In this document: positions 1 to 64,000 of the stretch, piece after piece
Layout of the letters: each line of letters opens with the position of its first letter
Numbering within the stretch: position 1 is the first letter of the stretch
NCBI GenBank assembly: GCA_030066685.1
Contig: JASJBF010000017.1
Span: forward strand, 1-64,000
DNA from: Kiloniellales bacterium
GTDB lineage: Bacteria; Pseudomonadota; Alphaproteobacteria; Kiloniellales; JAKSBE01
DNA length: 64,000 nt
Reading direction: 5' to 3'
Notes under the pieces: model-generated
Database searches by the model: none
What the model was told of the DNA's origin: nothing
Seen by the model: the letters and a program-made list of their open reading frames with translations, nothing else
Program-made: the position numbers and the translations under genes

Positions 1-38
1 CGCAACGCACCCGGCGGGCCGCCGCGCGCCACCGAAGG

Positions 39-133
39 CCGGGTTTGCTTGACCGCCCGCTGCGTTGCGCTCCGCTTACGGTACCCCGCACCGCTGCGCG
101 AAGCGCGCCTGACGGGCGGACAAGCAAACCCGG
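39..133. repeat. Large imperfect inverted repeat downstream of tauC
   Basis: Two 21-base arms, 39-59 and 113-133, are reverse complements with one mismatch and enclose a 53-base GC-rich loop. The element begins 37 bases past the tauC stop on the minus strand, so it may end the tau transcript, but no U-run follows the stem. It could equally be a dispersed palindromic element. Only the pairing is seen; function is inferred. Confidence 0.5.
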
Positions 134-169
134 TCAAATGGGTCATTATCAGCGCTCCTTGGTATAAGC

Positions 170-1027
170 TCAGACCTGGCCCTTCCAGGGCACCAGGGTC
201 CGCTCCAGGTAGCGCATGAAGAGGTCGAAGAGGTAGGCGATGGCGCCGATGACGACGATGCCCATGACCACGACCTCGGTCACCAGGAACTCCGCCGCGC
301 TCAGCACCATGTGCCCCAGGCCGGCCTCGGCGGCGACCATCTCGGCGGCGACCAGTGTGGTCCAGCCGAAGCCGATGCCGATACGCATGCCTGTCAGGAT
401 CTCGGGCAGGGCGCCCTTGAGGACGACGTGGAAGACGACCTGGGCGCGCGAGGCCCCCATGGAGTAGGCGGCGTGGATCTGCTCGATCGCGACCGAGCGC
501 ACCCCGGCGCGGGTGTTCAGCGCCATGGGCGCGAACATGGCCAGGAAGATCAGGACGATCTTCTGCAGGTCGCCGATGCCCAGCCAGATGATGGTCAGGG
601 GCAGGTAGCCCAAGGGCGGGATCGGCCGGTAGAACTCGATCGGCGGATCGAAGACGCCACGCGCCACGCGGTTGACGCCCATGGCGATGCCGACCGGGAT
701 CGCCAGGGCGCAGGCCATGGCGAAGGCGCCAAAGACCCGGTAGAGGCTCCAGTAGGTGTGCTGCAGCAGGGTGGCGCCGGCGAACTCCTCGTTCCAGAGG
801 GTGAAGAAGCGGCCGATGACCGCCTCGGGCGAGGGCAGGAACAGCGGTCGGACCCAGCCCATGTGGGTGACCAGCCACCAGAGGAAGATCAACGCCACCG
901 TGGTCGCGATGCTGATGCCGAGGCTGCGGCCCGAGCCGGGCGCACCGTAGCTGTCGCCCGGCTTGACCGGACCGGCGGAGAAGAGGCCGGCGATGCGGCC
1001 GGTGAAGGACAGGGTCGCGTCAGCCAT
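170..1027 (-). CDS. tauC: Taurine ABC transporter permease TauC
   Basis: This 285-residue inner-membrane permease is the channel of a taurine/sulfonate importer. It has about six hydrophobic segments and a binding-protein-dependent transport domain with the cytoplasmic EAA-like loop ([20 protein letters not shown]) that docks on the ATPase. I chose the ATG at 1027 because GGAGG lies five bases upstream; a GTG at 1054 would give a 294-residue form with a less convincing site. The start overlaps the tauB stop by 8 bases, indicating translational coupling. Gene order tauA-tauB-tauC on the minus strand matches the classical operon; a desulfonating partner (tauD or xsc) would have to lie left of the window. 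Family assignment is strong; taurine specificity rests mainly on TauA. Confidence 0.9.
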
Positions 1028-1820
1028 GGTTGCCTCCCGCGGAGAGCTCGTCACCGTGGATGATGCCGAGCACGGTCTCGCGCATCTTGATGAAGTCCGG
1101 GCTCGACTTCACCGCGCGGGCGTCCCGGCTTTGGAAGAAGCGGTGGCAGAAGTCGAGGTCGTACTCGTGGGTGATCCGCCCGGGGCGCGGCGACATCACG
1201 ATCAAGCGGGTCGCCATGAAGAGGGCCTCCTCGACGCTGTGGGTGATGAAGAAGACCATCTTGTTGGTCTCGCGCCAGACGTCGAGGATCAGCTCCTGCA
1301 CGGTCTCGCGGGTCAGGGCGTCGAGGGCGCCCAGCGGCTCGTCCATCAGCAGGGCCTCCGGGTCGCTGGTCAGGGCCCGGGCCAAGCCGACCCGCTGCTG
1401 CATGCCGCCGGAAAGCTCGTAAATGTGATGGCCTTCGAAACCTTCGAGGCCGACCAGCTGCAGGTACTTGCGCGCGGTGCTGCGCCGCTCGGACTTGGGC
1501 ACGCCCTGCAGCTTGAGGCCGAAGGTCACGTTCTGCAGGACCTTGAGCCAGGGCAGCAGCGCGTGCTTCTGGAAGACCACGCCACGGTCGGCGCCCGGCC
1601 CGGTCACCGGCTTGCCGTCCAGCAGGACCTGGCCGCGGCTCGGCTGGATGAAGCCGGCCAGGAGGTTCAAGAGCGTGGTCTTGCCGCAGCCCGAGGCGCC
1701 GAGGGCGACCACGAAGTCGCCGTCCTTGATCGCCAGGTTGACGTTCTCCAGGGCGTGGACCTCACCGCCGCCGCGGGTCGGATAGATGACGGTGACGTCA
1801 TCGACTTTCAAGTCGGCCAT
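1020..1820 (-). CDS. tauB: Taurine ABC transporter ATP-binding protein TauB
   Basis: This 266-residue cytoplasmic ATPase energises the taurine importer. Visible motifs are Walker [10 protein letters not shown] (about 41-49), the signature LSGGMQQR (about 136-143) and Walker B ALLMDEP (about 156-162), followed by the D-loop and the switch histidine in FFITHS. Length is usual for the nitrate/sulfonate/taurine ATPase subfamily. The ATG at 1820 is preceded by an AAGGGG site. It sits between tauA (103-base gap) and tauC (8-base overlap) and is surely in the same transcript. Nothing looks broken. Confidence 0.93.
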
Positions 1821-1923
1821 GATGGACCCCTTCTTCGGCCGGACCGCCAGGACCGGACCAAGGGAGACGGCAGGCGGGTCCGCGCCCCGGAGCCCGGGGC
1901 CGCGGACCCTCCCGCGCGGAGCG

Positions 1924-2937
1924 CTACTTGCCGAGGGCCTTGTTGACCCAGGTCGCGTTCACCACAGCGCCGTAGTCGGGCAGGACGGCGTCGACCTTCT
2001 TCTCGGCCTTGAGGAACTCGGAGGTGAACTGCAGCGCACGCGCCGCGCCGCCCTCGGCACCGCCGCCAAGCCAGCGGCTCGAGGCTTGTGCCTCCAGGGT
2101 CGGGAAGTCGTAGAGCGCGAGGACGCCGGGCACGTCCGCGGGCTCACCGCCGATCAGCTTGACGATCTTCTTGACCGGCTCGGAGTCCGGACCCCAGGCC
2201 GCGGGATTGCCGCGATAGGCCTCATCGGCGGCCGCGAGGGCCTTGACCAGGTCGACCATGAAGTCGGGGTTGGCCGCCGCCCAGTCCTTGTCGGAGACCA
2301 TGCCGTCGAAGGTCGCCTTGCCCCAGGCGCTGAGCTGGCCGGAGGTGATCAGGACCTTGCCGGACTTCTTGATCCGGCCCAGCGCCGGATCCCAGATGAA
2401 GGCCGCGTCGATGTCGCCGCGTTCCCAAGCGGCGGCGATGTTGTTCGGCTGCATGTTCAGGACCCGCACTTCCTTGGGATCGATGCCGAACTGCTCGAGG
2501 GCGAAGAGGGTGTGGAAGTGGGTGGTCGAGACGAAGGGCACGCCGAGCTTCTTGCCCTTGAGGTCCTGCGGCGCGGTGATCCCCGAGCCGTCGCGGACGA
2601 CCAGGGCCTCGGCCGAGGCGATGTCCTCGACGATCCAGAACAGCTCGATCGGCAGTCCGCGGCTGACCCCCGCGGCGATCGGGCTGGAGCCGGCCATGGC
2701 GATCTGCACGTCGCCGGAGGCCATGGCGTTGATCACCTTGGCGCCCGAATCGAACTTCTTCCAATTGATCTTGTAGCCGGTGGCCTGCTCGATCGTCCCG
2801 TCGACGATGCCGACCTTCCAGGGGTTGTAGACCAGCTGATAGCCGATGGTGACTTCCTCGTCGGCCGCCTGCGCCACGGCCACGAAGGCGGCGACGGCCA
2901 GGCCGGCGCTCAGAATAACTCCCAGGATGCGTCTCAT
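1924..2937 (-). CDS. tauA: Taurine-binding periplasmic protein TauA
   Basis: This 337-residue solute-binding protein captures taurine or a related sulfonate in the periplasm. Residues 1-24 form a Sec signal (two arginines, hydrophobic core, cleavage near AQAADE). The mature chain follows E. coli TauA closely from memory: [20 protein letters not shown], a GSSP motif, PFVSTTHFH and a [20 protein letters not shown] stretch. The start is secure, with GGGAGG six bases before the ATG at 2937. It is first in tauABC and lies 221 bases downstream of the methyltransferase gene on the same strand. The resemblance supports true taurine binding, though other aminosulfonates or betaines cannot be excluded. 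Confidence 0.9.
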
Positions 2938-3058
2938 GATTCCTCCCTGCTGCTTGCTTGCTGTTGTTGATCCCGATCGCCCGGAAGGCTGCCGGAGGTC
3001 GGGTTGGCGGAAAGCGTTGTCGTTCTACCCTTTGGGATTGGCCAGGATCTCACCTTCT

Positions 3059-3154
3059 CCTTCGGCCGGGCAAGGCCGAAGGTCGAATGGCGGCGCTTCG
3101 GCCGGCGAAACCGAGGGAAAACCCTGACCCCGGCGCGCGCAGGACCGAAGCGCC
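3059..3154. other. Two nested hairpins between mttB-like gene and tauA
   Basis: A 9-bp perfect stem with a 6-base loop (3059-3067 with 3074-3082) is followed by a second 10-bp stem (3092-3101 with 3145-3154). They lie after the methyltransferase stop and before tauA. They could be a terminator/attenuator or leader structure; no U-run follows, so the role is unproven. Confidence 0.4.
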
Positions 3155-3158
3155 GGCG

Positions 3159-4727
3159 TCACCAGTGGCTTCCCTCAGGGGACATGGCCGCCTCTGGAAG
3201 GCGGATCGGAAAGCGCGCGCGGATCTCCTCGTCGAGCGCCGGGTCGATGTGGGCGGGATAGTGCTCGGCCAGGATCTCGCGGACCCGCGCCAGCGCCCGT
3301 GCGCGGATGTCGCTGCCGCCGCGCTGCTGCCAGTCCTCGGGCGTGCTGCGGTCGCCGAGGCGCGGGTAGACGTACTCCTTCTCCATCAGCGCCAGGGTCT
3401 GGCTGCTGCCCAGGAAGTGGCCGGGACCGGCCGCGGCTTCAGCGATGGTCTCGACCGCCAGCGTCTCTTCGGTCACCTCGATCCCGCGTACGGCGCGCAG
3501 CACGAAGCCAAGCATCTCGTCGTCCAGGACGAAGGATTCGAAGGAACAGCCGAGCAGGCTCGCCAGCATACCGGAGGATTCATAGACCAGGTTGGCGCCG
3601 GCCAGCCCAGCGAGCGCGGTGGTCAGGGCCTTCTCGTAGCCGGCCTGCTCGTCCGGGATCTTGGAATCCGCCATGCCGGCGGCCACCCCGCTCGGCAGGT
3701 CGTAGAAGTTGGCGATCTGGGCGGCGGCGGCGTTGAGGATGGCCTCCTCTCCGCCGCCGCCGGAAAAGGCACCGGTGCGCAGGTCCGAGACCATCGGCCA
3801 GTTGCTGAAGATGAAGGGATGGCCGGGACGGATCAGGTTGACCAGCAGCAGCGCCGCCAGGGTCTCGGCCACGGTCTGGACCAGAGTCCCGGCCAGGGCC
3901 GCCGGCGCGGTCGCCCCCGACTGGCCGGCGGTGATGGCGTTGATCGGCATGCCGTGGCGGACCGCCTCGAAGATGGTGTCGCAGGCCTCGGCGCCGTAGC
4001 GCAGGGGCGGCACGATGGGGCTGGAGTGCAGCTTGCAGATCGGCCGCCGGGCGAAAGCGCCCTCGCCGCCCAAGGCTTTGTCAAAAAGGGCGATCATCGG
4101 GGCAACGTTCCCGGCTTCGGTGATGGCGGTGCCGAGGTGCTTGTCGGTGCCGGCGAGGCAGGCGTAGGCGGTGTTGAGATCGAGCTCGAGCGAATCCGAA
4201 ATCTCGGTCGCGATGACGCAACGGGTGAACCAATGGACGTTGTCCAGGCGGTCGACCAGGCGCGCGAAGTCGTAGAGGTCGGTCAGGCTGGCGTCTCGGT
4301 AGCGACCGTCGGCGGGATCCAGGACCTTGACCGCGGCGCCGCCGGTGCCGAAGTGCACCCGCCGGCCCGAGACCTCCAGGTCCTTGTCCGGATTGCGGGC
4401 GTGCAGAGTCAGGCCGTGCGCGGCGCCGGCGACGGTGTCCTCGACCAGGCTCCTGGGGAAGCAGAGCCGATCCTTTTCGTTGACCCGAGCGCCCCGGACC
4501 AGGGCCAGGTCTCGGAGTGCCGGCGTGGCATCCGCCATGCCGACCCGTTCCAGGACCTCCAAGGCGGCACCGTGAATGCGCGCGAGGTCCCGGTCCGAGA
4601 GCGGCAGGTAGCGGCCGCCGACCAGACCCGGTGCGACCGGCGCCGGGCCGCCGCCGTCCCGGCGGCGACGCTCGGCCAGTTTGGTTTCTCGCGCGCGCCC
4701 TCGGCGCTGCCTTTCCTCTCCGGTCAT
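3159..4727 (-). CDS. MttB-family (trimethylamine methyltransferase-like) corrinoid-dependent methyltransferase, non-pyrrolysine
   Basis: This 522-residue protein belongs to the MttB superfamily, whose members move a methyl group from a quaternary or tertiary amine to a corrinoid protein. Recognisable parts are the N-terminal helical region (RIHGAALEVLERVGM), the barrel segment with HFGTGGAAVKVLD, and the C-terminal GPGHFLGSSQTLALMEKEY motif typical of the family. The frame is open throughout, with no in-frame amber codon, so this is the non-pyrrolysine type, usually acting on betaines rather than trimethylamine. The ATG at 4727 with GAGG upstream is preferred over a TTG at 4763. No cognate corrinoid protein or methylcobalamin:folate transferase is seen nearby. 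Its position before tauABC suggests a substrate delivered by that importer, but this is inference. Confidence 0.85.
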   Translation of the reverse strand: MTGEERQRRGRARETKLAERRRRDGGGPAPVAPGLVGGRYLPLSDRDLARIHGAALEVLERVGMADATPALRDLALVRGARVNEKDRLCFPRSLVEDTVAGAAHGLTLHARNPDKDLEVSGRRVHFGTGGAAVKVLDPADGRYRDASLTDLYDFARLVDRLDNVHWFTRCVIATEISDSLELDLNTAYACLAGTDKHLGTAITEAGNVAPMIALFDKALGGEGAFARRPICKLHSSPIVPPLRYGAEACDTIFEAVRHGMPINAITAGQSGATAPAALAGTLVQTVAETLAALLLVNLIRPGHPFIFSNWPMVSDLRTGAFSGGGGEEAILNAAAAQIANFYDLPSGVAAGMADSKIPDEQAGYEKALTTALAGLAGANLVYESSGMLASLLGCSFESFVLDDEMLGFVLRAVRGIEVTEETLAVETIAEAAAGPGHFLGSSQTLALMEKEYVYPRLGDRSTPEDWQQRGGSDIRARALARVREILAEHYPAHIDPALDEEIRARFPIRLPEAAMSPEGSHW

Positions 4728-4891
4728 GCCGCCGGGCCCTCTTTTCGCACCACCTCGCCGCAATCACGTTATACCAATCGGCCCCTGCCAAATCGCGGCA
4801 AAGCGACGGGCCTGGACAATGCCCGCCACCGCCGCCCCGCAAGCGCAATGGTCGTCACGCCCCGGTTTTCCTGGTGCCCCTTTACCTCCGG

Positions 4892-4918
4892 GATGCGGGC
4901 CGAGGTAAGGCCCGCATC
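4892..4918 (-). terminator. Perfect 10-bp stem-loop downstream of haloperoxidase gene
   Basis: Arms 4892-4901 and 4909-4918 are perfect complements around a 7-base loop. The hairpin is about 105 bases past the haloperoxidase stop on the minus strand and upstream of the mttB-like gene. There is no U-run; it may end the upstream transcript or belong to the leader of the downstream one. Confidence 0.4.
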
Positions 4919-5023
4919 ACTTCGGACGAAGCGGAACCGAGCGGGCCCGACCCGCAGCCAACCGCGGCTGCATGGCCTGTGATTCGACAGGCCGCCGGTC
5001 GGAGCCCGCCCGCGCCGGTCGAT

Positions 5024-6784
5024 TCAGATCGTGATGGTCTCACCGTCGAACTTGGTCAAGGTGAAGCCATCGAAGGGCTCGGGGAAGATCGCCTTCTCCT
5101 CCCGCAGCAGGCGGATCGCAAGCTCCTCGCCCTGCTTGTTGCCCTCGATGTCGTCAGCCCGCCAGTGGACGCCGGACATGTCGCGCCCGGCGGAGAGGTT
5201 GTGGGCCAGCTTGTTGAGCTCGCCGCCGACCGTGAGACCGCCGCCCAGGTAGGGCTGAAGTCCCTGGCCGTCGTCGCTCGGCTCGACCGGCGGGAAGGGC
5301 CAGGCGGCGTCCTCGTCGAACCAGGCCTTGAGCACGGTGACGCAGGCACCCGCCGTGATCGCATGCCCCGCCGTGAAGGAGGGGTGTGGCGGGCCGCCGC
5401 TCAGGAACATCTGCGGCAGCAGGTAGCTGCCGAAGTCGTCGAAGATGCAGTCGAGCGCCGGCGACTCGAGGATATCCGGATGCAGCGGATAGCTGGCGTT
5501 GAGCGTCTTGTGCTGATGCACCCGGCCGCCGGCCGCCTCGGGCCGCAGGAAGCGGGTCACGCACCACTTGGTGAACCAGGCGTGCCGCTCCGACTTGTGG
5601 ACCTTGCCGATCAGCTCCACCAGATGGCCAAGGCCGAAGGTGGCGAAGGCGAACTGCCGGCCGCCGAAGCCGCCATAGGGATTCCCGGGATCGGTCGGCC
5701 CGAGGAATCCGAACACCTTGGCGGCCCTGAAGAACACCGAGTTGATGGTGTCGCTGCCGGCGATCTTGCCGAGATCCCGGGCCGTCCTCGGAAAGACCGT
5801 GTTGCCGTTCGTCGGAATGCCGCCGAAGCCGCCCAGCCCGCGCTGAACGGCGAGCCAGCTCGGGAAGTCGGTCATGAAGTCCTGGCCCGGGTCCGGCTCA
5901 TTGATCTTCGGTTCCACGGTGATGCCGTCGTAGTCGAAAGTTCGATAGAGGAACTGCGAGACCATCGGCCCGGTTCGGGCGCCGGGATAGTCGTAGCGGA
6001 AGAGGTCCTGCGCGCTCACGGCTCCGCCTGTTCTCGGCCCGGTGTAGCCGACCATGGACGCTAGATCCTCGCGGGCCGCAATTGCCAGCGGATGGCTGCC
6101 ATACTGCGAGAAGGGCACGTTCCGCAGACAGGCCATCCAGTAGAGCTCGGCGAGCTGGGCCGCGAACTCCGCGCTGGCCAGGGCCGGCGGTGCTTCGACC
6201 GCGATCGCCGCCGAGTCGGGCCCTTCAATGGTGAAGGCCAGGCCACCCATCGGGTTGGCCAGGGGAAAGAAGCCCCCGGCGGGCACGGCCTCGAAGTCCT
6301 CGAAGCGGCCGCTCTCCATCGCGTTCAAGAGCGCGATGTAGGCCGCGGGTTCCACTTCGCCGTTGTCGAGGTGCGGCAGCGTCTTGGAGAAGTTGCCGAT
6401 GAAGCTCCCCCAATAGCGTTCTTCGTCCCCGTTGGTCGGATGGTCCAGGACCCGCCGCCTGCGTTCCTCGGCCGCCGCCTTGACCCGGATCGCAAAGGAC
6501 AGGTTGCGCCGCCGCCGCCCGTCCTTGACCCAGAGGCCGTCGGAGCCAAAGTGCGCCGCCTCCGCCTCCGCCCCCGGCAGTGCGGAGACAGCCGGCACGC
6601 CGACGACCCCTGCCGCCGCCGCAGCGCCGGCCACACGCCCGGCGCTGGACAAGAACTGTCGCTTGCTGCCGTCGACGTGCGTTTCGGTCTCGCCTGCCGC
6701 ATCCGGCCTCAGGTCATCGTCTTCCGGACGAAGCTGTGTCCGCTTGGATTGATCGCCACTACTTTTCATTGGAATGCCCCCCAT
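5024..6784 (-). CDS. Exported vanadium-dependent haloperoxidase (PAP2 superfamily)
   Basis: This 586-residue enzyme would use vanadate and hydrogen peroxide to oxidise halides. The three vanadate-binding blocks are visible: K406 with R414-P415, PSFTAGH with S469, G473 and H474 (covalent vanadate histidine is expected further on), and R534-x5-H540-x3-D544. Residues 40-75 resemble a Tat-type export signal (SKRQFL followed by an alanine-rich core and ALPGAEA), with only one arginine before the core, so export route is uncertain. Two ATGs compete: 6784, and 6769 which has GGGGGG seven bases upstream. The spacing between K406 and RP is seven rather than the usual six residues. It is monocistronic in appearance, with no neighbour that explains its substrate. 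Confidence 0.85.
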   Translation of the reverse strand: MGGIPMKSSGDQSKRTQLRPEDDDLRPDAAGETETHVDGSKRQFLSSAGRVAGAAAAAGVVGVPAVSALPGAEAEAAHFGSDGLWVKDGRRRRNLSFAIRVKAAAEERRRRVLDHPTNGDEERYWGSFIGNFSKTLPHLDNGEVEPAAYIALLNAMESGRFEDFEAVPAGGFFPLANPMGGLAFTIEGPDSAAIAVEAPPALASAEFAAQLAELYWMACLRNVPFSQYGSHPLAIAAREDLASMVGYTGPRTGGAVSAQDLFRYDYPGARTGPMVSQFLYRTFDYDGITVEPKINEPDPGQDFMTDFPSWLAVQRGLGGFGGIPTNGNTVFPRTARDLGKIAGSDTINSVFFRAAKVFGFLGPTDPGNPYGGFGGRQFAFATFGLGHLVELIGKVHKSERHAWFTKWCVTRFLRPEAAGGRVHQHKTLNASYPLHPDILESPALDCIFDDFGSYLLPQMFLSGGPPHPSFTAGHAITAGACVTVLKAWFDEDAAWPFPPVEPSDDGQGLQPYLGGGLTVGGELNKLAHNLSAGRDMSGVHWRADDIEGNKQGEELAIRLLREEKAIFPEPFDGFTLTKFDGETITI

Positions 6785-7146
6785 TCCCAGATTGATTGAA
6801 GTCGTGCGGGGGCTAGGCCAAAACGGCCCGAGGCGTCAGGCTCTTGCTGGCACGGTTCCGTTTCGTGTCAGGGCGGATATCGCGCCCTGGAGTCCGGCGA
6901 CCAAACGATCGCTCAGTACGTCGCGTGGGAGAGAAGCCGCTCCGACCTTCACGGGGCCGGTTAGTGGCCATCACGACTTTCAACACTGCTCGGGTGTCGT
7001 CGTCCCCAAATCCAGACCTTTGTTGTGCGGGGCAAGAGCCACCGTCCTGAGGCCCGCCATGTCCTCGCCGTCCGGCAACGGTGAATGCTAGCGGCACGGC
7101 CGGAACCCGAGCGTCCCCCATCTGGTGCAGTTTCCAAGACAGGACA
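6785..7146. other. 362-bp gap without a credible gene
   Basis: This holds the upstream region of the haloperoxidase gene and the downstream region of the dimethylargininase-like gene. Short open frames here (for example + strand 6844-7050) have no ribosome site, no recognisable sequence and arginine-rich antisense-like composition. I see no RNA gene or clear promoter. Confidence 0.5.
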
Positions 7147-8049
7147 TCAGAGCGCCGCCGAATCGCGGCAAAGCGACTGGCTCAGGCAATGCACGCCGCC
7201 GCCGCCCAGGGTGAACATCGACATGTCCGGCGCATAGACCTGGAAGCCGCATGCCTCCAGGCGGCGGTTGACCTCGGGACTGCTGGCCATGGAGAGCACG
7301 CGGCCCTCGCCGAGGGCGACCAGGTTGACCGCCAGGTTGCGCGCGCAGTCGGCGTAGCCGACCTCGATGAACTCGATCTCCTTGGCACGCAGCCAGTCGA
7401 GCAGCCAGGGCTCAAGGGCCTCCGTGCAGGCGACGGCGAGCTTCGGTGCGACCATGGAGATCAGGGCGTCCATGTGGATGAAATGGTCCGGGATCGGCGC
7501 GACCTGGGCCTCCCAGCCCTCTTCGCGCATCCAGCCGGCGACCTGCTCGGCGCCGGCCCGCTCGGAGCGCTGGGTGCTGTAGCCGATCAGGGCGACGCCC
7601 GGCTCGATGATGACGAAGTCGCCGCCTTCGAAGTGGCCGGCGGTGACCATCCGGAAGATCGGGACGCCGTGGTCCTGATAGAACTTGATGGCGGTCACGT
7701 AGTCTGCGCGCCGGCTCTTGAGCTGCATGTGGCAGATCACCGGGCCGAAGGGCGTCATGAAGCTGGAGTCACGGGCGAAGAAGTTGCGGTGCAGGACCTC
7801 GTCCGCGTCCAGATAGTGGCAGGCGACCCCGGCGTCCTCGTAGCAGCGCACCATCTGGGCGTGCTGGGCCTGGGCCAGCTGCAGATCGAAGCTCACGCCA
7901 AGCTGCTCGGCGTTCTGAAGGGTCCGCCGGGCGATCGGGCCGGCGTCCTCCCAGCGGTAGAAGTCAGGACGCCCCAGGAGGACGTTGCGCAGGGTGCCGT
8001 ACTCGCTGTCGATGCCCCAGCTACGGAGCCGCCCGGGCGCCTCGGACAT
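7147..8049 (-). CDS. Dimethylarginine dimethylaminohydrolase / arginine deiminase-family hydrolase
   Basis: This 300-residue protein belongs to the guanidino-group-modifying superfamily (dimethylargininase, arginine deiminase, amidinotransferase). The catalytic set is visible: FEGGD at about 140-144, His192 in HMD, and Cys288 in GGGGVHCLSQ. Members hydrolyse or transfer the guanidinium group of arginine derivatives; the length fits DDAH-like single-domain enzymes. It begins 15 bases after the Usp gene and ends the long minus-strand run headed by the HisD-like gene, so it could contribute to catabolism of a guanidino compound, or make citrulline from methylated arginine. Exact substrate cannot be read from the sequence. 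Confidence 0.85.
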   Translation of the reverse strand: MSEAPGRLRSWGIDSEYGTLRNVLLGRPDFYRWEDAGPIARRTLQNAEQLGVSFDLQLAQAQHAQMVRCYEDAGVACHYLDADEVLHRNFFARDSSFMTPFGPVICHMQLKSRRADYVTAIKFYQDHGVPIFRMVTAGHFEGGDFVIIEPGVALIGYSTQRSERAGAEQVAGWMREEGWEAQVAPIPDHFIHMDALISMVAPKLAVACTEALEPWLLDWLRAKEIEFIEVGYADCARNLAVNLVALGEGRVLSMASSPEVNRRLEACGFQVYAPDMSMFTLGGGGVHCLSQSLCRDSAAL

Positions 8050-8064
8050 CTCCGCCTCCCGGGC

Positions 8065-8508
8065 TCAGCGCACGGTCAGGCAGCCGACCTTGGCCAGGTT
8101 GCTGACCTTGCGCGAAACGCTGCCCAGCAACATGCTTTCCATGTCGCCCAGGCCGCGCGAGCCCAGGACGATGAGGTCGACTCCGTTCTCGGCGACGTAG
8201 CGCAGGATGGCGCCGGCGGGATCGCCGGGCCTGACTTCGTTGCGCACGTCCTTCGCGCCCTGCTTCTTGGCCCGCGCCGCGGCCTCGGCCAGGATCGTCT
8301 GGCCGATCTTCTGCAAAGTGGTGAGGCGGGATTCCTGCACCAGCTCGACCTCCGCCATCTGGCGCAGGCTTTCGGGCAACTGCATGTCCCGGATCACGTA
8401 GATCAGGACCAGGACGGCATCGAACTTCTCGGCGATCTGCGCGCCCATGTCGAGGGCGCGCTGGGACGGCTGCGAGCCGTCGATCGCCACCAGGATCTTC
8501 TTCAGCAT
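8065..8508 (-). CDS. Universal stress protein UspA family
   Basis: This 147-residue single Usp domain has the N-terminal strand ILVAIDGS with Asp9, and the C-terminal ATP-binding signature GSRGLGDMESMLLGSVS (G-2x-G-9x-G-S). Usp proteins bind ATP and modulate stress or transporter function; small Usp genes often accompany quaternary-amine ABC or TRAP importers. It follows the binding-protein gene by 128 bases with a strong hairpin between, so it may be expressed partly from its own promoter. Start at 8508 is an ATG. Confidence 0.9.
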   Translation of the reverse strand: MLKKILVAIDGSQPSQRALDMGAQIAEKFDAVLVLIYVIRDMQLPESLRQMAEVELVQESRLTTLQKIGQTILAEAAARAKKQGAKDVRNEVRPGDPAGAILRYVAENGVDLIVLGSRGLGDMESMLLGSVSRKVSNLAKVGCLTVR

Positions 8509-8584
8509 GGGCCCCGTTCCAATCTCGCACCCCGAGGGGTGTCGTGCTTGACCAGCCGGACCTCGAGCGGATCGAGGAAAGGCT

Positions 8585-8608
8585 GGGGGCGCTGCAGACA
8601 GCGCCCCC
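8585..8608 (-). terminator. Strong hairpin between binding-protein gene and usp gene
   Basis: A perfect 10-bp GC-rich stem (8585-8594 with 8599-8608) closes a 4-base CAGA-type loop 29 bases past the stop of the binding-protein gene. On the minus strand it is followed by a moderately T-rich CCTTTCCTC. It is a likely terminator or mRNA 3-prime stabiliser, giving the transporter genes more message than usp. Confidence 0.6.
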
Positions 8609-8636
8609 GCAGTTCGGCAAGTTGACCGTCAGGCCC

Positions 8637-9605
8637 TCAGAGGCCGAGCCACTTGTTCACGATCTCGGTGTTCTCCGACACCCACTTCTTGGCGTATTCG
8701 GCGGGCTCTTCCTTGTCGACCACCAGGGCATAGGTCCAGGCGCTGACCAGCGCGGAGTTCATCTGGATGTTGCCCAGCAGCGCGGCCACCTCGGGCGCGC
8801 GCGTCTCCAGGGACTTGGAGTAGGCGATGTGCACCTTCGTCGGCGGCCAGGCGACGTCGATGCTGGACTTGTTGAACCAGTCCGGATCGTCGGTCGGCTG
8901 CACCATGGTCCAGCGGGAGGCGTCGTAGGCCGGCTCTTCCAGCTGCACCAGCTCGTGGAGCTGGAACATGTGGTGCGGGCCGTAGCAGAAGAAGACGAAG
9001 GGCCGCTTCTTGGTCACCGCGTCGTCGAGCTGCGCCAGGACCAGGGTCTCCTCGATCGTGGTCAGCTCGAAGAACTGGTCGTAGCCGTAGCCGCGCGCCT
9101 TGACCTTCTCGACGTTGGTCGAGGCCCAGCCCGGGGCGCCGACCCAGAGCTCGCCCTTGCCGTCGCCGTTGGAATCGAAGAGCGCGGAGACGTCGGGGTT
9201 GACCAGCTGGGTGACCGAGGTGATGCCGTGCTCGTCCGCGGTCTGCTTGGTCACGCAGACGCCCTGAACGGCCGCGTAGGGCTGGTCGCTCATGACGACC
9301 GACTTCTTGGTCTCGACGTATTCCTTGGTCAGGTTCTCCTGGTTCGGCATCCAGACTTCGGGATGCACGTCGATGTCGCCCTTGGCCCGGTCCATGGCCT
9401 TGAAGACCACCGCGTTGGTGCCGGGCACCAGCTCGACCTCGGTGCCGAAGTTCTCCTCGGCGATGACCTTGATGACGTTGGCGGTGATGTTCACCGAGGG
9501 CCAGTTCGGCACGCCGATGGTGACCTTGTCCTGGGCCGCCGCGGCGGCCGAAAAGCCCGCGACGGCTATCGCCGCGGCAGCGAAACGTGTGACGTGTTTC
9601 AACAT
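8637..9605 (-). CDS. Glycine betaine/proline-type ABC substrate-binding protein (ProX/OpuAC)
   Basis: This 322-residue periplasmic protein has a signal peptide (about 1-24, ending AAAAAQD) and the OpuAC fold, which binds quaternary ammonium compounds through an aromatic cage. Candidate aromatic positions occur in VPNWPSV, EVWMPNQ and FFCYGPHHMF. An acidic Asp-rich loop (FDSNGDGKGE) resembles a calcium loop but may be incidental. GGAGG precedes the ATG. It lies 52 bases after the permease gene; ATPase, permease and binding protein thus form a complete importer. The ligand could be glycine betaine, choline, carnitine, histidine betaine or another quaternary amine. Confidence 0.88.
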   Translation of the reverse strand: MLKHVTRFAAAAIAVAGFSAAAAAQDKVTIGVPNWPSVNITANVIKVIAEENFGTEVELVPGTNAVVFKAMDRAKGDIDVHPEVWMPNQENLTKEYVETKKSVVMSDQPYAAVQGVCVTKQTADEHGITSVTQLVNPDVSALFDSNGDGKGELWVGAPGWASTNVEKVKARGYGYDQFFELTTIEETLVLAQLDDAVTKKRPFVFFCYGPHHMFQLHELVQLEEPAYDASRWTMVQPTDDPDWFNKSSIDVAWPPTKVHIAYSKSLETRAPEVAALLGNIQMNSALVSAWTYALVVDKEEPAEYAKKWVSENTEIVNKWLGL

Positions 9606-9657
9606 CTAGGAGCCTCCTTGCTTCATATCGCTTCTGGTTCTGACTTCGGGTTGCGCC

Positions 9658-11223
9658 TCAAGCCGGCCCGCTGCGCCCCTGGACGATGCGGTCCAGGATC
9701 ATGGCGCAGAACAGGATCGCGAAGCCGGCCAGCATGCCCTGTCCCTCGGCCGCGTACTGCAGCGCCTCCAGGACGTCCTCGCCCAGGCCTTTGGCGCCGA
9801 TTAGCGAGGCGATCACGACCATGGACAGGCACATCAGGATGGTCTGGTTGATGCCGGTCATGATCGACGGCAGGGCCAGCGGCAGGTCGACCTTGAACAG
9901 CAGGAAGCGCTTGTTCGCCCCGAAGGCCATGGCCGCCTCTCGGACATGCGACGGGACGCCGCGCAGGCCGAGCACGGTCAGGCGGATCACCGGCGGCATG
10001 CCGAAGATCAGCGTCGCCAGGATGCCCGGCGGCTTGCCGGTGCCGAAGAAGGCGATGACCGGGATCAGGTAGACGAAGGCCGGCATGGTCTGCATGAAGT
10101 CCAGGATCGGCCGGACCACGGCGAAGGCCGACTTGCTCTTAGCGCACCAGATCCCGATCGGGATGCCGATGGCGATGCAGATGAAGGCCGCCGCGCCGAG
10201 CAGCGCGACCGTCGCCATGGACTTCTCCCAGAAGCCGAGAAAGGCCAGGTAGGCCAGGGCCGCCACGGTGAAGATCGCGACCCGCGGGCCGGCCAGGCGC
10301 CAGGCCAGCACCACGATGACCGCCATGACCACCGGCCAGGGCGTCGAGACCAGCATGACCTCAAGCCCGTCGAGCAGCACCCGGATGGCGAAGACGATGG
10401 AATCGAAGAGCGCCTCGCCGTTGATGGTCACGAAATCGAAGCCCTTGTCGAGCTCGGTCGCGACCGAGACCCGGAAGTCCCGGTTGGACGGAAAGACTGC
10501 GAAAAAGTCCGTGAAGAACTGGGCTGGCTTCGCCACCGTGAAGCGGTAGATGGTCATTGGGTAGATGGCGATGTAGGCCAGCAGGGCCGCGCCGATGAAG
10601 CCGCCCTGGCTGATCCCTGCCTTGAGCGAACGGTCGGCGCGCCAGTGGACGAAGCGCCGCTCCAGCGCCCAGTCGGCGGTCATGCCCTGGATCGCCTTGA
10701 CCAGGACCAGGAGCACCAGGCCGATCATGGTGAGCTTGGGTCCCTGGGCCACGGCCGCCTCGGCCGCCAGCATCGCGTTCTCAGCCGCGCGCCCGAGAGT
10801 CTCCGCGCTCTTCTGCAGGGCCTCGGCGTTGGTCGCGGCGTTCTTGATCGCCTCGATCGCCGCCTCCTGGCGTTCGCCTGCCCGGGTCATGAGCTTCTCG
10901 GCCTGCGCCATCTTGTCGGCGCCGAGATCGCCCCAGAGGCCGCGGCCGAGCTGCACGATGGCGAAGAGCTCGGCCAGGGCGAAGAGCCAGAACAGGCCCC
11001 AGAGGCTGCGCGCGCCGGCCCAGAGCGGGCCGAGGATCGCGGCCCAGAGGTTGAAGGTGAAGACGTAGCCCTGGGTCGCGCCGATCTTGTTGAAGGCCTT
11101 GATGTAGTGCTCGGGGTTCTGGACCACGAACTCGGCGATCAGGGCATCGCCCTTGGTCGCCGCGCTTTGCGCCGCCTCGGTCTCCGGGGCGCTCACGCTC
11201 GACAGACTGACTTCCGTTGCCAT
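9658..11223 (-). CDS. Quaternary-amine ABC transporter permease with extra N-terminal domain
   Basis: This 521-residue inner-membrane permease has its ProW-type transport domain in the C-terminal third, with the EAA-like docking loop (EAAMAFGANKRFLLFKVDLP) and a GIN-QTILM stretch. The first 160 residues are unusual: residues 50-95 (FTFNLWAAILGPLWAG and following) resemble DUF2628-type membrane proteins, and 100-160 are alanine/glutamate-rich and probably coiled coil. Standard ProW proteins are about 280-400 residues, so this is an extended version. It starts 5 bases after the ATPase stop. The fused part may be a sensor or assembly module; that is inference. Confidence 0.87.
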   Translation of the reverse strand: MATEVSLSSVSAPETEAAQSAATKGDALIAEFVVQNPEHYIKAFNKIGATQGYVFTFNLWAAILGPLWAGARSLWGLFWLFALAELFAIVQLGRGLWGDLGADKMAQAEKLMTRAGERQEAAIEAIKNAATNAEALQKSAETLGRAAENAMLAAEAAVAQGPKLTMIGLVLLVLVKAIQGMTADWALERRFVHWRADRSLKAGISQGGFIGAALLAYIAIYPMTIYRFTVAKPAQFFTDFFAVFPSNRDFRVSVATELDKGFDFVTINGEALFDSIVFAIRVLLDGLEVMLVSTPWPVVMAVIVVLAWRLAGPRVAIFTVAALAYLAFLGFWEKSMATVALLGAAAFICIAIGIPIGIWCAKSKSAFAVVRPILDFMQTMPAFVYLIPVIAFFGTGKPPGILATLIFGMPPVIRLTVLGLRGVPSHVREAAMAFGANKRFLLFKVDLPLALPSIMTGINQTILMCLSMVVIASLIGAKGLGEDVLEALQYAAEGQGMLAGFAILFCAMILDRIVQGRSGPA

Positions 11224-11228
11224 CTCGC

Positions 11229-12278
11229 TTACCCCTTTCCGCCCTGGATGCCGTGGAGAAGGTCGGCCTTGGTGATGACCCCGATCTCCTTCTTGTCGCC
11301 GTCGATCACCACCATCGGCCCCTCGGTCTCCACCGCGACGTCGATCAGGTGGTCAAGGTCGGTGTCCTCGGTGACTCGCGGCGCGCCGTCCAGGCTGTTG
11401 TGGCCGTTGGCCTTGTAGGCCTCGATCGGCTCCATGATCGAATGCGCGAAGACCAGCTTGAGTCGCGAGATTCCGGCCACGAAGTCGGCGACGTAGTCGT
11501 CGGCCGGCTCGGTCACGATCTTTTCTGGCGTGCCGATCTGGACGATCACCCCGTCCTTCATGATCGCGATGCGGTCGCCGATGCGGATCGCCTCGTCCAG
11601 GTCGTGGGTGATAAAGACCGTGGTCTTCTTGAGGCGCTGGGACAGGTCCATGAACTGGTCCTGGAGCTGGCGGCGGATCAGGGGATCCAGCGCGCTGAAG
11701 GGCTCGTCCATCAGCAGGATGTCGGGGTCCGCCGCGATCGCGCGGGCCAGGCCGACCCGCTGCTGCATGCCGCCGGAGAGTTCGTGGGCGAACTTGTCCT
11801 CCCAGCCGTTGAGCTCGACGATCTCGAGGCACTTCTCGGCGACGTCCCAGCGCTCCATCTTGCTCATGCCCTGGACCTCGAGCGGCAGGGCGACGTTGTC
11901 GCGGACAGTGCGGTGCGGCAGCAGGGCGATGTTCTGGAAGACCATGCCGATCTTCTCGGCCCGCAGGAGGCGCAGCTCCTCCTCGTTCTTGGCCATGACG
12001 TCCTGGCCGTTGATCAGGATCTCGCCGGCGGTCGGCTCCAGCAGCCGGTTGATGTGCCGGACCAGGGTCGACTTGCCGCTGCCCGACAGCCCCATGACGC
12101 AGAAGATCTCGCCGCGATGGACGTTGAAGCTGGCGTCGACGACGCCGACCACGCAGTCAAAGCGCTCCAGGATCTCGGCCTTGCTCAGGTTCTCGCTGCG
12201 GATCGCGGCCAGCGCCTCCTGGGCGCGGTCACCGAAAATCTTCCAGACCCCACGCAGCTCGATGACGTCGCTTTCCAT
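11229..12278 (-). CDS. Quaternary-amine ABC transporter ATP-binding protein (ProV/OpuAA type) with one CBS domain
   Basis: This 349-residue ATPase drives the importer. It has Walker A GLSGSGKST, signature [14 protein letters not shown], Walker B ILLMDEP and the switch His in FITHDLDEA. The N-terminal 40-residue lead before Walker A and the sequence WKIFGDRAQEAL are typical of ProV. The C-terminal 60 residues (ending GPMVVIDGDKKEIGVITKAD) form a single CBS motif, half of the pair that senses ionic strength in OpuA. I chose the ATG at 12278 with GGAGG 10 bases upstream; the frame stays open to 12419 but that extension lacks protein character. A 115-base gap separates it from the DegT gene. Confidence 0.88.
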   Translation of the reverse strand: MESDVIELRGVWKIFGDRAQEALAAIRSENLSKAEILERFDCVVGVVDASFNVHRGEIFCVMGLSGSGKSTLVRHINRLLEPTAGEILINGQDVMAKNEEELRLLRAEKIGMVFQNIALLPHRTVRDNVALPLEVQGMSKMERWDVAEKCLEIVELNGWEDKFAHELSGGMQQRVGLARAIAADPDILLMDEPFSALDPLIRRQLQDQFMDLSQRLKKTTVFITHDLDEAIRIGDRIAIMKDGVIVQIGTPEKIVTEPADDYVADFVAGISRLKLVFAHSIMEPIEAYKANGHNSLDGAPRVTEDTDLDHLIDVAVETEGPMVVIDGDKKEIGVITKADLLHGIQGGKG

Positions 12279-12393
12279 TGTCTTGACGCCTCCCTTCGGC
12301 TTTACGCCTTGCCTCTCCCATTCAAGCCTAGCACGGCACCGGTCTGGCGGTAGGACCAGCGCGACCGCGAAGCCCGTACCAGCGCCCTTCGCC

Positions 12394-13638
12394 TCACGGC
12401 GCCAGACCCGCCTCGGCAAGCTGCGCCATGGACTCCTGCAGGACCGCTGCCAGGACTTCGCAGTCCGCCTCGGTCAGGCTGGACGGCAGGCGCAGGTCGC
12501 AGAGGCCGCCCAGGACGGTCTCGGAGCGCGGCAGGTCCTGGGGCTCGGCCAGGTAGCGCCAGTGCCGGTGCGACGAGGTGAAGCCGAGCGGCTCGGCGCG
12601 GCCGAACCACTTGACGTGCACGCCGTGGCGGTCGCAGTCCGCCAGGAAGGCCAGGATCTCGCCGTCGGTGAGCCCGGTGAGGCTGAACTGCAGGGAGCTG
12701 GGCACGAACTCTTCCTTCGGCGAACGTGCTGGAACGACGATGTGATCGATCCGGTTTAGGAGCCCTTCCAGCTGCCGGTAGCTGCGCCGCCAGGCCGCGA
12801 TCCGCACGTCCAGCTCGGCCAGCTGCGGCCGCAGCAGCGCCGCCGCGAGGCTCGACATCCGCATCGAGAAGTTCGGGGTGTCGTACTTGTGGCGCTCGAA
12901 GACCTCCAGCGGCGGCCGGGCGCGGTGCTGGGCGTAGAGCATGTAGCTGCCGGAGTGCAGGATCGCCTTGGCCGCGATGTCCGGGTCGTCGGTCACCAGG
13001 ATCCCGCCTTCGCCCGAGTTGATGTGCTTGAAGGTCTGGCTGCTGAAGCAGGTGACCTGGCCGAAGGTGCCGCTGAGCCGACCGTCCCAGCGCGCGCCCA
13101 TGGTGTGGGCGCAGTCCTCGATCAGCACGAGGTCGCGACGGCGGCAGACCTCCATCAGGCGGTCCATGTCGGGGATGTGCCCGCGCATGTAGGACAGCAG
13201 CAGGATGCGGGCACCCGAGTCCGCCGCCTTTCGGTCCAGATCCTCGAGGTCGATGTGGTAGTTGCCGTCGACCTCGACCAGGACAGGCTGCGCGCCGGCG
13301 TGGGCGACGGCGCCCGGCACCGGCGCCAGGGTGAAGGCGTTGACCAGGACCTTGGCGCCCGGGGCGACCCCTGCCGCCTTGAGCGCCAGGAAGAGCGCGC
13401 CACCGCCGGAGTTGACCGCCACGGCGTAGCGGCGCCCGAGCCAGGCGGCGAACTCCTCCTCGAAGAGCGCGGCCTCGGGCAGGCCGTTGCGGTCCTCGCC
13501 GTAGCGGAACAGCCGGCCGTCGCGCAGCAGCTTGTTGGCCGCCTCGATCCCCGCCTCCGGCACCGGGTCCGGGGCGCTGAGGTCCTTGGTGAAGACCGTG
13601 CGCTCGGACGGCGCTGCGACGGGCGCGGCCTCGGCCAT
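12394..13638 (-). CDS. DegT/DnrJ/EryC1/StrS-family PLP aminotransferase
   Basis: This 414-residue fold-type I enzyme has Lys204 in SSQTFKHI as the PLP Schiff-base lysine, Asp175 in IEDCAHTMG contacting the pyridine nitrogen, and the GEGGILV loop. The family mostly aminates nucleotide-linked keto-sugars, but no sugar nucleotide gene is nearby. Here the ATG (13638) shares one base with the HisD-like stop (TGATG), so both are translated together, and an amine importer follows downstream. An aminotransferase acting on the aldehyde or keto product of a small amino alcohol is therefore plausible, but unproven. Confidence 0.85.
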   Translation of the reverse strand: MAEAAPVAAPSERTVFTKDLSAPDPVPEAGIEAANKLLRDGRLFRYGEDRNGLPEAALFEEEFAAWLGRRYAVAVNSGGGALFLALKAAGVAPGAKVLVNAFTLAPVPGAVAHAGAQPVLVEVDGNYHIDLEDLDRKAADSGARILLLSYMRGHIPDMDRLMEVCRRRDLVLIEDCAHTMGARWDGRLSGTFGQVTCFSSQTFKHINSGEGGILVTDDPDIAAKAILHSGSYMLYAQHRARPPLEVFERHKYDTPNFSMRMSSLAAALLRPQLAELDVRIAAWRRSYRQLEGLLNRIDHIVVPARSPKEEFVPSSLQFSLTGLTDGEILAFLADCDRHGVHVKWFGRAEPLGFTSSHRHWRYLAEPQDLPRSETVLGGLCDLRLPSSLTEADCEVLAAVLQESMAQLAEAGLAP

Positions 13639-14951
13639 CAGTCGCTTCCTTCGACCTGGAGGTCGAAGTGTTCGCCCGGGAAGTACTTGGCGAGCCGGAC
13701 GTCGCCGGTCACGGCGTGGCCCTCCATGCCCTCCAGGCGCGAGATCCGCGCCGCCACTGGCGCCACCGCCCGGGTCGCGTCCCGGGTCATGCGCTGATAG
13801 GTCAGGGACTTGATGAACTTGCCGGCGTTGAGGCCGCCGGAATAGCGGCCGGCGCCGCGGGTCGGCAGGATGTGATTCGGCCCGGAGCACTTGTCGCCGA
13901 AGGCCACGGTGGTCTCCTCGCCCAGGAACAGCGAGCCGTAGTTGCGCAGCCGGCCCAGCCACCAGTCCAGGTCGCGGGCCTGGACCTGCAGGTGCTCCGG
14001 CGCGTAGCGGTCGCAGACCTGGGCCATCTCCTCCCGGGTCTCCGCCAGGATGACCTCGCCGAAGTCGCGCCAGGCCGCTTCTGCCGCGTTCCGGGCGACC
14101 TCCGGCAGGGCGGCGATCACGCGCGGCATGATCTGGATCACCTGCTCGGCCAGCTCGCGGCTGCTGGTGACCAGCCAGACCGGAGAATCCGGCCCGTGCT
14201 CGGCTTGACCGGTGAGGTCGGCGGCGACGATCTCCGGATCGGCGGTGTCGTCGGCGGCGACCATGGATTCGGTCGGGCCGGCGATGACGTCGATGCCGAT
14301 GCGCCCGAAGAGCAGCCGCTTGGCCTCGGCGACGAAGCGGTTGCCGGGGCCGACGATGATGTCGGCCGGATGGCCGGTGAAATGCCCGTAGGCCAGGGCG
14401 GCGATTCCCTGGACCCCGCCCAGGGCCAGGATGTGGTCGGCGCCCGAGGCCTTCATGGCGTAGAGGATCGCCGGATGGATGCCCCGGCCCTTCTGCGCCG
14501 GCGAGGCAGCGATGACGTTCTGGACCCCGGCGACCTTGGCCGTGCAGACGCTCATGATCGCCGAGGCGGCGTGGGCGTAGCGACCGCCGGGCACGTAGCA
14601 GCCGGCGGTGGTCACGGGGATCAGGCGCTGCCCGGCGATCAGGCCGTCGACCAGGGTGACCTCGAACTCCTGCATCGAGTCCCGCTGGCGCCGGGCGAAG
14701 TCGCCGACCCGCTGGCGGGCGAAACGGATGTCCTCCTTGACCGATTCCGGCAGGCCGGCCTCCGCCTGGCGCAGCGCGTCCTCGCTCACCAGGATGTCGT
14801 CGGTCCAGCCGTCCAGGCGCTCGGCGACGGCCCGGGTCGCAGCCTCGCCGCCGGATTCGATTTCCTGGAGCAGCGCGGAGACGATCTTCGTCGTTTCCGC
14901 GTCGCCGGCGGCGGGAGTCTTCAGCGCAGACTTCAGATGGGTAACGGTCAT
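13638..14951 (-). CDS. Histidinol dehydrogenase homologue (HisD/HpsN-like NAD-dependent alcohol dehydrogenase)
   Basis: This 437-residue cytoplasmic enzyme of the HisD family oxidises an alcohol to a carboxylate in two NAD-linked steps. The zinc ligands Q249, H252, D353 and H412 and the catalytic pair E319-H320 (YAPEHLQV) are all present, as is GPGN-R in the NAD site. It is not near other his genes; it sits under a LacI regulator beside an importer, which matches the catabolic branch that includes sulfopropanediol dehydrogenase HpsN. The ATG at 14951 gives the usual length; ATG 14972 is possible. The 14-bp LacI operator lies about 100 bases upstream. Substrate is unknown; a sulfonated diol or amino alcohol fits the context. 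Confidence 0.85.
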   Translation of the reverse strand: MTVTHLKSALKTPAAGDAETTKIVSALLQEIESGGEAATRAVAERLDGWTDDILVSEDALRQAEAGLPESVKEDIRFARQRVGDFARRQRDSMQEFEVTLVDGLIAGQRLIPVTTAGCYVPGGRYAHAASAIMSVCTAKVAGVQNVIAASPAQKGRGIHPAILYAMKASGADHILALGGVQGIAALAYGHFTGHPADIIVGPGNRFVAEAKRLLFGRIGIDVIAGPTESMVAADDTADPEIVAADLTGQAEHGPDSPVWLVTSSRELAEQVIQIMPRVIAALPEVARNAAEAAWRDFGEVILAETREEMAQVCDRYAPEHLQVQARDLDWWLGRLRNYGSLFLGEETTVAFGDKCSGPNHILPTRGAGRYSGGLNAGKFIKSLTYQRMTRDATRAVAPVAARISRLEGMEGHAVTGDVRLAKYFPGEHFDLQVEGSD

Positions 14952-15054
14952 GGTCTCGTGGTAGCTCCCCATTCGGCCGCCGGTTCGCACCACGTCGGGA
15001 TCATTCGGTGCGCCGCGGCTCGGGCCTTCGCTTGCCACGAAAGCCGTTGCTCTT

Positions 15055-15068
15055 GAAAGCGCTTTCAT
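15055..15068. promoter_or_regulatory. Perfect 14-bp LacI/GalR-type operator
   Basis: TGAAAGCGCTTTCA is a perfect palindrome with the central CG and TGNAANCGNTTNCA pattern bound by LacI-family repressors. It lies in the divergent region between the HisD-like gene (- strand) and the LacI gene (+ strand), where it can control both. Confidence 0.85.
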
Positions 15069-15162
15069 GAAACCATGCGCTGTTGGGCAAGTCAAGTTGC
15101 TCTTCTGCGGCCGTCTCTCCGCTTCGTGATGGGTCGCCTTGTCGGAAAGACGCTTCAGTCCT

Positions 15163-16251
15163 ATGATCCGACCGGAGGCAGGTTTGGAAGCCAAGAACGA
15201 CATCGCGCCGAAGGACAATGAAAGCGCAATCGCGATGGTTGGCTCAAAGGCGCCGACCATGGAGGACGTGGCGCGCGCCGCCGGCGTCTCCCCGGCCACG
15301 GTCTCGCGCTGCATCAACCGTCCGGAGATGGTGCGTGAGGACCGGCGCCTGAGGATCCGGACCGCGATCGCCGAGCTCGGCTACGTCCCCCACGGCGCCG
15401 CCCGGGCCCTGGCCTCGAAGCGCTCGATGACCATCGGCGCCCTCTTCCCGCGCCTGAACAGCCTGCTCTTCGGCAGCTTCATCGCCCCGCTGCAGCGCCG
15501 CCTCCATGCCGAGGGCTACACCCTGGTGGTCTCCTCCTCGGACTACGATCCCGCAACGGAGCACCAGCAGGTCTCCAGCCTGGTCTCGAACGGCATCGAC
15601 GGCCTGGTCCTGATCGGCACCAGCCACGACCCGGCGGTCTTCGAGCTTCTGGAGCGTAAGGCCATTCCCTTCGTCCTGACCTGGGCCTGGGATCCGGGCT
15701 ATGCGCAGCCGCAGATCGGCTTTTGCAACGCCACCGCCGCTGGCGCGGTCGCCAACTACCTGCTGGACATCGGCCACCGCCGGATCGGCATGATCTCGGG
15801 CCCGGCCGACGGCAACGACCGGGTCGGCGCCCGGATCCGCGGCGTGCGCACCGCCCTCGCCGCGCGCGGCTGCGAGCTGCCGGACCGTTACCTGGTCGAG
15901 AGCCCCTTCGACATTAGAGAGGGCGGCAAGGCCTTCGGTCGGCTGACGCAGCAGCCCGATCCGCCGACCGCGGTGCTCTGCGGCTCCGACATCTTCGCGA
16001 TCGGCGCGATCTTCGAGGCGCGGCGCCTGGGCCTGAAGGTCCCCGAGGACGTCTCGATCACCGGCTTCGACGATACCGACCTGGCGTCCTGCGTCGTGCC
16101 GGCGCTGACCACCCTGCGCACCCCGCGCGCCGAAATGGCCGAGCTGACCGCCGCCTACCTGCTCGACCGCCTTGCCGGCCGCCAGACCGGACCGCAAGAG
16201 CTGGAGACCGAGCTGATCGTCCGGGAAAGCTCGGCCCCGCCCGGAAGGTGA
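15163..16251 (+). CDS. LacI-family transcriptional regulator
   Basis: This regulator of about 362 residues has an N-terminal helix-turn-helix (TMEDVARAAGVSPATVSRCIN) with the hinge helix motif (AARALASKRS) and a periplasmic-binding-protein-like ligand domain ending in the dimerisation signature TGFDDTDLAS. It faces away from the HisD-like operon, with a perfect palindromic operator between them, and so most likely represses that operon and itself until an inducer (probably the importer's substrate) binds. Start is uncertain: ATG 15163, TTG 15184 with an ideal GGAGG five bases upstream, or ATG 15235. Confidence 0.9.
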   Translation: MIRPEAGLEAKNDIAPKDNESAIAMVGSKAPTMEDVARAAGVSPATVSRCINRPEMVREDRRLRIRTAIAELGYVPHGAARALASKRSMTIGALFPRLNSLLFGSFIAPLQRRLHAEGYTLVVSSSDYDPATEHQQVSSLVSNGIDGLVLIGTSHDPAVFELLERKAIPFVLTWAWDPGYAQPQIGFCNATAAGAVANYLLDIGHRRIGMISGPADGNDRVGARIRGVRTALAARGCELPDRYLVESPFDIREGGKAFGRLTQQPDPPTAVLCGSDIFAIGAIFEARRLGLKVPEDVSITGFDDTDLASCVVPALTTLRTPRAEMAELTAAYLLDRLAGRQTGPQELETELIVRESSAPPGR

Positions 16252-16257
16252 CCGACA

Positions 16258-16288
16258 CCCCAAGCGAAAAGGCCCCCAAGCGAAAAGG
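16258..16288 (+). repeat. Tandem 15-base repeat before threonine synthase gene
   Basis: The 15 bases at 16258-16272 recur exactly at 16274-16288 (period 16). The copies end just before the ribosome site of the threonine synthase gene. Probably a small slippage duplication in the leader. Confidence 0.6.
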
Positions 16289-16300
16289 AAAGACCGAAAG

Positions 16301-17527
16301 ATGCTCGATCCCGCCCTGACCCAGGAGCTGCCCAGCTTCGTCACCCACCTGGAATGCTCGATGACCGGGCAGCGCTACGAGGCCGACAAGGTCCAGGGCC
16401 TCTCGGAGGTCGGCCGGCCGCTGCTGGTGCGCTACGACCTCGAGGCGCTGGGCAAGGTCGTCTCCAAGGCGGCCCTGGCCGCGCGCCGGACCGGCTTCTG
16501 GCGCTACCGCGAGTTCCTGCCGGTCCGCAAGGCCGCCAACGTGGTCAGCCTGGGCGAGGTGGTCACGCCGATGATCCCCCTGTCGCGGCTGAGCGACGGC
16601 GAGATCATCGTCAAGGACGAAGGCCGCCTGCCGACCGGCTCCTTCAAGGCCCGCGGCCTGGCCCTCGCCGTGTCCATGGCCAAGGAGCTGGGCCTTGAGC
16701 ACCTGGCCATGCCGACCAACGGCAACGCCGGCGCCGCCATGGCCGCTTACGCCAGCCAGGCCGGCCTACGGACCACGATCTTCTGCCCGGACGACACGCC
16801 GGAGATCAACGTCTCGGAGATCAAGCTGCAAGGTGCCAAGGTCTACAAGGTCAATGGCCTGATCAACGACTGCGGCAAGATCGTCGGCGCCGGCAAGGAG
16901 AGCGTCGGCTGGTTCGACGTCTCGACCCTGAAGGAGCCCTACCGGATCGAGGGCAAGAAGACCATGGGCCTGGAGCTGGCCGAGCAGCTGGGCTGGGAGC
17001 TGCCAGACGTCATCTTCTATCCGACCGGCGGCGGCACCGGCCTGATCGGCATGTGGAAGGCCTTCGCCGAGCTGGAGGCCATCGGCTGGATCGGCGCCAA
17101 GCGGCCGCGCATGGTGGCGGTGCAGGCGACCGGCTGCGCGCCCATCGTCAAGGCTTACGAGGCCGGCGAGGAGCACGCGCCCCTCTGGGAGGACGCCCAG
17201 ACCTACGCCGCCGGCATCCGGGTGCCGATCGCGGTCGGCGATTTCCTGATCCTGCGGGCGGTGCGGGAAAGCGGCGGCTTCGCCATCGCCGTGACCGACG
17301 AGGCGATCCGAAGCGCCCTGGAAGAGGTCGCGGCGGTCGAAGGCCTGCTGCTCTGCCCCGAGGGTGCGGCGACCTACGCCGCCTACAAGACGGCGCTGGC
17401 CGACGGCCGGGTCAAGCCGGGCGAGACGGCCGTCCTGTTCAACTGCGCGACCGGCCTGAAGTACCCCCTGCCCAAGGTCGAGGCCTGGCTCGACAAGGAC
17501 GAACTGCCGGACCTGACCACGTTGTAA
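16301..17527 (+). CDS. thrC: Threonine synthase (fold-type II PLP enzyme)
   Basis: This 408-residue enzyme converts O-phosphohomoserine to threonine, or is a close relative with another beta-replacement substrate. Lys116 in PTGSFKARG is the PLP lysine; PTNGNAGAA binds substrate and the phosphate loop PTGGGTG is present. An N-terminal segment (HLECSMTGQRYEAD) recalls the zinc-ribbon-like start of short threonine synthases but keeps only one cysteine there. It starts 49 bases after the LacI stop. In E. coli thrC lies with thrAB; here it stands beside catabolic genes, so cysteate-synthase-like or other catabolic activity cannot be excluded. Confidence 0.8.
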   Translation: MLDPALTQELPSFVTHLECSMTGQRYEADKVQGLSEVGRPLLVRYDLEALGKVVSKAALAARRTGFWRYREFLPVRKAANVVSLGEVVTPMIPLSRLSDGEIIVKDEGRLPTGSFKARGLALAVSMAKELGLEHLAMPTNGNAGAAMAAYASQAGLRTTIFCPDDTPEINVSEIKLQGAKVYKVNGLINDCGKIVGAGKESVGWFDVSTLKEPYRIEGKKTMGLELAEQLGWELPDVIFYPTGGGTGLIGMWKAFAELEAIGWIGAKRPRMVAVQATGCAPIVKAYEAGEEHAPLWEDAQTYAAGIRVPIAVGDFLILRAVRESGGFAIAVTDEAIRSALEEVAAVEGLLLCPEGAATYAAYKTALADGRVKPGETAVLFNCATGLKYPLPKVEAWLDKDELPDLTTL

Positions 17528-17537
17528 GCGCGCCGGC

Positions 17538-18416
17538 ATGCCCGAGAGCCCGCCAGCGCGGAGCCAGCCCGTCTCGATTCCCGGCGCGGAGGCGGTCCTG
17601 GAAGGCCGGCTCTTCGGCCCGGGGGCCGAGCCGCGAGTCGCCGTCGTGCTCCACGCGGCGACCGGCGTGACCCAGGCCTACTATGCCAAGTTCGCGGCCT
17701 GGCTGGCGGAGAGCCGGCAGGCCGCGGTCCTGACCTACGACTACCGGGACCTGGGCGCCTCCGCCCGCGGGCCGGTGAAGGCCTCCCGGGCGACCATGGC
17801 GGACTGGGGCGTGCACGATCAGTCCGCCGCGCTCGATTTCCTCTGTGCGCGCTACCCGGCGCTGCCGATCTGGGTCGTCGGGCATTCCCTGGGCGGCCTT
17901 TGCGTGCCCTGGCATGCCCGGGCGAAGCGGGTCGCGCGGGTGATCGCCGTGGCCGCCGGCCCGGCCCATTTCCTGCGCCATCCCTTGAGCTTCCTGCCGA
18001 TGGTCTTCTGGTTCTGGTTCCTCGGCGGGCCCGTGCTGGCCAAGCTCTGCGGCTACCTGCCGGGCCGGGTCGCCGGAGTCGGCACCGACCTGCCCGCCGG
18101 GGTCTACTGGCAATGGCGCCGCTGGTGCACCTCGCGGCGCTTCAGTCGGCCGGACTGGGGCAAGGCCATGCCGGAACCCGACCTCACCTCCGTGACGGCG
18201 GAGCTTTCCCTGGTCGCGATCACCGACGACGTGATGATCACGCCCGCCACCGTCGGGCGGCTCGCCGAGTTCTATCCGGCGGCGCGGACCAGCTATCGCG
18301 AGATCACGCCGCAGAGCATCGGGGTGCGCGAGATCGGGCACCTTAGGGTCTTTAGCGAGGCCTGCCGAGCCGCCTGGCCGATGTTGGTCGAAAAGGGGCA
18401 CTCCGTCGAAGCTTGA
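17538..18416 (+). CDS. Alpha/beta hydrolase, serine-hydrolase type
   Basis: This 292-residue cytoplasmic hydrolase has the nucleophile elbow GHSLGG (Ser about 117), an early VVLHAATGV strand-loop likely forming the oxyanion hole, an acidic residue in ITDDVM and His in EIGHLR near the C-terminus. The LPMVFWFWFLGGP stretch is probably a hydrophobic cap. It starts 10 bases after the thrC stop, so the two are co-transcribed. The family is broad (esterases, lipases); substrate is not evident. Confidence 0.82.
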   Translation: MPESPPARSQPVSIPGAEAVLEGRLFGPGAEPRVAVVLHAATGVTQAYYAKFAAWLAESRQAAVLTYDYRDLGASARGPVKASRATMADWGVHDQSAALDFLCARYPALPIWVVGHSLGGLCVPWHARAKRVARVIAVAAGPAHFLRHPLSFLPMVFWFWFLGGPVLAKLCGYLPGRVAGVGTDLPAGVYWQWRRWCTSRRFSRPDWGKAMPEPDLTSVTAELSLVAITDDVMITPATVGRLAEFYPAARTSYREITPQSIGVREIGHLRVFSEACRAAWPMLVEKGHSVEA

Positions 18417-18504
18417 GACGGCGGTGCCGGAGGCCGCCTCGCTTGACAGCCCGCGTCGTGGGGCGCCGACTTGAGGCGGCGCGAATCGGCCAGGGAGGAC
18501 ACCG

Positions 18505-19704
18505 GTGCCAAGCAAGGCACTCACGGACGCCATCGTCGCGGAGGCGGAACCGCCGGCCAGCGGCCGGCTCGAGCTTTGGGACGCTGAGCTGCCGGGCTTC
18601 GGCCTGCGCGTCACCCCGGCGGGTCAGCGCTCCTGGCAGGTCATGTATCGCATCGCGGGCCGCAAGCGGCGCCTGACCCTGGGCAGCTTCCCGGCCCTGC
18701 CTCTCAAGATCGCCCGCGACGCGGCCCGCACCACCCTCAAGGAGGTCGCCAAGGGCAACGACCCGGCGGCCCAGCGCGCGACCCTGCGCAGCGGCGCGCT
18801 GACCTTCGCACGCTTCGCCGAGGCCTACATCGAGCGCTACGCCAAGCGCGAGAAGCGGACCTGGCGGGCCGACGCCCGGATGATCGAGGCCGACCTGCTG
18901 CCCGCCTGGGGGCCGCGGGCGCTCGACGACATCCGCCGCCGCGACGTGATCGAGATGGTCGAGCGAGTCTGCGCCCGCGGCCATCCCTATGCCGCCAACC
19001 GGCGCCTCGCGCTGCTGCGCAAGATGTTCGCCTGGGGGGTCGAGGTCGACATGGTGCCGGCCACGCCGGTGGTCGGCGTGGCCCCACCGGGGCGCGAGGC
19101 GCGCCGCCGCCGGGTGCTCGAAGAAGCCGAGGTCGCCGCCCTCTGGCGGGCCTGGGACAACATGGCCTGGCCCTTCGGGCCGCTGTTCAAGCTGCTGCTG
19201 CTGACCGGCCAGCGGCGCAACCAGGTGGCGAGTCTGCGCCTCGCGGATATCGGCTTCGCGCAGCAGATCTGGACCGTCCCCGAAGCCTCCGGACGGCCGG
19301 GCAGCGGCCACGAGATCCCGCTCTCGACCTTCGCGCTGGAGATCGCCACCTCGGTGCCGCGCACCCCGAGCGCCTACGTCTTCCCGGCCCGCGGCCGACC
19401 CGACCGCCACGCCTCGGGCTTCTCCAAGGCGGCCCAGCGGGCGAGCCACCTGTCCGGCGTCGCCGACTGGCGCACGGAGGACCTGCGGCGCACCGCGGCG
19501 GCCGGCATGGTCCGCCTCGGCACCCCGGCGCCGGTGGTCCGCAATATCCTCGACCGGGCCGCCCGCGCGACGGTCGGCGGGGTCGAGTTGGGGGACGACC
19601 GCAGCGCCTTCGAGGACATGCGCGCCGCGCTCGAAGCCTGGGGCGAGCGGGTCCGCGCGATCGCCGGACCGACGGCACCGGAGGCGCCGACGCGGCGCCC
19701 CTGA
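18505..19704 (+). CDS. Tyrosine-recombinase homologue lacking catalytic residues (DUF4102-type integrase)
   Basis: This 399-residue protein has the arm-binding DUF4102 domain (about 1-90), a SAM-like core-binding domain (about 100-190) and a phage-integrase catalytic fold (about 205-385). The first arginine is kept (TGQRRNQV, R237), as is the second (EDLRRT, R328), but the box-II histidine is Glu325, the LxH histidine is replaced (ILDRA), and no tyrosine occurs after Tyr291, so the nucleophile is missing. GTG start with GGAGG six bases upstream. The frame is intact and base use matches neighbours, suggesting an old, possibly domesticated DNA-binding protein rather than recent decay. No att site or tRNA is visible. 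Confidence 0.82.
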   Translation: MPSKALTDAIVAEAEPPASGRLELWDAELPGFGLRVTPAGQRSWQVMYRIAGRKRRLTLGSFPALPLKIARDAARTTLKEVAKGNDPAAQRATLRSGALTFARFAEAYIERYAKREKRTWRADARMIEADLLPAWGPRALDDIRRRDVIEMVERVCARGHPYAANRRLALLRKMFAWGVEVDMVPATPVVGVAPPGREARRRRVLEEAEVAALWRAWDNMAWPFGPLFKLLLLTGQRRNQVASLRLADIGFAQQIWTVPEASGRPGSGHEIPLSTFALEIATSVPRTPSAYVFPARGRPDRHASGFSKAAQRASHLSGVADWRTEDLRRTAAAGMVRLGTPAPVVRNILDRAARATVGGVELGDDRSAFEDMRAALEAWGERVRAIAGPTAPEAPTRRP

Positions 19705-20448
19705 CGAGCGCTGCCGGGTCCGAATTCCTCTGAAGTCGCCCCGTTTTACCTGGTACATCAGTTGGTACCCTGAAGAATCGGGTAATCTTCATTATTCGAA
19801 TCATAAATGAATTACAGAAAGATACACGGTGATCTTATACAACAGATACGAGGATGTTTCGTCACGTGCTCTCATTCGGGGGTGCGGAGGCGTGGAGTTG
19901 AGACGTCACGTGAACTCAACGGCCTTGGCCGCCGCCGGGACCCCCCGCGCGGCGGTCGAATGGTGGCCCCGGCCGCGGCCGGGGCCCTACCCGAGATCGG
20001 CCCTCTTGGTCGCGGACGGCGGTTGTGGGCTCGGCCCGATCCGGGCCTGACCGCCCCCCGGAGACGGCGGCATCGCAGGCGCCGGTGGCGGCGCCGACCG
20101 CTCCGTGGAGCGCATGCGAATTGGACCAGGCCCTGCCGCCTTGGACCGCCGTTCGATCTTGCAGGGTCCGGGCCCGGGGCCTTGAGGGCGTCGGATCCGA
20201 GCCGCCGGGTCATGGCGCAGGCGCCGCGTTCAGAGGCGAGATGCCGTCGCCGGGCCGTGTCGGAGTCACCAGCGAGACCCGCGGGCGGGCCACCGCGGCG
20301 GACGTCGCGGAGCGGCGCCGCGAGGCCCCAGACATACCCGTATTAGTTGAATAATGCCGGAGCGATTTCAGGCTCTGGAGATCGGCTAGGAAGCGGAACT
20401 GCGAGCTCCGGCAGAGGAAGGCGACCCGGTCTCGCCGCCGGCGCCGGG
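19705..20448. other. 744-bp gene-poor stretch with an AT-richer core
   Basis: Bases about 19720-19870 are clearly poorer in G+C than the surroundings and contain short repeats of GGTAC and small palindromes (ATTCGAAT). From about 19880 to 20440 the sequence is very GC-rich. The open frame 19807-20346 is arginine-rich low-complexity translation without a ribosome site and is not called. No tRNA or attachment repeat was recognised. Possible remnant of mobile DNA next to the integrase homologue. Confidence 0.5.
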
Positions 20449-21162
20449 CTAGGCGTCCTCCGCCTTGGCCGCCGCCGCCAGCTCATGCTCGGGCCCGGGC
20501 CGGCGCCGCTCGTAAGAGGACAGCATGCTCAGGAGCAGCCAATCGGGAAAGGCGCGGACCTTGTCGGAGGGACCCTCGACCCGGATGTGGCCCGCCGCGA
20601 TCTCTCCGCGCAGGGAGCGCAGCCCGCGCCAGGCTTCGATGAAGCGGCGCAGGTCCGACATGACCTTGAGGTCGACCTCGTAGCCGGGATGCTTGAGGCA
20701 CATCTCCACCACCCCGTCGTCGTTGACCAGCCAGAAGCGGCGGCAGTCCGGCGGCGCGCCGGTGAACTCGAACTCCATGACCGTCCGGCCCGGTGGCATG
20801 GCCTCGGTGTTGAGCCGGGTGTGCATGGACCAGACCAGAAAGCCCGGGTCGAGGTCCTCGGTGGTCATGTCGCGCGCCCAGTGCTGGCCCCAGACCGCGA
20901 GGTCCATGATGATCGGCTCCAGGGCCCGGCCGGCCTCGGTCAGGAGGTATTCCTTGCCCTTTCGCTCGAGCAGCCCGGCGTGCTCCAGCTGGGCGAGGCG
21001 CTGGGACAGCAGCGAGGCCGACATGCGCGGCACGCCGCGATGGATCTCGTTGAAGCGCCGGCAGCCATCGATCAGCCGGCTGACGACCAGAAGGGTCCAG
21101 CGCTCGCCGAGCACCTCGAGGGCGAGCGACAGGGGGCAATATTGTCCGTAGCTGCGGGACAT
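20449..21162 (-). CDS. HxlR-family winged-helix regulator with C-terminal extension
   Basis: This 237-residue protein begins with an HxlR domain (CPLSLALEVLGERWTLLVVS, then RFNEI and LLSQRLAQLE recognition helix, residues about 8-100). The remaining 130 residues form a larger C-terminal region resembling an SCP2-like domain of some HxlR proteins. HxlR regulators often sense oxidants or electrophiles. It is divergent from the FAD-oxidase gene (117 bases apart) and presumably controls it. ATG 21162 has GGGAG upstream. The three cysteines (Cys9, and two later) could be redox sensors. Confidence 0.85.
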   Translation of the reverse strand: MSRSYGQYCPLSLALEVLGERWTLLVVSRLIDGCRRFNEIHRGVPRMSASLLSQRLAQLEHAGLLERKGKEYLLTEAGRALEPIIMDLAVWGQHWARDMTTEDLDPGFLVWSMHTRLNTEAMPPGRTVMEFEFTGAPPDCRRFWLVNDDGVVEMCLKHPGYEVDLKVMSDLRRFIEAWRGLRSLRGEIAAGHIRVEGPSDKVRAFPDWLLLSMLSSYERRRPGPEHELAAAAKAEDA

Positions 21163-21279
21163 GGCGTCAGGCTCCCAAAGCGGCCGCGGCCCATCAACTC
21201 CAAATTCTAGAGTAGTTCGGCGAGATCGCCGGCGCCAAGCTTGCCTCCCCCGCCAAACCTCGTTGCGATGGAGGCAAGG

Positions 21280-22659
21280 ATGCTGGACACGGCCGTGACG
21301 GAAAACTTGGGCGCGCGCCTGTGCGGCGCGCTGATTGCGCCGGAGGACGCGGCCTACGACGAGGCGCGCGCCGTCTGGAACGCCATGATCGACAGGAAGC
21401 CGGCCCTGATCGCCCGCTGCGCGGCGGTGGCCGACGTCATCGCGGCCGTCGGCTTCGCGCGCGACAAGGGCCTGGCCCTGGCCGTGCGCGGCGGCGGCCA
21501 TAACATCGCCGGGACCTCGGTCTGTGACGGCGGCCTGGTCGTCGACCTATCGCCGATGAACGCCGTAGAGGTCGACCCGCAGGCCCGGATCGCCCGGGTC
21601 GGCGGCGGCGCGCTGCTCGGCGACCTGGACCGGGCGACCCAGGAGTACGGGCTCGCGGTGCCGGCCGGCGTGGTCTCGACCACCGGGGTCGCCGGCCTGA
21701 CCCTGGGCGGCGGCTTCGGCTGGCTGTCGCGCAAGCACGGGCTGGCCGCCGACAACCTGCTGGCGGTCGAGCTGGTCACCGCGGCCGGTGAGGTCCTGCA
21801 GGCCAGCGAGGAGGAGAACCCGGAGCTGTTCTGGGGCCTGCGCGGCGGCAGCGGCAACTTCGGCGTGGCCACCGCCTTCGAGTTCCGGCTGCACCCGCTC
21901 GGCCCGGAGGTCTTCTTCGGCCCGACGGTCTATCGCCTGGAGGACGCCGCCGAGGTCCTGGCGCGCTACCGGGCCTTCGCGGCGGCCGCGCCCCGGGACT
22001 GCTGCGTCTGGGCCGACCTGATGACGGCGCCGCCACTGCCCTTCCTGCCCGAGGCCCATCACGGGACCAAGGTGCTGACCTTGATGCAGTTCTACGCCGG
22101 AGATCCCGGGGAGGGCGAGGCGGTGCTGGCGCCCCTGCGCGGCTTCGGCCGGCCGATCGGCGATGCCGCAGGGCCGCTGCCCTACACCACGGCGCAGAGC
22201 CTGCTCGACGAGACCTATGCCAGGGGCCTGCGGAACTACTGGGCCTCGCGGAACCTCGCCGAGCTCTCGGATGCCATCATCGACGCGCTGGTGACCCTGG
22301 CCGTGCGCTTCCCGACGCCCCAGTCGGACATCCTGATCTCCCAGGTCGGCGGCGCCATCAACGACGTCGCGCCCGACGCGACCGCCTACCCGCATCGGGA
22401 CGTCGCCTTCGTGGCGAGCCCGGGCGCGCGCTGGCTGGATCCTGCCGACGACGGGGTCTGCATGGCCTGGATCCGGTCCTGCCAGGAGGCCCTGGCGGCC
22501 CAGGCCGGCGGCGGCGCCTACGTCAACTTCATCGCCGAGCGCGCGGGCCGGGAGCGCGAGGCCTACGGCGCCAACTACGCCCGGCTGGCCGCCCTGAAGG
22601 CCCGCTACGATCCGGAGAACCTCTTCCGGCTCAACCAGAACGTGGCGCCACGGCCTTGA
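21280..22659 (+). CDS. FAD-linked oxidase, berberine-bridge (BBE) type
   Basis: This 459-residue oxidoreductase has the PCMH FAD-binding domain (AVRGGGHNIAG, whose His is the usual covalent FAD anchor, and GLTLGGGFGWLSRKHG) and a C-terminal BBE motif ending YGANYARLAALKARYDPENLF. The second anchor cysteine of bicovalent members is not seen (VVSTTGVAG), so flavin is probably attached once. Such enzymes oxidise sugars, alcohols or aromatic compounds. ATG 21280 is preceded by GGAGG at five bases. Divergent HxlR regulator implies inducible expression. Confidence 0.87.
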   Translation: MLDTAVTENLGARLCGALIAPEDAAYDEARAVWNAMIDRKPALIARCAAVADVIAAVGFARDKGLALAVRGGGHNIAGTSVCDGGLVVDLSPMNAVEVDPQARIARVGGGALLGDLDRATQEYGLAVPAGVVSTTGVAGLTLGGGFGWLSRKHGLAADNLLAVELVTAAGEVLQASEEENPELFWGLRGGSGNFGVATAFEFRLHPLGPEVFFGPTVYRLEDAAEVLARYRAFAAAAPRDCCVWADLMTAPPLPFLPEAHHGTKVLTLMQFYAGDPGEGEAVLAPLRGFGRPIGDAAGPLPYTTAQSLLDETYARGLRNYWASRNLAELSDAIIDALVTLAVRFPTPQSDILISQVGGAINDVAPDATAYPHRDVAFVASPGARWLDPADDGVCMAWIRSCQEALAAQAGGGAYVNFIAERAGREREAYGANYARLAALKARYDPENLFRLNQNVAPRP

Positions 22660-22709
22660 AGCATGGTCGCGTAACTGCGGCGTGACGCGCGAATCTCGAT
22701 CCGACCGCT

Positions 22710-23762
22710 TCAGTTGCCGGTTTCGAAGAGGCTCAAGCCGAGCTCGGACGAGATGTGGCCTATGGCGTTGACGGCACGAACGCTGTTGCCGGCCTCGTTG
22801 AGGCGCGGCGAGAAGGCGGCGATTCCCATCTTTCCGGGCACCACCGCGACGATGCCGCCGCCGACGCCGGTCTTGGCCGGCAGGCCGGCGGTGTAGGACC
22901 ACTGACCGGACTCGTCGTAGAAGCCCGCGGTCAGCATCAGGGACAGCAGTTCGGGGACGTGCTCTTCGTTCAGAAGCCGCTCGCCGGTCACCGGGTTCTC
23001 GCCGCCGTTCGCCAAGGTCGCGCCCATGGTCGCCAACTGCACCGTGGTGATGCCGACGGAGCTCATCTTGGTGTAGACGATCAGGGCCTCCTCCGGGTCG
23101 GAGTAGAGCCGACCGTAGTTGTACAGCAGGTTGGCGATCGCCCGGTTCGACCAGGCAGTGCTGTATTCCGATTCGTTGACCTCCTCCAAGAGCTTGAGCT
23201 CGCCGCCGGCGAAGCCGCTCAGGTTGTTCAGGACCTTTTCCCAGCGCTCCGCCTCGCTCTTGGCGTCCACCATGCTCACCGCCGCGATCGCACCGGCATT
23301 GACGAGCGGGTTGACCGAGCGCTGCTCGTAGATCTCGACCGCGATCTTGGAGTTGAACGGCAGCCCCGTCGGTTCGACGCCGATCTTTTTCCTGACCGCC
23401 TCGGGTCCTTCTTGCTGCAGGACCAGGGCCGCGTTGAAGGGCTTGGCGACGGATTCGATCGCAAAGACGTAGTCGATATCGCCGGCCGCGTAGGCCTTGC
23501 CGTCGGTGGTGACGATGGCGACGCCGAAGAGCTCCGAGGGTACGGTGGCCAGGATCGGGATGTAGTCGGCGTTCTTGCCCTCCTTGAGGTCCTTGAACTT
23601 CGCATGGGCCTCGTCCACCACCCGCTGCAGCGTCGCGGCCTCGGGGAGCGAGAGGTCCCGCGCGACGGCCGTGACCGAGAGCGCCGCCGTCAGCGCGACG
23701 GCCACCGCGGCGCCGAGAATGCCCTGTCGGGTCGGGCCTAGGGCAGGTAAATCACCGATCAT
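22710..23762 (-). CDS. glsA: Glutaminase A with signal peptide
   Basis: This 350-residue member of the serine-dependent glutaminase family hydrolyses glutamine to glutamate and ammonia. The S-x-x-K pair is Ser104-Lys107 in ESVAKPF, and NPLVNAGAIA, the EVNESEY motif and the GVGGGIVAVVPGK block are typical. Unlike the cytoplasmic E. coli enzymes, residues 12-36 form a clear Sec signal (QGILGAAVAVALTAALSVTAVA), so it probably acts in the periplasm. The ATG at 23762 has GGAGGAAGG upstream. It converges with the FAD-oxidase gene and has no obvious operon partner. Confidence 0.9.
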   Translation of the reverse strand: MIGDLPALGPTRQGILGAAVAVALTAALSVTAVARDLSLPEAATLQRVVDEAHAKFKDLKEGKNADYIPILATVPSELFGVAIVTTDGKAYAAGDIDYVFAIESVAKPFNAALVLQQEGPEAVRKKIGVEPTGLPFNSKIAVEIYEQRSVNPLVNAGAIAAVSMVDAKSEAERWEKVLNNLSGFAGGELKLLEEVNESEYSTAWSNRAIANLLYNYGRLYSDPEEALIVYTKMSSVGITTVQLATMGATLANGGENPVTGERLLNEEHVPELLSLMLTAGFYDESGQWSYTAGLPAKTGVGGGIVAVVPGKMGIAAFSPRLNEAGNSVRAVNAIGHISSELGLSLFETGN

Positions 23763-23921
23763 TCCTTCCTCCATCGTTGCGGATAGCCCTGCGCCAGAGG
23801 CCGACCCCGGCCTTGCGCAGCGGCCTCGCTGCCTTGCAGTCAAGGTTGCGCCAGCTCGACGGAGCATGATTGCCAACGCGTGCCAAAGGCCATCGGCCCT
23901 GCGGCCCGCGGCAAGTAGCCC

Positions 23922-24770
23922 TCAGGCGGCAGGCGGCGGGCCGAAGGGCACGACCTTGTTGTCGGCGTCGTGGCCGATGTCGGCGCGGCCGAGGTAGGGG
24001 ATCCCCGAAACCTCGCACCAATGGCGGGCGACCTCTTCCTCGGTGAGGACGAAGTCCGGGTCGTTCTCGGGAATGCCGTTGCAGCGTCCCAGCCGGATGC
24101 CGGCGGCCTGCCGGATCGCCGGGACGCCGGTGATCTGGCAGAGATCGCGGTCGATCCGGTACATGTACTCGGAGATCTCCTCCAGCATCACGACGTGCCC
24201 CGCCAGGTCCGGCAGCAAGGGCGTGCCGATCAGATGGCCCAGGATGATGATGTTGAAGGCCACCGCCGGGCCCTCGGCCCCGACGCTGGGCTCCAGGCCC
24301 TCGGCGGAGTCCTCGATCAGATAGGCCAGCGCCCGCTCGACCGCCGCCGCCCCGCCCGCCCGCGTGATGTCCACCGGCATGGGCCCGTGCGCCAGGCGGG
24401 GGAAGCCCGCCTTGTAGAGCCCGGCCAGCAGGGTGCCGGCATCGCTGTAGCCGAGGTAGGCCTTGTCGCGCGCGGCCGGGGTCAGCCGCGGCAGGACATC
24501 GAGGGCGAAGCGACAGGAGCCGTAGCCGCCGCGCGCGAACCAGAGGGCGTCGAAACTCCCGTCGTTGGCGATGTCGAGGAAGGCCGCGGCACGGGCCGCG
24601 TCGTTCCCGGCGAAGTGCCCGGAGGAGAGAAAGCACTGGGGATGGAACGCGATCTCCGGCGGCGCCTCGGGATAGAGTTGCGCAGCAAGACGCTTGACCT
24701 CGTCGGCGATGCCCGCGTCAATGCGCGTCCCGGGCGCCATGACACCGATCCTGAATGGGTTGCGACTCAC
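23922..24770 (-). CDS. ldcA: L,D-carboxypeptidase, peptidase S66 (LdcA type)
   Basis: This 282-residue enzyme removes the terminal D-alanine from the murein tetrapeptide during peptidoglycan recycling. The S66 nucleophile is Ser109 in LGYSDAG, preceded by the ARGGYGSCR motif; Glu197 in LEEISE and the late His in DIGHDADN complete the triad. No signal peptide, so cytoplasmic, as for LdcA. It is head to head with the Mpl/MurC-like gene (65 bases between starts), which uses its tripeptide product. The pair strongly supports the recycling role. Confidence 0.87.
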   Translation of the reverse strand: MSRNPFRIGVMAPGTRIDAGIADEVKRLAAQLYPEAPPEIAFHPQCFLSSGHFAGNDAARAAAFLDIANDGSFDALWFARGGYGSCRFALDVLPRLTPAARDKAYLGYSDAGTLLAGLYKAGFPRLAHGPMPVDITRAGGAAAVERALAYLIEDSAEGLEPSVGAEGPAVAFNIIILGHLIGTPLLPDLAGHVVMLEEISEYMYRIDRDLCQITGVPAIRQAAGIRLGRCNGIPENDPDFVLTEEEVARHWCEVSGIPYLGRADIGHDADNKVVPFGPPPAA

Positions 24771-24835
24771 TCGACCTTCCCTTTTCCTATCCGGCCTTCG
24801 TGTCAGGGCCGTCCCATCGCTAAACTCGGCAGCGG

Positions 24836-26260
24836 ATGAACCAGACCAAGCACTACTTCTTCTGTGGGATCGGCGGTAGCGGGATGCTGCCGCTGGCCCT
24901 GATCCTGCGAGGCCAGGGACACGCCGTCGAAGGCTCCGATCGCATGCTAGACCAAGGGCGGACGGCGCAGAAGTTCGATTTTCTGCGCGCCCGCGGCATC
25001 CCGCTGCACGCCCAGGACGGGAGCGGGATCACCGGCGCCGAGCAGATCCTGGTAACTTCGGCGGCGGTCGAGGACAGCGTGCCCGACGTCCGCGAGGCCA
25101 AGCGGCTGGGCGCGCCGGTGATGCGCCGCGCCGAGCTGCTGGCCGAGATCTTCAACGCCGCACCGCGCAGCCTCGCCGTCGGCGGCACCAGCGGCAAGTC
25201 GACCACGACCGGCATGATCGGCTGGATCCTACAGCAGGCCGGGCTGGAGCCGACGATCATGAACGGCGCGGTGATGAAGAACTTCATCACCGACGACACG
25301 CCCTTCGCCAGCGCCGTGGTCGGCAAGGGCGCGCTCTTCGTCAGCGAGGTCGACGAGAGCGACGGCTCCATCGCGCTCTACACCCCGCGCATCGCGGTGC
25401 TGAACAACGTCTCCCTGGACCACAAGTCGCTGGAGGAGCTGCGCGTCCTGTTCCGCGACTTTCTGGCCAAGGCCGAGACCGTGGTCCTGAACCTGGACGA
25501 CGCCGAGACCACGGCGCTGGCGATCGGGATTCCCGCGGACAAGGCGATCACCTTCAGCCTGAGCGACCCGGCCGCCGGCCTGGTCGCCGGCAGCTTGGCG
25601 CCGGCGCCGGAGGGGATCGCCTTCACGGTGACCGAGACCGAGACCGGACGCTCGGCCGAGGTCCGCCTCCAGGTGCCGGGCCGGCACAACGCCGCCAACG
25701 CCCTGGCCGCCCTGGCCGCGGCGCAGGCCTGCGGCCTCTCCCTGGAGGCGGCGGCCACGGCCCTCGGCAGCTTCGCCGGCCTGCGCCGCCGCCTGGAGCT
25801 GGTCGGCCAGGCCCAGGGGGTGACGGTGATCGACGACTTCGCCCACAACCCGGACAAGATCGAGGCCACGTTGGCGACCCTGCACGCCTTCCCCGGACGG
25901 CTGCTGGCGCTGTTCCAGCCGCACGGCTTCGGCCCGCTGCGCAAGATGAAGGACGGCTTCATCGCCTGCTTCGCCGAGAACCTGCGCGAGGACGACGTCC
26001 TGATCATGCCCGACCCGGTCTACTACGGCGGCACGGTCACCGACCGCAGCGTGACCAGCGAGGACATCGTGGCCGGCGTCGCGGCCGCCGGTCGGCAGGC
26101 CGAGGCCTTCGCCGAGCGCGCGGCCTGCGGCGACCGCCTGATCGAGCTGGCCCGGCCGGGCGACCGCATCGTCGTCATGGGCGCCCGGGACGATACCCTG
26201 GCGCTCTTCGCCGCGGAGCTGGTCGAGCGGCTCGGCCAACGGCCGAAGGCGGAGCCCTAG
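24836..26260 (+). CDS. mpl: Mur ligase: UDP-MurNAc:tripeptide ligase (Mpl-like) or MurC paralogue
   Basis: This 474-residue ATP-dependent ligase has the Mur Rossmann start ([10 protein letters not shown]), the ATP loop GGTSGKST (116-123), the lysine/acid motif VDESDGS, the [12 protein letters not shown] hinge and the C-terminal [14 protein letters not shown] motif. It either reattaches the recovered tripeptide to UDP-MurNAc (Mpl) or adds L-alanine (MurC). Divergence from ldcA, and absence of other division/cell-wall genes, favours Mpl, although the order of motifs cannot separate the two with certainty. The ATG at 24836 is the first in frame. Confidence 0.8.
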
Positions 26261-26308
26261 AGCACGATGATATGAGGTTGAAGCAACCTCATATCTGAAT
26301 CGTGCTCT
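26259..26308. repeat. Long compound palindrome at the end of the Mur ligase gene
   Basis: A 12-bp perfect inner stem (26269-26280 with 26284-26295) around a 3-base loop sits inside a 10-bp outer stem (26259-26268 with 26299-26308) offset by a 3-base bulge. It begins in the stop codon. It can fold as a terminator on either strand, though no U-run follows; similar AGAGCACGAT-type palindromes are dispersed in some alphaproteobacteria. Confidence 0.65.
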
Positions 26309-26346
26309 GATCTGTTGAAGTAGAGCGGGAGCTGGGTGAGAGGGCC

Positions 26347-27330
26347 TCAGAAACCGACCGCAACCCGGTAAAGGCCGTCGACGGTCAGGGCCATGCGGCG
26401 ATAGTCCAGGGTCTCCGGCCGGTCCGTCGGCCGGTGATAGTTCGGGTTCCGGAAGAAGGCCGTGTCCGTCACCATGACCGCCGGGTAGTCGTGCTGCCAG
26501 AAGCTCCAGTGGTCGGAGAAATCGATTCCGGGCACGAAGCCGGGCGCGTTGATCGAATAGACCGGCAGCTTCCGGCCGGCCGCCATAAGGGCCTTGGTGC
26601 GGGCCACGAGGGAGCGGTCGAAGGCGCGGCCCACGACCGCGATGAAGTTCCCGGTCTCAGGATAGAACCAGGAAAGAGCGTCGATCGGAAAGGTTTGGGA
26701 CCCGATAGCATCCGAGAAGTAGCCGATCATCTCGACGCTGATCATGAGCTTCAGCCGCACTCCGGCCCGGCGCAGGCTCCTGGCGTAGACGTAGCTGCCC
26801 ATGTCTTCGCTGCGGAAATGCGGCGGCTCCTCCAGGGTGAAGGCGACCAAGTCGATGCGATGGCGCAGGTCAGGCCGCGCGGCTCCGATCAGGCGCGCCA
26901 ACTCGAGGATCCCGGCCACCCCGCTGGCGTTATCGTCCGCGCCCGGATTGGAGTCGCCGGCGACGTCGTAGTGCGCGCCGACCACGACGCGCGGCGCGTT
27001 TTCCGGGCCGAAGGAGCAGACGACGTTCCGGTACTCGACCCGATCGAGGGTGTAGGGCTGTTCGACCAGGTCGCAGCCTGTCGCCGCCAAGCCTTCGGCG
27101 ACATAGGCCGCGGCCTTGTCCAGACCCTCGGGGTTCCCGGCGCTGCGCGGCGGCCTGAGTCCCGAGAGATAACTCACGTGTGCTTCCAGCCTCGCGACCT
27201 CCGACTTCTCCGGAAGGAACCTGGCATCCGAGGCAACGGAGGGGTTGCGCAGAAACCAGAACAGGCCGCCGTAGAGCACCGCCGCCAGGACAGCGGCGAC
27301 AAGCAGGAAACGAAAGCCCCGGCGCTTCAC
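26347..27330 (-). CDS. M28-family zinc aminopeptidase, membrane-anchored
   Basis: This 327-residue exopeptidase has an uncleaved-looking N-terminal membrane segment (about 8-28) that should anchor it facing the periplasm. Two-zinc ligands typical of M28 are seen: His in GAHYD, Asp in GADDNASG, the Glu pair in LEEPP, Glu in VEMIGY and His in NYHRPTD. M28 enzymes remove N-terminal amino acids. It converges with the Mur ligase gene and stands alone. Substrate is unknown. Confidence 0.87.
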   Translation of the reverse strand: MKRRGFRFLLVAAVLAAVLYGGLFWFLRNPSVASDARFLPEKSEVARLEAHVSYLSGLRPPRSAGNPEGLDKAAAYVAEGLAATGCDLVEQPYTLDRVEYRNVVCSFGPENAPRVVVGAHYDVAGDSNPGADDNASGVAGILELARLIGAARPDLRHRIDLVAFTLEEPPHFRSEDMGSYVYARSLRRAGVRLKLMISVEMIGYFSDAIGSQTFPIDALSWFYPETGNFIAVVGRAFDRSLVARTKALMAAGRKLPVYSINAPGFVPGIDFSDHWSFWQHDYPAVMVTDTAFFRNPNYHRPTDRPETLDYRRMALTVDGLYRVAVGF

Positions 27331-27420
27331 GGCTTGGTTCTCTCCCCCTACGGCAGGCGGCGAAGCTTGAACGCCGAAAATGCCGGAAACTTAGCCGACA
27401 TGCCGCTGCGAAACCAATGC

Positions 27421-29835
27421 CTAGGACTTCAGCCTCTCGTTGTCCGGATCGTAGAGCGGCTCCCGGGCGACCACGGCCGGACGGGCTTCGCCCAGGACGG
27501 TAGTGGCGAGTTCGGTTCCTGGCTCGGCCAGGTCGGCGCGCAGGAAGCCCAGGGCGACGTTCTTGCCGATGGTATGGCCGTAGCCGCCTGAGGAGACGCT
27601 GCCGACGACCTGCCCCTCGGACCAGATCGGGGCGCCCATCTGGGCGCTGGCGGTCTCGCAGTCGACGATCAGCGGGACGAAGCGAGTCTCGATGCCCGCC
27701 TGCTTCTGCGCGAGCAGCGCCGCGCGGCCGAGGAAGTCACCCTTGTCGAGCTTCACGAAGCGGTCGAGTGAACTTTCGAAGGGCGAGAACTCGGTGGTCA
27801 GGTCGGCCTTCCAGTGGCGGTAGCACTTCTCCAGGCGCAGGGACTCCATGGCATAGGCGCCGAAGTGCGCCAGGCCGATCTCCTCGCCGGCTTCGACCAG
27901 GCGATCGTAGCAAGCCGTCAGATCCTCCATCCGGACATGGAGTTCCCAGCCAAGCTCGCCGACGAAGTTGACGCGCAGGGCCCGGACCTCCGCGCCGGCG
28001 ATCGCGATCCGCCGGGCGCTGAGCCAAGGAAAGGCGGCGTTGTCGAGCGGCGCCTCGGTGACCTTCGAAAGCAGATCCCGGGCGCGGGGCCCGGCGACGA
28101 CCAGCGTCGAAAACCGCTTGGTCAGGTTCTCGATCGCGACCTCGGCGCCCTCCAGATGCTCGCTCAGCCACTGCAGGTCGTGGTGCTCGGCGGCCGCGGC
28201 CGAGACCAGCCAGAAGGAGTCCTCGGCGAGACGCACGAGCGTGGCCTCGGCGACCACGCCGCCGCTGTCCGAGCAGAAGTAGCCTAGGCCTATTCGGCCC
28301 GGCGAAGGGAGGCGGCCGGCGACCATGCGGTCGAGGAAGGCGGCAGCCTCGGGTCCCGAAACGGCGAGGCGGGTGAAGCCGGTGGTTTCGGTGATCCCGA
28401 CACGCTCGCGCACCGCCCGGCATTCTTCGCCGACCCGGTCGAACCAAGTGGTGTGGCGGAAGCTCGGGACATCCTCGAAGGACGGGTCCGCGGGCTTGAA
28501 GTAGAGCGCCCGCTCCCAGCCGCCGCGCAGGCCGAAATGGGCGCCCTTGGCCGCGAAGGTCTCGTAGAGCGGCGTGGTCTTGAGGGGCCGGCCGGCCGGG
28601 CGCTCCTCGTGGGGCATGTGGAAGGTGAACTCGTGCCGGTACTCCTCGATCGCCTTGGCCGCGGTGTAGGGCTGGTCGGCGAAGTCGGTGAAGCGCCGGG
28701 GATCGAGGTCCCACATCTCCCATTCGCACTCGCCGTGGACGATGATTTCAGCCAGGCACTTGCCGTGGCCGCCGCCCTCGCCGATGCCGGCGCGCAGCCC
28801 GAGGCAGGCGTAGGCGTTGCGCAGGCCGGGGATCTTGCCGATCAGGGGCAGGCCGTCGGGCGAATAGGTGATCGGGCCGTTGACGATGCGGGTGATGCCG
28901 GTCTCGGACAGCACCGGCAGGCGCGCGAAAACGCCTTCCAGGTTGTCGGCCAACCGGTCCAGGTCGTCGGGCAGCAGGTCCATGGTGAAGGACTCGGGGA
29001 TGCCCTCGGTGCCCCAGGTCCGGCAGGGCTGCTCGTAGATCCCGACCAGCAGGCCCTGGCGTTCCTGGCGGGAATAGAAGTCGTCGCCGGGGTCGCGGAT
29101 GATCGGCACGCGGTGGTCCAGGGCCGCGATCTCGGGAATCGACTCGGTCAAGAAGTACTGGTGCTCCATCGAGACAACGGGGTGCTCGACCCCGAGCATG
29201 GCGCCGACCTCGTTGACCCGGTAGCCCGCGGCATTGACCACGACCTCGCAGTCGATGTCGCCGTTCCGGGTGCGCACCCGCCAGTCGCCCGAGGGCTTGC
29301 GTGCGATCCCAATGACGGGGTTGAAGCGGTAGATCTCGGCCCCGCCCTGGCGCGCTCGGCGGGCCAGGGCCTGGGTCAGCTGGCTCGGGTCGATGTCACC
29401 GTCGACCGGGTCCCAGAGCGAGCCGGCCAGGCCCTCGGTGCGGATCAGCGGGTGGCACCGACCGGTCTCTTCGGCCGAAAGCAGCTCGAGCTCGACCCCG
29501 ACGCCCTTGGCCAGGGCGACGAAGTGCTCGTAGCCGTCGATATCGTCGCGCGTGTGGGCCAGGCGGACGCCGCCGGTGATGTGGTAGTTGATCGGATGCT
29601 CCGGATCGGCGGCCAGCTCGGCGTAAAGCTTGGTGCTGTAGTGCTTGAGTCGGAGCATGGTCTGCACGGTGCCGAACTGGGTCACTTGTCCCGCGGCATG
29701 CCAGGTCGAGCCCGAGGTCAGTTCGTCGCGCTCGACCAGCACCACGTCGGACCAGCCGAGCCTGGTCAGGTGATAGAGCGTCGAGCAGCCGCCGACGCCG
29801 CCGCCGATCACCACCGCGCGGGCTTGAGTCTTCAT
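27421..29835 (-). CDS. FAD-dependent GcvT-family oxidoreductase (dimethylglycine/sarcosine dehydrogenase type), copy 1
   Basis: This 804-residue enzyme has an N-terminal FAD domain (VVIGGGVGGCSTLYHL), the covalent-FAD histidine His46 in TSGSTWHAAG, a middle FAO_M-like segment, and a C-terminal GcvT folate-binding domain with GELGWELHV. It demethylates an N-methyl amino acid such as dimethylglycine or sarcosine, passing the methyl carbon to tetrahydrofolate. Its ATG overlaps the LacI stop by 4 bases (ATGA), so regulator and enzyme are one transcript. Sequence is closest in pattern to copy 2 at 32 kb (shared DGDIDPSQLTQA and AWKADL-type motifs), suggesting duplication. Confidence 0.87.
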   Translation of the reverse strand: MKTQARAVVIGGGVGGCSTLYHLTRLGWSDVVLVERDELTSGSTWHAAGQVTQFGTVQTMLRLKHYSTKLYAELAADPEHPINYHITGGVRLAHTRDDIDGYEHFVALAKGVGVELELLSAEETGRCHPLIRTEGLAGSLWDPVDGDIDPSQLTQALARRARQGGAEIYRFNPVIGIARKPSGDWRVRTRNGDIDCEVVVNAAGYRVNEVGAMLGVEHPVVSMEHQYFLTESIPEIAALDHRVPIIRDPGDDFYSRQERQGLLVGIYEQPCRTWGTEGIPESFTMDLLPDDLDRLADNLEGVFARLPVLSETGITRIVNGPITYSPDGLPLIGKIPGLRNAYACLGLRAGIGEGGGHGKCLAEIIVHGECEWEMWDLDPRRFTDFADQPYTAAKAIEEYRHEFTFHMPHEERPAGRPLKTTPLYETFAAKGAHFGLRGGWERALYFKPADPSFEDVPSFRHTTWFDRVGEECRAVRERVGITETTGFTRLAVSGPEAAAFLDRMVAGRLPSPGRIGLGYFCSDSGGVVAEATLVRLAEDSFWLVSAAAAEHHDLQWLSEHLEGAEVAIENLTKRFSTLVVAGPRARDLLSKVTEAPLDNAAFPWLSARRIAIAGAEVRALRVNFVGELGWELHVRMEDLTACYDRLVEAGEEIGLAHFGAYAMESLRLEKCYRHWKADLTTEFSPFESSLDRFVKLDKGDFLGRAALLAQKQAGIETRFVPLIVDCETASAQMGAPIWSEGQVVGSVSSGGYGHTIGKNVALGFLRADLAEPGTELATTVLGEARPAVVAREPLYDPDNERLKS

Positions 29836-30899
29836 CGCGAGTTCTCCTTCGCCTTCGGGGCCGCGGTGCTGCCGCGCAGCAAGAGCTCGACCTCGAGCAG
29901 AGTGCTGTCCGGCACGGCCTCGCCCCGCAGCCGCTTCAGCAGATAGTCGGCGGCGCGCTCGCCGATCTCGCGGACCGGCACGCGCAAGGTGGTCAGCGGC
30001 GGATCGACTAGGGAGGCGAGATCGATGTCATCGAAGCCAGTGACCGAGACGTCGTCGGGAACCCGGAGCCCGAGCCTGGGGCTCTCGAAGACCGCCCCGA
30101 CGGCGAAGAGGTCGGCACCGCAGATCACCGCGCTCGGCGCCGGCGACAGGCCCATCAGGTGGCGGAAGGCGTAGCCGCCTTCGAGCAGGTCCAGCGGCCG
30201 TTCGATCACGCGCTCCCGCGCCAGCGCGACGCCGCGCGCTTCCAGCGCTGCGCGCACGCCGGCCAGCCGGGCGCGGGCCCGGTCGTTCTCTGCGGTCTCT
30301 GCCGAGATCACCCCGAAGTCCCGGTGGCCGAGGTCGAGAAGGTGGTCCGCGATCCGCCGGCCCGCGGCGCGGTTGTCGATGCCGACGCCGGGATGCCCCT
30401 CGTCCTGGTCCACCACCCAGGTCGTGACGTAGGGCAGGCCCTGGCCTCGGAGCAGCGCGTAGACCGCCGGATCGCGGGCGGCACCGACCAGGACCAGGGC
30501 ATCGATGCGATGGGTCAGCAGGCTCTCGACCTGGCGGCGCTCACGCTCCCGGTCGAACCCGCTCGCGGCCACGACCAGGGTGTAGCCCGCCGCGGCGAAG
30601 CGGCCTTCGAGGCTGTTCAGAGCCTTGGCGAAGAGGGCGTGGTCCAGGGTCGGAACCACGACGCCGACCATCCGGGAACGCTTGGATGCCAGGGCCCGGG
30701 CGGCGGCGTTGGGCAGGTAGCCGAGCTCCGCGACCGCCCGCTCGATGCGCGCCCGGGTGCGCGGGCGAACAAGATCGGGCTGGTTGAAGAAGCGGGAGAC
30801 GGTGGTCGGCGACACCCTGGCCTGGCGGGCCACGTCGACCAGGCTTGCCGAGGCCTCCCTATGGGAACGCTGCCATTTTTCCAGACTCGCATTGAGCAT
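29832..30899 (-). CDS. LacI-family regulator upstream of oxidoreductase copy 1
   Basis: This 355-residue regulator has the HTH (LVDVARQARVSPTTVSRFFN), hinge (AARALASKRS), a sugar/amine-binding periplasmic-like fold and the signature TGFDDIDLAS. It is translationally coupled to the downstream oxidoreductase and so probably responds to its substrate. ATG 30899 is chosen; a GTG at 30932 is less likely. A near-consensus operator lies about 90 bases upstream, consistent with autoregulation. Confidence 0.9.
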   Translation of the reverse strand: MLNASLEKWQRSHREASASLVDVARQARVSPTTVSRFFNQPDLVRPRTRARIERAVAELGYLPNAAARALASKRSRMVGVVVPTLDHALFAKALNSLEGRFAAAGYTLVVAASGFDRERERRQVESLLTHRIDALVLVGAARDPAVYALLRGQGLPYVTTWVVDQDEGHPGVGIDNRAAGRRIADHLLDLGHRDFGVISAETAENDRARARLAGVRAALEARGVALARERVIERPLDLLEGGYAFRHLMGLSPAPSAVICGADLFAVGAVFESPRLGLRVPDDVSVTGFDDIDLASLVDPPLTTLRVPVREIGERAADYLLKRLRGEAVPDSTLLEVELLLRGSTAAPKAKENSR

Positions 30900-30990
30900 C
30901 ACAAAGCCCGTTATCTGGCACCAACTGACCACATCTTCTGTGGAATTCTTGACCTTGTTACGCCAAGCCTGGCCTAGCCGGCGAAATTGA

Positions 30991-31004
30991 TGAAAACGCT
31001 ACCA
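30991..31004. promoter_or_regulatory. Near-consensus LacI-type operator
   Basis: TGAAAACGCTACCA matches TGNAANCGNTTNCA at all but one fixed position and lies about 92 bases upstream of the minus-strand LacI start. Confidence 0.55.
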
Positions 31005-31237
31005 TCGCTTCTCGAAGCGCACAAGCGGAAGCGGCCCCGGCATCCTCGGCCCGGCCGGCGAAGGCGGCCCCTCCCTGGCGGCCGCCGTGGAGTCCGATCT
31101 CGAGGCCCGGATCCCCGTCCCGCGGCGTCGCCTGAGGCGACCGTCCCTCGCCGACCGGTGTCAGCACCGTCCTCAGCACCCGCTTCCAGATCGCAGGGCC
31201 TTCTTTCCGCTCGCGAAAGGTGATAGGAAGGGGGAAC

Positions 31238-31251
31238 CTAAAACGGTTACA
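31238..31251. promoter_or_regulatory. Degenerate LacI-type operator
   Basis: CTAAAACGGTTACA fits TGNAANCGNTTNCA except for the first two bases; it lies 13 bases before the plus-strand LacI ATG, a position suited to autorepression. Confidence 0.45.
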
Positions 31252-31264
31252 TGACCCGGCGCCC

Positions 31265-32329
31265 ATGACCGCAGCCAAGATCAAGGCCAGGCCGTCCCGC
31301 CGCCCGGCGCACAACGGAATCCGCGAAGTCGCACGGGCGGCCGGCGTATCCATCGCGACGGTGTCGCGGGCCTTCAACCGGCCCGAGGCGGTCAATGCCG
31401 AGACCCGCGAGCGGGTCCTGGCCGCGGCCCAGCGCCTGACCTATATCCCCGACGGCGCCGCCCGCTCCCTGTCCTCCCAGAAGAGCTTCCGGGTCGGCGT
31501 CGTGATCCCGACCATGGACGACTCGATCTTCGCCCGCTTCGTCGAGGCGCTCCAGCAGCGCCTCGGCACCATCGGCTACGCCCTCTTGATCGGAGTCGAC
31601 CGCTTCAACGCCGAACAAGAGCTGATCGAGGTTCGCAATCTGCTCGAGTCCGGGGTCGACGCCGTGGTGCTTTGCGGCGCGCAACGCAGCCAGGAAACCT
31701 ACGAGCTGCTGGAGACCCGCGCCCTGCCCTATCTGATCACCCACGTCCACGCCGAGGATCCGACCCAGATCTCGGTCGGCTACGACAACCGCGAGGGCGC
31801 GGCCATGGCGACCCACTATCTAGCCGACCTTGGCCACGAACGGATCGGGGTCATGGACTACCCGCCCGAACGCAACGACCGGGCCGGCCTGCGGATCGCG
31901 GGTGTTGTCGAGGCCCTGGCCGAGCGGGGCCTGACGCTGCCGCCGGAGCGCCGGATCGAGCGGCCCTTCAGCATCGAGGAGGGCCGTATCGGGCTGCGCC
32001 AACTGCTGGCCCAGGACCCGCGCCCGACGGCGGTCTTCTGCGGCAACGACATCCTGGCCGTCGGCGCGCTCTTCGAGGCCCAGGCCCAGGGCCTGCGGGT
32101 GCCCGAAGAGCTTTCGATCGTCGGCTACGACAACCTGGAACTGACCGCCCAGGTGGCTCCGGCCCTCACCACGGTCCACGTACCGACCGGCGAGATGGGC
32201 GCCCGCGCGGCGGAAGTCCTGTCGCTGATTTTGAGCCACAAGTCGGTGCCGCGCAGGACCCGGATCGGCACCAGCCTGATCATTCGGAAAACGACCGGTC
32301 CGGCCCCGACCGCGCCGACGACAGCTTAG
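31265..32329 (+). CDS. LacI-family regulator upstream of oxidoreductases copies 2 and 3
   Basis: This 354-residue regulator has HTH (IREVARAAGVSIATVSRAFN), hinge (AARSLSSQKS) and ligand domain with VGYDNLELTAQ in place of the usual GFDD. It differs clearly from the other two LacI proteins in the window, implying a different inducer or operator. It lies 26 bases before oxidoreductase copy 2 and almost certainly shares its transcript. ATG 31265 lacks a strong ribosome site; an upstream GTG (31220) would swallow the operator candidate. Confidence 0.9.
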   Translation: MTAAKIKARPSRRPAHNGIREVARAAGVSIATVSRAFNRPEAVNAETRERVLAAAQRLTYIPDGAARSLSSQKSFRVGVVIPTMDDSIFARFVEALQQRLGTIGYALLIGVDRFNAEQELIEVRNLLESGVDAVVLCGAQRSQETYELLETRALPYLITHVHAEDPTQISVGYDNREGAAMATHYLADLGHERIGVMDYPPERNDRAGLRIAGVVEALAERGLTLPPERRIERPFSIEEGRIGLRQLLAQDPRPTAVFCGNDILAVGALFEAQAQGLRVPEELSIVGYDNLELTAQVAPALTTVHVPTGEMGARAAEVLSLILSHKSVPRRTRIGTSLIIRKTTGPAPTAPTTA

Positions 32330-32355
32330 CAAGAAGGAAGAGTGGGAGAGGCGCC

Positions 32356-34794
32356 ATGGCCGAGCTACCCGAGACGACACGTGTTGTGGTAATCGGCGGC
32401 GGCGCCGTCGGCTGCTCCTGCCTCTACCACCTCGCCAAGCAGGGCTGGAGCGACAGCCTGCTGCTGGAGAGCAACGAGCTGACGTCCGGCTCGTCCTGGC
32501 ACGCCGCAGGGAACTGCCCGAACTTTTCCGGCTCCTGGTCGATCATGAAGATGCAGGCCTATTCGACCGCGCTCTACGGGCGCCTGGGCGACGAGGCCGA
32601 CTATCCCATGAACTATCACGTCACCGGGTCGATTCGCCTGGCCCACAGCCGGGCGCGCATGGAGGAGTTCCGCCACGTCCACGCCATGGCCCGCTACCAG
32701 GGCCTCGACTTCGAGATGCTGGGGACCAACGAGATCAAGGACCGCTATCCCTTCATCGAGCTGCACGACCTGGAGGGCGGGATCTGGGACCCGGGCGACG
32801 GCGACATCGACCCGGCGCAGCTGACCCAGGCCTTCGCCAAGGCCGCCCGCAACCTCGGCGCCAAGGTCGTCCGCTTCTGCCCGGCTACCGGTCTGCGCCG
32901 GCTGCCAGGCGGCGAGTGGGAGGTCGAGACGCCGAAGGGCAAGGTCCGCTGCGAGGCCGTGGTCAACGCGGCGGGCTACCGCGCTGCGGAGATCGGCGCC
33001 ATGGTCGGCCGCCAGGTGCCGACGGTTGCGATGTCGCACCAGTACCTGGTGACCGAGTCGATCGATGAGCTGACCGCCTACGAGGGCAAGATTCCGCTGC
33101 TGCGCGACCCGGACACCAGCTACTACCTGCGCCAGGAGCGCGACGGCCTGCTACTCGGCCCCTACGAGTGGCAGGCGACGCCGCATTGGACCCGGCCCGA
33201 CGATCCCATGCCGGCCGACTTCTCCTTCCAGCTCTATCCGGACGACCTTGAGCGCCTGGAGGCCTACATCGAGGACGCCTGCGCGCGGGTGCCGATCCTC
33301 GGCACGGTCGGGGTGCAGAGGGTGATCAACGGGCCGATCCCCTACACCCCCGACGGCAACCCGCTGATCGGCCCGGCACCGGGCCTGAGGAACTTCTACG
33401 AGGCCTGCGTCTTCTCCTTCGGCATCGTCCAGGCCGGCGGCGCCGGCAAGGTCCTGGCCGAGTGGATCACCGAGGGCGAGACCGAGTGGGACATGTGGTC
33501 GGTCGACCCGCGGCGCTTCACCGACTACGCGACGCCCGAATACGTCCGGGCCAAGGCGGTCGAGCTCTACCAGAACGAATACGCCATCGGCTTCCCGCAC
33601 GAGGAGCGGCCGGCGGGACGCCCGGCCAAGACCTCGCCGCTCTACGGCCGCCTGCAGGCCAAGGGCGCGGTCTTCGGCGCCCGCGGCGGCTGGGAGCGCG
33701 CCGTCTGGTTTCCGCGGCCCGGCAAGGACCGGCCCAAGAACGTGCTGTCCTATCACCACAGCAACTGGTTCGAGGCGGTGGCCGAGGAATGCCGTGCCGT
33801 GCAGAACGGCGTCGGGATCCTTGACCTGCCCGGCTTCGCACGCTTCGAGGTCACCGGCGAAGGCGCCGGGGCGTGGCTGGAAAGCCTGATCACCGGCAGC
33901 CTGCCCAAGCCGGGACGGATCTCGCTCGCCTACTTCTGCACGCCGCGCGGCCGCACCCTGACCGAGATGACCGTGACCTGCTTCGGCCCGGACCACTACT
34001 GGCTGATCACCGCGGCGGCGGCCGAGTGGCACGACCGCGACTGGCTGCAAAAGCACCTGCCCGACGACGGGCCGATCCGGATCGACAACGTGACCGGGCG
34101 CTGGGGCACCCTCGTCCTGGCCGGACCCAAGGCCCGCGAACTGCTGGCCAAGGTCACCGACTGCGACCTTTCGAACGCGGCCTTTCCCTGGCTCAGCCAC
34201 CGGCCGATCACGATCGCCATGGCGCGGGGCGTCGCGATCCGGGTCAACTACGTGGGCGAACTGGGCTGGGAGCTGCACCTGCCGAACGAAGCCCTGCTCG
34301 CGACCTACGACCTGCTGTGGCAGGCCGGCGAGGCCCACGGCATCCGGGACTTCGGCATGTACGCCCTGGACTCGCTGCGGCTGGAGAAGTGCTACCGGGC
34401 CTGGAAATCGGACCTCTCGACCGACTACACGCCGCTGGTCGGCTCGCTCGACCGCTTCGTGCGCCTGAACAAGCCGGACTTCATCGGCCGCCAGGCCCTG
34501 ATCGAGGAGCGCGAGGCCGGCAGCCCGGAACGCTGCGTGCCCCTGCTGGTCGACGCCGGCAGCGCCGACGCGCCCTACCTCTCCACGGTCTGGCAGGGCG
34601 AGGAACGGGTCGGCCTGGTCACCTCGGGCGGCTACGGCCACCGGATCGGCCGCTCCATCGCCCTGGCCCACGTCCGCAGCGACCTGGCCGAGGAGGGCGC
34701 GCGGCTCGAGGTCGAGATCCTCGGCGAGCGCTACAAGGCGGTGGTCGGGCGCGAGCCGCTCTACGACCCGAACAACGAGCGCCTCAAGGCCTGA
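32356..34794 (+). CDS. FAD-dependent GcvT-family oxidoreductase, copy 2
   Basis: This 812-residue enzyme has FAD-binding VVVIGGGAVGCSCLYHL, the covalent-FAD histidine His49 in TSGSSWHAAG, and a C-terminal GcvT domain with YVGELGWELH. Like copy 1 it should oxidise an N-methyl amino acid and charge tetrahydrofolate. The start ATG at 32356 follows GGGAGAGG. It is 26 bases after the LacI gene and 12 bases before copy 3, forming a three-gene operon. Notable is WHAAGNCPNFSGSW after the histidine, where copy 1 has WHAAGQVTQFGTV, a difference near the active site that may mean another substrate. Confidence 0.87.
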   Translation: MAELPETTRVVVIGGGAVGCSCLYHLAKQGWSDSLLLESNELTSGSSWHAAGNCPNFSGSWSIMKMQAYSTALYGRLGDEADYPMNYHVTGSIRLAHSRARMEEFRHVHAMARYQGLDFEMLGTNEIKDRYPFIELHDLEGGIWDPGDGDIDPAQLTQAFAKAARNLGAKVVRFCPATGLRRLPGGEWEVETPKGKVRCEAVVNAAGYRAAEIGAMVGRQVPTVAMSHQYLVTESIDELTAYEGKIPLLRDPDTSYYLRQERDGLLLGPYEWQATPHWTRPDDPMPADFSFQLYPDDLERLEAYIEDACARVPILGTVGVQRVINGPIPYTPDGNPLIGPAPGLRNFYEACVFSFGIVQAGGAGKVLAEWITEGETEWDMWSVDPRRFTDYATPEYVRAKAVELYQNEYAIGFPHEERPAGRPAKTSPLYGRLQAKGAVFGARGGWERAVWFPRPGKDRPKNVLSYHHSNWFEAVAEECRAVQNGVGILDLPGFARFEVTGEGAGAWLESLITGSLPKPGRISLAYFCTPRGRTLTEMTVTCFGPDHYWLITAAAAEWHDRDWLQKHLPDDGPIRIDNVTGRWGTLVLAGPKARELLAKVTDCDLSNAAFPWLSHRPITIAMARGVAIRVNYVGELGWELHLPNEALLATYDLLWQAGEAHGIRDFGMYALDSLRLEKCYRAWKSDLSTDYTPLVGSLDRFVRLNKPDFIGRQALIEEREAGSPERCVPLLVDAGSADAPYLSTVWQGEERVGLVTSGGYGHRIGRSIALAHVRSDLAEEGARLEVEILGERYKAVVGREPLYDPNNERLKA

Positions 34795-34806
34795 GGGGGA
34801 ACCGCC

Positions 34807-37281
34807 ATGACCGTATCCCTTCCCGACCGGGCCCGGGTCGTGATCATCGGGGGCGGCGTGATCGGCTGCTCCGTCGCCTATCACCTGACCAAGCTCGGAT
34901 GGAGCGACGTGCTGCTGCTCGAGCGCAAGCAGCTGACCTGCGGCACGACCTGGCACGCGGCCGGGCTGATCGGCCAGCTGCGCGCGACCCGCAACATGAC
35001 CCAGCTCGCCAAGTACTCGGCCGAGCTCTACACCACCCTCGAGGCCGAGACCGGGGTCGCCACCGGCTTCAAGCAGAACGGCTCCGTCAGCCTGGCGCTG
35101 AGCGACGACCGCCTGGAGGAGCTGAAGCGCGGCGCCTCCATGGCACGGACCTTCGGCCTCGAGGTCCAGGTCCTAACCCCGCAGGACTGCAAGGACACCT
35201 ATCCGCTGATCAATGCGGAGGGCGTGACCGGCGGGGTCTTCCTGCCGAAGGACGGCCAGGCCGATCCCGCCAACATCGCCCAGGCTCTGGCCAAGGGCGC
35301 GCGCAACGGCGGCGCCCGGATCCTGGAGGGCGTCAAGGTCACCGCCATCCACCGAAAGGACGGCCGGGTCACCGGCGTCGGCACGGACCACGGCGAGGTC
35401 GCCTGCGAAGCCGTCGTCAACGCGGCCGGCATGTGGGGCCGCGAGGTCGGCCGTCTGGCCGGCGTCAACGCGCCGCTCCAGGCCTGCGAGCACTTCTACA
35501 TCGTCACCGAGAACCTGCCGGAGCTGCCACGCGACCTGCCGGTCCTGCGGGTGCCGGACGAATGCGCCTACTACAAGGAAGATGCGGGCAAGATCCTGCT
35601 CGGCGCCTTCGAGCCGGTGGCCAAGCCCTGGGGCCTCGACGGCATCCCCGAGGACTTCTGCTTCGACCAGCTGCCCGAGGACGTCGCCCATTTCGAGCCG
35701 ATCCTCGAGGCCGCCATCCGGCGCCTGCCGATCCTGGAGACCGCCGGCATCCACACCTTCTTCAACGGTCCGGAAAGCTTTACCCCGGACGACCGCTACC
35801 TCCTGGGCGAGGCGCCGGAGCTGAAGGGCTTCTACCTGGCCTGCGGCTTCAACTCGATCGGCATCCAGTCGGCCGGCGGCGCCGGCAAGGCGTTGGCGGA
35901 GTGGATGGAGACCGGCGCGCCGCCCTTCGACCTCTGGGACGTCGACATCCGACGCATGCAGCCCTTCCAGGGCACCAAGGCCTACCTCTCCGAAAGGTCC
36001 AAGGAAACGCTCGGCCTGCTCTACGCCGACCACTTCCCCTACCGGCAGTTCGAGACCGCGCGCGGCGTCCGGCACTCGCCGTTGCACGAGCGCCTGGCGG
36101 CCGCCGGCGCCTGCTTCGGCGAGGTCGCCGGCTGGGAGCGGGCCAACTGGTTCCTGCCCACCGCGGCCCGTTCCGCCGGCGAGCGGCCGGAGTATCGCTA
36201 TGCCTGGGGCCGTCAGAACTGGTTCGAGCACGCCGCGGCCGAGCACAAGGCGGTACGGGCGGGCGTCGGGCTCTTCGACATGACCTCCTTCGCCAAGATC
36301 CGGGTCGAGGGCCGCCACGCCGAAGATGTCCTGCAGCGGATCTGCGCCAACGACGTCGCGGTCGAGCCCGGACGGATCGTCTATACCCAGTGGCTGAACG
36401 GCCGCGGCGGCATCGAAGCCGACCTGACGGTGACCCGACTGTCGGAGACCTCTTTCCTGGTGGTCACCTCGGCGGCCAGCGGGCCGCGCGACCTGGCCTG
36501 GCTGAGGCGGCATATCCCGGACGACGCGCACTGCGTCGCGATCGAGGTCACCGGCGGCGAGGCGGTGCTCGCGGTCATGGGTCCGAAGTCCCGCGCGTTG
36601 CTGCAGCCCCTGACCGAGGCCGAGCTTTCCGACGAGGCCTTCCCTTTCGGCCGGGCCAAGGAAATCGACCTGGGCATGGCGGTGCTGCGCGCGCACCGAA
36701 TCACCTACGTCGGCGAGCTCGGCTGGGAGCTCTACGTGCCGACGGAGATGGCCCGCCAGGTCTTCGACCGCATCGTCGAGGCGGGGGCGGATCACGGGCT
36801 CCGGCTTTGCGGCATGCACGCGCTGGACTCCTGCCGGATCGAGAAAGCCTACCGGCACTTCGGCCACGACATCACCGACGAGGACCATGTCCTGGAGGCC
36901 GGCCTCGGCTTCGCGGTCAAGCCGGACAAGACGCCGTCGAGGTTCGGCGACTTCCTCGGCCGTGAGGCGGTCCTGCGCAAGCGGCAGCAGGGGCTGTCCC
37001 AGCGCCTGCTGCAGTTCCGCCTGGCCGACCCCGAGCCCCTGCTCTACCACCACGAGCCGATTCTCAGGGACGGCGAGATCGCCGGCTACCTCTCCTCCGG
37101 CAACTACGGCCATCACCTGGGCGCCGCCGTCGGCCTGGGCTACGTCGCCTGCGGGACCGAGGAAAGCGGCGCCGACGTCCTGGGCTCGCGCTACGAGATC
37201 GAGATCGCCGGCGACCGCGTTCCGGCCGAAGCCAGCCTCAAGCCGCTTTACGACCCGAAGTCGGCGCGGGTGCGAGCCTGA
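34807..37281 (+). CDS. FAD-dependent GcvT-family oxidoreductase (sarcosine/dimethylglycine dehydrogenase), copy 3
   Basis: This 824-residue enzyme is most like classical sarcosine and dimethylglycine dehydrogenases: FAD site VVIIGGGVIGCSVAYHL, His50 in CGTTWHAAGLIGQLR with the following RATRNMTQLAKYS segment, FNGPESFTPD, CGFNSIGIQSAGG and the GcvT motif YVGELGWELY plus the HALDSCRIEKAYRHFGHD helix. Product methyl groups go to tetrahydrofolate. It starts 12 bases after copy 2, so the two are made together and may act in series on a di- and a monomethyl substrate. Confidence 0.88.
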   Translation: MTVSLPDRARVVIIGGGVIGCSVAYHLTKLGWSDVLLLERKQLTCGTTWHAAGLIGQLRATRNMTQLAKYSAELYTTLEAETGVATGFKQNGSVSLALSDDRLEELKRGASMARTFGLEVQVLTPQDCKDTYPLINAEGVTGGVFLPKDGQADPANIAQALAKGARNGGARILEGVKVTAIHRKDGRVTGVGTDHGEVACEAVVNAAGMWGREVGRLAGVNAPLQACEHFYIVTENLPELPRDLPVLRVPDECAYYKEDAGKILLGAFEPVAKPWGLDGIPEDFCFDQLPEDVAHFEPILEAAIRRLPILETAGIHTFFNGPESFTPDDRYLLGEAPELKGFYLACGFNSIGIQSAGGAGKALAEWMETGAPPFDLWDVDIRRMQPFQGTKAYLSERSKETLGLLYADHFPYRQFETARGVRHSPLHERLAAAGACFGEVAGWERANWFLPTAARSAGERPEYRYAWGRQNWFEHAAAEHKAVRAGVGLFDMTSFAKIRVEGRHAEDVLQRICANDVAVEPGRIVYTQWLNGRGGIEADLTVTRLSETSFLVVTSAASGPRDLAWLRRHIPDDAHCVAIEVTGGEAVLAVMGPKSRALLQPLTEAELSDEAFPFGRAKEIDLGMAVLRAHRITYVGELGWELYVPTEMARQVFDRIVEAGADHGLRLCGMHALDSCRIEKAYRHFGHDITDEDHVLEAGLGFAVKPDKTPSRFGDFLGREAVLRKRQQGLSQRLLQFRLADPEPLLYHHEPILRDGEIAGYLSSGNYGHHLGAAVGLGYVACGTEESGADVLGSRYEIEIAGDRVPAEASLKPLYDPKSARVRA

Positions 37282-37378
37282 GGAACAGGCACGCCAAACC
37301 GCAAGGGAGTGGCAGCGGACTCATGACCCCGTCTTCTGAAGCAGGCCGAAGTCTCGGCTGGCGATAGGGCCGCGCTCT

Positions 37379-39034
37379 TCACTCCTTGATGATCGGCTTC
37401 GGCCGGAACTTGTCCTTCAGAGCGGCGAGGACGCGGCTGTCCCGCTCGTAGATGTCGCGCCGGAAGCTGACCTGGCCGTCAGGTTCGACCCAGACAGTCC
37501 AATAGAGCAAGAGCACCGGCAGGGGCGTTTTGAGGTTCACCCTCGTGGTTTGGCTCGACGCGACGATCTCGTCGATCTTCTGGCGCGTCCATTCGGGCTG
37601 GTCGGCAAGCAGGAGCTCGGCGAAATCGAAGGGGTTCTCGATGCGCACGCAGCCCGAGCTCAGGGCCCGCTCCGACTTGGCAAAAAGGCCGCGGCTGGGC
37701 GTGTCGTGGAGGTAGACGAGATAGCGATTCGGGAACATGAACTTCACGAGGCCCAAGGCGTTCTCCGGCCCCGGCGGCTGGACCAGGGAATAAGGGAAGT
37801 TGCCCGCCTTGGACTTCGACCAATCTATCGACTTAGGGTCGACCTGCTTCCCGTTGCCGTCGACCAGGGTGAACCCCTTCTCGTAGATGTAGGAGGGATC
37901 CTTGCGCGCCTTCGGAAGGATGTCCTTGCCAAGGATACCCGGCGGCACCGTCCAGGTCGGATTGAACTCGATGAAGCGAATCTTGTCCTGAAAGACCGGA
38001 GTCTTACGGTAGTTCCGGCCGACGATCGACTTGGTGGACCAGATCTCCTTGCCGTCGCGGACCATATAGGTCTCGAAGCCGGCGATGTTGACGATGACGA
38101 AGGTCTCGCCGATCCCGCGCAGCACCCAGCGCCCCCGTTCCAAGTTGACGCGGATCTGGTCGATCCGCCCTTCCACCGGGACGTTGAGGACCTCGAGCGA
38201 GGTCTTGCCGACGACACCGTCGTCCTCCAGACCGTGGCGCGCCTGAAAGCGGCGGACGGCCTGCTCCAGATCGCCATTGTAGAGCTCTGACCCGGTATCG
38301 ACGCCCTGAAAGTCGCCGGTCGCGGCGAGCCGGGTCCGCAGCACGGGCACCCGCGGATCCGACATGCCCGGCTTCAGCGCCGGACCGTCCGGCACGACCG
38401 GCCAGCCCCCCTTGTCGGCGATGGCCCGGTAGCGTGCCAGAGCCTCGAGCACGCCGTCATACCAGGAATCGGAGATCTTCAGCCCTTCGATGAAGTCGGC
38501 GACCTTCTCGCCGTCCAGGATCTCGTTCAGCTCCGCGGCGGGGTCCCCATCGACCAGAGGGCGTTCAAAGTTCCACTTGCCGTCGAGGTCGACCGGATCG
38601 ACCTTGCCGAAATAGTGGTGGTACGCCAGGCGCGCCAAGGCGTCGGTCGAGAGGATGTCGAACTCGGCGCGGGTCGAGTCGTCCGCCCCGGACTGCGCGA
38701 CCTCATCCTTGAGCGCGAGGAGGCGGGCTCTGTGAAATTCCTCCGGGTCCAGGCCGTGGTCCTCGCTCTCGTCGATCTTGTCGAGCAAGGCCGCAACGTT
38801 GCGCTCGGACGACCAGGCCGGGCGGAACTGCCGCTGGGTGTAGATCTTCGTAAGCAGGGGCTCGGCCGCGATCGAGCGGTCCTGGATCGAGAGCGCTCCG
38901 GGCTCGGCCATCCGCTCGACCCGGGACCGGATTTTCCCTTCGAGCGAAGCCGTCTCGGCACGTGCGACCCCGGGCCCCGAGAGCGCCAAAATCGCGGAAA
39001 TCGCGGCAAGCGGCAACCAAGCAAAACGAGTCAT
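37379..39034 (-). CDS. L,D-transpeptidase with peptidoglycan-binding domain (YcbB/LdtD type)
   Basis: This 551-residue periplasmic enzyme forms 3-3 (or protein) cross-links in peptidoglycan. A signal peptide (about 1-26, ending ARAE) is followed by a scaffold domain, a PG-binding domain (about 245-290, YNGDLEQAVRRFQARHGL), and a YkuD catalytic domain with His443 and Cys462 in LSSGCVR. GGGGGG precedes the ATG at 39034; the frame remains open further upstream but not with protein-like sequence. It is divergent from the Gfo/Idh gene. Length matches the large LdtD-like class. Confidence 0.88.
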   Translation of the reverse strand: MTRFAWLPLAAISAILALSGPGVARAETASLEGKIRSRVERMAEPGALSIQDRSIAAEPLLTKIYTQRQFRPAWSSERNVAALLDKIDESEDHGLDPEEFHRARLLALKDEVAQSGADDSTRAEFDILSTDALARLAYHHYFGKVDPVDLDGKWNFERPLVDGDPAAELNEILDGEKVADFIEGLKISDSWYDGVLEALARYRAIADKGGWPVVPDGPALKPGMSDPRVPVLRTRLAATGDFQGVDTGSELYNGDLEQAVRRFQARHGLEDDGVVGKTSLEVLNVPVEGRIDQIRVNLERGRWVLRGIGETFVIVNIAGFETYMVRDGKEIWSTKSIVGRNYRKTPVFQDKIRFIEFNPTWTVPPGILGKDILPKARKDPSYIYEKGFTLVDGNGKQVDPKSIDWSKSKAGNFPYSLVQPPGPENALGLVKFMFPNRYLVYLHDTPSRGLFAKSERALSSGCVRIENPFDFAELLLADQPEWTRQKIDEIVASSQTTRVNLKTPLPVLLLYWTVWVEPDGQVSFRRDIYERDSRVLAALKDKFRPKPIIKE

Positions 39035-39251
39035 GATAGTACCCCCCGTTTGCGTTCGCCCGATGTCCAGGCGGCTTCCAAAAGAAGCGGAACCTGTCGA
39101 AACCGGCTTGGTCCCGCAGATCCTTGACCGCACCGGCTCCAACTTCCCAATGCAGTCTTCTCGGTTAGCCAGGAAAGCAGACCTTGCGTCCAGAGGCAAT
39201 TCGGTCAGGATCGTCGGCTTGCGCCCGTCGCAGAAGTCTAGGGGAAACGCG

Positions 39252-40211
39252 ATGAGACCTGGTATCGCCTTTATCGGCCTCGGCATCATGGGCCACCGGA
39301 TGCTGACCAACATGACCGTGCACGGCGGCTTCACCCTGGTCGGCGGCTGGGACCCGAGCCCCACGGCCCGGGACAAGACCCGGACGGCCTTCCCCGACCT
39401 GCCACTGGTCGAGGACCCGGCGGTACTCATCGCGGCGCCCGAGACCGAGGTTGTCTACATCGCCTGCCCGCCGGCGGCGCACGCGGCACACGCCCTGGCG
39501 GCCCTGGCCGCGGGCAAGGCGATCTGGTGCGAGAAGCCGCTGGGCGTCGACCTCGCCGAGAGCCGCGCCCTGGTGGAGGCCGTCGAGGCGGCCGGCGCCA
39601 GGAACGCGGTCAACTTCCCCTTCGCCGACGCCCAGGCGGCCAACCTGATCGACCGGGAGCTGAAGGCCGGCCGGCTGGGCGCGGTCGCCGGGGTCGACAT
39701 CCGCCTTCATTTTGCCCGCTGGCCCCGCGACTGGCAGGCCGATGCGACCTGGCTGGCCGAGCGCGCCGAGGGCGGCTACGTCCGGGAGGTCTTCTCGCAC
39801 TTTGTCTACCTGCTCCGGCGGCTTTTCGGGCCCACCGTGCTCAGGGATGCCGCCCTGCGCTATCCGGAGGACTCCAAGCTCTGCGAGACCCACTTCACCG
39901 CCCTCCTGGACTGCGGCGGGGTGCCGGTCTCGGCGGCCGGCAGCTCGGGCGGCGCCGGACCTGACCAGGTCGAGGTCACGGTCTGGGGCAGCGCGCGCGC
40001 CTACCGGCTTTGGGACTGGAACCGGCTCAAGTCCAGCGAGAACGGCGTCTGGCGGGACGAGCTGACCGAGCTCGAGAACCCGCGCCAGGACGGCTATATG
40101 CGCATGCTGGACAACTTCCGCGCCTTCCTGGCCGACGAGCCCAACACCATGCCGAGCTTCCGCAACGCCTTGGCCGTGCAGGAGATCGTCGAAGGGGTTC
40201 TGGCGCGGTGA
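39252..40211 (+). CDS. Gfo/Idh/MocA-family oxidoreductase
   Basis: This 319-residue NAD(P)-dependent dehydrogenase has a Rossmann start ([14 protein letters not shown]), the [11 protein letters not shown] motif whose lysine is catalytic in the family, and a C-terminal alpha/beta domain. Usual substrates are sugars, inositols or similar polyols. It is divergent from the L,D-transpeptidase and 95 bases upstream of folE, on the same strand. Nothing nearby fixes its substrate. Confidence 0.87.
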
Positions 40212-40306
40212 AAGATCCGGTCGCCGCGTTCCCGCGTAGAGAAGCCGTGCCTAAACATGAGGTTGCCGAGCTGTCGGCACCGCCGACCGAGAGGAGAGTC
40301 CTACCG

Positions 40307-40945
40307 ATGAATGCGCAGACACGGCTCCAGGTTCACACTGCTGAGACGCTCTCGCCCGCCGGCCGGCCGGAGCGCGCCGAGGCCGAGGCCGCGGTCCGCA
40401 CCCTGCTGCGCTGGGCGGGCGACGACCCGGACCGCGAGGGCCTGATCGACACGCCGGCTCGTGTCGTACGCGCCTACGAGGAGTTCTTTCGCGGCTACGG
40501 CCAGGACCCCGAAGATATTCTGCGCCGGACCTTCGAGGAGACCGACGGCTACGACGAGATGGTCGTGCTCAAGGACATCCCCTTCGAGAGTCACTGCGAG
40601 CACCACCTGGCGCCGATCCTCGGCAAGGCGCACGTCGGCTACCTTCCGGAGCATCGGGTGGTCGGCATCTCCAAGCTCGCACGGGTTGTCGAAGCCTACG
40701 CCAAGCGTCTTCAGATCCAGGAGAAGATGACGGCACAGATCGCCAAGGCCATCGAGGACGTGCTGCAGCCGCGCGGCGTCGCCGTTGTGGTCGAGGCCAG
40801 CCACCAGTGCATGACCACCCGCGGCGTGCACAAGGCCGGGGTGACCATGGTGACAAGCCGCATGCTCGGCGCCTTCCGCGACGACGCCATGACCCGGCGC
40901 GAGTTCCTCGCGGTGATCGGCAATCCGGCCAGCTCCGGCAGCTGA
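40307..40945 (+). CDS. folE: GTP cyclohydrolase I
   Basis: This 212-residue enzyme makes 7,8-dihydroneopterin triphosphate from GTP, the first step to folate. The zinc residues are in [11 protein letters not shown] and the late [28 protein letters not shown] and [11 protein letters not shown] are hallmarks. ATG 40307 with GAGGAGAG upstream. It precedes DUF1499 and SDR genes with short gaps, a likely operon. Folate supply fits the several folate-dependent demethylases in the window, though that link is inference. Confidence 0.93.
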
Positions 40946-40951
40946 GCCATC

Positions 40952-41440
40952 ATGGCACGGCGGCGCGGCCCTTCGGCGATCACCACGGGACTCCTGGTCG
41001 CCGTCGGCCTGCTCACTGGCTGCGCCGCAAACACGGAGCCGCAGGACCTGCGGGAGCTGCGGCGGTCGGACAGCCCGAACGACTCCCTCGCTTGCCCGCC
41101 CGGGATCTGCACGGCCGAAACAGACTTTCAAAGCCCTGTCTTCGGGACCTCGCCGGAGGCGGTGCTGCAGGCGCTGCGAGAGGCCGTCGAGGACCAGCCG
41201 AGGACCGAGCTCGCAGCCGAAGTGCCGGAGCCGGAGCAAGTGATCTATGTCCAGCGCAGCGCGGTCTTCCGCTTCCCCGACACCGTCTGGATCCAGCCCG
41301 TCGTCCTGCCCGAAGGCAGCTCGGTGATCATCTACAGCCGGTCGAACTACGGCTATAGCGATTTCGGCGTGAACCGGGAGCGGGTCGGCCTCTGGATCGG
41401 TCTCTTGCGGGCCGCGCTGGCCGCAGATCTCGTCCGATGA
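40952..41440 (+). CDS. DUF1499-family lipoprotein
   Basis: This 162-residue protein has a lipoprotein signal (lipobox LTGC at about 21-24), then a DUF1499 domain (FQSPVFGTSPEAVLQALREAV ... YVQRSAVFRFPDTVWIQ ... SNYGYSDFGVNRERVG, given in parts). Function of DUF1499 is unknown; it is often near ubiquinone or stress genes. It starts 6 bases after folE and overlaps the SDR start by 4 bases (ATGA), so all three are coupled. Confidence 0.85.
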   Translation: MARRRGPSAITTGLLVAVGLLTGCAANTEPQDLRELRRSDSPNDSLACPPGICTAETDFQSPVFGTSPEAVLQALREAVEDQPRTELAAEVPEPEQVIYVQRSAVFRFPDTVWIQPVVLPEGSSVIIYSRSNYGYSDFGVNRERVGLWIGLLRAALAADLVR

Positions 41441-42177
41441 AGTCCTTCGGAGACGGCTACACTGCCATGGTGGTCGGCGCCTCGGGCGGTCTGGGTCACG
41501 CCTTCGTCGAAGCGCTGCTGGAGGACCCGGCCCTGCGCGGTCTGCTCGCCTGCAGTCGCGCCGATCCTTGCCTGAGCCACCCGAAGGCCGCCTGGCAGCA
41601 GATGGACCTGGAGGACGAAGCCTCCATCGCCACCGCCGCCGAGGCGGCGGAGTCCGTGCTCGGGCCGCTGCACCTGGTGATCGTCGCCAGCGGCCTGCTC
41701 CACGACGGCGCGGGCCTGCAGCCTGAAAAGACCTGGCGAAGCCTGGAGGCCGAGGCCCTGGAGCGCAGCTACCGGGTGAACGCGGTCGGCCCGGCGCTGC
41801 TGGCCAAGCACCTCCTGCCGCGGCTCGACCGCAGCCGCAAGTCGGCCTTCGCGGTCGTGACCGCGCGGGTCGGCAGCATCAGCGACAACCAGCTGGGCGG
41901 CTGGTACGCCTACCGCGCCTCCAAGGCGGCCGCCAACATGCTGGTGCGGACCCTCTCGATCGAGCTGGCGCGGCGCAATCCGGGCGCGCTCTGCGTCGCG
42001 CTCCACCCCGGCACCGTGGACACGCCGCTGTCCCGGCCCTTCCAGCGCGGCGTCCCCGAGGGCAAGCTATTTTCGCCGGCCAAGTCGGCGCGGCACCTGC
42101 TGGACGTATTGGATCGGCTTGGGGCGGATGACAGCGGCCAGCTCTATGCTTGGGACGGCCAGCGGATTCCCTTCTGA
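41437..42177 (+). CDS. Short-chain dehydrogenase/reductase, C-factor (CsgA)-like
   Basis: This 246-residue SDR has the cofactor motif VVGASGGLGHAF, the NxxG-like VASGLLH strand and the YRASKAAANM active site (Tyr and Lys four apart). It belongs to the CsgA/C-factor-like subgroup by pattern. It is the last gene of folE-DUF1499-SDR and converges with the photolyase-like gene. Substrate unknown. Confidence 0.87.
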   Translation: MKSFGDGYTAMVVGASGGLGHAFVEALLEDPALRGLLACSRADPCLSHPKAAWQQMDLEDEASIATAAEAAESVLGPLHLVIVASGLLHDGAGLQPEKTWRSLEAEALERSYRVNAVGPALLAKHLLPRLDRSRKSAFAVVTARVGSISDNQLGGWYAYRASKAAANMLVRTLSIELARRNPGALCVALHPGTVDTPLSRPFQRGVPEGKLFSPAKSARHLLDVLDRLGADDSGQLYAWDGQRIPF

Positions 42178-42294
42178 CGGGCCTCGCGAGAAACACGCCG
42201 CGCCGGGCAGTACCGGATCGGAAGCGAAGGCCGTTTCCAGTGTTTGAGCGCAGCACTGTCGGCCAGACGCAAAGGCGTTCGATCGGGACCTGCG

Positions 42295-43539
42295 CTAATT
42301 CAGGCCGAGTCGCGCGAAGACGGCCGGGATCTGACGCTTCAGTCCGAAGAAGCCCTTGGTCGCATGCGGCCAGAAGGCGTCGTCCCAGCGCCGGCGCAGG
42401 CGCAGGAGTTGGATCCCTTCGAGCCGCAGCGCGGCTTCGATCCTGTCCAGTTTTTCCTGGACCGGGCCGACCGGCGCATAGGGGGTAACCACCTGGCGAA
42501 CGCTCAATTCGCGGGCCCAGGCCGCCAGTTCCTTTGCCTCAATGCCTTCGGTGAGCGCAGACGGGGTCAATCCAAGACCCCGCCCGGCGCGGTCGAGACC
42601 GTCCCGCAGCGCGCCGCGGGCAAAATCCGCGGCAAGCGTGCCGGCGCCCAAGGGTGAGCGCGCCGCCGTGCAGACCGCCCCGGCGATGCCGAGCACCCGG
42701 CCGTCTTCCAGGCCCAGGTCCTCGATCCGCAGGTCCTCTTCCGTGATCAGCAGCGCCGAGGGCTCGGCCGGCGCGCGGCTCACCGCGGACGGCAGGGGCG
42801 TCGGCGCAGGGGCAGGCGGCTCTGACAAGGCCGGCGCGCGGCCGGAAAGCTCGGCACCCGGGCGGAAGCGGCCTCGCGTGTAGGTTTCGATGTTGCCCGG
42901 CCGCGCCAGGTAGGTCTTGCCCCGGGTATGCAAGCCGGCAACCCAGCGCCAGGATAGCGTGTTGGACGCCGGATCGCCGTCCAGCAGATGACGGAGAAAG
43001 AAGTCGGCGCCCAGCGCCCAGGGCAGCTTCAGGGTGAAGATCCAGATGCTGGCGAACCACATCCGGGCGTGGTTGTGCAGGTAGCCGGTCGAAACCAGCT
43101 CGCCCGCCCAGGCGTCGAAGCAGGCGATGCCGCTCCGCGCTTCGACCGCCGCCTGCCAGCGGCGGCGCGACGCGGCATCATCGTCCAGTGCGGCAAGGCC
43201 GGCATCCACTTCGGCGCGATAGGCGTGCCAGATTCCCGGGCGCATCTCCAGCCAGCCTTTCCAGTAGGTGCGCCAGCAAACCTCCTGGATGAACTTCTCC
43301 GCCGCGCGGAAGCTGTGCCGGCCGAGAACCGCGCGGATCACCTCGTCCTCGGTGACCAGGCGGTGCCGGATCCAGGGCGAAAGGGTCGAGACGTTGTCGT
43401 GCGCCCCGGCGCCCTGGTCGTAGTTTCGCGTCTCGGCATAGCGGCGGCCGGCGCGCGGCAGAAAGGCTTCGAGCCGTCGCAGCCCTTCCGCCCGGCTCGG
43501 CAGCCAGGCCCGGTTCTGGACTTCGGCCAGGGCGCCCAT
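42295..43539 (-). CDS. Photolyase/cryptochrome-family protein with apparently permuted domains
   Basis: This 414-residue protein starts directly with the helical FAD-binding domain (about 10-225): STLSPW, the ELVSTGYLHNHARM motif and DGDPASNTLSWRWVAG are signature elements. A proline-rich linker (about 228-262) joins it to a C-terminal alpha/beta-like domain (262-414) that contains LLITEEDLRIED, reminiscent of the DLR-x-DN motif that opens normal photolyases, and ends KGFFGLKRQIPAVF. Normal photolyases have the alpha/beta domain first, so the order is reversed. It could repair DNA with light or act as a photoreceptor. The ATG at 43539 starts 4 bases after the DCC-Coq7 stop, so the genes are co-transcribed. 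Confidence 0.8.
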   Translation of the reverse strand: MGALAEVQNRAWLPSRAEGLRRLEAFLPRAGRRYAETRNYDQGAGAHDNVSTLSPWIRHRLVTEDEVIRAVLGRHSFRAAEKFIQEVCWRTYWKGWLEMRPGIWHAYRAEVDAGLAALDDDAASRRRWQAAVEARSGIACFDAWAGELVSTGYLHNHARMWFASIWIFTLKLPWALGADFFLRHLLDGDPASNTLSWRWVAGLHTRGKTYLARPGNIETYTRGRFRPGAELSGRAPALSEPPAPAPTPLPSAVSRAPAEPSALLITEEDLRIEDLGLEDGRVLGIAGAVCTAARSPLGAGTLAADFARGALRDGLDRAGRGLGLTPSALTEGIEAKELAAWARELSVRQVVTPYAPVGPVQEKLDRIEAALRLEGIQLLRLRRRWDDAFWPHATKGFFGLKRQIPAVFARLGLN

Positions 43540-43543
43540 GCCC

Positions 43544-44482
43544 TCAGATCCGCCGCGCCAGGGCGACCGCCGCTGAAGAGCCGCCGCCGACCAGGGCGGC
43601 CCAAAGCCGGCCAAAGGGCCCCGGCGCGCCGCCGTGGTGGTGCCGGGCCTCGTCGCGGTGCTCGAGCTCGTCCTCGCGGCAGCGCTTCAGCAGGGTCAGG
43701 ATTTCCGGCTGTTCGCCGCCGGCTTCCAGGGCGTCGATCTGGGCGCCGTAGTGGCGGTCGACGAAGGTCTCGACCGCGTCGACGGTCAGGTAGACCGCCC
43801 GCGGCCCGAAGAGCGCCGGCAGGGCGCCGGTCAGCCAGCCGGCCAGGCGCCAGAGCGGCAGCAGGCGGCTGCGCGCTCGAGGCGGCAGGACCTCGTTCAG
43901 GGCCTGCAGGTGACTGGCCTCGGTCGCCAGGTGGCGGGCCGCGAAGTCCCGAACGGCGGGATCGCGGGTCACGGCGGCCATGCCCTTGTAGATCCACACG
44001 GCGCCGGTCTCGCCCGCGTGGTCCGAGCGCAGCTCGGCCAGCAGCCAGGCCGGCAGGTCGCAGGCGCCGTCGTCTTCCCCCTGGACGAGGAGCCGTTGGA
44101 GCCGCGGACGCAACCGCAAGAAGGCGTCGTAGGCGCGGTCGGCGAGCCAGCCCGTCTCCCGGAAACCGAAGGCCCAGCCCAGGGGCCGGAAGGCCGGCAG
44201 GGCCCGCCAGACCGCTGCGAAGGCCGGGCCGCCCGAGAGCCGGCTGCCGTCCGGCAGCAGCACGTGAAAGCGAGCGAGCGCGGCGCAGCGCGGCAGCCCG
44301 GGCGCGACCTCGCCCTCGGGCAGCCCGCTGACGTCCAGCCATCGGATGGCGGCCGCGCCGCGGCGGCGGCGATAGAAGGCGATCTCGCGCCGGCACAGCG
44401 GGCAGGCGCCATCGTAGAAGACCGTCAGAGCCGGCGCCGCCGGTCCCCGCACCCCTTGCAGGCTTGACGTATCAGGCGCCAT
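43544..44482 (-). CDS. Fusion of DCC1-like thiol-disulfide oxidoreductase (DUF393) and Coq7 demethoxyubiquinone hydroxylase
   Basis: Residues about 18-130 form a DUF393/DCC domain with the redox motif C27-P-L-C30 in FYDGACPLC. Residues about 145-295 form a Coq7 di-iron hydroxylase: E158 (HAGETGAV), E188-x2-H191, E238 (VDAVETFVDRHY) and E272-x2-H275 give all six ligands. Coq7 hydroxylates demethoxyubiquinone in ubiquinone synthesis. The joining of a thioredoxin-like domain to Coq7 is unusual. The start overlaps the esterase stop by 11 bases, and the photolyase-like gene follows after 4 bases, giving a three-gene minus-strand operon. Confidence 0.85.
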   Translation of the reverse strand: MAPDTSSLQGVRGPAAPALTVFYDGACPLCRREIAFYRRRRGAAAIRWLDVSGLPEGEVAPGLPRCAALARFHVLLPDGSRLSGGPAFAAVWRALPAFRPLGWAFGFRETGWLADRAYDAFLRLRPRLQRLLVQGEDDGACDLPAWLLAELRSDHAGETGAVWIYKGMAAVTRDPAVRDFAARHLATEASHLQALNEVLPPRARSRLLPLWRLAGWLTGALPALFGPRAVYLTVDAVETFVDRHYGAQIDALEAGGEQPEILTLLKRCREDELEHRDEARHHHGGAPGPFGRLWAALVGGGSSAAVALARRI

Positions 44483-45341
44483 GGTTCGGAAGCCCCTCGA
44501 TGAAGGCCAGGGTGGAGTCCACGACCGGCGCGTGGTCGTCGAAGGGCTCTGCGAGGGCGAGCAGGACCCAGATGTGGCCGATCCGATCCAGCGGCTGGTA
44601 GCGGGTCTCTGCGCCGAGGTCCGTCAGACGGACCGCCAGCTCTTCCGAGTTCCGGGGCCGCACCGTGGTGTCGTCCAGGCCGTGGATCAGCAGGCTCGGC
44701 GGCGCATCGCCCCGGGCGAAGTTGATTGCCCGCGCCCGCTCGGCCGGGACCGCGCCCTCGAAGATCGGACGGATGCGGCGGTACCGCAGCGGGTCGAAGA
44801 CGTAGGGACCGGCCAGGCCGACCCAGCCGTCGACGGCTTGGGACGGAAGACCCTGCGCTTCCAGGTAACGCGGGTCGAGCGCCAGAAGGGCCGCGATCTG
44901 TGCCCCGGCCGAGTGGCCCATCAGGACCAAGGGCCGCGACCGAGCGCCGTCGAGGTTCTTTCGGATCCAGCCCACGGCCAGGGCGCCGTCCTCGACGAAG
45001 CCCGGGAAGCGAACCTCGGGATAGAGCCGGTAGTCGGGGATGACCGTGGTATAGCCGCGGCTGGCGAAGGCCTCGCCGACGAAGCGGTAGCCCTGCCGCG
45101 CGCCCCGCCTCCAGCTGCCGCCGTAGAAGAAGACCACGGTGCCCTTCGAGACCTCGCCCGCCGGCGGCCGATAGACGTCGAGCCGGTGCCGCGCCTCCGG
45201 CCCATAGGCGATGCCGGTCTCGGCCTGATGGCTGTCTTCGGGCACCAAGGAGTTCACCAGCCCCAGCGGCGAGCAGGCCGGGAGTGCCAGGGCCAGGAGC
45301 GGCGCGGCGAGAGTCTTCAAGGATGTTTTAAGCCTAGCCAT
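44472..45341 (-). CDS. Lipoprotein-type alpha/beta hydrolase (carboxylesterase)
   Basis: This 289-residue protein has a lipoprotein-like signal (LALALPACSP, Cys about 23) and an esterase fold: oxyanion loop VVFFYGGSW, nucleophile elbow GHSAGAQ, an acidic residue in GLDDTTV and His in IGHIWV. It resembles BD-FAE/hormone-sensitive-lipase-like esterases. The ATG at 45341 is chosen; the frame is open further upstream. First gene of the esterase-DCC/Coq7-photolyase-like operon. Confidence 0.85.
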   Translation of the reverse strand: MARLKTSLKTLAAPLLALALPACSPLGLVNSLVPEDSHQAETGIAYGPEARHRLDVYRPPAGEVSKGTVVFFYGGSWRRGARQGYRFVGEAFASRGYTTVIPDYRLYPEVRFPGFVEDGALAVGWIRKNLDGARSRPLVLMGHSAGAQIAALLALDPRYLEAQGLPSQAVDGWVGLAGPYVFDPLRYRRIRPIFEGAVPAERARAINFARGDAPPSLLIHGLDDTTVRPRNSEELAVRLTDLGAETRYQPLDRIGHIWVLLALAEPFDDHAPVVDSTLAFIEGLPNHGA

Positions 45342-45659
45342 ACCCTTGTCTACGGGTGTCGGGCGAAGAAGGATGAAGCAGGGCGCACCTTGCCCTTCAG
45401 CCAAGACCCGAGCCCGGGATCTGCGCCGACAGGGGCCAAGCGTTCCCGAGGGCAAGCTGCGCGCCCTGGGCGCTGTAGCGTCGCTGGGCAGGGGATCGCT
45501 TATGTGGATGCTTAGCCGGAACTCGCAGCCCTCAGGTCAACAGCGGTTCGATCATGACCTCGACCAGGGCTGGATCTTCGAGGCAATCGTTACAGGGGCC
45601 GTGCTCTTGCCAAGCCCCGCAGCGGCGATCAGGTGTAGCCGGAGGCATGGAGATTCCGC
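45342..45659. other. 318-bp gap without a credible gene
   Basis: It should contain the promoter of the esterase operon and the end of the TPR gene. Open frames here (such as - strand 45532-45813) overlap the TPR gene out of frame and have no recognisable protein features. No hairpin with a U-run seen. Confidence 0.45.
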
Positions 45660-47636
45660 CTAGCTCTCCCGCCGAAGAGCGGCACGGATCGCCTTGGCTC
45701 GTTCCTCGTAGGGCTTGGCCGCCTCCTCGCGACCGAGACGGCGCAGGAGTCCGGCGTAGGCATCGAGCGTCCCCGCAAAAGTCGTCGGATCGATTCCGCC
45801 GGTCCCCTCCCAAACCGCTATGACATGGCGATACAAGGGCTCCGCCTTTTCAGGTTTTCCGCGTCTTACATGGCCTTCGGCCAGCTTGAGCAGGGTGGGG
45901 ACGAGATCCGAATGCTCGTGCCGATGCTTTAGCCGCCACTGCTGTAGCTCGCGGGCTTGGAGAGCCATCAAATGGTAAGATTTGGCGAGAGAGGCTTGCC
46001 CTTTCGCCTCGGCGGCCCGCCCGAGTTCGGAGAGCCGCAAGGCGAGATGGGCATGAGGAGGCTCCTTGGTCCGGTCCAGAATGACCAGCGCCGCTCTGTA
46101 GAGCGGCTCGGCCTTGTCCAGCTCGCCCTTGGCCGCATGGACCGATGCGAGCGTCCGCATTGCGGTTCCAGTCTCGCGCCGCATCTCGCCGAAGACCTTC
46201 ACTGCGACCGCCAAAGCGCGCCCGGCGGTTTCTTCAGCCTTGGCCAGATCACAGTTATTGCGGTAGAGCACTGCCAAGGTATTCAAAGTCTTGGCAACTG
46301 CCGAGTCCTTGAGGACGATGGCCTCGTCGCGAACCGCCAGGGCCAGCTCGATCTCCACCGTCGAACCAAGAGGTTCGCCAGCTCGGTGGCGACAGCTACG
46401 AGACCTGGCGGCCGGGATGGCTTGCTCGACAGTGCCGTCGATCAAGTCTTTCTGTCGGACCTCCAAGGCCATCTCGTAGAAGGACGTCGCAATAGCGGTC
46501 TCGCCCTTGTCGTCGGCGGTCGCGCCCAAATCCTGCAGCATCTTGGCCTGCCAACGGAGTACATTGGGGCTCCTTTTGGGTTGAGTATCCAGAATCCGGC
46601 GGAGGACGGACCTCGCTTCCACGAAGCGGTGCAGCTTTGCGAAGAAGTCGGCCCGCTGCGTCAGCACCGAAACCGTGTCGCCGTGGTTTGGTCCCCGAGC
46701 GGCTTCCGTGATCCGCAGCGCCTCGTCATTCAACGCCAGGGCGCGCGCCACGTCACTCTTTCGAAAATAGACCTCGGCGAGATGGCTGCGCGTCCGGCCA
46801 ACGTCCGCGTGCTCGGCGCCCAGAGCCTTTTCGCGAATTGCCATCGCCCGCAATAGCAACGTCTCGGCATCCTCGTACTTCTCCGTGACGTAGAGGTTGA
46901 TCGCGAGGCCGGTCAGGCTCTCGGCCACCTCCGGATGCTCGGAACCCCGCAGCCCTTCGCGGAGGTTCAGGGAACGTAGGTGCAGCGGCTCTGCCTTTTC
47001 GCCCTTGCCCAGAAAGCTGTAGGCCGTCGCCAGGTCGTGAAGTGTTTCGGCGATCCTGTGATCGTCCGGCTCCGGCATCGATTCCTCGATCGCGAGCGCC
47101 TCTTCCAGATGCCATGCCGCAGCCGCGGGATTCTGGTCCCAAAGGTAGGCCTTCCCCAGGCTTCGATGTGCCAGCTCCTGGTGCTCCGGGACCAAGCCCC
47201 GGGTCGTGGCGACGATGAGGTTTGCGCGGTCCAAGGCGACCGTGGCTTCGAAATACCGACCTTGATGGAAATGGAGTTGCCCCAGGGTGTTCAGGCTTCT
47301 GGCCACATCGATGTGCTTAGCCCCTAATGCCGCCTCGCGTATCGCCAAGGCACGCCGATAGAGGGGCTCGGCCGCGGCGTAGTTCTGTCGCCTCTCGTGG
47401 AACCAACCTAGCTGAGTCAGGCTCCGAGCGTGCTCCGGGTGATCGGGGCCAAACTCCCGTTCACTGATCTCCGAAGCCGTCTCTAGAAAAAGGATGGCCT
47501 CTGCGACTCGCCCTTTGTCAGAAAGAGCCTCGGCTTCCCCGCGGGCCGCCAAGAGCTCCGGCGGGGGCGGCTCCTGGGCGCAGGCGGAGAGCACCATCAG
47601 CCCGAGCCCCAAGCCCACAACGGTCTTCCTGACCAT
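45660..47636 (-). CDS. Kinesin-light-chain-type TPR lipoprotein
   Basis: This 658-residue protein has a lipoprotein signal (LMVLSACAQ, Cys about 19) and about ten tetratricopeptide repeats of the TPR_10/12 kind (AEPLYRRALAIREAALGAKH, AETLLLRAMAIREKALGAEH). Such proteins act as scaffolds. Around residues 420-460 the repeat pattern breaks into AIPAARSRSCRHRAGEPLG before resuming, which may be a diverged repeat or a pair of compensating frameshifts. Its G+C is lower than neighbours. GGAGG precedes ATG 47636. No partner is obvious. Confidence 0.82.
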   Translation of the reverse strand: MVRKTVVGLGLGLMVLSACAQEPPPPELLAARGEAEALSDKGRVAEAILFLETASEISEREFGPDHPEHARSLTQLGWFHERRQNYAAAEPLYRRALAIREAALGAKHIDVARSLNTLGQLHFHQGRYFEATVALDRANLIVATTRGLVPEHQELAHRSLGKAYLWDQNPAAAAWHLEEALAIEESMPEPDDHRIAETLHDLATAYSFLGKGEKAEPLHLRSLNLREGLRGSEHPEVAESLTGLAINLYVTEKYEDAETLLLRAMAIREKALGAEHADVGRTRSHLAEVYFRKSDVARALALNDEALRITEAARGPNHGDTVSVLTQRADFFAKLHRFVEARSVLRRILDTQPKRSPNVLRWQAKMLQDLGATADDKGETAIATSFYEMALEVRQKDLIDGTVEQAIPAARSRSCRHRAGEPLGSTVEIELALAVRDEAIVLKDSAVAKTLNTLAVLYRNNCDLAKAEETAGRALAVAVKVFGEMRRETGTAMRTLASVHAAKGELDKAEPLYRAALVILDRTKEPPHAHLALRLSELGRAAEAKGQASLAKSYHLMALQARELQQWRLKHRHEHSDLVPTLLKLAEGHVRRGKPEKAEPLYRHVIAVWEGTGGIDPTTFAGTLDAYAGLLRRLGREEAAKPYEERAKAIRAALRRES

Positions 47637-48005
47637 CACATCCCCCTCCCGCCGAACATCGCTGCCGACACGCCCGCGTTGCTCAGACCGGCTCTTCAGG
47701 CGCCGGCCCTCCCTGGAAGTCATAGCATAGCGAATTTCAAAGGGATATTTCTCCCAGAGGCTGCAAAAGCCTCTCGGGGTAAACAAGGCAAACCACCGCC
47801 AAGGCAGGATGCCTGTGTAGTGCTCATTCGCAGTCAACCGCGCCCTAGGTTGGCAACGAGTCGGTCATGGTCTCTACCGGAGCCGGACCTTCCACGGCGA
47901 ACATGTCAAGGACCCCCATGGCCAGGCCCGTGTGGGTTTCCGACCCAGGTGGGCTGGACTTGGACGGCGCCGCCGGCGCAGAGGTTAAGCCCTCCGACCC
48001 GGCGC
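47637..48005. other. 369-bp gap with a small hairpin
   Basis: This lies between the TPR start and the anti-sigma stop, both minus strand. It is locally AT-richer around 47720-47800, likely the TPR promoter region, and holds a 7-bp hairpin (47756-47762 with 47768-47774). I see no gene. Confidence 0.45.
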
Positions 48006-48359
48006 TCAGGAGCCGGAGCGGGCGGCGAGGATGGCGTTGACCAGCTCTTTCTCGACCTCCTCGGGAAGGGCCTCCGCCCCGGCCGAGAAGACCGTCCGGC
48101 CGAGCTCGATGGTGCGCAGGTAGGCGGTGAACTGGACCCGGCAGCTCGGGCAGATCGTGAAATGATACTCGAAGACCCGGCGCTGCCGCGCGGAGAGTGC
48201 GCCCTCGTGGTAGTCGAGGATGAAGGCTTCAAACTCGGCGCAGGTGATCTGCCCGGGGAAATGCCGCAGGAAGATCGAGGCCAGCCAGCGCTTGGCCGGG
48301 CCCATCGGCCCGCGGCCGCCGAGCATCCAGGACGCCATCGCGATCATCAGCTTCTTCAT
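48006..48359 (-). CDS. Zinc-finger anti-sigma factor (ZAS/zf-HC2 type)
   Basis: This 117-residue cytoplasmic protein carries the HxxxCxxC zinc motif, H66-x3-C70-x2-C73, with Cys40 as probable fourth ligand, as in ChrR/RsrA-type anti-sigma factors. No membrane segment is clear. The start overlaps the sigma-factor stop by 4 bases (ATGA), the normal arrangement, so it should hold that sigma factor until an (probably oxidative) signal. Confidence 0.85.
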   Translation of the reverse strand: MKKLMIAMASWMLGGRGPMGPAKRWLASIFLRHFPGQITCAEFEAFILDYHEGALSARQRRVFEYHFTICPSCRVQFTAYLRTIELGRTVFSAGAEALPEEVEKELVNAILAARSGS

Positions 48360-48997
48360 AGCCCGTCCTCGCGGAAGAGCGGCTCGAGCAGGGCCTTGAG
48401 CGCCATGCGGGCGCGGTGCAGCCGGACCTTGGCCGCGGAGACGCCGATGCCCAGGAGCGCCGCCGTCTCCCGGGTATCATAGCCTTCGATGTCGCGCAGC
48501 AGCAGCACGCTGCGGTAGCTCGCGGGGAGTTGATCGATGGCCCGGCGCACCGCCCTGCGGGTGCTCTCCTTCTGGAGCAGGTCCTCGGCCGAGGCTGGCG
48601 GCGCGCCGGTCGGGCCGATCAGGAGGTCGAAGCGGTCGAACTTCGGCTGCAGGGCATCCAGGGAGTCCTCGTCGTCGCGCCGGGCCCGGATCGCCGAAAG
48701 GGCTGCGTTGATCACGATCCGGTGCAGCCAGGTGCCCAGGGCCGAGCGCCCTTCGAACTGGTCGATTTTGCGATGGACCTGGAGAAAGGCCTCCTGCAGG
48801 CAATCCTGCGCATCCTGGTGGTTGCCGGTGAAGCGCCGCGCGACCGGATAGAGCCGCGGCGCGTAGTGGCGGACCAGGGTCTCGAAGGCGACCGTCTCGC
48901 CCCGCTTGAGCGCGGCGACCAGGGCTCCGGTGTCGGGCGCGCGCCCGGACGCGGCGGCGGTCTCCTCCGTGACGACGTCCTGTCCTCGCCTCTTCAC
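48356..48997 (-). CDS. ECF-type RNA polymerase sigma factor
   Basis: This sigma factor of about 213 residues has region 2 (FETLVRHYAPRLYPVARRF, then DAQDCLQEAFLQVHRKI) and region 4 (LPASYRSVLLLRDIEGYDT, then LGIGVSAAKVRLHRARM). I chose GTG 48997 with GAGG upstream; ATG 49093 would add an unlikely leader. It is paired with a zinc anti-sigma factor and is divergent from the antiporter gene. Confidence 0.87.
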   Translation of the reverse strand: MKRRGQDVVTEETAAASGRAPDTGALVAALKRGETVAFETLVRHYAPRLYPVARRFTGNHQDAQDCLQEAFLQVHRKIDQFEGRSALGTWLHRIVINAALSAIRARRDDEDSLDALQPKFDRFDLLIGPTGAPPASAEDLLQKESTRRAVRRAIDQLPASYRSVLLLRDIEGYDTRETAALLGIGVSAAKVRLHRARMALKALLEPLFREDGL

Positions 48998-49185
48998 CGC
49001 GCCCTCGCTGCCTCTGCCGGGTCCGGCGCCCGGCAGTCTAGGGCATTCCCCGGGCAAAAGGCGAAGAAAGACCGCCGAGGCCGTGGGTGGCATCGTTTTG
49101 GTGTAACCTCGCGGCCGCAGGCTGCGTCTAGGAAGGGGTCGCAGTCCCCAGCGCGCGGGCACCGGCTCAGGGAGGCTGGAGCGAG

Positions 49186-50463
49186 ATGGACATCCAGGCG
49201 TTTGCGGTCATCGCCGCCGGCGTGGTCCTCTTCGGCCTGGTCTCGCGCCGGCTCGAATCCTCGCCCTTGACCGGACCAATGCTCTTCGCCGCCTTCGGCC
49301 TGCTGATCGGCGGTGCGGCCTTGGACATCGCGGACCTGGAGTTCGGCCACGGCTTCATTCACGGGCTCGCCGAGGTCACGCTGGTCCTGGTCTTGTTCTC
49401 CGACGCGGCCCGGATCGACCTGCGCGTGGTTCGCCGCGACCACGACCTGCCGGTCCGCATGCTGCTGATCGGCATGCCCCTGATCATCGCCGCGGGGACC
49501 CTGCTGGGCCTCGCCCTGCCGCTCGGCCTCGGGCTCTGGGAGGCCGCCCTGCTGGCGGCGATCCTGGCACCGACCGACGCCGCCCTGGGCCAATCGGTGG
49601 TGGCGAGCCCGCTGGTGCCGGCACGCATCCGCCAGGCGCTCAACATCGAGAGCGGCCTCAACGACGGAATCGCCCTGCCCCTGGTCCTGCTCTTCGCCTG
49701 CTTCGCCTCTTTGGCCCACGCCGCGGAGGGCGATCGCAACTGGGTCGTCTTCGGCAGCCTGCAGGTCACGCTCGGCCCCCTGGTCGGCGCCGCGGTCGGC
49801 TGGGCGGCCGCGCGCCTGATCGACGGCGCGGTCAAGGCCGCCTGGATGGCCGAGAGCTACGAGGGCCCGGCGATCCTGGGCGTCGCGCTCTTGGCCTTCG
49901 CCGGCGCCGAGATCGTCGGCGGCAACGGCTTCATCGCCGCCTTCGTCGCCGGCATGGCCTTCGGCAACCAAGTGCGCGAGCGCTGCGGCTTCCTCTTCGA
50001 GTTCGCCGAAGCCGAGGGCCACCTCCTGACCCTGCTGACCTTTCTGATCTTCGGCGCCGCCATCTTGCCCGAGGCCATCGGTCACGCCGGCCCGATGGTC
50101 CTGCTCTACGCCGTCCTCAGCCTGACCGCGGTGCGCATGGTCCCCGTCGCGCTTTCGCTGCTCGGCGCGGGCCTGCGGGCGCCGACGGTCGGCTTCCTGG
50201 CCTGGTTCGGACCGCGCGGGCTGGCCTCGATCCTCTTCGCGCTCTTCGTCCTGGAGGAGGCGGAGACTCCGGGCGCCCAGACCATCCTGGCCACGGTCGT
50301 GGTCACGGTCGCGCTCTCGATCCTGGCGCACGGCCTGACCGCGGCGCCGGCCGCCCGCTGGTACGGGAACGCCATCCGGCGTCAGCGCGAGTGCGCTGAA
50401 GCCAAGGCGGTCAGCGAGATGCCGACGCGGGTCGGCAAGCTGTCCGGCGCGGCCGGCCGGTGA
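49186..50463 (+). CDS. Cation:proton antiporter, CPA1 (NhaP) family
   Basis: This 425-residue inner-membrane exchanger has about 12-13 transmembrane segments, with the characteristic unwound-helix motif PTDAALG (T130-D131) and ESGLNDG (N159-D160) which carry Na+ or K+ and H+. A basic C-terminal tail of about 30 residues is soluble. It helps pH and salt homeostasis, which matches a genome rich in osmolyte transport. Intergenic distance to the next gene is 52 bases. Confidence 0.9.
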   Translation: MDIQAFAVIAAGVVLFGLVSRRLESSPLTGPMLFAAFGLLIGGAALDIADLEFGHGFIHGLAEVTLVLVLFSDAARIDLRVVRRDHDLPVRMLLIGMPLIIAAGTLLGLALPLGLGLWEAALLAAILAPTDAALGQSVVASPLVPARIRQALNIESGLNDGIALPLVLLFACFASLAHAAEGDRNWVVFGSLQVTLGPLVGAAVGWAAARLIDGAVKAAWMAESYEGPAILGVALLAFAGAEIVGGNGFIAAFVAGMAFGNQVRERCGFLFEFAEAEGHLLTLLTFLIFGAAILPEAIGHAGPMVLLYAVLSLTAVRMVPVALSLLGAGLRAPTVGFLAWFGPRGLASILFALFVLEEAETPGAQTILATVVVTVALSILAHGLTAAPAARWYGNAIRRQRECAEAKAVSEMPTRVGKLSGAAGR

Positions 50464-50515
50464 AACCCTCAATCCAGGCGAAAGAGATCGCCGACACCTC
50501 ACCCAAGGAGACGTC

Positions 50516-51259
50516 ATGCTCAATGAACTGCAGGAAAAGTGGTGCTCGGAAAGCACCTGGGATTTCTCCGACCTCAAGGCCCTGTTCCTGAACTGCACGC
50601 TGAAGAAATCGCCCGAGATCTCCCACACCGACGGCCTGATCCGGATCGCCCGGGCGATCCTGGAAAAGAACGGCGTCGCGGTGGAGGCCTTGCGGCCGGT
50701 CGACCACGACATCGCCGCCGGGGTCTACCCGGACATGACCGAGCACGGCTGGGACAAGGATGACTGGCCGGAGATCTACAAGAAGGTCGAGGCCGCCGAC
50801 ATCCTGGTCCTGACCACGCCGATCTGGCTGGGCGAGAAGTCCTCGGTCTGCACCCAGGTCATCGAACGGCTCTACGCCAACTCGCACATCCTCAACGACG
50901 CCGGGCAGTACGCCTATTACGGCCGGGTCGGCGGCTGCCTGGTCACCGGCAACGAGGACGGCGCCAAGCACTGCGCCATGAACGTGCTCTATTCCCTGCA
51001 GCACCTGGGCTACGTGATCCCGCCCCAGGCCGACGCCGGCTGGCTTGGCGAAGCGGGGCCGGGGCCCTCCTACCTGGACCCGGGGTCGGGCGGCCCGGAG
51101 AACGACTTCACCAACCGCAACACCACCTTCATGACCTGGAACCTCCTGCACCTGGCGCGGATGATCAAGGACGCGGGCGGCATTCCGGCCCACGGCAACC
51201 AGCGCTCCAAGTGGGAGGCCGGCTGCCGCTTCGACTATCCCAACCCGGACTATCGCTGA
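50516..51259 (+). CDS. Flavodoxin-like NADPH-dependent FMN reductase
   Basis: This 247-residue protein has a flavodoxin fold: LKALFLNCTLKKSPEISHTD (FMN phosphate loop), VLTTPIWLGEKSSVCTQVIE (isoalloxazine-binding segment) and GGCLVTGNEDGAKHC. It should reduce FMN or quinones with NAD(P)H. GGAG lies upstream of the ATG. Exact substrate is not evident. Confidence 0.87.
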   Translation: MLNELQEKWCSESTWDFSDLKALFLNCTLKKSPEISHTDGLIRIARAILEKNGVAVEALRPVDHDIAAGVYPDMTEHGWDKDDWPEIYKKVEAADILVLTTPIWLGEKSSVCTQVIERLYANSHILNDAGQYAYYGRVGGCLVTGNEDGAKHCAMNVLYSLQHLGYVIPPQADAGWLGEAGPGPSYLDPGSGGPENDFTNRNTTFMTWNLLHLARMIKDAGGIPAHGNQRSKWEAGCRFDYPNPDYR

Positions 51260-51268
51260 GCCTGCGAT

Positions 51269-51472
51269 TCACCCGAAGAGGCAGAGCAGGCCGTAGCAGG
51301 CATCGAAGAAGCGGTCGAAGACGAGGTAGAGGGCGAGGTCGAGGAGAAGGGCGAGGGTCAGAAGGGGCAGGCAGAAGAACACCGCGAAGTAGAGCAGAGC
51401 CCAGCCGGTGAAGCGGCGGCGTGGGATCCTTTGCCTGCGAAGGGTCTGGCCCTGTTTCGCAACCGATGCCAT
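51269..51472 (-). CDS. Small hydrophobic membrane protein, 67 residues
   Basis: Short basic N-terminus (about 20 residues, RRQRIPRRR), then two hydrophobic stretches in about 45 residues (FTGWALLYFAVFFCLPLLTL, and LLDLALYLVFDRFFDACYGL). It ends 9 bases from the flavin reductase stop and is convergent with it. No family recognised and the ribosome site is weak, but composition is that of a real single- or double-span membrane protein. Confidence 0.55.
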   Translation of the reverse strand: MASVAKQGQTLRRQRIPRRRFTGWALLYFAVFFCLPLLTLALLLDLALYLVFDRFFDACYGLLCLFG

Positions 51473-51525
51473 AAGCAGAAGGTTATAGAGACCCCACCGT
51501 CCGGCTGGAAGGATCCCGCTCGACC

Positions 51526-52479
51526 GTGTCGCCTTCGTTTCCTCCGATCGAGATCGCCTGGGAGGCCTGCCCGCGGCCGGCGTGGGAGCGCCTGCTGCGG
51601 CGCGCCGGCAAGTCGAGCCTGGAGCAATCCTGGTCCTACGGCGAGGCGGTGGCCCGCTACGCCGGGCAGAGCGTCGCCCGGGCCGTGGTCTCGCGCGGCG
51701 GGCGGGCGCTGGCGCTGGTCCAGGTCTTCGGGCGGCGCCTCGGACCGCTCGGCCGCCTGCAGCGCATCCTGCGCGGCCCGGTCTGGCTCGACGCCGGGCT
51801 GGATGCCCGCACGCAAGGCGAGGTCCTGCGGGCGATCAAGGGCCGCTTCGGCCTGCGCCGGCGCGCGCCGCTGCTCTGGCTGCCGGAGCTGCCGGACGCG
51901 CCGGCCAGCGCGGCGCTGATGCGGGGCCTCGGCAGCCGCCGCATGGTGACCGGCTACAGCTCGCTCTGGCTCGACCTCGCGCAGAGCGAGACGGCGCTGA
52001 GGTCGGGGCTGCACGTCAAGTGGCGCAACGCCCTCAAGGCCGCGGAGCGGCAGCGGCTGAAGGTCGAGGCCGACCACGGCGGCCGCCGGCTGGACGAGTC
52101 CCTGGCGCGCTACGACCGCTTTCGGCGCGGCCGGCGCTTCGCCGGGCCCAGCGGCGCCTTCATCGCCGCCCTGGCCGAGGCCGGGCGGCGCGGCCGGGAG
52201 GTCCTGCACCTCGGCGCCGAGGCCGGCGGCGAGCTGCGGGCCGGCATCGTCCTGGTCCGCCACGGCGCGGCCGCCACCTACTACGCCGGCTGGACCAGCC
52301 CGGAGGGCCGGCGCGACAAGGCCCACAACCTTCTGCTCTGGCAAGGCCTGCTGGCGCTGAAGGCGGGCGGGACCCGCTGGCTCGACCTCGGCGGCGTGAG
52401 CCCGACCGCGCCGGGCGTGGCCCGCTTCAAGCTCGGCCTCGGCGGCGAGCTCTTCACCCTGACGGGGACCTATCTCTGA
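51526..52479 (+). CDS. GNAT-fold acyltransferase, FemAB-like (Acetyltransf_6)
   Basis: This 317-residue protein resembles the FemAB/BioF2-like acyltransferases: an N-terminal half with LEQSWSYGEAV, and a C-terminal half with LHVKWRNALKAAERQ, RAGIVLVRHGAAATYYAGWTS (split motif) and LDLGGVSP. GTG start, with GGAAGGA 14 bases upstream, so the start is moderately sure. It probably adds an aminoacyl or acyl group to a cell-wall or other acceptor. Confidence 0.8.
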   Translation: MSPSFPPIEIAWEACPRPAWERLLRRAGKSSLEQSWSYGEAVARYAGQSVARAVVSRGGRALALVQVFGRRLGPLGRLQRILRGPVWLDAGLDARTQGEVLRAIKGRFGLRRRAPLLWLPELPDAPASAALMRGLGSRRMVTGYSSLWLDLAQSETALRSGLHVKWRNALKAAERQRLKVEADHGGRRLDESLARYDRFRRGRRFAGPSGAFIAALAEAGRRGREVLHLGAEAGGELRAGIVLVRHGAAATYYAGWTSPEGRRDKAHNLLLWQGLLALKAGGTRWLDLGGVSPTAPGVARFKLGLGGELFTLTGTYL

Positions 52480-52524
52480 CCGGGCGCGGCTGACACCTGG
52501 GTGCAGAGCTGCTAAGCAGAGGAC

Positions 52525-52890
52525 GTGACCTACGAGGAATACAACAGCTTCTGCGCCGCCCTGCCCGCGACCAGCCACGTGGTCCAGTGGGGCGGCTCCC
52601 ACGTCTGGAAGGTCGGCGGCAAGGTCTTCGCCATCGGCGGCTGGCACGAGGGCACGGAGGCCCGCTTCACCTTCAAGGTCTCCGACATCGCCTACGAGAT
52701 GCTGCAGGCGCAGCCGGGCCTGCGTCCGGCGCCCTACCTCGCGTCACGCGGCATGAAGTGGATCCAGCACTACGAGAAGCCCGGGCTCTCCGACGACGAC
52801 CTCAAGGCGTACCTGCGGGAATCCCACCGCATCGTCTCCCTCGGTCTCTCGAAGAAGAAGCAGAAGGAACTTGGGCTTAACCAGGTCTGA
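52525..52890 (+). CDS. MmcQ/YjbR-family protein
   Basis: This 121-residue protein has the MmcQ/YjbR fold (ALPATSHVVQWGGSHVWKVG, VFAIGG and the F-K-V motif near 50). Members bind DNA or have unknown roles. GTG start close to GAGG. It lies 45 bases downstream of the acyltransferase gene. Confidence 0.85.
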   Translation: MTYEEYNSFCAALPATSHVVQWGGSHVWKVGGKVFAIGGWHEGTEARFTFKVSDIAYEMLQAQPGLRPAPYLASRGMKWIQHYEKPGLSDDDLKAYLRESHRIVSLGLSKKKQKELGLNQV

Positions 52891-52927
52891 CAGCTTCACC
52901 AGAAGCGACCCGAAGGACATGGCATCG

Positions 52928-53038
52928 CCCCTCACCCAGCTCCGGCTAAGGCTCGGCGGCTCGCCTCGCCAAGCCTCCACATCCCTCTCCCGCGGGGAGA
53001 GGGAGGGGCCCGCCGCAGAGCGGTGGGAGGGTGAGGGG
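52928..53038. repeat. REP-like palindromic element
   Basis: Outer arms 52928-52937 and 53029-53038 are perfect 10-base complements, and inside lies a second perfect stem of 9 bp (52983-52991 with 52995-53003) with a 3-base GCG loop. This CTCACCC/CTCTCCC pattern recurs at 58.36 kb and 63.75 kb in the window. It lies between the YjbR and GST genes. Confidence 0.7.
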
Positions 53039-53150
53039 AAGGCCTCGGCAAGTCTGACGGCGTTCCTACCTCGAACCCTCAAAGCAAGGCTTGCCCGGCC
53101 GGACTTCGCCGCTAGGCTGGCCCCCTGGTCAGAGAAAACGCGAGCGAAGC

Positions 53151-54077
53151 ATGAGCGACGTCATTCTGCATCACTACCCGCAGTCGCCGGTCTCGGAGAA
53201 GGTGCGGGTCGGCCTGGGGATCAAAGGCCTGGACTGGCTCTCGGTCGAGATCCCGCGGCTGCCGCCGAAGCCGGACCTCATGCCGCTGACCGGCGGCTAC
53301 CGGCGCACCCCGGTGATGCAGATCGGCGCCGAGGTCTACTGCGACAGCCAGTGCATCCTGCGCGAGCTGGAGCGCCGCTTCCCGGAGCCGAGCTTCTGCC
53401 CCGGCGGGGCCGCCGGCATGGTCTGGGGCGTCGGCCGCTGGATCGACGGCACGCTCTTCGACCAGGCGGTGAGCCTGGTCCTGGGCGCCGCCGCCGATAA
53501 CCTGCCGGCGGACTTCGCCCGCGACCGCGGCCGGCTCTACCTCGGCCCCGATCACGACCTGAAGGAGATCCAGGCCGACCTGCCGCAGATCGTCGCCCAG
53601 ATCCGCGGCCAGCTCGGCTGGATCGAGCAGCGCCTGGAGACCGGGCGGCGCTTCATCCTGGGCGAGCGGCCCGGCCTGCCCGACGCCCTGGCCTATCATC
53701 TGGTCTGGTTCCTGCGCGGCCGCTGGATCGAGGGCCCGGCCTTCCTGTCGCAGTTCCCGGCCCTGGAGGCCTGGGAGCAGCGGGTCGCGGCGATCGGCCA
53801 TGGCCGCCCGACCGACATTTCGGGTGCCGAGGCCCTCGACATCGCCCGCGCCGCCGAACCGCAGACCCCGGAGACCGAGGATCCGCTCGACCCCCAGGGC
53901 CTGGCCCCGGGCCAGACGGTCCGGGTCCGTCCCGACGGCGACGGCGGCGATCCGGAGGTCACGGGCGTCGTCCGGCTGGTCGACCCGGAGCGCATCGCGA
54001 TCCTGCGCGAGGACCCGCGCGCCGGCCGGCTCTGCGTCCACTTCCCCAGGATCGGCTACCGGGTGGTCCTGGCGTGA
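53151..54077 (+). CDS. Glutathione S-transferase-family protein with C-terminal extension
   Basis: This 308-residue protein has an N-terminal thioredoxin-like domain (YPQSPVSEKVRVGLGIKGLD, Ser in the catalytic position) and GST C-terminal helices (about 95-210). The final 75 residues (after about 235) are additional, rich in charged residues and containing VTGVVRLVDPERIAILRED, a small beta-like domain not typical of GSTs. ATG 53151 is preceded by no strong site. Substrate unknown. Confidence 0.82.
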   Translation: MSDVILHHYPQSPVSEKVRVGLGIKGLDWLSVEIPRLPPKPDLMPLTGGYRRTPVMQIGAEVYCDSQCILRELERRFPEPSFCPGGAAGMVWGVGRWIDGTLFDQAVSLVLGAAADNLPADFARDRGRLYLGPDHDLKEIQADLPQIVAQIRGQLGWIEQRLETGRRFILGERPGLPDALAYHLVWFLRGRWIEGPAFLSQFPALEAWEQRVAAIGHGRPTDISGAEALDIARAAEPQTPETEDPLDPQGLAPGQTVRVRPDGDGGDPEVTGVVRLVDPERIAILREDPRAGRLCVHFPRIGYRVVLA

Positions 54078-54161
54078 GACCGACGCCGCGGTTCTGCAGG
54101 ACCAACGCGGTCTTCGCGGACGGACCGGCGATGGAGCTTGTCCCCGCGAAGTCACTGCAGA

Positions 54162-54767
54162 CTAGCGTGGGGCGATCCCTGCTTCGGCCAGCCAGCCAAG
54201 CCAACGGCTTCGCTCTATATCGCTGACACCCTGGCCCTTGGCCGCATAGGCCAGTCGAAACCGGTTAGACCTGCCCTCGAAGATGCGCGCGATCTCGTAG
54301 TAGGGCGTTTCGGCGAGCTTCGCCAAGGCGTGCTTGCCTTGGCTCCGGTAGCGCGCCGACAGCGCCGGGCAGGGCGTGAACCATGCCTCATACAGGATGT
54401 CGCCCTCCGCCTTCCTGATGACCACCCAGCGAGTCCGCTCCGGGCAAAGGTCCTCTTCCGCTCGCTGCTGCTTCGCGACGTACTCGGCGACCGTGCCCTC
54501 GGCCTCTTGGACGAACTCGAGCCTCCAATCCTCGGTCGTGATCAACTCGCGCCAGTCGTGGATCGTGTCTCCCCGCTTGATCCATTCGACGATGCGATAG
54601 TCTCCCGGCACCTCGGCCTTATTGCCGACGACGTAGTCGGATCCCGGCGCGCCCCAACCCGGCGGCACCGGGTATTGAAGGACGTCCGCGCCCGCCGTCG
54701 CGTCCTGGCACCCGGAGGTCGTGACGGCGAACAAAGCAACCACGAAAACATGGCGAAGTTCGAGCAT
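54162..54767 (-). CDS. Hypothetical lipoprotein
   Basis: This 201-residue protein has a lipoprotein signal (ALFAVTTSGCQD, Cys about 20). The mature part is mixed alpha/beta with no motif I recognise; two further cysteines (in DLCPERTRW and FTPCPALS) could form a disulfide. GGGAG upstream of the ATG. Convergent with the GST gene. Confidence 0.72.
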   Translation of the reverse strand: MLELRHVFVVALFAVTTSGCQDATAGADVLQYPVPPGWGAPGSDYVVGNKAEVPGDYRIVEWIKRGDTIHDWRELITTEDWRLEFVQEAEGTVAEYVAKQQRAEEDLCPERTRWVVIRKAEGDILYEAWFTPCPALSARYRSQGKHALAKLAETPYYEIARIFEGRSNRFRLAYAAKGQGVSDIERSRWLGWLAEAGIAPR

Positions 54768-54990
54768 AGGGGTCTCCCACGTTACCCGGCTGAAAACGGC
54801 TGGAGTCTCGAAGGGGGCGAAGCGGCCGGAGCCTCCGGGCGCCTGGCAAGCCACACCGAGCCCGCGATCACTTTGCCTCCAAGCAAGTCCAAGCGGGTCA
54901 GTTACGCCAGGTTTGTTTCAGGACCACGTCGCTCGGGCCGGAATGCGGTTTCAATTGTTTCCGTTGCGCGCTCCTCCAAAACCGAGCCGC

Positions 54991-56511
54991 TCAGGCGCGC
55001 TTCCACCGCGCCTCCGCATCCGTCTCGGAATGGCGACGGTCCAGCGAGCGCGAGCTGCCGTCCGCCTGGACGACGCGGCAGTGCCGGCGGCGCAGGCCGG
55101 ACGGCTCGGCGACGCCGCAGGAATGGGCGATGACCCCGACCTCGTGCATCACGTTGCGCGCGTAGTTGGCGACCCTTTGCGCCTTGTCGGCCGGGTTCAG
55201 CCCCTTCTGCAGGTGCGGGTCGTGGGTGGTCACGCCGGTCGGGCAGGTGTTCCTGTTGCACTGCAGGGCCTGGATGCAGCCCAGGGCGAACATGAAGCCC
55301 CGCGCCGAGGCGACGAAGTCGGCGCCGACGCAGAGCGCCCAGGCGACCTGGCCCGGGTTGATCAGCTTGCCCGAGGCGACGACCTTGACCCGCGGCCGCA
55401 GGCCGTGGGCGTCCAGGGTGTCGACGACCAGCGGCAGGCTTTCCTGGACCGGCAGGCCGACGAAGTCGATCAGGCTGGCCGGCGCGGCGCCGGTGCCGCC
55501 GTCGGCGCTGTCCACGGTGATGAAGTCCGGCGCCGCGGCCGCGCCGCGGGCGACGATCGCGCGGCAGAAGTCCTCGATCCAGGCCTCGTCGCCGATCACG
55601 GTCTTGATCCCGGTCGGCTTGCCCGTCACCCGGCGCACCCGGGCGACGAGGTCGAGCAGGCCGCCGAGGTCCTCGGTATCGAGGTGGCGGTTCGGGCTGA
55701 TCGAGTCCCGGCCTGCAGGAATGCCCCGGATCGCGGCGATCTCCGGCGTCACCTTGGCGCCGGGCAGGATGCCGCCCTTGCCCGGCTTGGCGCCCTGGCT
55801 GAGCTTGATCTCGAACATCCGGACCCGGTCCTCGGCCGCGATCCGGGCCAGCCGCTCCTCGTCGAGCACGCCGGCCTCCCCGCAGACGCCGTACTTGGCG
55901 GTGCCGATCTGGAACACGATGTCGGCGCCGCCCTCCAGGTGCCATTCGGTCAGGCCGCCCTCGCCGGTGTTCAGCCAGCAGCCGGCCGCGGCCGCGCCTT
56001 TAGAGAGGGCGCGCACCGCCGGCTTGGAGATGGCGCCGAAGCTCATCGCCGAGACGTTGAAGAAGCTCGCCGTGGTGTAGGGCTGCGGGCAGTCCGGGCC
56101 GAGGGTGATCGGCTGCGCCGGCACCGAGTCCCGGTCGAGGGTCGGGAAGGCGCTGTTGACGAAGAGCACGGTGCCCGCCGGACGCAGGTCCCGGGTCGAG
56201 CCGAAGGGCACCGTGGTGTCGAGGTCCTTTGCCGCCCGGTAGACCCAGCTGCGCTGTTCACGGTTGAAGGGCAGCTCCTCCCGGTCCATGGCGAAGAAGT
56301 ACTGCCGGAAGAAGGTGCCCAGGTGCTCGAAGAGATAGCGCAGGCGGCCGATCACCGGGTAGTTGCGGCGGATCGCGTGGCGGGTCTGGGTGACGTCGAC
56401 CACATAGAGCGCAGCAAGCGTCAGGACCAGGACCCCGACCGCGAGGACGAAGAGCCCGGTCAGGACCAGCAGGGCGTCGGTCAGGAAGACGGTCAGGGCG
56501 CCCAGGTCCAT
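54991..56511 (-). CDS. FMN-binding glutamate-synthase-family oxidoreductase, membrane-anchored
   Basis: This 506-residue protein has an N-terminal hydrophobic segment (about 10-40) and the central FMN-binding barrel of glutamate synthase (SAMSFGAISKPAVRAL, GGLTEWHLEGGADIVFQIG, ISPNRHLDTEDLG, DSADGGTGAAPASLID, CNRNTCPTGV). It lacks the GATase and GOGAT large-subunit parts, so it is a stand-alone archaeal-type module. Cysteines in ALCVGAD and QCNRNTCPTG may bind an iron-sulfur cluster. Partner electron donor is unknown; it is monocistronic in appearance. Confidence 0.85.
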   Translation of the reverse strand: MDLGALTVFLTDALLVLTGLFVLAVGVLVLTLAALYVVDVTQTRHAIRRNYPVIGRLRYLFEHLGTFFRQYFFAMDREELPFNREQRSWVYRAAKDLDTTVPFGSTRDLRPAGTVLFVNSAFPTLDRDSVPAQPITLGPDCPQPYTTASFFNVSAMSFGAISKPAVRALSKGAAAAGCWLNTGEGGLTEWHLEGGADIVFQIGTAKYGVCGEAGVLDEERLARIAAEDRVRMFEIKLSQGAKPGKGGILPGAKVTPEIAAIRGIPAGRDSISPNRHLDTEDLGGLLDLVARVRRVTGKPTGIKTVIGDEAWIEDFCRAIVARGAAAAPDFITVDSADGGTGAAPASLIDFVGLPVQESLPLVVDTLDAHGLRPRVKVVASGKLINPGQVAWALCVGADFVASARGFMFALGCIQALQCNRNTCPTGVTTHDPHLQKGLNPADKAQRVANYARNVMHEVGVIAHSCGVAEPSGLRRRHCRVVQADGSSRSLDRRHSETDAEARWKRA

Positions 56512-56527
56512 GCCAGCGGTCCCGCCG

Positions 56528-56872
56528 TCAGCCGGCGCAGTCGACGCAGCGCATGGTCGCCGGATCGATCTCCAGCCGCTTGGCCGGGATGTCCTCGCCG
56601 CAGTCGCTGCAGTAGCCGAAGTCGTCGCTCTCGAGGCGCTTGAGCGCGGCCTCGATGGCTTGGAGCCGGCCGCGGCGGCGTCCCTCCACCGCCTGGGCCA
56701 TGGCCTGGACCTGCAGGGCGTCCATGCGCGACAGCCGGCCGACGCTCTGCTGGTCCAGCTCGACCGGGCGGCGTTCCTCGGCCGCCCCGGCGCTGAGCTG
56801 CAGCAGCTCGTCCCGCTCCGCCTCGAGCCGCTGCCGGATCGCGTCGAGATCGAGGTCCTGGCGGTCGCTCAC
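56528..56872 (-). CDS. Short DksA/TraR-family zinc-finger protein
   Basis: This 114-residue protein has the DksA/TraR C4 zinc finger, C88-x2-C91 and C109-x2-C112, after an N-terminal coiled-coil pair lacking a DxxDxA tip motif. It may bind RNA polymerase secondary channel. GTG start 56872 with GGAGG seven bases upstream; longer start codons would add non-protein-like sequence. It ends 16 bases from the glutamate-synthase start. Confidence 0.82.
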   Translation of the reverse strand: MSDRQDLDLDAIRQRLEAERDELLQLSAGAAEERRPVELDQQSVGRLSRMDALQVQAMAQAVEGRRRGRLQAIEAALKRLESDDFGYCSDCGEDIPAKRLEIDPATMRCVDCAG

Positions 56873-56930
56873 GTCGGGCCCTCCGCTCGTGGTTTCGCCT
56901 GAAGGAGTATAGACCGGCCCCGGGGCGGCG

Positions 56931-57503
56931 TCAGGCCTGCCCGGCGCCGGCAGGCTCCTGCTCAACGCAGATCCGCTCGCTGTCCGTGTCGGACAGCGGC
57001 ACATCGAGCAGGCCGCAGCGGTGCGGCGACCCGCCCTTGGCGCGTTTCCGGAAGAAACGGCAGGACCGGCAGACGCCGAAGGGCCGGCCGCCGCGTCGGC
57101 GCAGGGCCTCCACAAGCAGCTTCTCCAAGGCGCCCGAAAGGGCCCGCCGCTCAGCCGCGCTCAGCCGTGCGGCTGCGGTCAAGACCACCTCGACGGGATC
57201 GCGCGCGAGCAGATCCCGCCCGGCGCGGGTCACCTCGATCGTCACATTGCGCCGGTCACCCGGGTCGGCCCGCTTGCGGATCAGACCCTTGCGGTCCAGC
57301 GCGTTCAGGGTCTGCGACACCGTGCCCTTGGTCACGCCGAGATAGGCGGTCACCGCCGAAGGGCTGCGGGAGAAGCGGTTGGCCCGGGCCAGGTAGCGCA
57401 GCGCTTCCCACTGGGTCGGCTTCACGCCGCCGGCGTGGGCCTCGTTCTGCAGGATGCGCGACAGGCGTTCCAGCAGCACCGGGATATCGTGCTTGGCCGT
57501 CAT
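56931..57503 (-). CDS. MarR-family regulator with a C-terminal cysteine cluster
   Basis: This 190-residue winged-helix regulator has the MarR core (about 30-110: PTQWEALRYLAR, LGVTKGTVSQTLNALDRKG, RRNVTIEVT). A C-terminal 50-residue tail holds C145-x2-C148-x14-C163-x15-C179, which could bind zinc or an iron-sulfur cluster; that is unusual for MarR. ATG 57503 is the better start. A perfect inverted repeat lies in the 94-bp divergent region with the secreted-protein gene, so it probably regulates both. Confidence 0.83.
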   Translation of the reverse strand: MTAKHDIPVLLERLSRILQNEAHAGGVKPTQWEALRYLARANRFSRSPSAVTAYLGVTKGTVSQTLNALDRKGLIRKRADPGDRRNVTIEVTRAGRDLLARDPVEVVLTAAARLSAAERRALSGALEKLLVEALRRRGGRPFGVCRSCRFFRKRAKGGSPHRCGLLDVPLSDTDSERICVEQEPAGAGQA

Positions 57504-57560
57504 CACAAAATGGTATCGAGTAAAAACTTTCCTTGCAAGCCCGGCGCCACTGGGCTATAT

Positions 57561-57591
57561 CTCCAATAGTATCGACTCGCTACTATTGGAG
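57561..57591. promoter_or_regulatory. Perfect 11-9-11 inverted repeat, probable MarR operator
   Basis: CTCCAATAGTA (57561-57571) is repeated inverted as TACTATTGGAG (57581-57591) around a 9-base spacer, immediately before the ribosome site of the secreted-protein gene. A related GTATCGAGT occurs at 57512-57520 near the MarR start. Confidence 0.7.
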
Positions 57592-57597
57592 AGGATC

Positions 57598-58314
57598 ATG
57601 AAACGTCTCGCCCTGTCTGTCCTGCTGGCGGGCATCGTCGTGGAAGGCGCCGGGGCCCACGACATCAAGAGCCACACGGCGGCCGACACGAGCCCCGCCT
57701 TCGACATCACCCTGGCGTCGGCCACGACCGACGGCCGCCTCACGACCTTCATGATGGAGGTCGCCGGCGCGGCCGGCAGCGTGAAGCCGGTGCCGATCGG
57801 CAAGCTCAAGGGGGCCAAGGTCGAGTCCTACGTCTGGCCGACCGGCCTCGACCCCGCCCGGGTCGGCTTCGATCCCGGCTCTGGCATCCTGGCGCTCGCC
57901 ATCACCGCGCATCCGGACTTCGACGACACCCCGCTGTACGACGAGAACCGGGACGGCGACCCGGCCAACGACGGCGCCGACTGGCATTCCCATTGGGTGG
58001 TCCTGGTCGAGGACGAGGCCTGCGGCGCCGGACTCAAGGTCCGTGACGTCTCGCCCGGCGTCGACCTGCTGCCCGCGACCGCGCCGATGCTGCCGATCGC
58101 CCTGGACAGCCCGGGCATGAGCCCGATCCTGCACGGCGGCACGGCGAAGATCACCGTGCCGCTCGACGAGACCGAGATGCTGGCCTTCGACGCGGTCACC
58201 GCCGAGCTTCAGGTCAACGTCGAGGGCGAGGTGCCGCTGCTCTGCGTCACCGGGGTCCACGACGTCGCCTCCGGCGACCTCTCGCTGCCCGGCCGCGTCA
58301 TGCTCCGGGAATGA
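57598..58314 (+). CDS. Secreted protein of unknown function
   Basis: This 238-residue protein has a signal peptide (about 1-20, ending GAGAHD). The mature chain is beta-rich. It contains an Asp/His-rich segment (about 119-135, ENRDGDPANDGADWHSHW) that might bind a metal, and two cysteines (DEACGAG and LLCVTG) that may pair. No family recognised. ATG follows GGAG closely. It is divergent from the MarR gene and carries its operator at the start. Confidence 0.72.
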   Translation: MKRLALSVLLAGIVVEGAGAHDIKSHTAADTSPAFDITLASATTDGRLTTFMMEVAGAAGSVKPVPIGKLKGAKVESYVWPTGLDPARVGFDPGSGILALAITAHPDFDDTPLYDENRDGDPANDGADWHSHWVVLVEDEACGAGLKVRDVSPGVDLLPATAPMLPIALDSPGMSPILHGGTAKITVPLDETEMLAFDAVTAELQVNVEGEVPLLCVTGVHDVASGDLSLPGRVMLRE

Positions 58315-58355
58315 TCCGCCGTCCGTGCAGAGTATCCCTTGCACACTTCGGTGTT

Positions 58356-58459
58356 TCACCCCCACCCCAACCCTCCCCCATCAAGGGGGAGGGAGAGCAT
58401 TTCTGCAGCCGCGACTCTTAAGCCCTCCCCCTTGATGGGGGAGGGTTGGGTGGGGGTGA
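58356..58459. repeat. Long REP-like inverted repeat between convergent genes
   Basis: A 38-base left arm (58356-58393) pairs with a 37-base right arm (58423-58459), differing by one inserted base, with a 29-base loop. It lies between the secreted-protein stop and the Crp/Fnr stop, so it could be a bidirectional terminator. Shares the CTCACCC...CTCCC pattern with the other two elements. Confidence 0.8.
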
Positions 58460-58483
58460 GATCACAGTCTCCGACTCTGATAA

Positions 58484-59149
58484 CTACTCAGCGCGGGCCA
58501 GGGTGCGGAGGCGGCCGGGTTCCAAAAGCGCGATCCGGCCGCGCGCGAGGCTCACCCAGCCGCGGCGTTCGAGCTCCTTGAGCTGGCGGCCGACGACCTC
58601 CCGCGCGGTGCCGAGCTCGGCGGCGAGGTCCTGGTGAGTCGCCACCACGGCGCCGTCGGCCCCCGCGAGATCCAGAAGGCGCTGCGCCAGGCGCTTGTCG
58701 AGACGTTCGAAGGCGACCTCCTCGACCACGTGCATCAGGTCCGAGATGCGCTGGGCGTAGTCGGCGAAGACCAGGCGGCGGAAACCGGGCGATTGGGCGA
58801 CCGCGTCCTCGAAGGCCGCCTTGGGGATCCCGACCGCGGTCACCTCGGTCTCGGTGATGCCCTCGGCGGCATAGGCTTCGTCCGACAGCAGGCAGGCGGT
58901 GGTCATGATGCAGGTCTCGCCGCCGGTGACCCGGTAGAGCACGATCTCGCGCCCGCTGGTCGGGGAGACCTGCTGCACCCGCACCGTGCCCTCGAGCACC
59001 AGCAGGAAGCTCTGCGCCGCGACGCCGGGCGCGAAGACCGTCGCCCCGGCCGGCAGGGAGACCTCGCCGGCCCGTTCGGTCAGCAGTCTCTGGTCCTCCG
59101 CCGGCAGCGCGGCGAGTTGCGGGAAGCGGTCGATCCAGGTCTCGGTCAT
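58484..59149 (-). CDS. Crp/Fnr-family regulator
   Basis: This 221-residue protein has an N-terminal cyclic-nucleotide-type beta barrel (about 25-110) and a C-terminal winged helix (about 160-210, THQDLAAELGTAREVVGRQLKELERRG). No FNR cysteine cluster at the N-terminus; Cys in GETCIMTTACLL may sense sulfane sulfur, as known for FisR/CstR-like logic in other families, though by inference only. ATG 59149 has GAGGG six bases upstream. Divergent from the sulfide genes with a Crp-type palindrome between. Confidence 0.85.
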   Translation of the reverse strand: MTETWIDRFPQLAALPAEDQRLLTERAGEVSLPAGATVFAPGVAAQSFLLVLEGTVRVQQVSPTSGREIVLYRVTGGETCIMTTACLLSDEAYAAEGITETEVTAVGIPKAAFEDAVAQSPGFRRLVFADYAQRISDLMHVVEEVAFERLDKRLAQRLLDLAGADGAVVATHQDLAAELGTAREVVGRQLKELERRGWVSLARGRIALLEPGRLRTLARAE

Positions 59150-59188
59150 GCGCGCCCTCATGCAGCCGCGCGATCCGCGATCACGAGA

Positions 59189-59205
59189 ATGTGACTAAGT
59201 CACAT
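59189..59205. promoter_or_regulatory. 17-bp perfect Crp/Fnr-type palindrome
   Basis: ATGTGACTAAGTCACAT is a perfect palindrome (apart from its central base) and closely matches the TGTGA-N6-TCACA type core in shape. It lies between the Crp/Fnr gene and the persulfide dioxygenase gene. Confidence 0.8.
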
Positions 59206-59357
59206 ACCGCAGCGGCGCGCAAGCCTAGGCTCCGCAGGATGCCAGGCGCGGCGAGGCCGCCGCGACCCTGGCGACGCCATGAGCCGGCCAAGACCGGCGG
59301 CCGCGGGCCGGAAGCGGCCCCGGCGGGAAGACATCTGCATTCTCGGGAGCCCGCAGC

Positions 59358-60218
59358 ATGAACCCAAAGGTAAAGACCTTCTTCGACGAGGCGACCTTCA
59401 CCGCCACCCACGTGGTCTGGGACCCCAAGACCCGACGCGCGGCGATCGTCGACTCGGTCAAGGACTACGATCCAAGTTCCGGCCGCAGCTCGACGGTCTC
59501 GGCCGACGCGATGATCTCCTTCGTGCAGGACCACGACCTCCAGGTCGACTGTATCCTCGAGACCCACGTCCACGCCGACCACCTGACCGCCGCGCCCTAC
59601 CTCAAGGAGAAGCTGGGCGGCCGGATCGGCATCGGGGCGCGGATCGACGTGGTCCAGGGCGTCTTCAAGAAGGTCTTCAACGCCGAAGACGACTTCCGCA
59701 CCGACGGACGCCAGTTCGACCACCTCTTCGAGGACGGCGAGACCTTCGCCATCGGCGAGCTGGAAGCGACGGTGATTCACACCCCCGGGCACACGCCGGC
59801 CTGCGTCACCTATGTCGTGGGCGACGCGGCCTTCGTCGGCGACACCCTCTTCATGCCGGACTTCGGCACCGCCCGCTGCGACTTCCCGGGCGGCGACGCG
59901 CGCCAGCTCTACAAGTCGATCCGCAAGATCCTCTCGCTGCCGCCCGAGACCCGGCTGTTCCTCTGCCACGACTACGCGCCCAACGGCCGCGGCTACCAGT
60001 GGGAGACCAGCGTCGCCGCCGAGCGGGCCGAGAACATCCACGTGCGCAACGGCGTCTCCGAGGACGCCTTCGTGCAGATGCGCAGCGCCCGCGACGAGCA
60101 GCTGGGCATGCCGGTCCTGATCCTGCCCTCGGTGCAGGTGAACATGCGCGCCGGCGAGCTGCCGCCGGCCGAGGACAACGGCACCCACTACCTGAAGATC
60201 CCGGTCGACGCGCTCTGA
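59358..60218 (+). CDS. Persulfide dioxygenase-type MBL-fold protein (ETHE1/Blh-like)
   Basis: This 286-residue enzyme oxidises glutathione persulfide to sulfite. The metallo-beta-lactamase motif ETHVHADH (H70, H72, D74, H75), HTPGHTPAC and VGDTLFMPDFGTARCDFPGG are as in ETHE1-like dioxygenases. It is first in the sulfide operon (28 bases from the SQR fusion). The Crp-type palindrome lies about 150 bases upstream. Confidence 0.9.
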   Translation: MNPKVKTFFDEATFTATHVVWDPKTRRAAIVDSVKDYDPSSGRSSTVSADAMISFVQDHDLQVDCILETHVHADHLTAAPYLKEKLGGRIGIGARIDVVQGVFKKVFNAEDDFRTDGRQFDHLFEDGETFAIGELEATVIHTPGHTPACVTYVVGDAAFVGDTLFMPDFGTARCDFPGGDARQLYKSIRKILSLPPETRLFLCHDYAPNGRGYQWETSVAAERAENIHVRNGVSEDAFVQMRSARDEQLGMPVLILPSVQVNMRAGELPPAEDNGTHYLKIPVDAL

Positions 60219-60246
60219 CGCGACGGCCGAAGGGGAGAGGCAAATC

Positions 60247-61929
60247 ATGGACATCCACAAGCTCGACAGCGACATCAGCGTCGCGGCGCAGGTCTCGGTG
60301 GCCGGGATCCCGGCGCTCGCCGAGGCCGGCTTCAAGACCATTATCTGCAACCGGCCGGACGGCGAAGGCAACGACCAGCCGCTGTTCCACGAGATCGAGG
60401 AGGCGGCGCAGGAGGCCGGAATCGAGGCGCACTACCTGCCGGTCGAAAGCGGCAAGGTGACGGAGGAGGACGCCGCCGGATTCGGCAAGATCCTGGACGC
60501 CGCGCCCAAGCCAGTGCTGGCCTTCTGCCGCAGCGGCACCCGCTCGGTCACCCTCTGGTCGATGAGCCGCGCCGGCAAGATGGCGCTGCCGGAGATCCTC
60601 GCCAAGGCCAAGGACGCGGGCTACGACATGCATGGCGTGGTCCGCCGCATCGCCAACAAGGGCCGCACGCCGTCAGAGGCGGTCGACGGCAAGTTCGACG
60701 TGGTCATCGTCGGGGCCGGCGCCGCCGGGATCTCGGTCGCCTCCTCCCTGCTGGCGCGGGAGCCGGAGCTGGAGATCGCGGTGATCGACCCGGCCGACAT
60801 CCATTACTACCAGCCGGGCTGGACCCTGGTCGGCGGCGGCGTCTTCGGCGCTGACCAGACGGTGCGCACCCTGTCCTCGGTCCTGCCGCCCAAGGTGCAC
60901 TGGATCAAGGCCGCGGTCGCCGCCTTCGAGCCGGAGCGCAACGCCGTGCTGCTGGAGGGCTGCCGGCTGATCGAGTACGGCCGGCTGGTGGTCTGCCCGG
61001 GCCTGAAGCTGGACTGGCATAAGGTCGAGGGCCTGGTCGACACGCTGGGCAAGAATGGGGTGACCTCCAACTACCGCTTCGACCTGGCGCCCTACACCTG
61101 GGCGCTGGTCAAGGGCCTGCGCCAGGGCACGGCGCTCTTCACCCAGCCGCCGATGCCGATCAAGTGTGCCGGGGCGCCGCAGAAGGCCATGTACCTCTCG
61201 GCCGACCACTGGCGGCGCACCGGGGTGCTGAAGGACATCGACGTCTCCTTCTACAACGCCGGCGGCGTGCTCTTCGGGGTGAAGGACTACGTGCCGGCCC
61301 TGATGGACTACGTCGAGAAGTACGACGCGGTCCTGATGTTCAACAGCAACCTGGTGGCCATCGACGGGCCGGCGAAGACCGCCTACTTCGAGAAGACCGA
61401 CGCCGAGGGCAAAAAGGAGACGGTCAGCCGCAGCTTCGACATGATCCACGTCTGCCCGCCGCAGTGCGCGCCGGACTTCATCCGAGTCAGCCCGCTGGCC
61501 GATAAGGCCGGCTGGGTCGACGTCGACCAGAACACCCTGCGCCACAAGACCTACGAGAACATCTGGAGCCTGGGCGACGTGATGAACGCGCCCAACGCCA
61601 AGACCGCGGCGGCAGCGCGCAAGCAGGCCCCCGTGGTGGCGCAGAACCTGCTGGCCGACCTGGGCAGGGCCGCGGGCGTGGCCCACTACGACGGCTACGG
61701 CTCCTGTCCGTTGACCGTGGAGCGCGGCAAGATCGTCCTGGCCGAGTTCGGCTACGGCGGCAAGCTGCTGCCGAGCTTCCCGCCCTGGCTGATCGACGGC
61801 CGCAAGCCGAGCCGCCTGGCCTGGCTGCTGAAGGAGAAGATCCTGCCGCCGGTCTACTGGAAGGCCATGCTCAAGGGCCACGAATGGCTGGCCAAGCCCA
61901 ACCTGGTGCGGCCCGAGGTCGTCAACTGA
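60247..61929 (+). CDS. Fusion of DSP/rhodanese-like (DUF442) sulfur transferase and sulfide:quinone oxidoreductase
   Basis: Residues about 1-135 form the DUF442 phosphatase/sulfurtransferase-like domain of Blh proteins, with Cys94 in CRSGTRS. Residues about 148-560 form an FAD-dependent sulfide:quinone oxidoreductase: VVIVGAGAAG (154-161), Cys250 (VVCPGLKL), Cys307 (IKCAGAPQK) and Cys403/Cys407 (HVCPPQCAP). It oxidises sulfide to a persulfide with electrons to quinone; the N-terminal cysteine may receive the sulfane sulfur directly. It follows persulfide dioxygenase by 28 bases and precedes SulP by 28 bases. In many genomes these domains are separate genes. Confidence 0.87.
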   Translation: MDIHKLDSDISVAAQVSVAGIPALAEAGFKTIICNRPDGEGNDQPLFHEIEEAAQEAGIEAHYLPVESGKVTEEDAAGFGKILDAAPKPVLAFCRSGTRSVTLWSMSRAGKMALPEILAKAKDAGYDMHGVVRRIANKGRTPSEAVDGKFDVVIVGAGAAGISVASSLLAREPELEIAVIDPADIHYYQPGWTLVGGGVFGADQTVRTLSSVLPPKVHWIKAAVAAFEPERNAVLLEGCRLIEYGRLVVCPGLKLDWHKVEGLVDTLGKNGVTSNYRFDLAPYTWALVKGLRQGTALFTQPPMPIKCAGAPQKAMYLSADHWRRTGVLKDIDVSFYNAGGVLFGVKDYVPALMDYVEKYDAVLMFNSNLVAIDGPAKTAYFEKTDAEGKKETVSRSFDMIHVCPPQCAPDFIRVSPLADKAGWVDVDQNTLRHKTYENIWSLGDVMNAPNAKTAAAARKQAPVVAQNLLADLGRAAGVAHYDGYGSCPLTVERGKIVLAEFGYGGKLLPSFPPWLIDGRKPSRLAWLLKEKILPPVYWKAMLKGHEWLAKPNLVRPEVVN

Positions 61930-61957
61930 CGGCGGGCCTAGCGGCGGAGAAATCCCA

Positions 61958-63724
61958 ATGATCGAACGGCTGTTGCCCTGCGTGGGCTGGCTGCGCCGCT
62001 ACGACGGGGCGGCGCTGCGGGGCGACGGCCTGGCGGCGGTGATCGTCACCATCATGCTGATCCCGCAGAGCCTGGCCTACGCCCTGCTCGCCGGGCTGCC
62101 GCCGCAGGTCGGGCTCTACGCCTCGATGCTGCCGCTGCTCGGCTACGCGCTCTTCGGGTCGTCCAACGCCCTGGCGGTGGGCCCGGTGGCGGTGGTCTCC
62201 TTGATGACCGCGGCGGCGGTGGGCGAGATCGCCGCCAGCGGCACGCCGGAATACCTCGGCGCGGCGCTGGCACTGGCGCTGCTGTCGGGAGTCTTTCTGA
62301 TAGCGCTGGGGCTCCTGCGGCTCGGCTTCCTGGCCAGCCTGCTCAGCCATCCGGTGATCTCCGGCTTCATCACCGCCTCCGGCCTGCTGATCGCGGCCAG
62401 CCAGCTCAAGCACATCCTGGGCATCGACGCCGGCGGCCACACGCTGCTCGAGCTCGGCCGCTCCCTCGCCGGCGGGCTCGGCGAGGCCAACCTGCCGACC
62501 CTGGCGATCGGCGCGGCGGCGACGGCCTTCCTGTTCTGGGTCCGCAGCCGGCTGAAGCCTCTGGCGCAACGCCTCGGCCTCGGCCCGCGGCTGGCCGATT
62601 TCCTGGCCAAGGCGGGCCCGGTCGCGGCGGTCCTGGCGACCATCCTGCTGGTCCGGCTCTTCGCCCTCGAGGCCGAGGGCGTGAAGGTGGTCGGCGAGAT
62701 CCCCCAGGGCCTACCGCCAGTGACCCTGCCGCCCTTCGACCTCGAGCTGTGGCGGAGCCTGCTCCCCTCGGCGGTCCTGATCTCGGTGGTCGGCTTCGTC
62801 GAATCGGTCTCGGTCGCCCAGACCCTGGCCGCCAAGCGGCGCGAGCGGATCCAGCCGGACCGCGAGCTCCTGGGCCTCGGCGCCGCCAACATCGCGGCCG
62901 CGGTCGGCGGCGGCTATCCGGTCACCGGCGGCTTCGCCCGCTCGGTGGTGAACTTCGACGCCGGCGCCCGGACGCCCCTGGCCGGCGTGCTGACTGCGGT
63001 CGGCATTGGCCTGACTGCGCTGCTGCTGACGCCCCTTTTCCACCAGCTGCCCAAGGCGACCCTGGCGGCCACCATCGTGGTCGCGGTGCTGTCCCTGGTC
63101 GACCTCGGCGCCCTCAAGCGGACCTGGATCTACTCCAAGGCCGACTTCGCGGCCATGGCCGCGACCATCGTCACGGTCCTGACCGCCGGGATCGAGGCCG
63201 GCATCCTGGCCGGGGTCGGACTCTCCCTCGTCCTCTTCCTGGTCCGCTCCGCCCGGCCGCACATGGCCGTGGTCGGCCAGGTGCCGGGCACCCACCACTT
63301 CCGCAACGTGCTGCGCCACGAGGTGGTGACCAGCCCCCAGGTCCTGAGCGTGCGGGTCGACGAGAGCCTCTACTTCGCCAACGCCCGCTGGCTGGAGGAC
63401 CGGCTCTACGACATGGCGGTCGCCGAGCCGGCGCTGCGCCACGTTGTGCTGATCTGCAGCGCGGTCAACGAGATCGACGCCAGCGCCCTGGAGAGCCTGG
63501 AGACCCTGGCCGAGCGCCTGGGCACCGCCGGCATCAACTTCCACCTCTCCGAGGTCAAGGGCCCGGTCATGGACCGGCTGAAGCGCAGCGACTTCCTCGC
63601 CCACCTGAGCGGCCGGGTCTTCCTCAGCCAGCACGACGCCCTGGCCGCCCTCGACCCGGAGACCACCCGCAGCGCCGAAGCGGCCCTGCGCCCGGAACGC
63701 TCCGGCGCCGCGCTGGCCGTCTAG
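61958..63724 (+). CDS. SulP-family anion transporter with STAS domain
   Basis: This 588-residue inner-membrane protein has a SulP core (about 12-14 membrane segments, including LIPQSLAYALLAGLPPQVGLYAS) and a C-terminal STAS domain (about 445-555, VNEIDASALESLETLAERL). It transports sulfate or other small anions. As the last gene of the sulfide operon it probably moves sulfite/sulfate produced by sulfide oxidation, but direction is unknown. Confidence 0.9.
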   Translation: MIERLLPCVGWLRRYDGAALRGDGLAAVIVTIMLIPQSLAYALLAGLPPQVGLYASMLPLLGYALFGSSNALAVGPVAVVSLMTAAAVGEIAASGTPEYLGAALALALLSGVFLIALGLLRLGFLASLLSHPVISGFITASGLLIAASQLKHILGIDAGGHTLLELGRSLAGGLGEANLPTLAIGAAATAFLFWVRSRLKPLAQRLGLGPRLADFLAKAGPVAAVLATILLVRLFALEAEGVKVVGEIPQGLPPVTLPPFDLELWRSLLPSAVLISVVGFVESVSVAQTLAAKRRERIQPDRELLGLGAANIAAAVGGGYPVTGGFARSVVNFDAGARTPLAGVLTAVGIGLTALLLTPLFHQLPKATLAATIVVAVLSLVDLGALKRTWIYSKADFAAMAATIVTVLTAGIEAGILAGVGLSLVLFLVRSARPHMAVVGQVPGTHHFRNVLRHEVVTSPQVLSVRVDESLYFANARWLEDRLYDMAVAEPALRHVVLICSAVNEIDASALESLETLAERLGTAGINFHLSEVKGPVMDRLKRSDFLAHLSGRVFLSQHDALAALDPETTRSAEAALRPERSGAALAV

Positions 63725-63750
63725 GCCGTTCTCTCGCGGACCGGGGATCG

Positions 63751-63790
63751 CCTCCTCACCCTGACCTCTCCCCCGCAGGAGGAGGAGAGG
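63751..63790. repeat. REP-like element (third copy)
   Basis: CTCACCCTGACCTCTCC followed by a 7-bp stem (63765-63771 with 63784-63790) resembles the two other palindromes at 52.9 and 58.4 kb. It follows the SulP stop by 26 bases. Confidence 0.55.
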
Positions 63791-64000
63791 CTTCCGACGG
63801 CCCGCCAAGCCCTGGCCCGTCTCGGAGCCGGCAAAAATGCACGGCGTTTTAGCCGACATGGCCCCGGAGCTGCAAAATCCCAAACAATACAATAAGTAGT
63901 GCGGGCGCAAATTTCCCGCAATTTGTAGATAAATACTTCAATTTACAGTCGGTTAGCTAGTACTTTTAGCTAGTTCGAAATATATTGAAGGTTATATTTC
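63791..64000. other. AT-rich tail at the right edge
   Basis: From about 63840 the sequence becomes clearly AT-rich, with short palindromes (GCGGG at 63900-63904 with CCCGC at 63914-63918) and two direct copies of TTAGCTAG (63953-63960 and 63967-63974). It may be the promoter of a gene beyond the window or the edge of foreign DNA. No gene seen. Confidence 0.45.

Follow-up and report, generated by a model that had tools for sequence, protein, structure and literature searches.

Photolyases in which the usual order of domains is reversed have been reported as the NewPHL class, described in 2020 as cited by later papers, and their inverted domain topology has been documented (PMC13274461). Phr7 likewise has its FAD domain at the N terminus and a 'Z-domain' at the C terminus (PMC9426592, citing Emmerich et al.), and Phr7 proteins are expected to lack Fe-S cluster cysteines (PMC9426592). 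The NewPHL of Dinoroseobacter shibae has a tryptophan dyad (PMC8948257), an Asn near flavin N5 is conserved in NewPHL (PMC12083526), and characterised members of the class repair cyclobutane pyrimidine dimers (CPDs) (PMC9426592, PMC13274461). A two-gene form, phr4/phr5, is known from marine Synechococcus, and either heterodimer formation or frameshifting has been suggested for it (PMC9426592). No description of a two-gene form beyond marine Synechococcus was found in the literature searched, which did not extend to the primary NewPHL and SPL papers. The inverted class is already published, and the gene described here adds a member from another genome, a modest gain in the reach of the class.

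The window, a stretch of 64,000 nucleotides, belongs to a 5.96 Mb genome whose relatives are alphaproteobacterial. The first-pass annotation placed a photolyase-family protein here, and the reading frame proved to be intact, running from an ATG at 43539 to a stop at 42295 without an internal stop codon (Table 1). The start of the gene lies 4 nt past the stop of a same-strand gene encoding a DCC1-COQ7 fusion, with which it is probably cotranscribed. A DCC1-like gene was found directly upstream of the photolyase in only 2 of 80 relatives and is therefore outside the conserved unit; in the Caulobacterales relatives L027 and L034, the equivalent upstream position is taken by a lone DCC1-like gene. 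On the other side of the photolyase, and convergent with it, lies a cluster (40010-42177, plus strand) that encodes GTP cyclohydrolase I, an SDR oxidoreductase and a protein with DUF1499. When conservation of the window neighbours (FolE, DUF1499, SDR, COQ7) beside relatives was checked, none was kept, and a folate or quinone link of the photolyase was dropped for this reason. No conserved neighbour gene pointed to an antenna cofactor. The source genome carries at least three further photolyase-family genes.

Table 1. Coordinates of the photolyase gene, its parts, the adjoining fusion gene and other photolyase-family genes of the source genome
Feature	Location	Strand	Details
NewPHL-type photolyase gene, inverted domain order	42295..43539	-	414 aa
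N-terminal catalytic FAD-binding domain, residues ~14-227	42859..43500	-	PF03441, profile match, AF2 helices
Pro-rich linker, residues ~228-258	42766..42858	-	No secondary structure there in AF2 model; poorly conserved
C-terminal photolyase-like alpha/beta domain, residues 259-414	42298..42765	-	AF2 of domain alone, Foldseek, profile links
DCC1-like thiol-disulfide oxidoreductase + COQ7-like domain fusion	43544..44482	-	Pfam PF04134 + PF03232
Class I-like photolyase	G000:C12		Source genome
More divergent photolyase	C25		Source genome; 522 aa
Fe-S type photolyase homologue	C28		Source genome; PF04244

The N-terminal 225 residues had been credited with all the hallmarks of an FAD domain, and the searches bore this out. 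Pfam placed PF03441 on residues 83-210 (E 5.8e-20), the family profile of residues 1-230 matched canonical FAD domains at E 5e-31, and the PDB sequence matches were photolyases aligned at the FAD domain. The ends of the FAD block and of the linker fell close to the boundaries of 225 and 262 originally proposed. The equivalents of PhrB E274, W277, R278, N341, M345, W359, D372, D374, N378, W382 and W384 were invariant in 81 of 81 sequences; we take these E. coli PhrB equivalences from the profile alignment and general knowledge of PhrB numbering. Invariant in the same 81 sequences were W197, W174 and N193, the last being the Asn opposite flavin N5, and the position of W306, the outer tryptophan of the class I triad, was an alignment gap without a counterpart in the window family. 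Cysteines occur in the window protein only at residues 88, 140 and 290, with no CxxC motif, and the Fe-S cluster cysteines are thus absent.

AF2 modelling gave a confident alpha/beta fold for the C-terminal domain, both when it was predicted alone (pLDDT 95.1, pTM 0.88) and within the full protein (pLDDT 95.3, pTM 0.93). In the model the domain has five strands in the order b-b-a-b-a-b-a-b-a-a, as in the photolyase alpha/beta domain. Because Foldseek alignment is sequential, a search with the full model aligned the FAD domain alone, and the C-terminal domain was therefore folded and searched in isolation. The best 18 matches of the isolated domain in the PDB were all photolyases or cryptochromes, led by the class II structure 3umv (E 5.5e-4, TM 0.63 by query length). 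TM-scores were moderate (0.5-0.63), and universal stress proteins appeared from rank 19.

Pfam gave no match in the window's own C-terminal domain, PF00875 was matched by 2 of 81 relatives (best E 0.002), and hmmsearch of PDB sequences with the C-terminal profile returned chance-level matches only. Aligned with the canonical N-terminal alpha/beta domain, the C-terminal profile gave a local match of 68 columns (E 9e-4, score 27.3), above the maximum score of 16.5 among 20 column-shuffled decoys, and global hhalign failed to align the two. Since the direct match was this short and the global alignment failed, intermediates were needed. Small Phr5-like proteins served as such a bridge, with 132 columns aligned in each comparison: against the canonical alpha/beta domain they scored 53.1 (E 2.5e-8; decoys reached at most 18.6), and against the C-terminal domain of NewPHL 38.4 (E 6.5e-6; decoys at most 16.2), the argument resting on decoys and intermediates because pairwise-profile E-values are rough. 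The Deinococcus Phr5-like proteins themselves matched PF00875 (E 2e-4 to 1e-3). At the level of sequence comparison, homology of the C-terminal domain to the ordinary N-terminal alpha/beta domain is established, from end to end, through these intermediates.

The order of the domains was reflected in the alignments. When the C-terminal columns were placed first, 368 columns aligned with complete ordinary photolyases, compared with 267 in the native order. The segments LLITEEDLRIED and KGFFGLKRQIP, noted earlier as resembling the start and end of the normal N-terminal domain, fell opposite the ordinary first strand 'FRQDLRLSDN' and, through 'FFGLK', opposite the ordinary domain end 'FKVFTPFWR', respectively. 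The last part of the C-terminal domain carries conserved motifs (R383, D386, W390-P391, G396, F398 and I404-P405) that probably make up its interface with the FAD domain, in analogy to 'FTPFW', with which the ordinary alpha/beta domain ends. Predicted fold and profile together confirm an ordinary alpha/beta domain at a new place, and the circular permutation suspected in the first-pass annotation is supported at the level of domain order.

Relatives of the window protein are encoded in at least 579 candidate stretches of GTDB genomes. All 80 relatives fetched from these carry both domains in the inverted order within 387-445 aa, and they span Proteobacteria, Actinobacteria, Acidobacteria and Eremiobacterota. 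In a spread sample of alphaproteobacterial genomes, the C-terminal domain was detected at E below 1e-9 in 16 of 190. A protein of the roseobacter Ruegeria sp. TM1040 is 46% identical over 97% of the length, and many Roseobacteraceae relatives (46-56% identity) fall in one clade with the window protein. A scan of viral contigs found no relative; phage records matched the FAD domain only. Gene neighbourhoods were compared across L028, L005 and other relatives: in about 16 of the 80, mostly Rhodobacterales, the gene adjoins a divergent clpP with clpX beyond, and in a few its neighbour encodes either a photolyase of the Fe-S type or a glycosylase resembling Fpg/Nei. A divergent photolyase of about 520 aa, marked by 'GIHxxQxQMQ(A/S)GTTGIN' (L191:3432-5006, L031 upstream of the match, L002:652-2217), adjoins the inverted gene in Persicobacter and in several Rhodobacteraceae, and the same type is encoded elsewhere in the window's own genome. 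It is possible that this protein and the inverted photolyase form a functional pair.

Beyond the domain identities, domain order, conservation and predicted fold observed here, light-driven CPD repair by the window protein is most likely, because photolyase chemistry is established and the active site is invariant. The protein would be a blue/UV-A-driven flavoenzyme whose most likely substrate is CPDs in single-stranded DNA or in locally unpaired stretches, a preference carried over from characterised relatives. The N-terminal helical domain would hold FAD, and in the light FADH- would give an electron to the flipped-out dimer; W197 and W174 would serve as a short chain of tryptophans that restores the reduced flavin. 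The C-terminal domain, joined by the linker behind the FAD domain instead of in front of it, is a smaller homologue of the alpha/beta (antenna) domain that ordinary photolyases have at their N terminus. Its most likely role is to pack against the FAD domain and seal the flavin site.

Several other readings of the gene were weighed. In one, a short photolyase is joined to an unrelated domain of Rossmann-like or USP-like type, which resembles the antenna domain through common fold only; this would account for the missing Pfam match in the window's own C-terminal domain and for the universal stress protein at Foldseek rank 19. Every structure ranked above that protein was, however, a photolyase or cryptochrome, two relatives do match PF00875, and the 132-column links run through Phr5-like proteins of which the Deinococcus ones match that family as well; we consider an unrelated domain, an alternative raised at the outset, to be improbable. 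The other alternative raised then, a rearranged or truncated gene, to which misassembly may be added, draws on a domain order unlike that of ordinary photolyases. It is refuted by the relatives, which keep the full-length architecture across phyla, and breakage and misassembly of the gene are ruled out in this way. A light-sensing role in place of repair, like that of cryptochromes, might be envisaged in a genome whose other photolyase-family genes could make repair by this protein redundant. Against such a role, the equivalents of E274, W277, N341, M345 and W384 are invariant, characterised members of the class repair CPDs and some relatives adjoin other photolyase genes, and a sensor function thus appears unlikely. 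The window protein is, with high confidence, a NewPHL-class photolyase that would repair CPDs, the characterised proteins A8LJA9 (D. shibae) and M7YZC8 (M. mesophilicum) having been compared by description only.

The profile search of relatives also detected a split form of the inverted photolyase. At one locus (L123), the FAD domain has a gene to itself (about 284 aa), and behind it lies a second gene whose product starts TLIWAHDDMLGP. Among 385 alphaproteobacterial genomes, ten FAD-only genes with strong matches were found (L132-L141), and in all ten a small alpha/beta gene is next on the same strand; the two genes share 4 or 8 nt in nine of these pairs and lie 14 nt apart in the tenth. In Deinococcus sp. 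QL22 the split form comprises genes of 257 and 173 aa with a 4-nt overlap, the second annotated as hypothetical (L190:2357-3648), so that an overlap of 4-8 nt is present in 10 of the 11 split pairs (ten alphaproteobacterial and one from Deinococcus). The fused form is present in three other Deinococcus plasmids (L187-L189) and in Persicobacter. In a midpoint-rooted tree of FAD domains, with one long branch (Persicobacter) and bootstrap values not fully settled, the window family formed one clade (support 100/98), and a branch supported at 100/100 had all inverted-order proteins on the same side.

For some 'short photolyases', described as having no alpha/beta domain, that domain may thus be a second subunit. 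With rather less than even confidence, we hypothesize that many short photolyases consist of two subunits, the alpha/beta one being the product of the next, overlapping gene, that NewPHL represents a branch of this inverted lineage in which the two became fused, and that the superfamily put its two domains together in opposite orders, perhaps starting from separate subunits in the ancestor and not from a form devoid of the alpha/beta domain. The root of the photolyase/cryptochrome superfamily is argued over, and permuted and split photolyases are relevant to it, because proposals of an ancestor without the alpha/beta domain depend on proteins whose partner gene may have escaped notice. The split-gene result is somewhat weightier than the window gene itself.

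Compared with the known systems, the window protein agrees with NewPHL/Phr7 of Dinoroseobacter shibae, Methylobacterium mesophilicum and Prochlorococcus in its N-terminal FAD domain and small C-terminal domain, in the Trp dyad that replaces the class I triad, in the conserved Asn near flavin N5 and in the absence of Fe-S cluster cysteines. Like the window family, NewPHL/Phr7 proteins are common in alphaproteobacteria, and no difference was found in this comparison by described features. Inverted order is shared with Phr4/Phr5, encoded by two genes, and the fused Phr6 of marine Synechococcus and Cyanobium (PMC9426592), and the FAD domains of proteins similar to these form the clade nearest to the window family. 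However, Phr4 and Phr6 have four Fe-S cysteines that the window protein lacks, and Phr4/Phr5 occupy two reading frames whereas the window protein is one chain. The SPLs (Xu et al. 2021, via PMC9649867 and PMC9178010) share a short N-terminal FAD domain with the window protein, but they are described without an alpha/beta domain, which the window protein carries at its C terminus. With class I CPD photolyases (1OWL, 1IQR and the class I-like protein of its own genome), the window protein shares homologous domains and catalytic residues; the class I alpha/beta domain precedes the FAD domain, whereas the window protein has the opposite order, a smaller alpha/beta domain and no distal tryptophan (W306).
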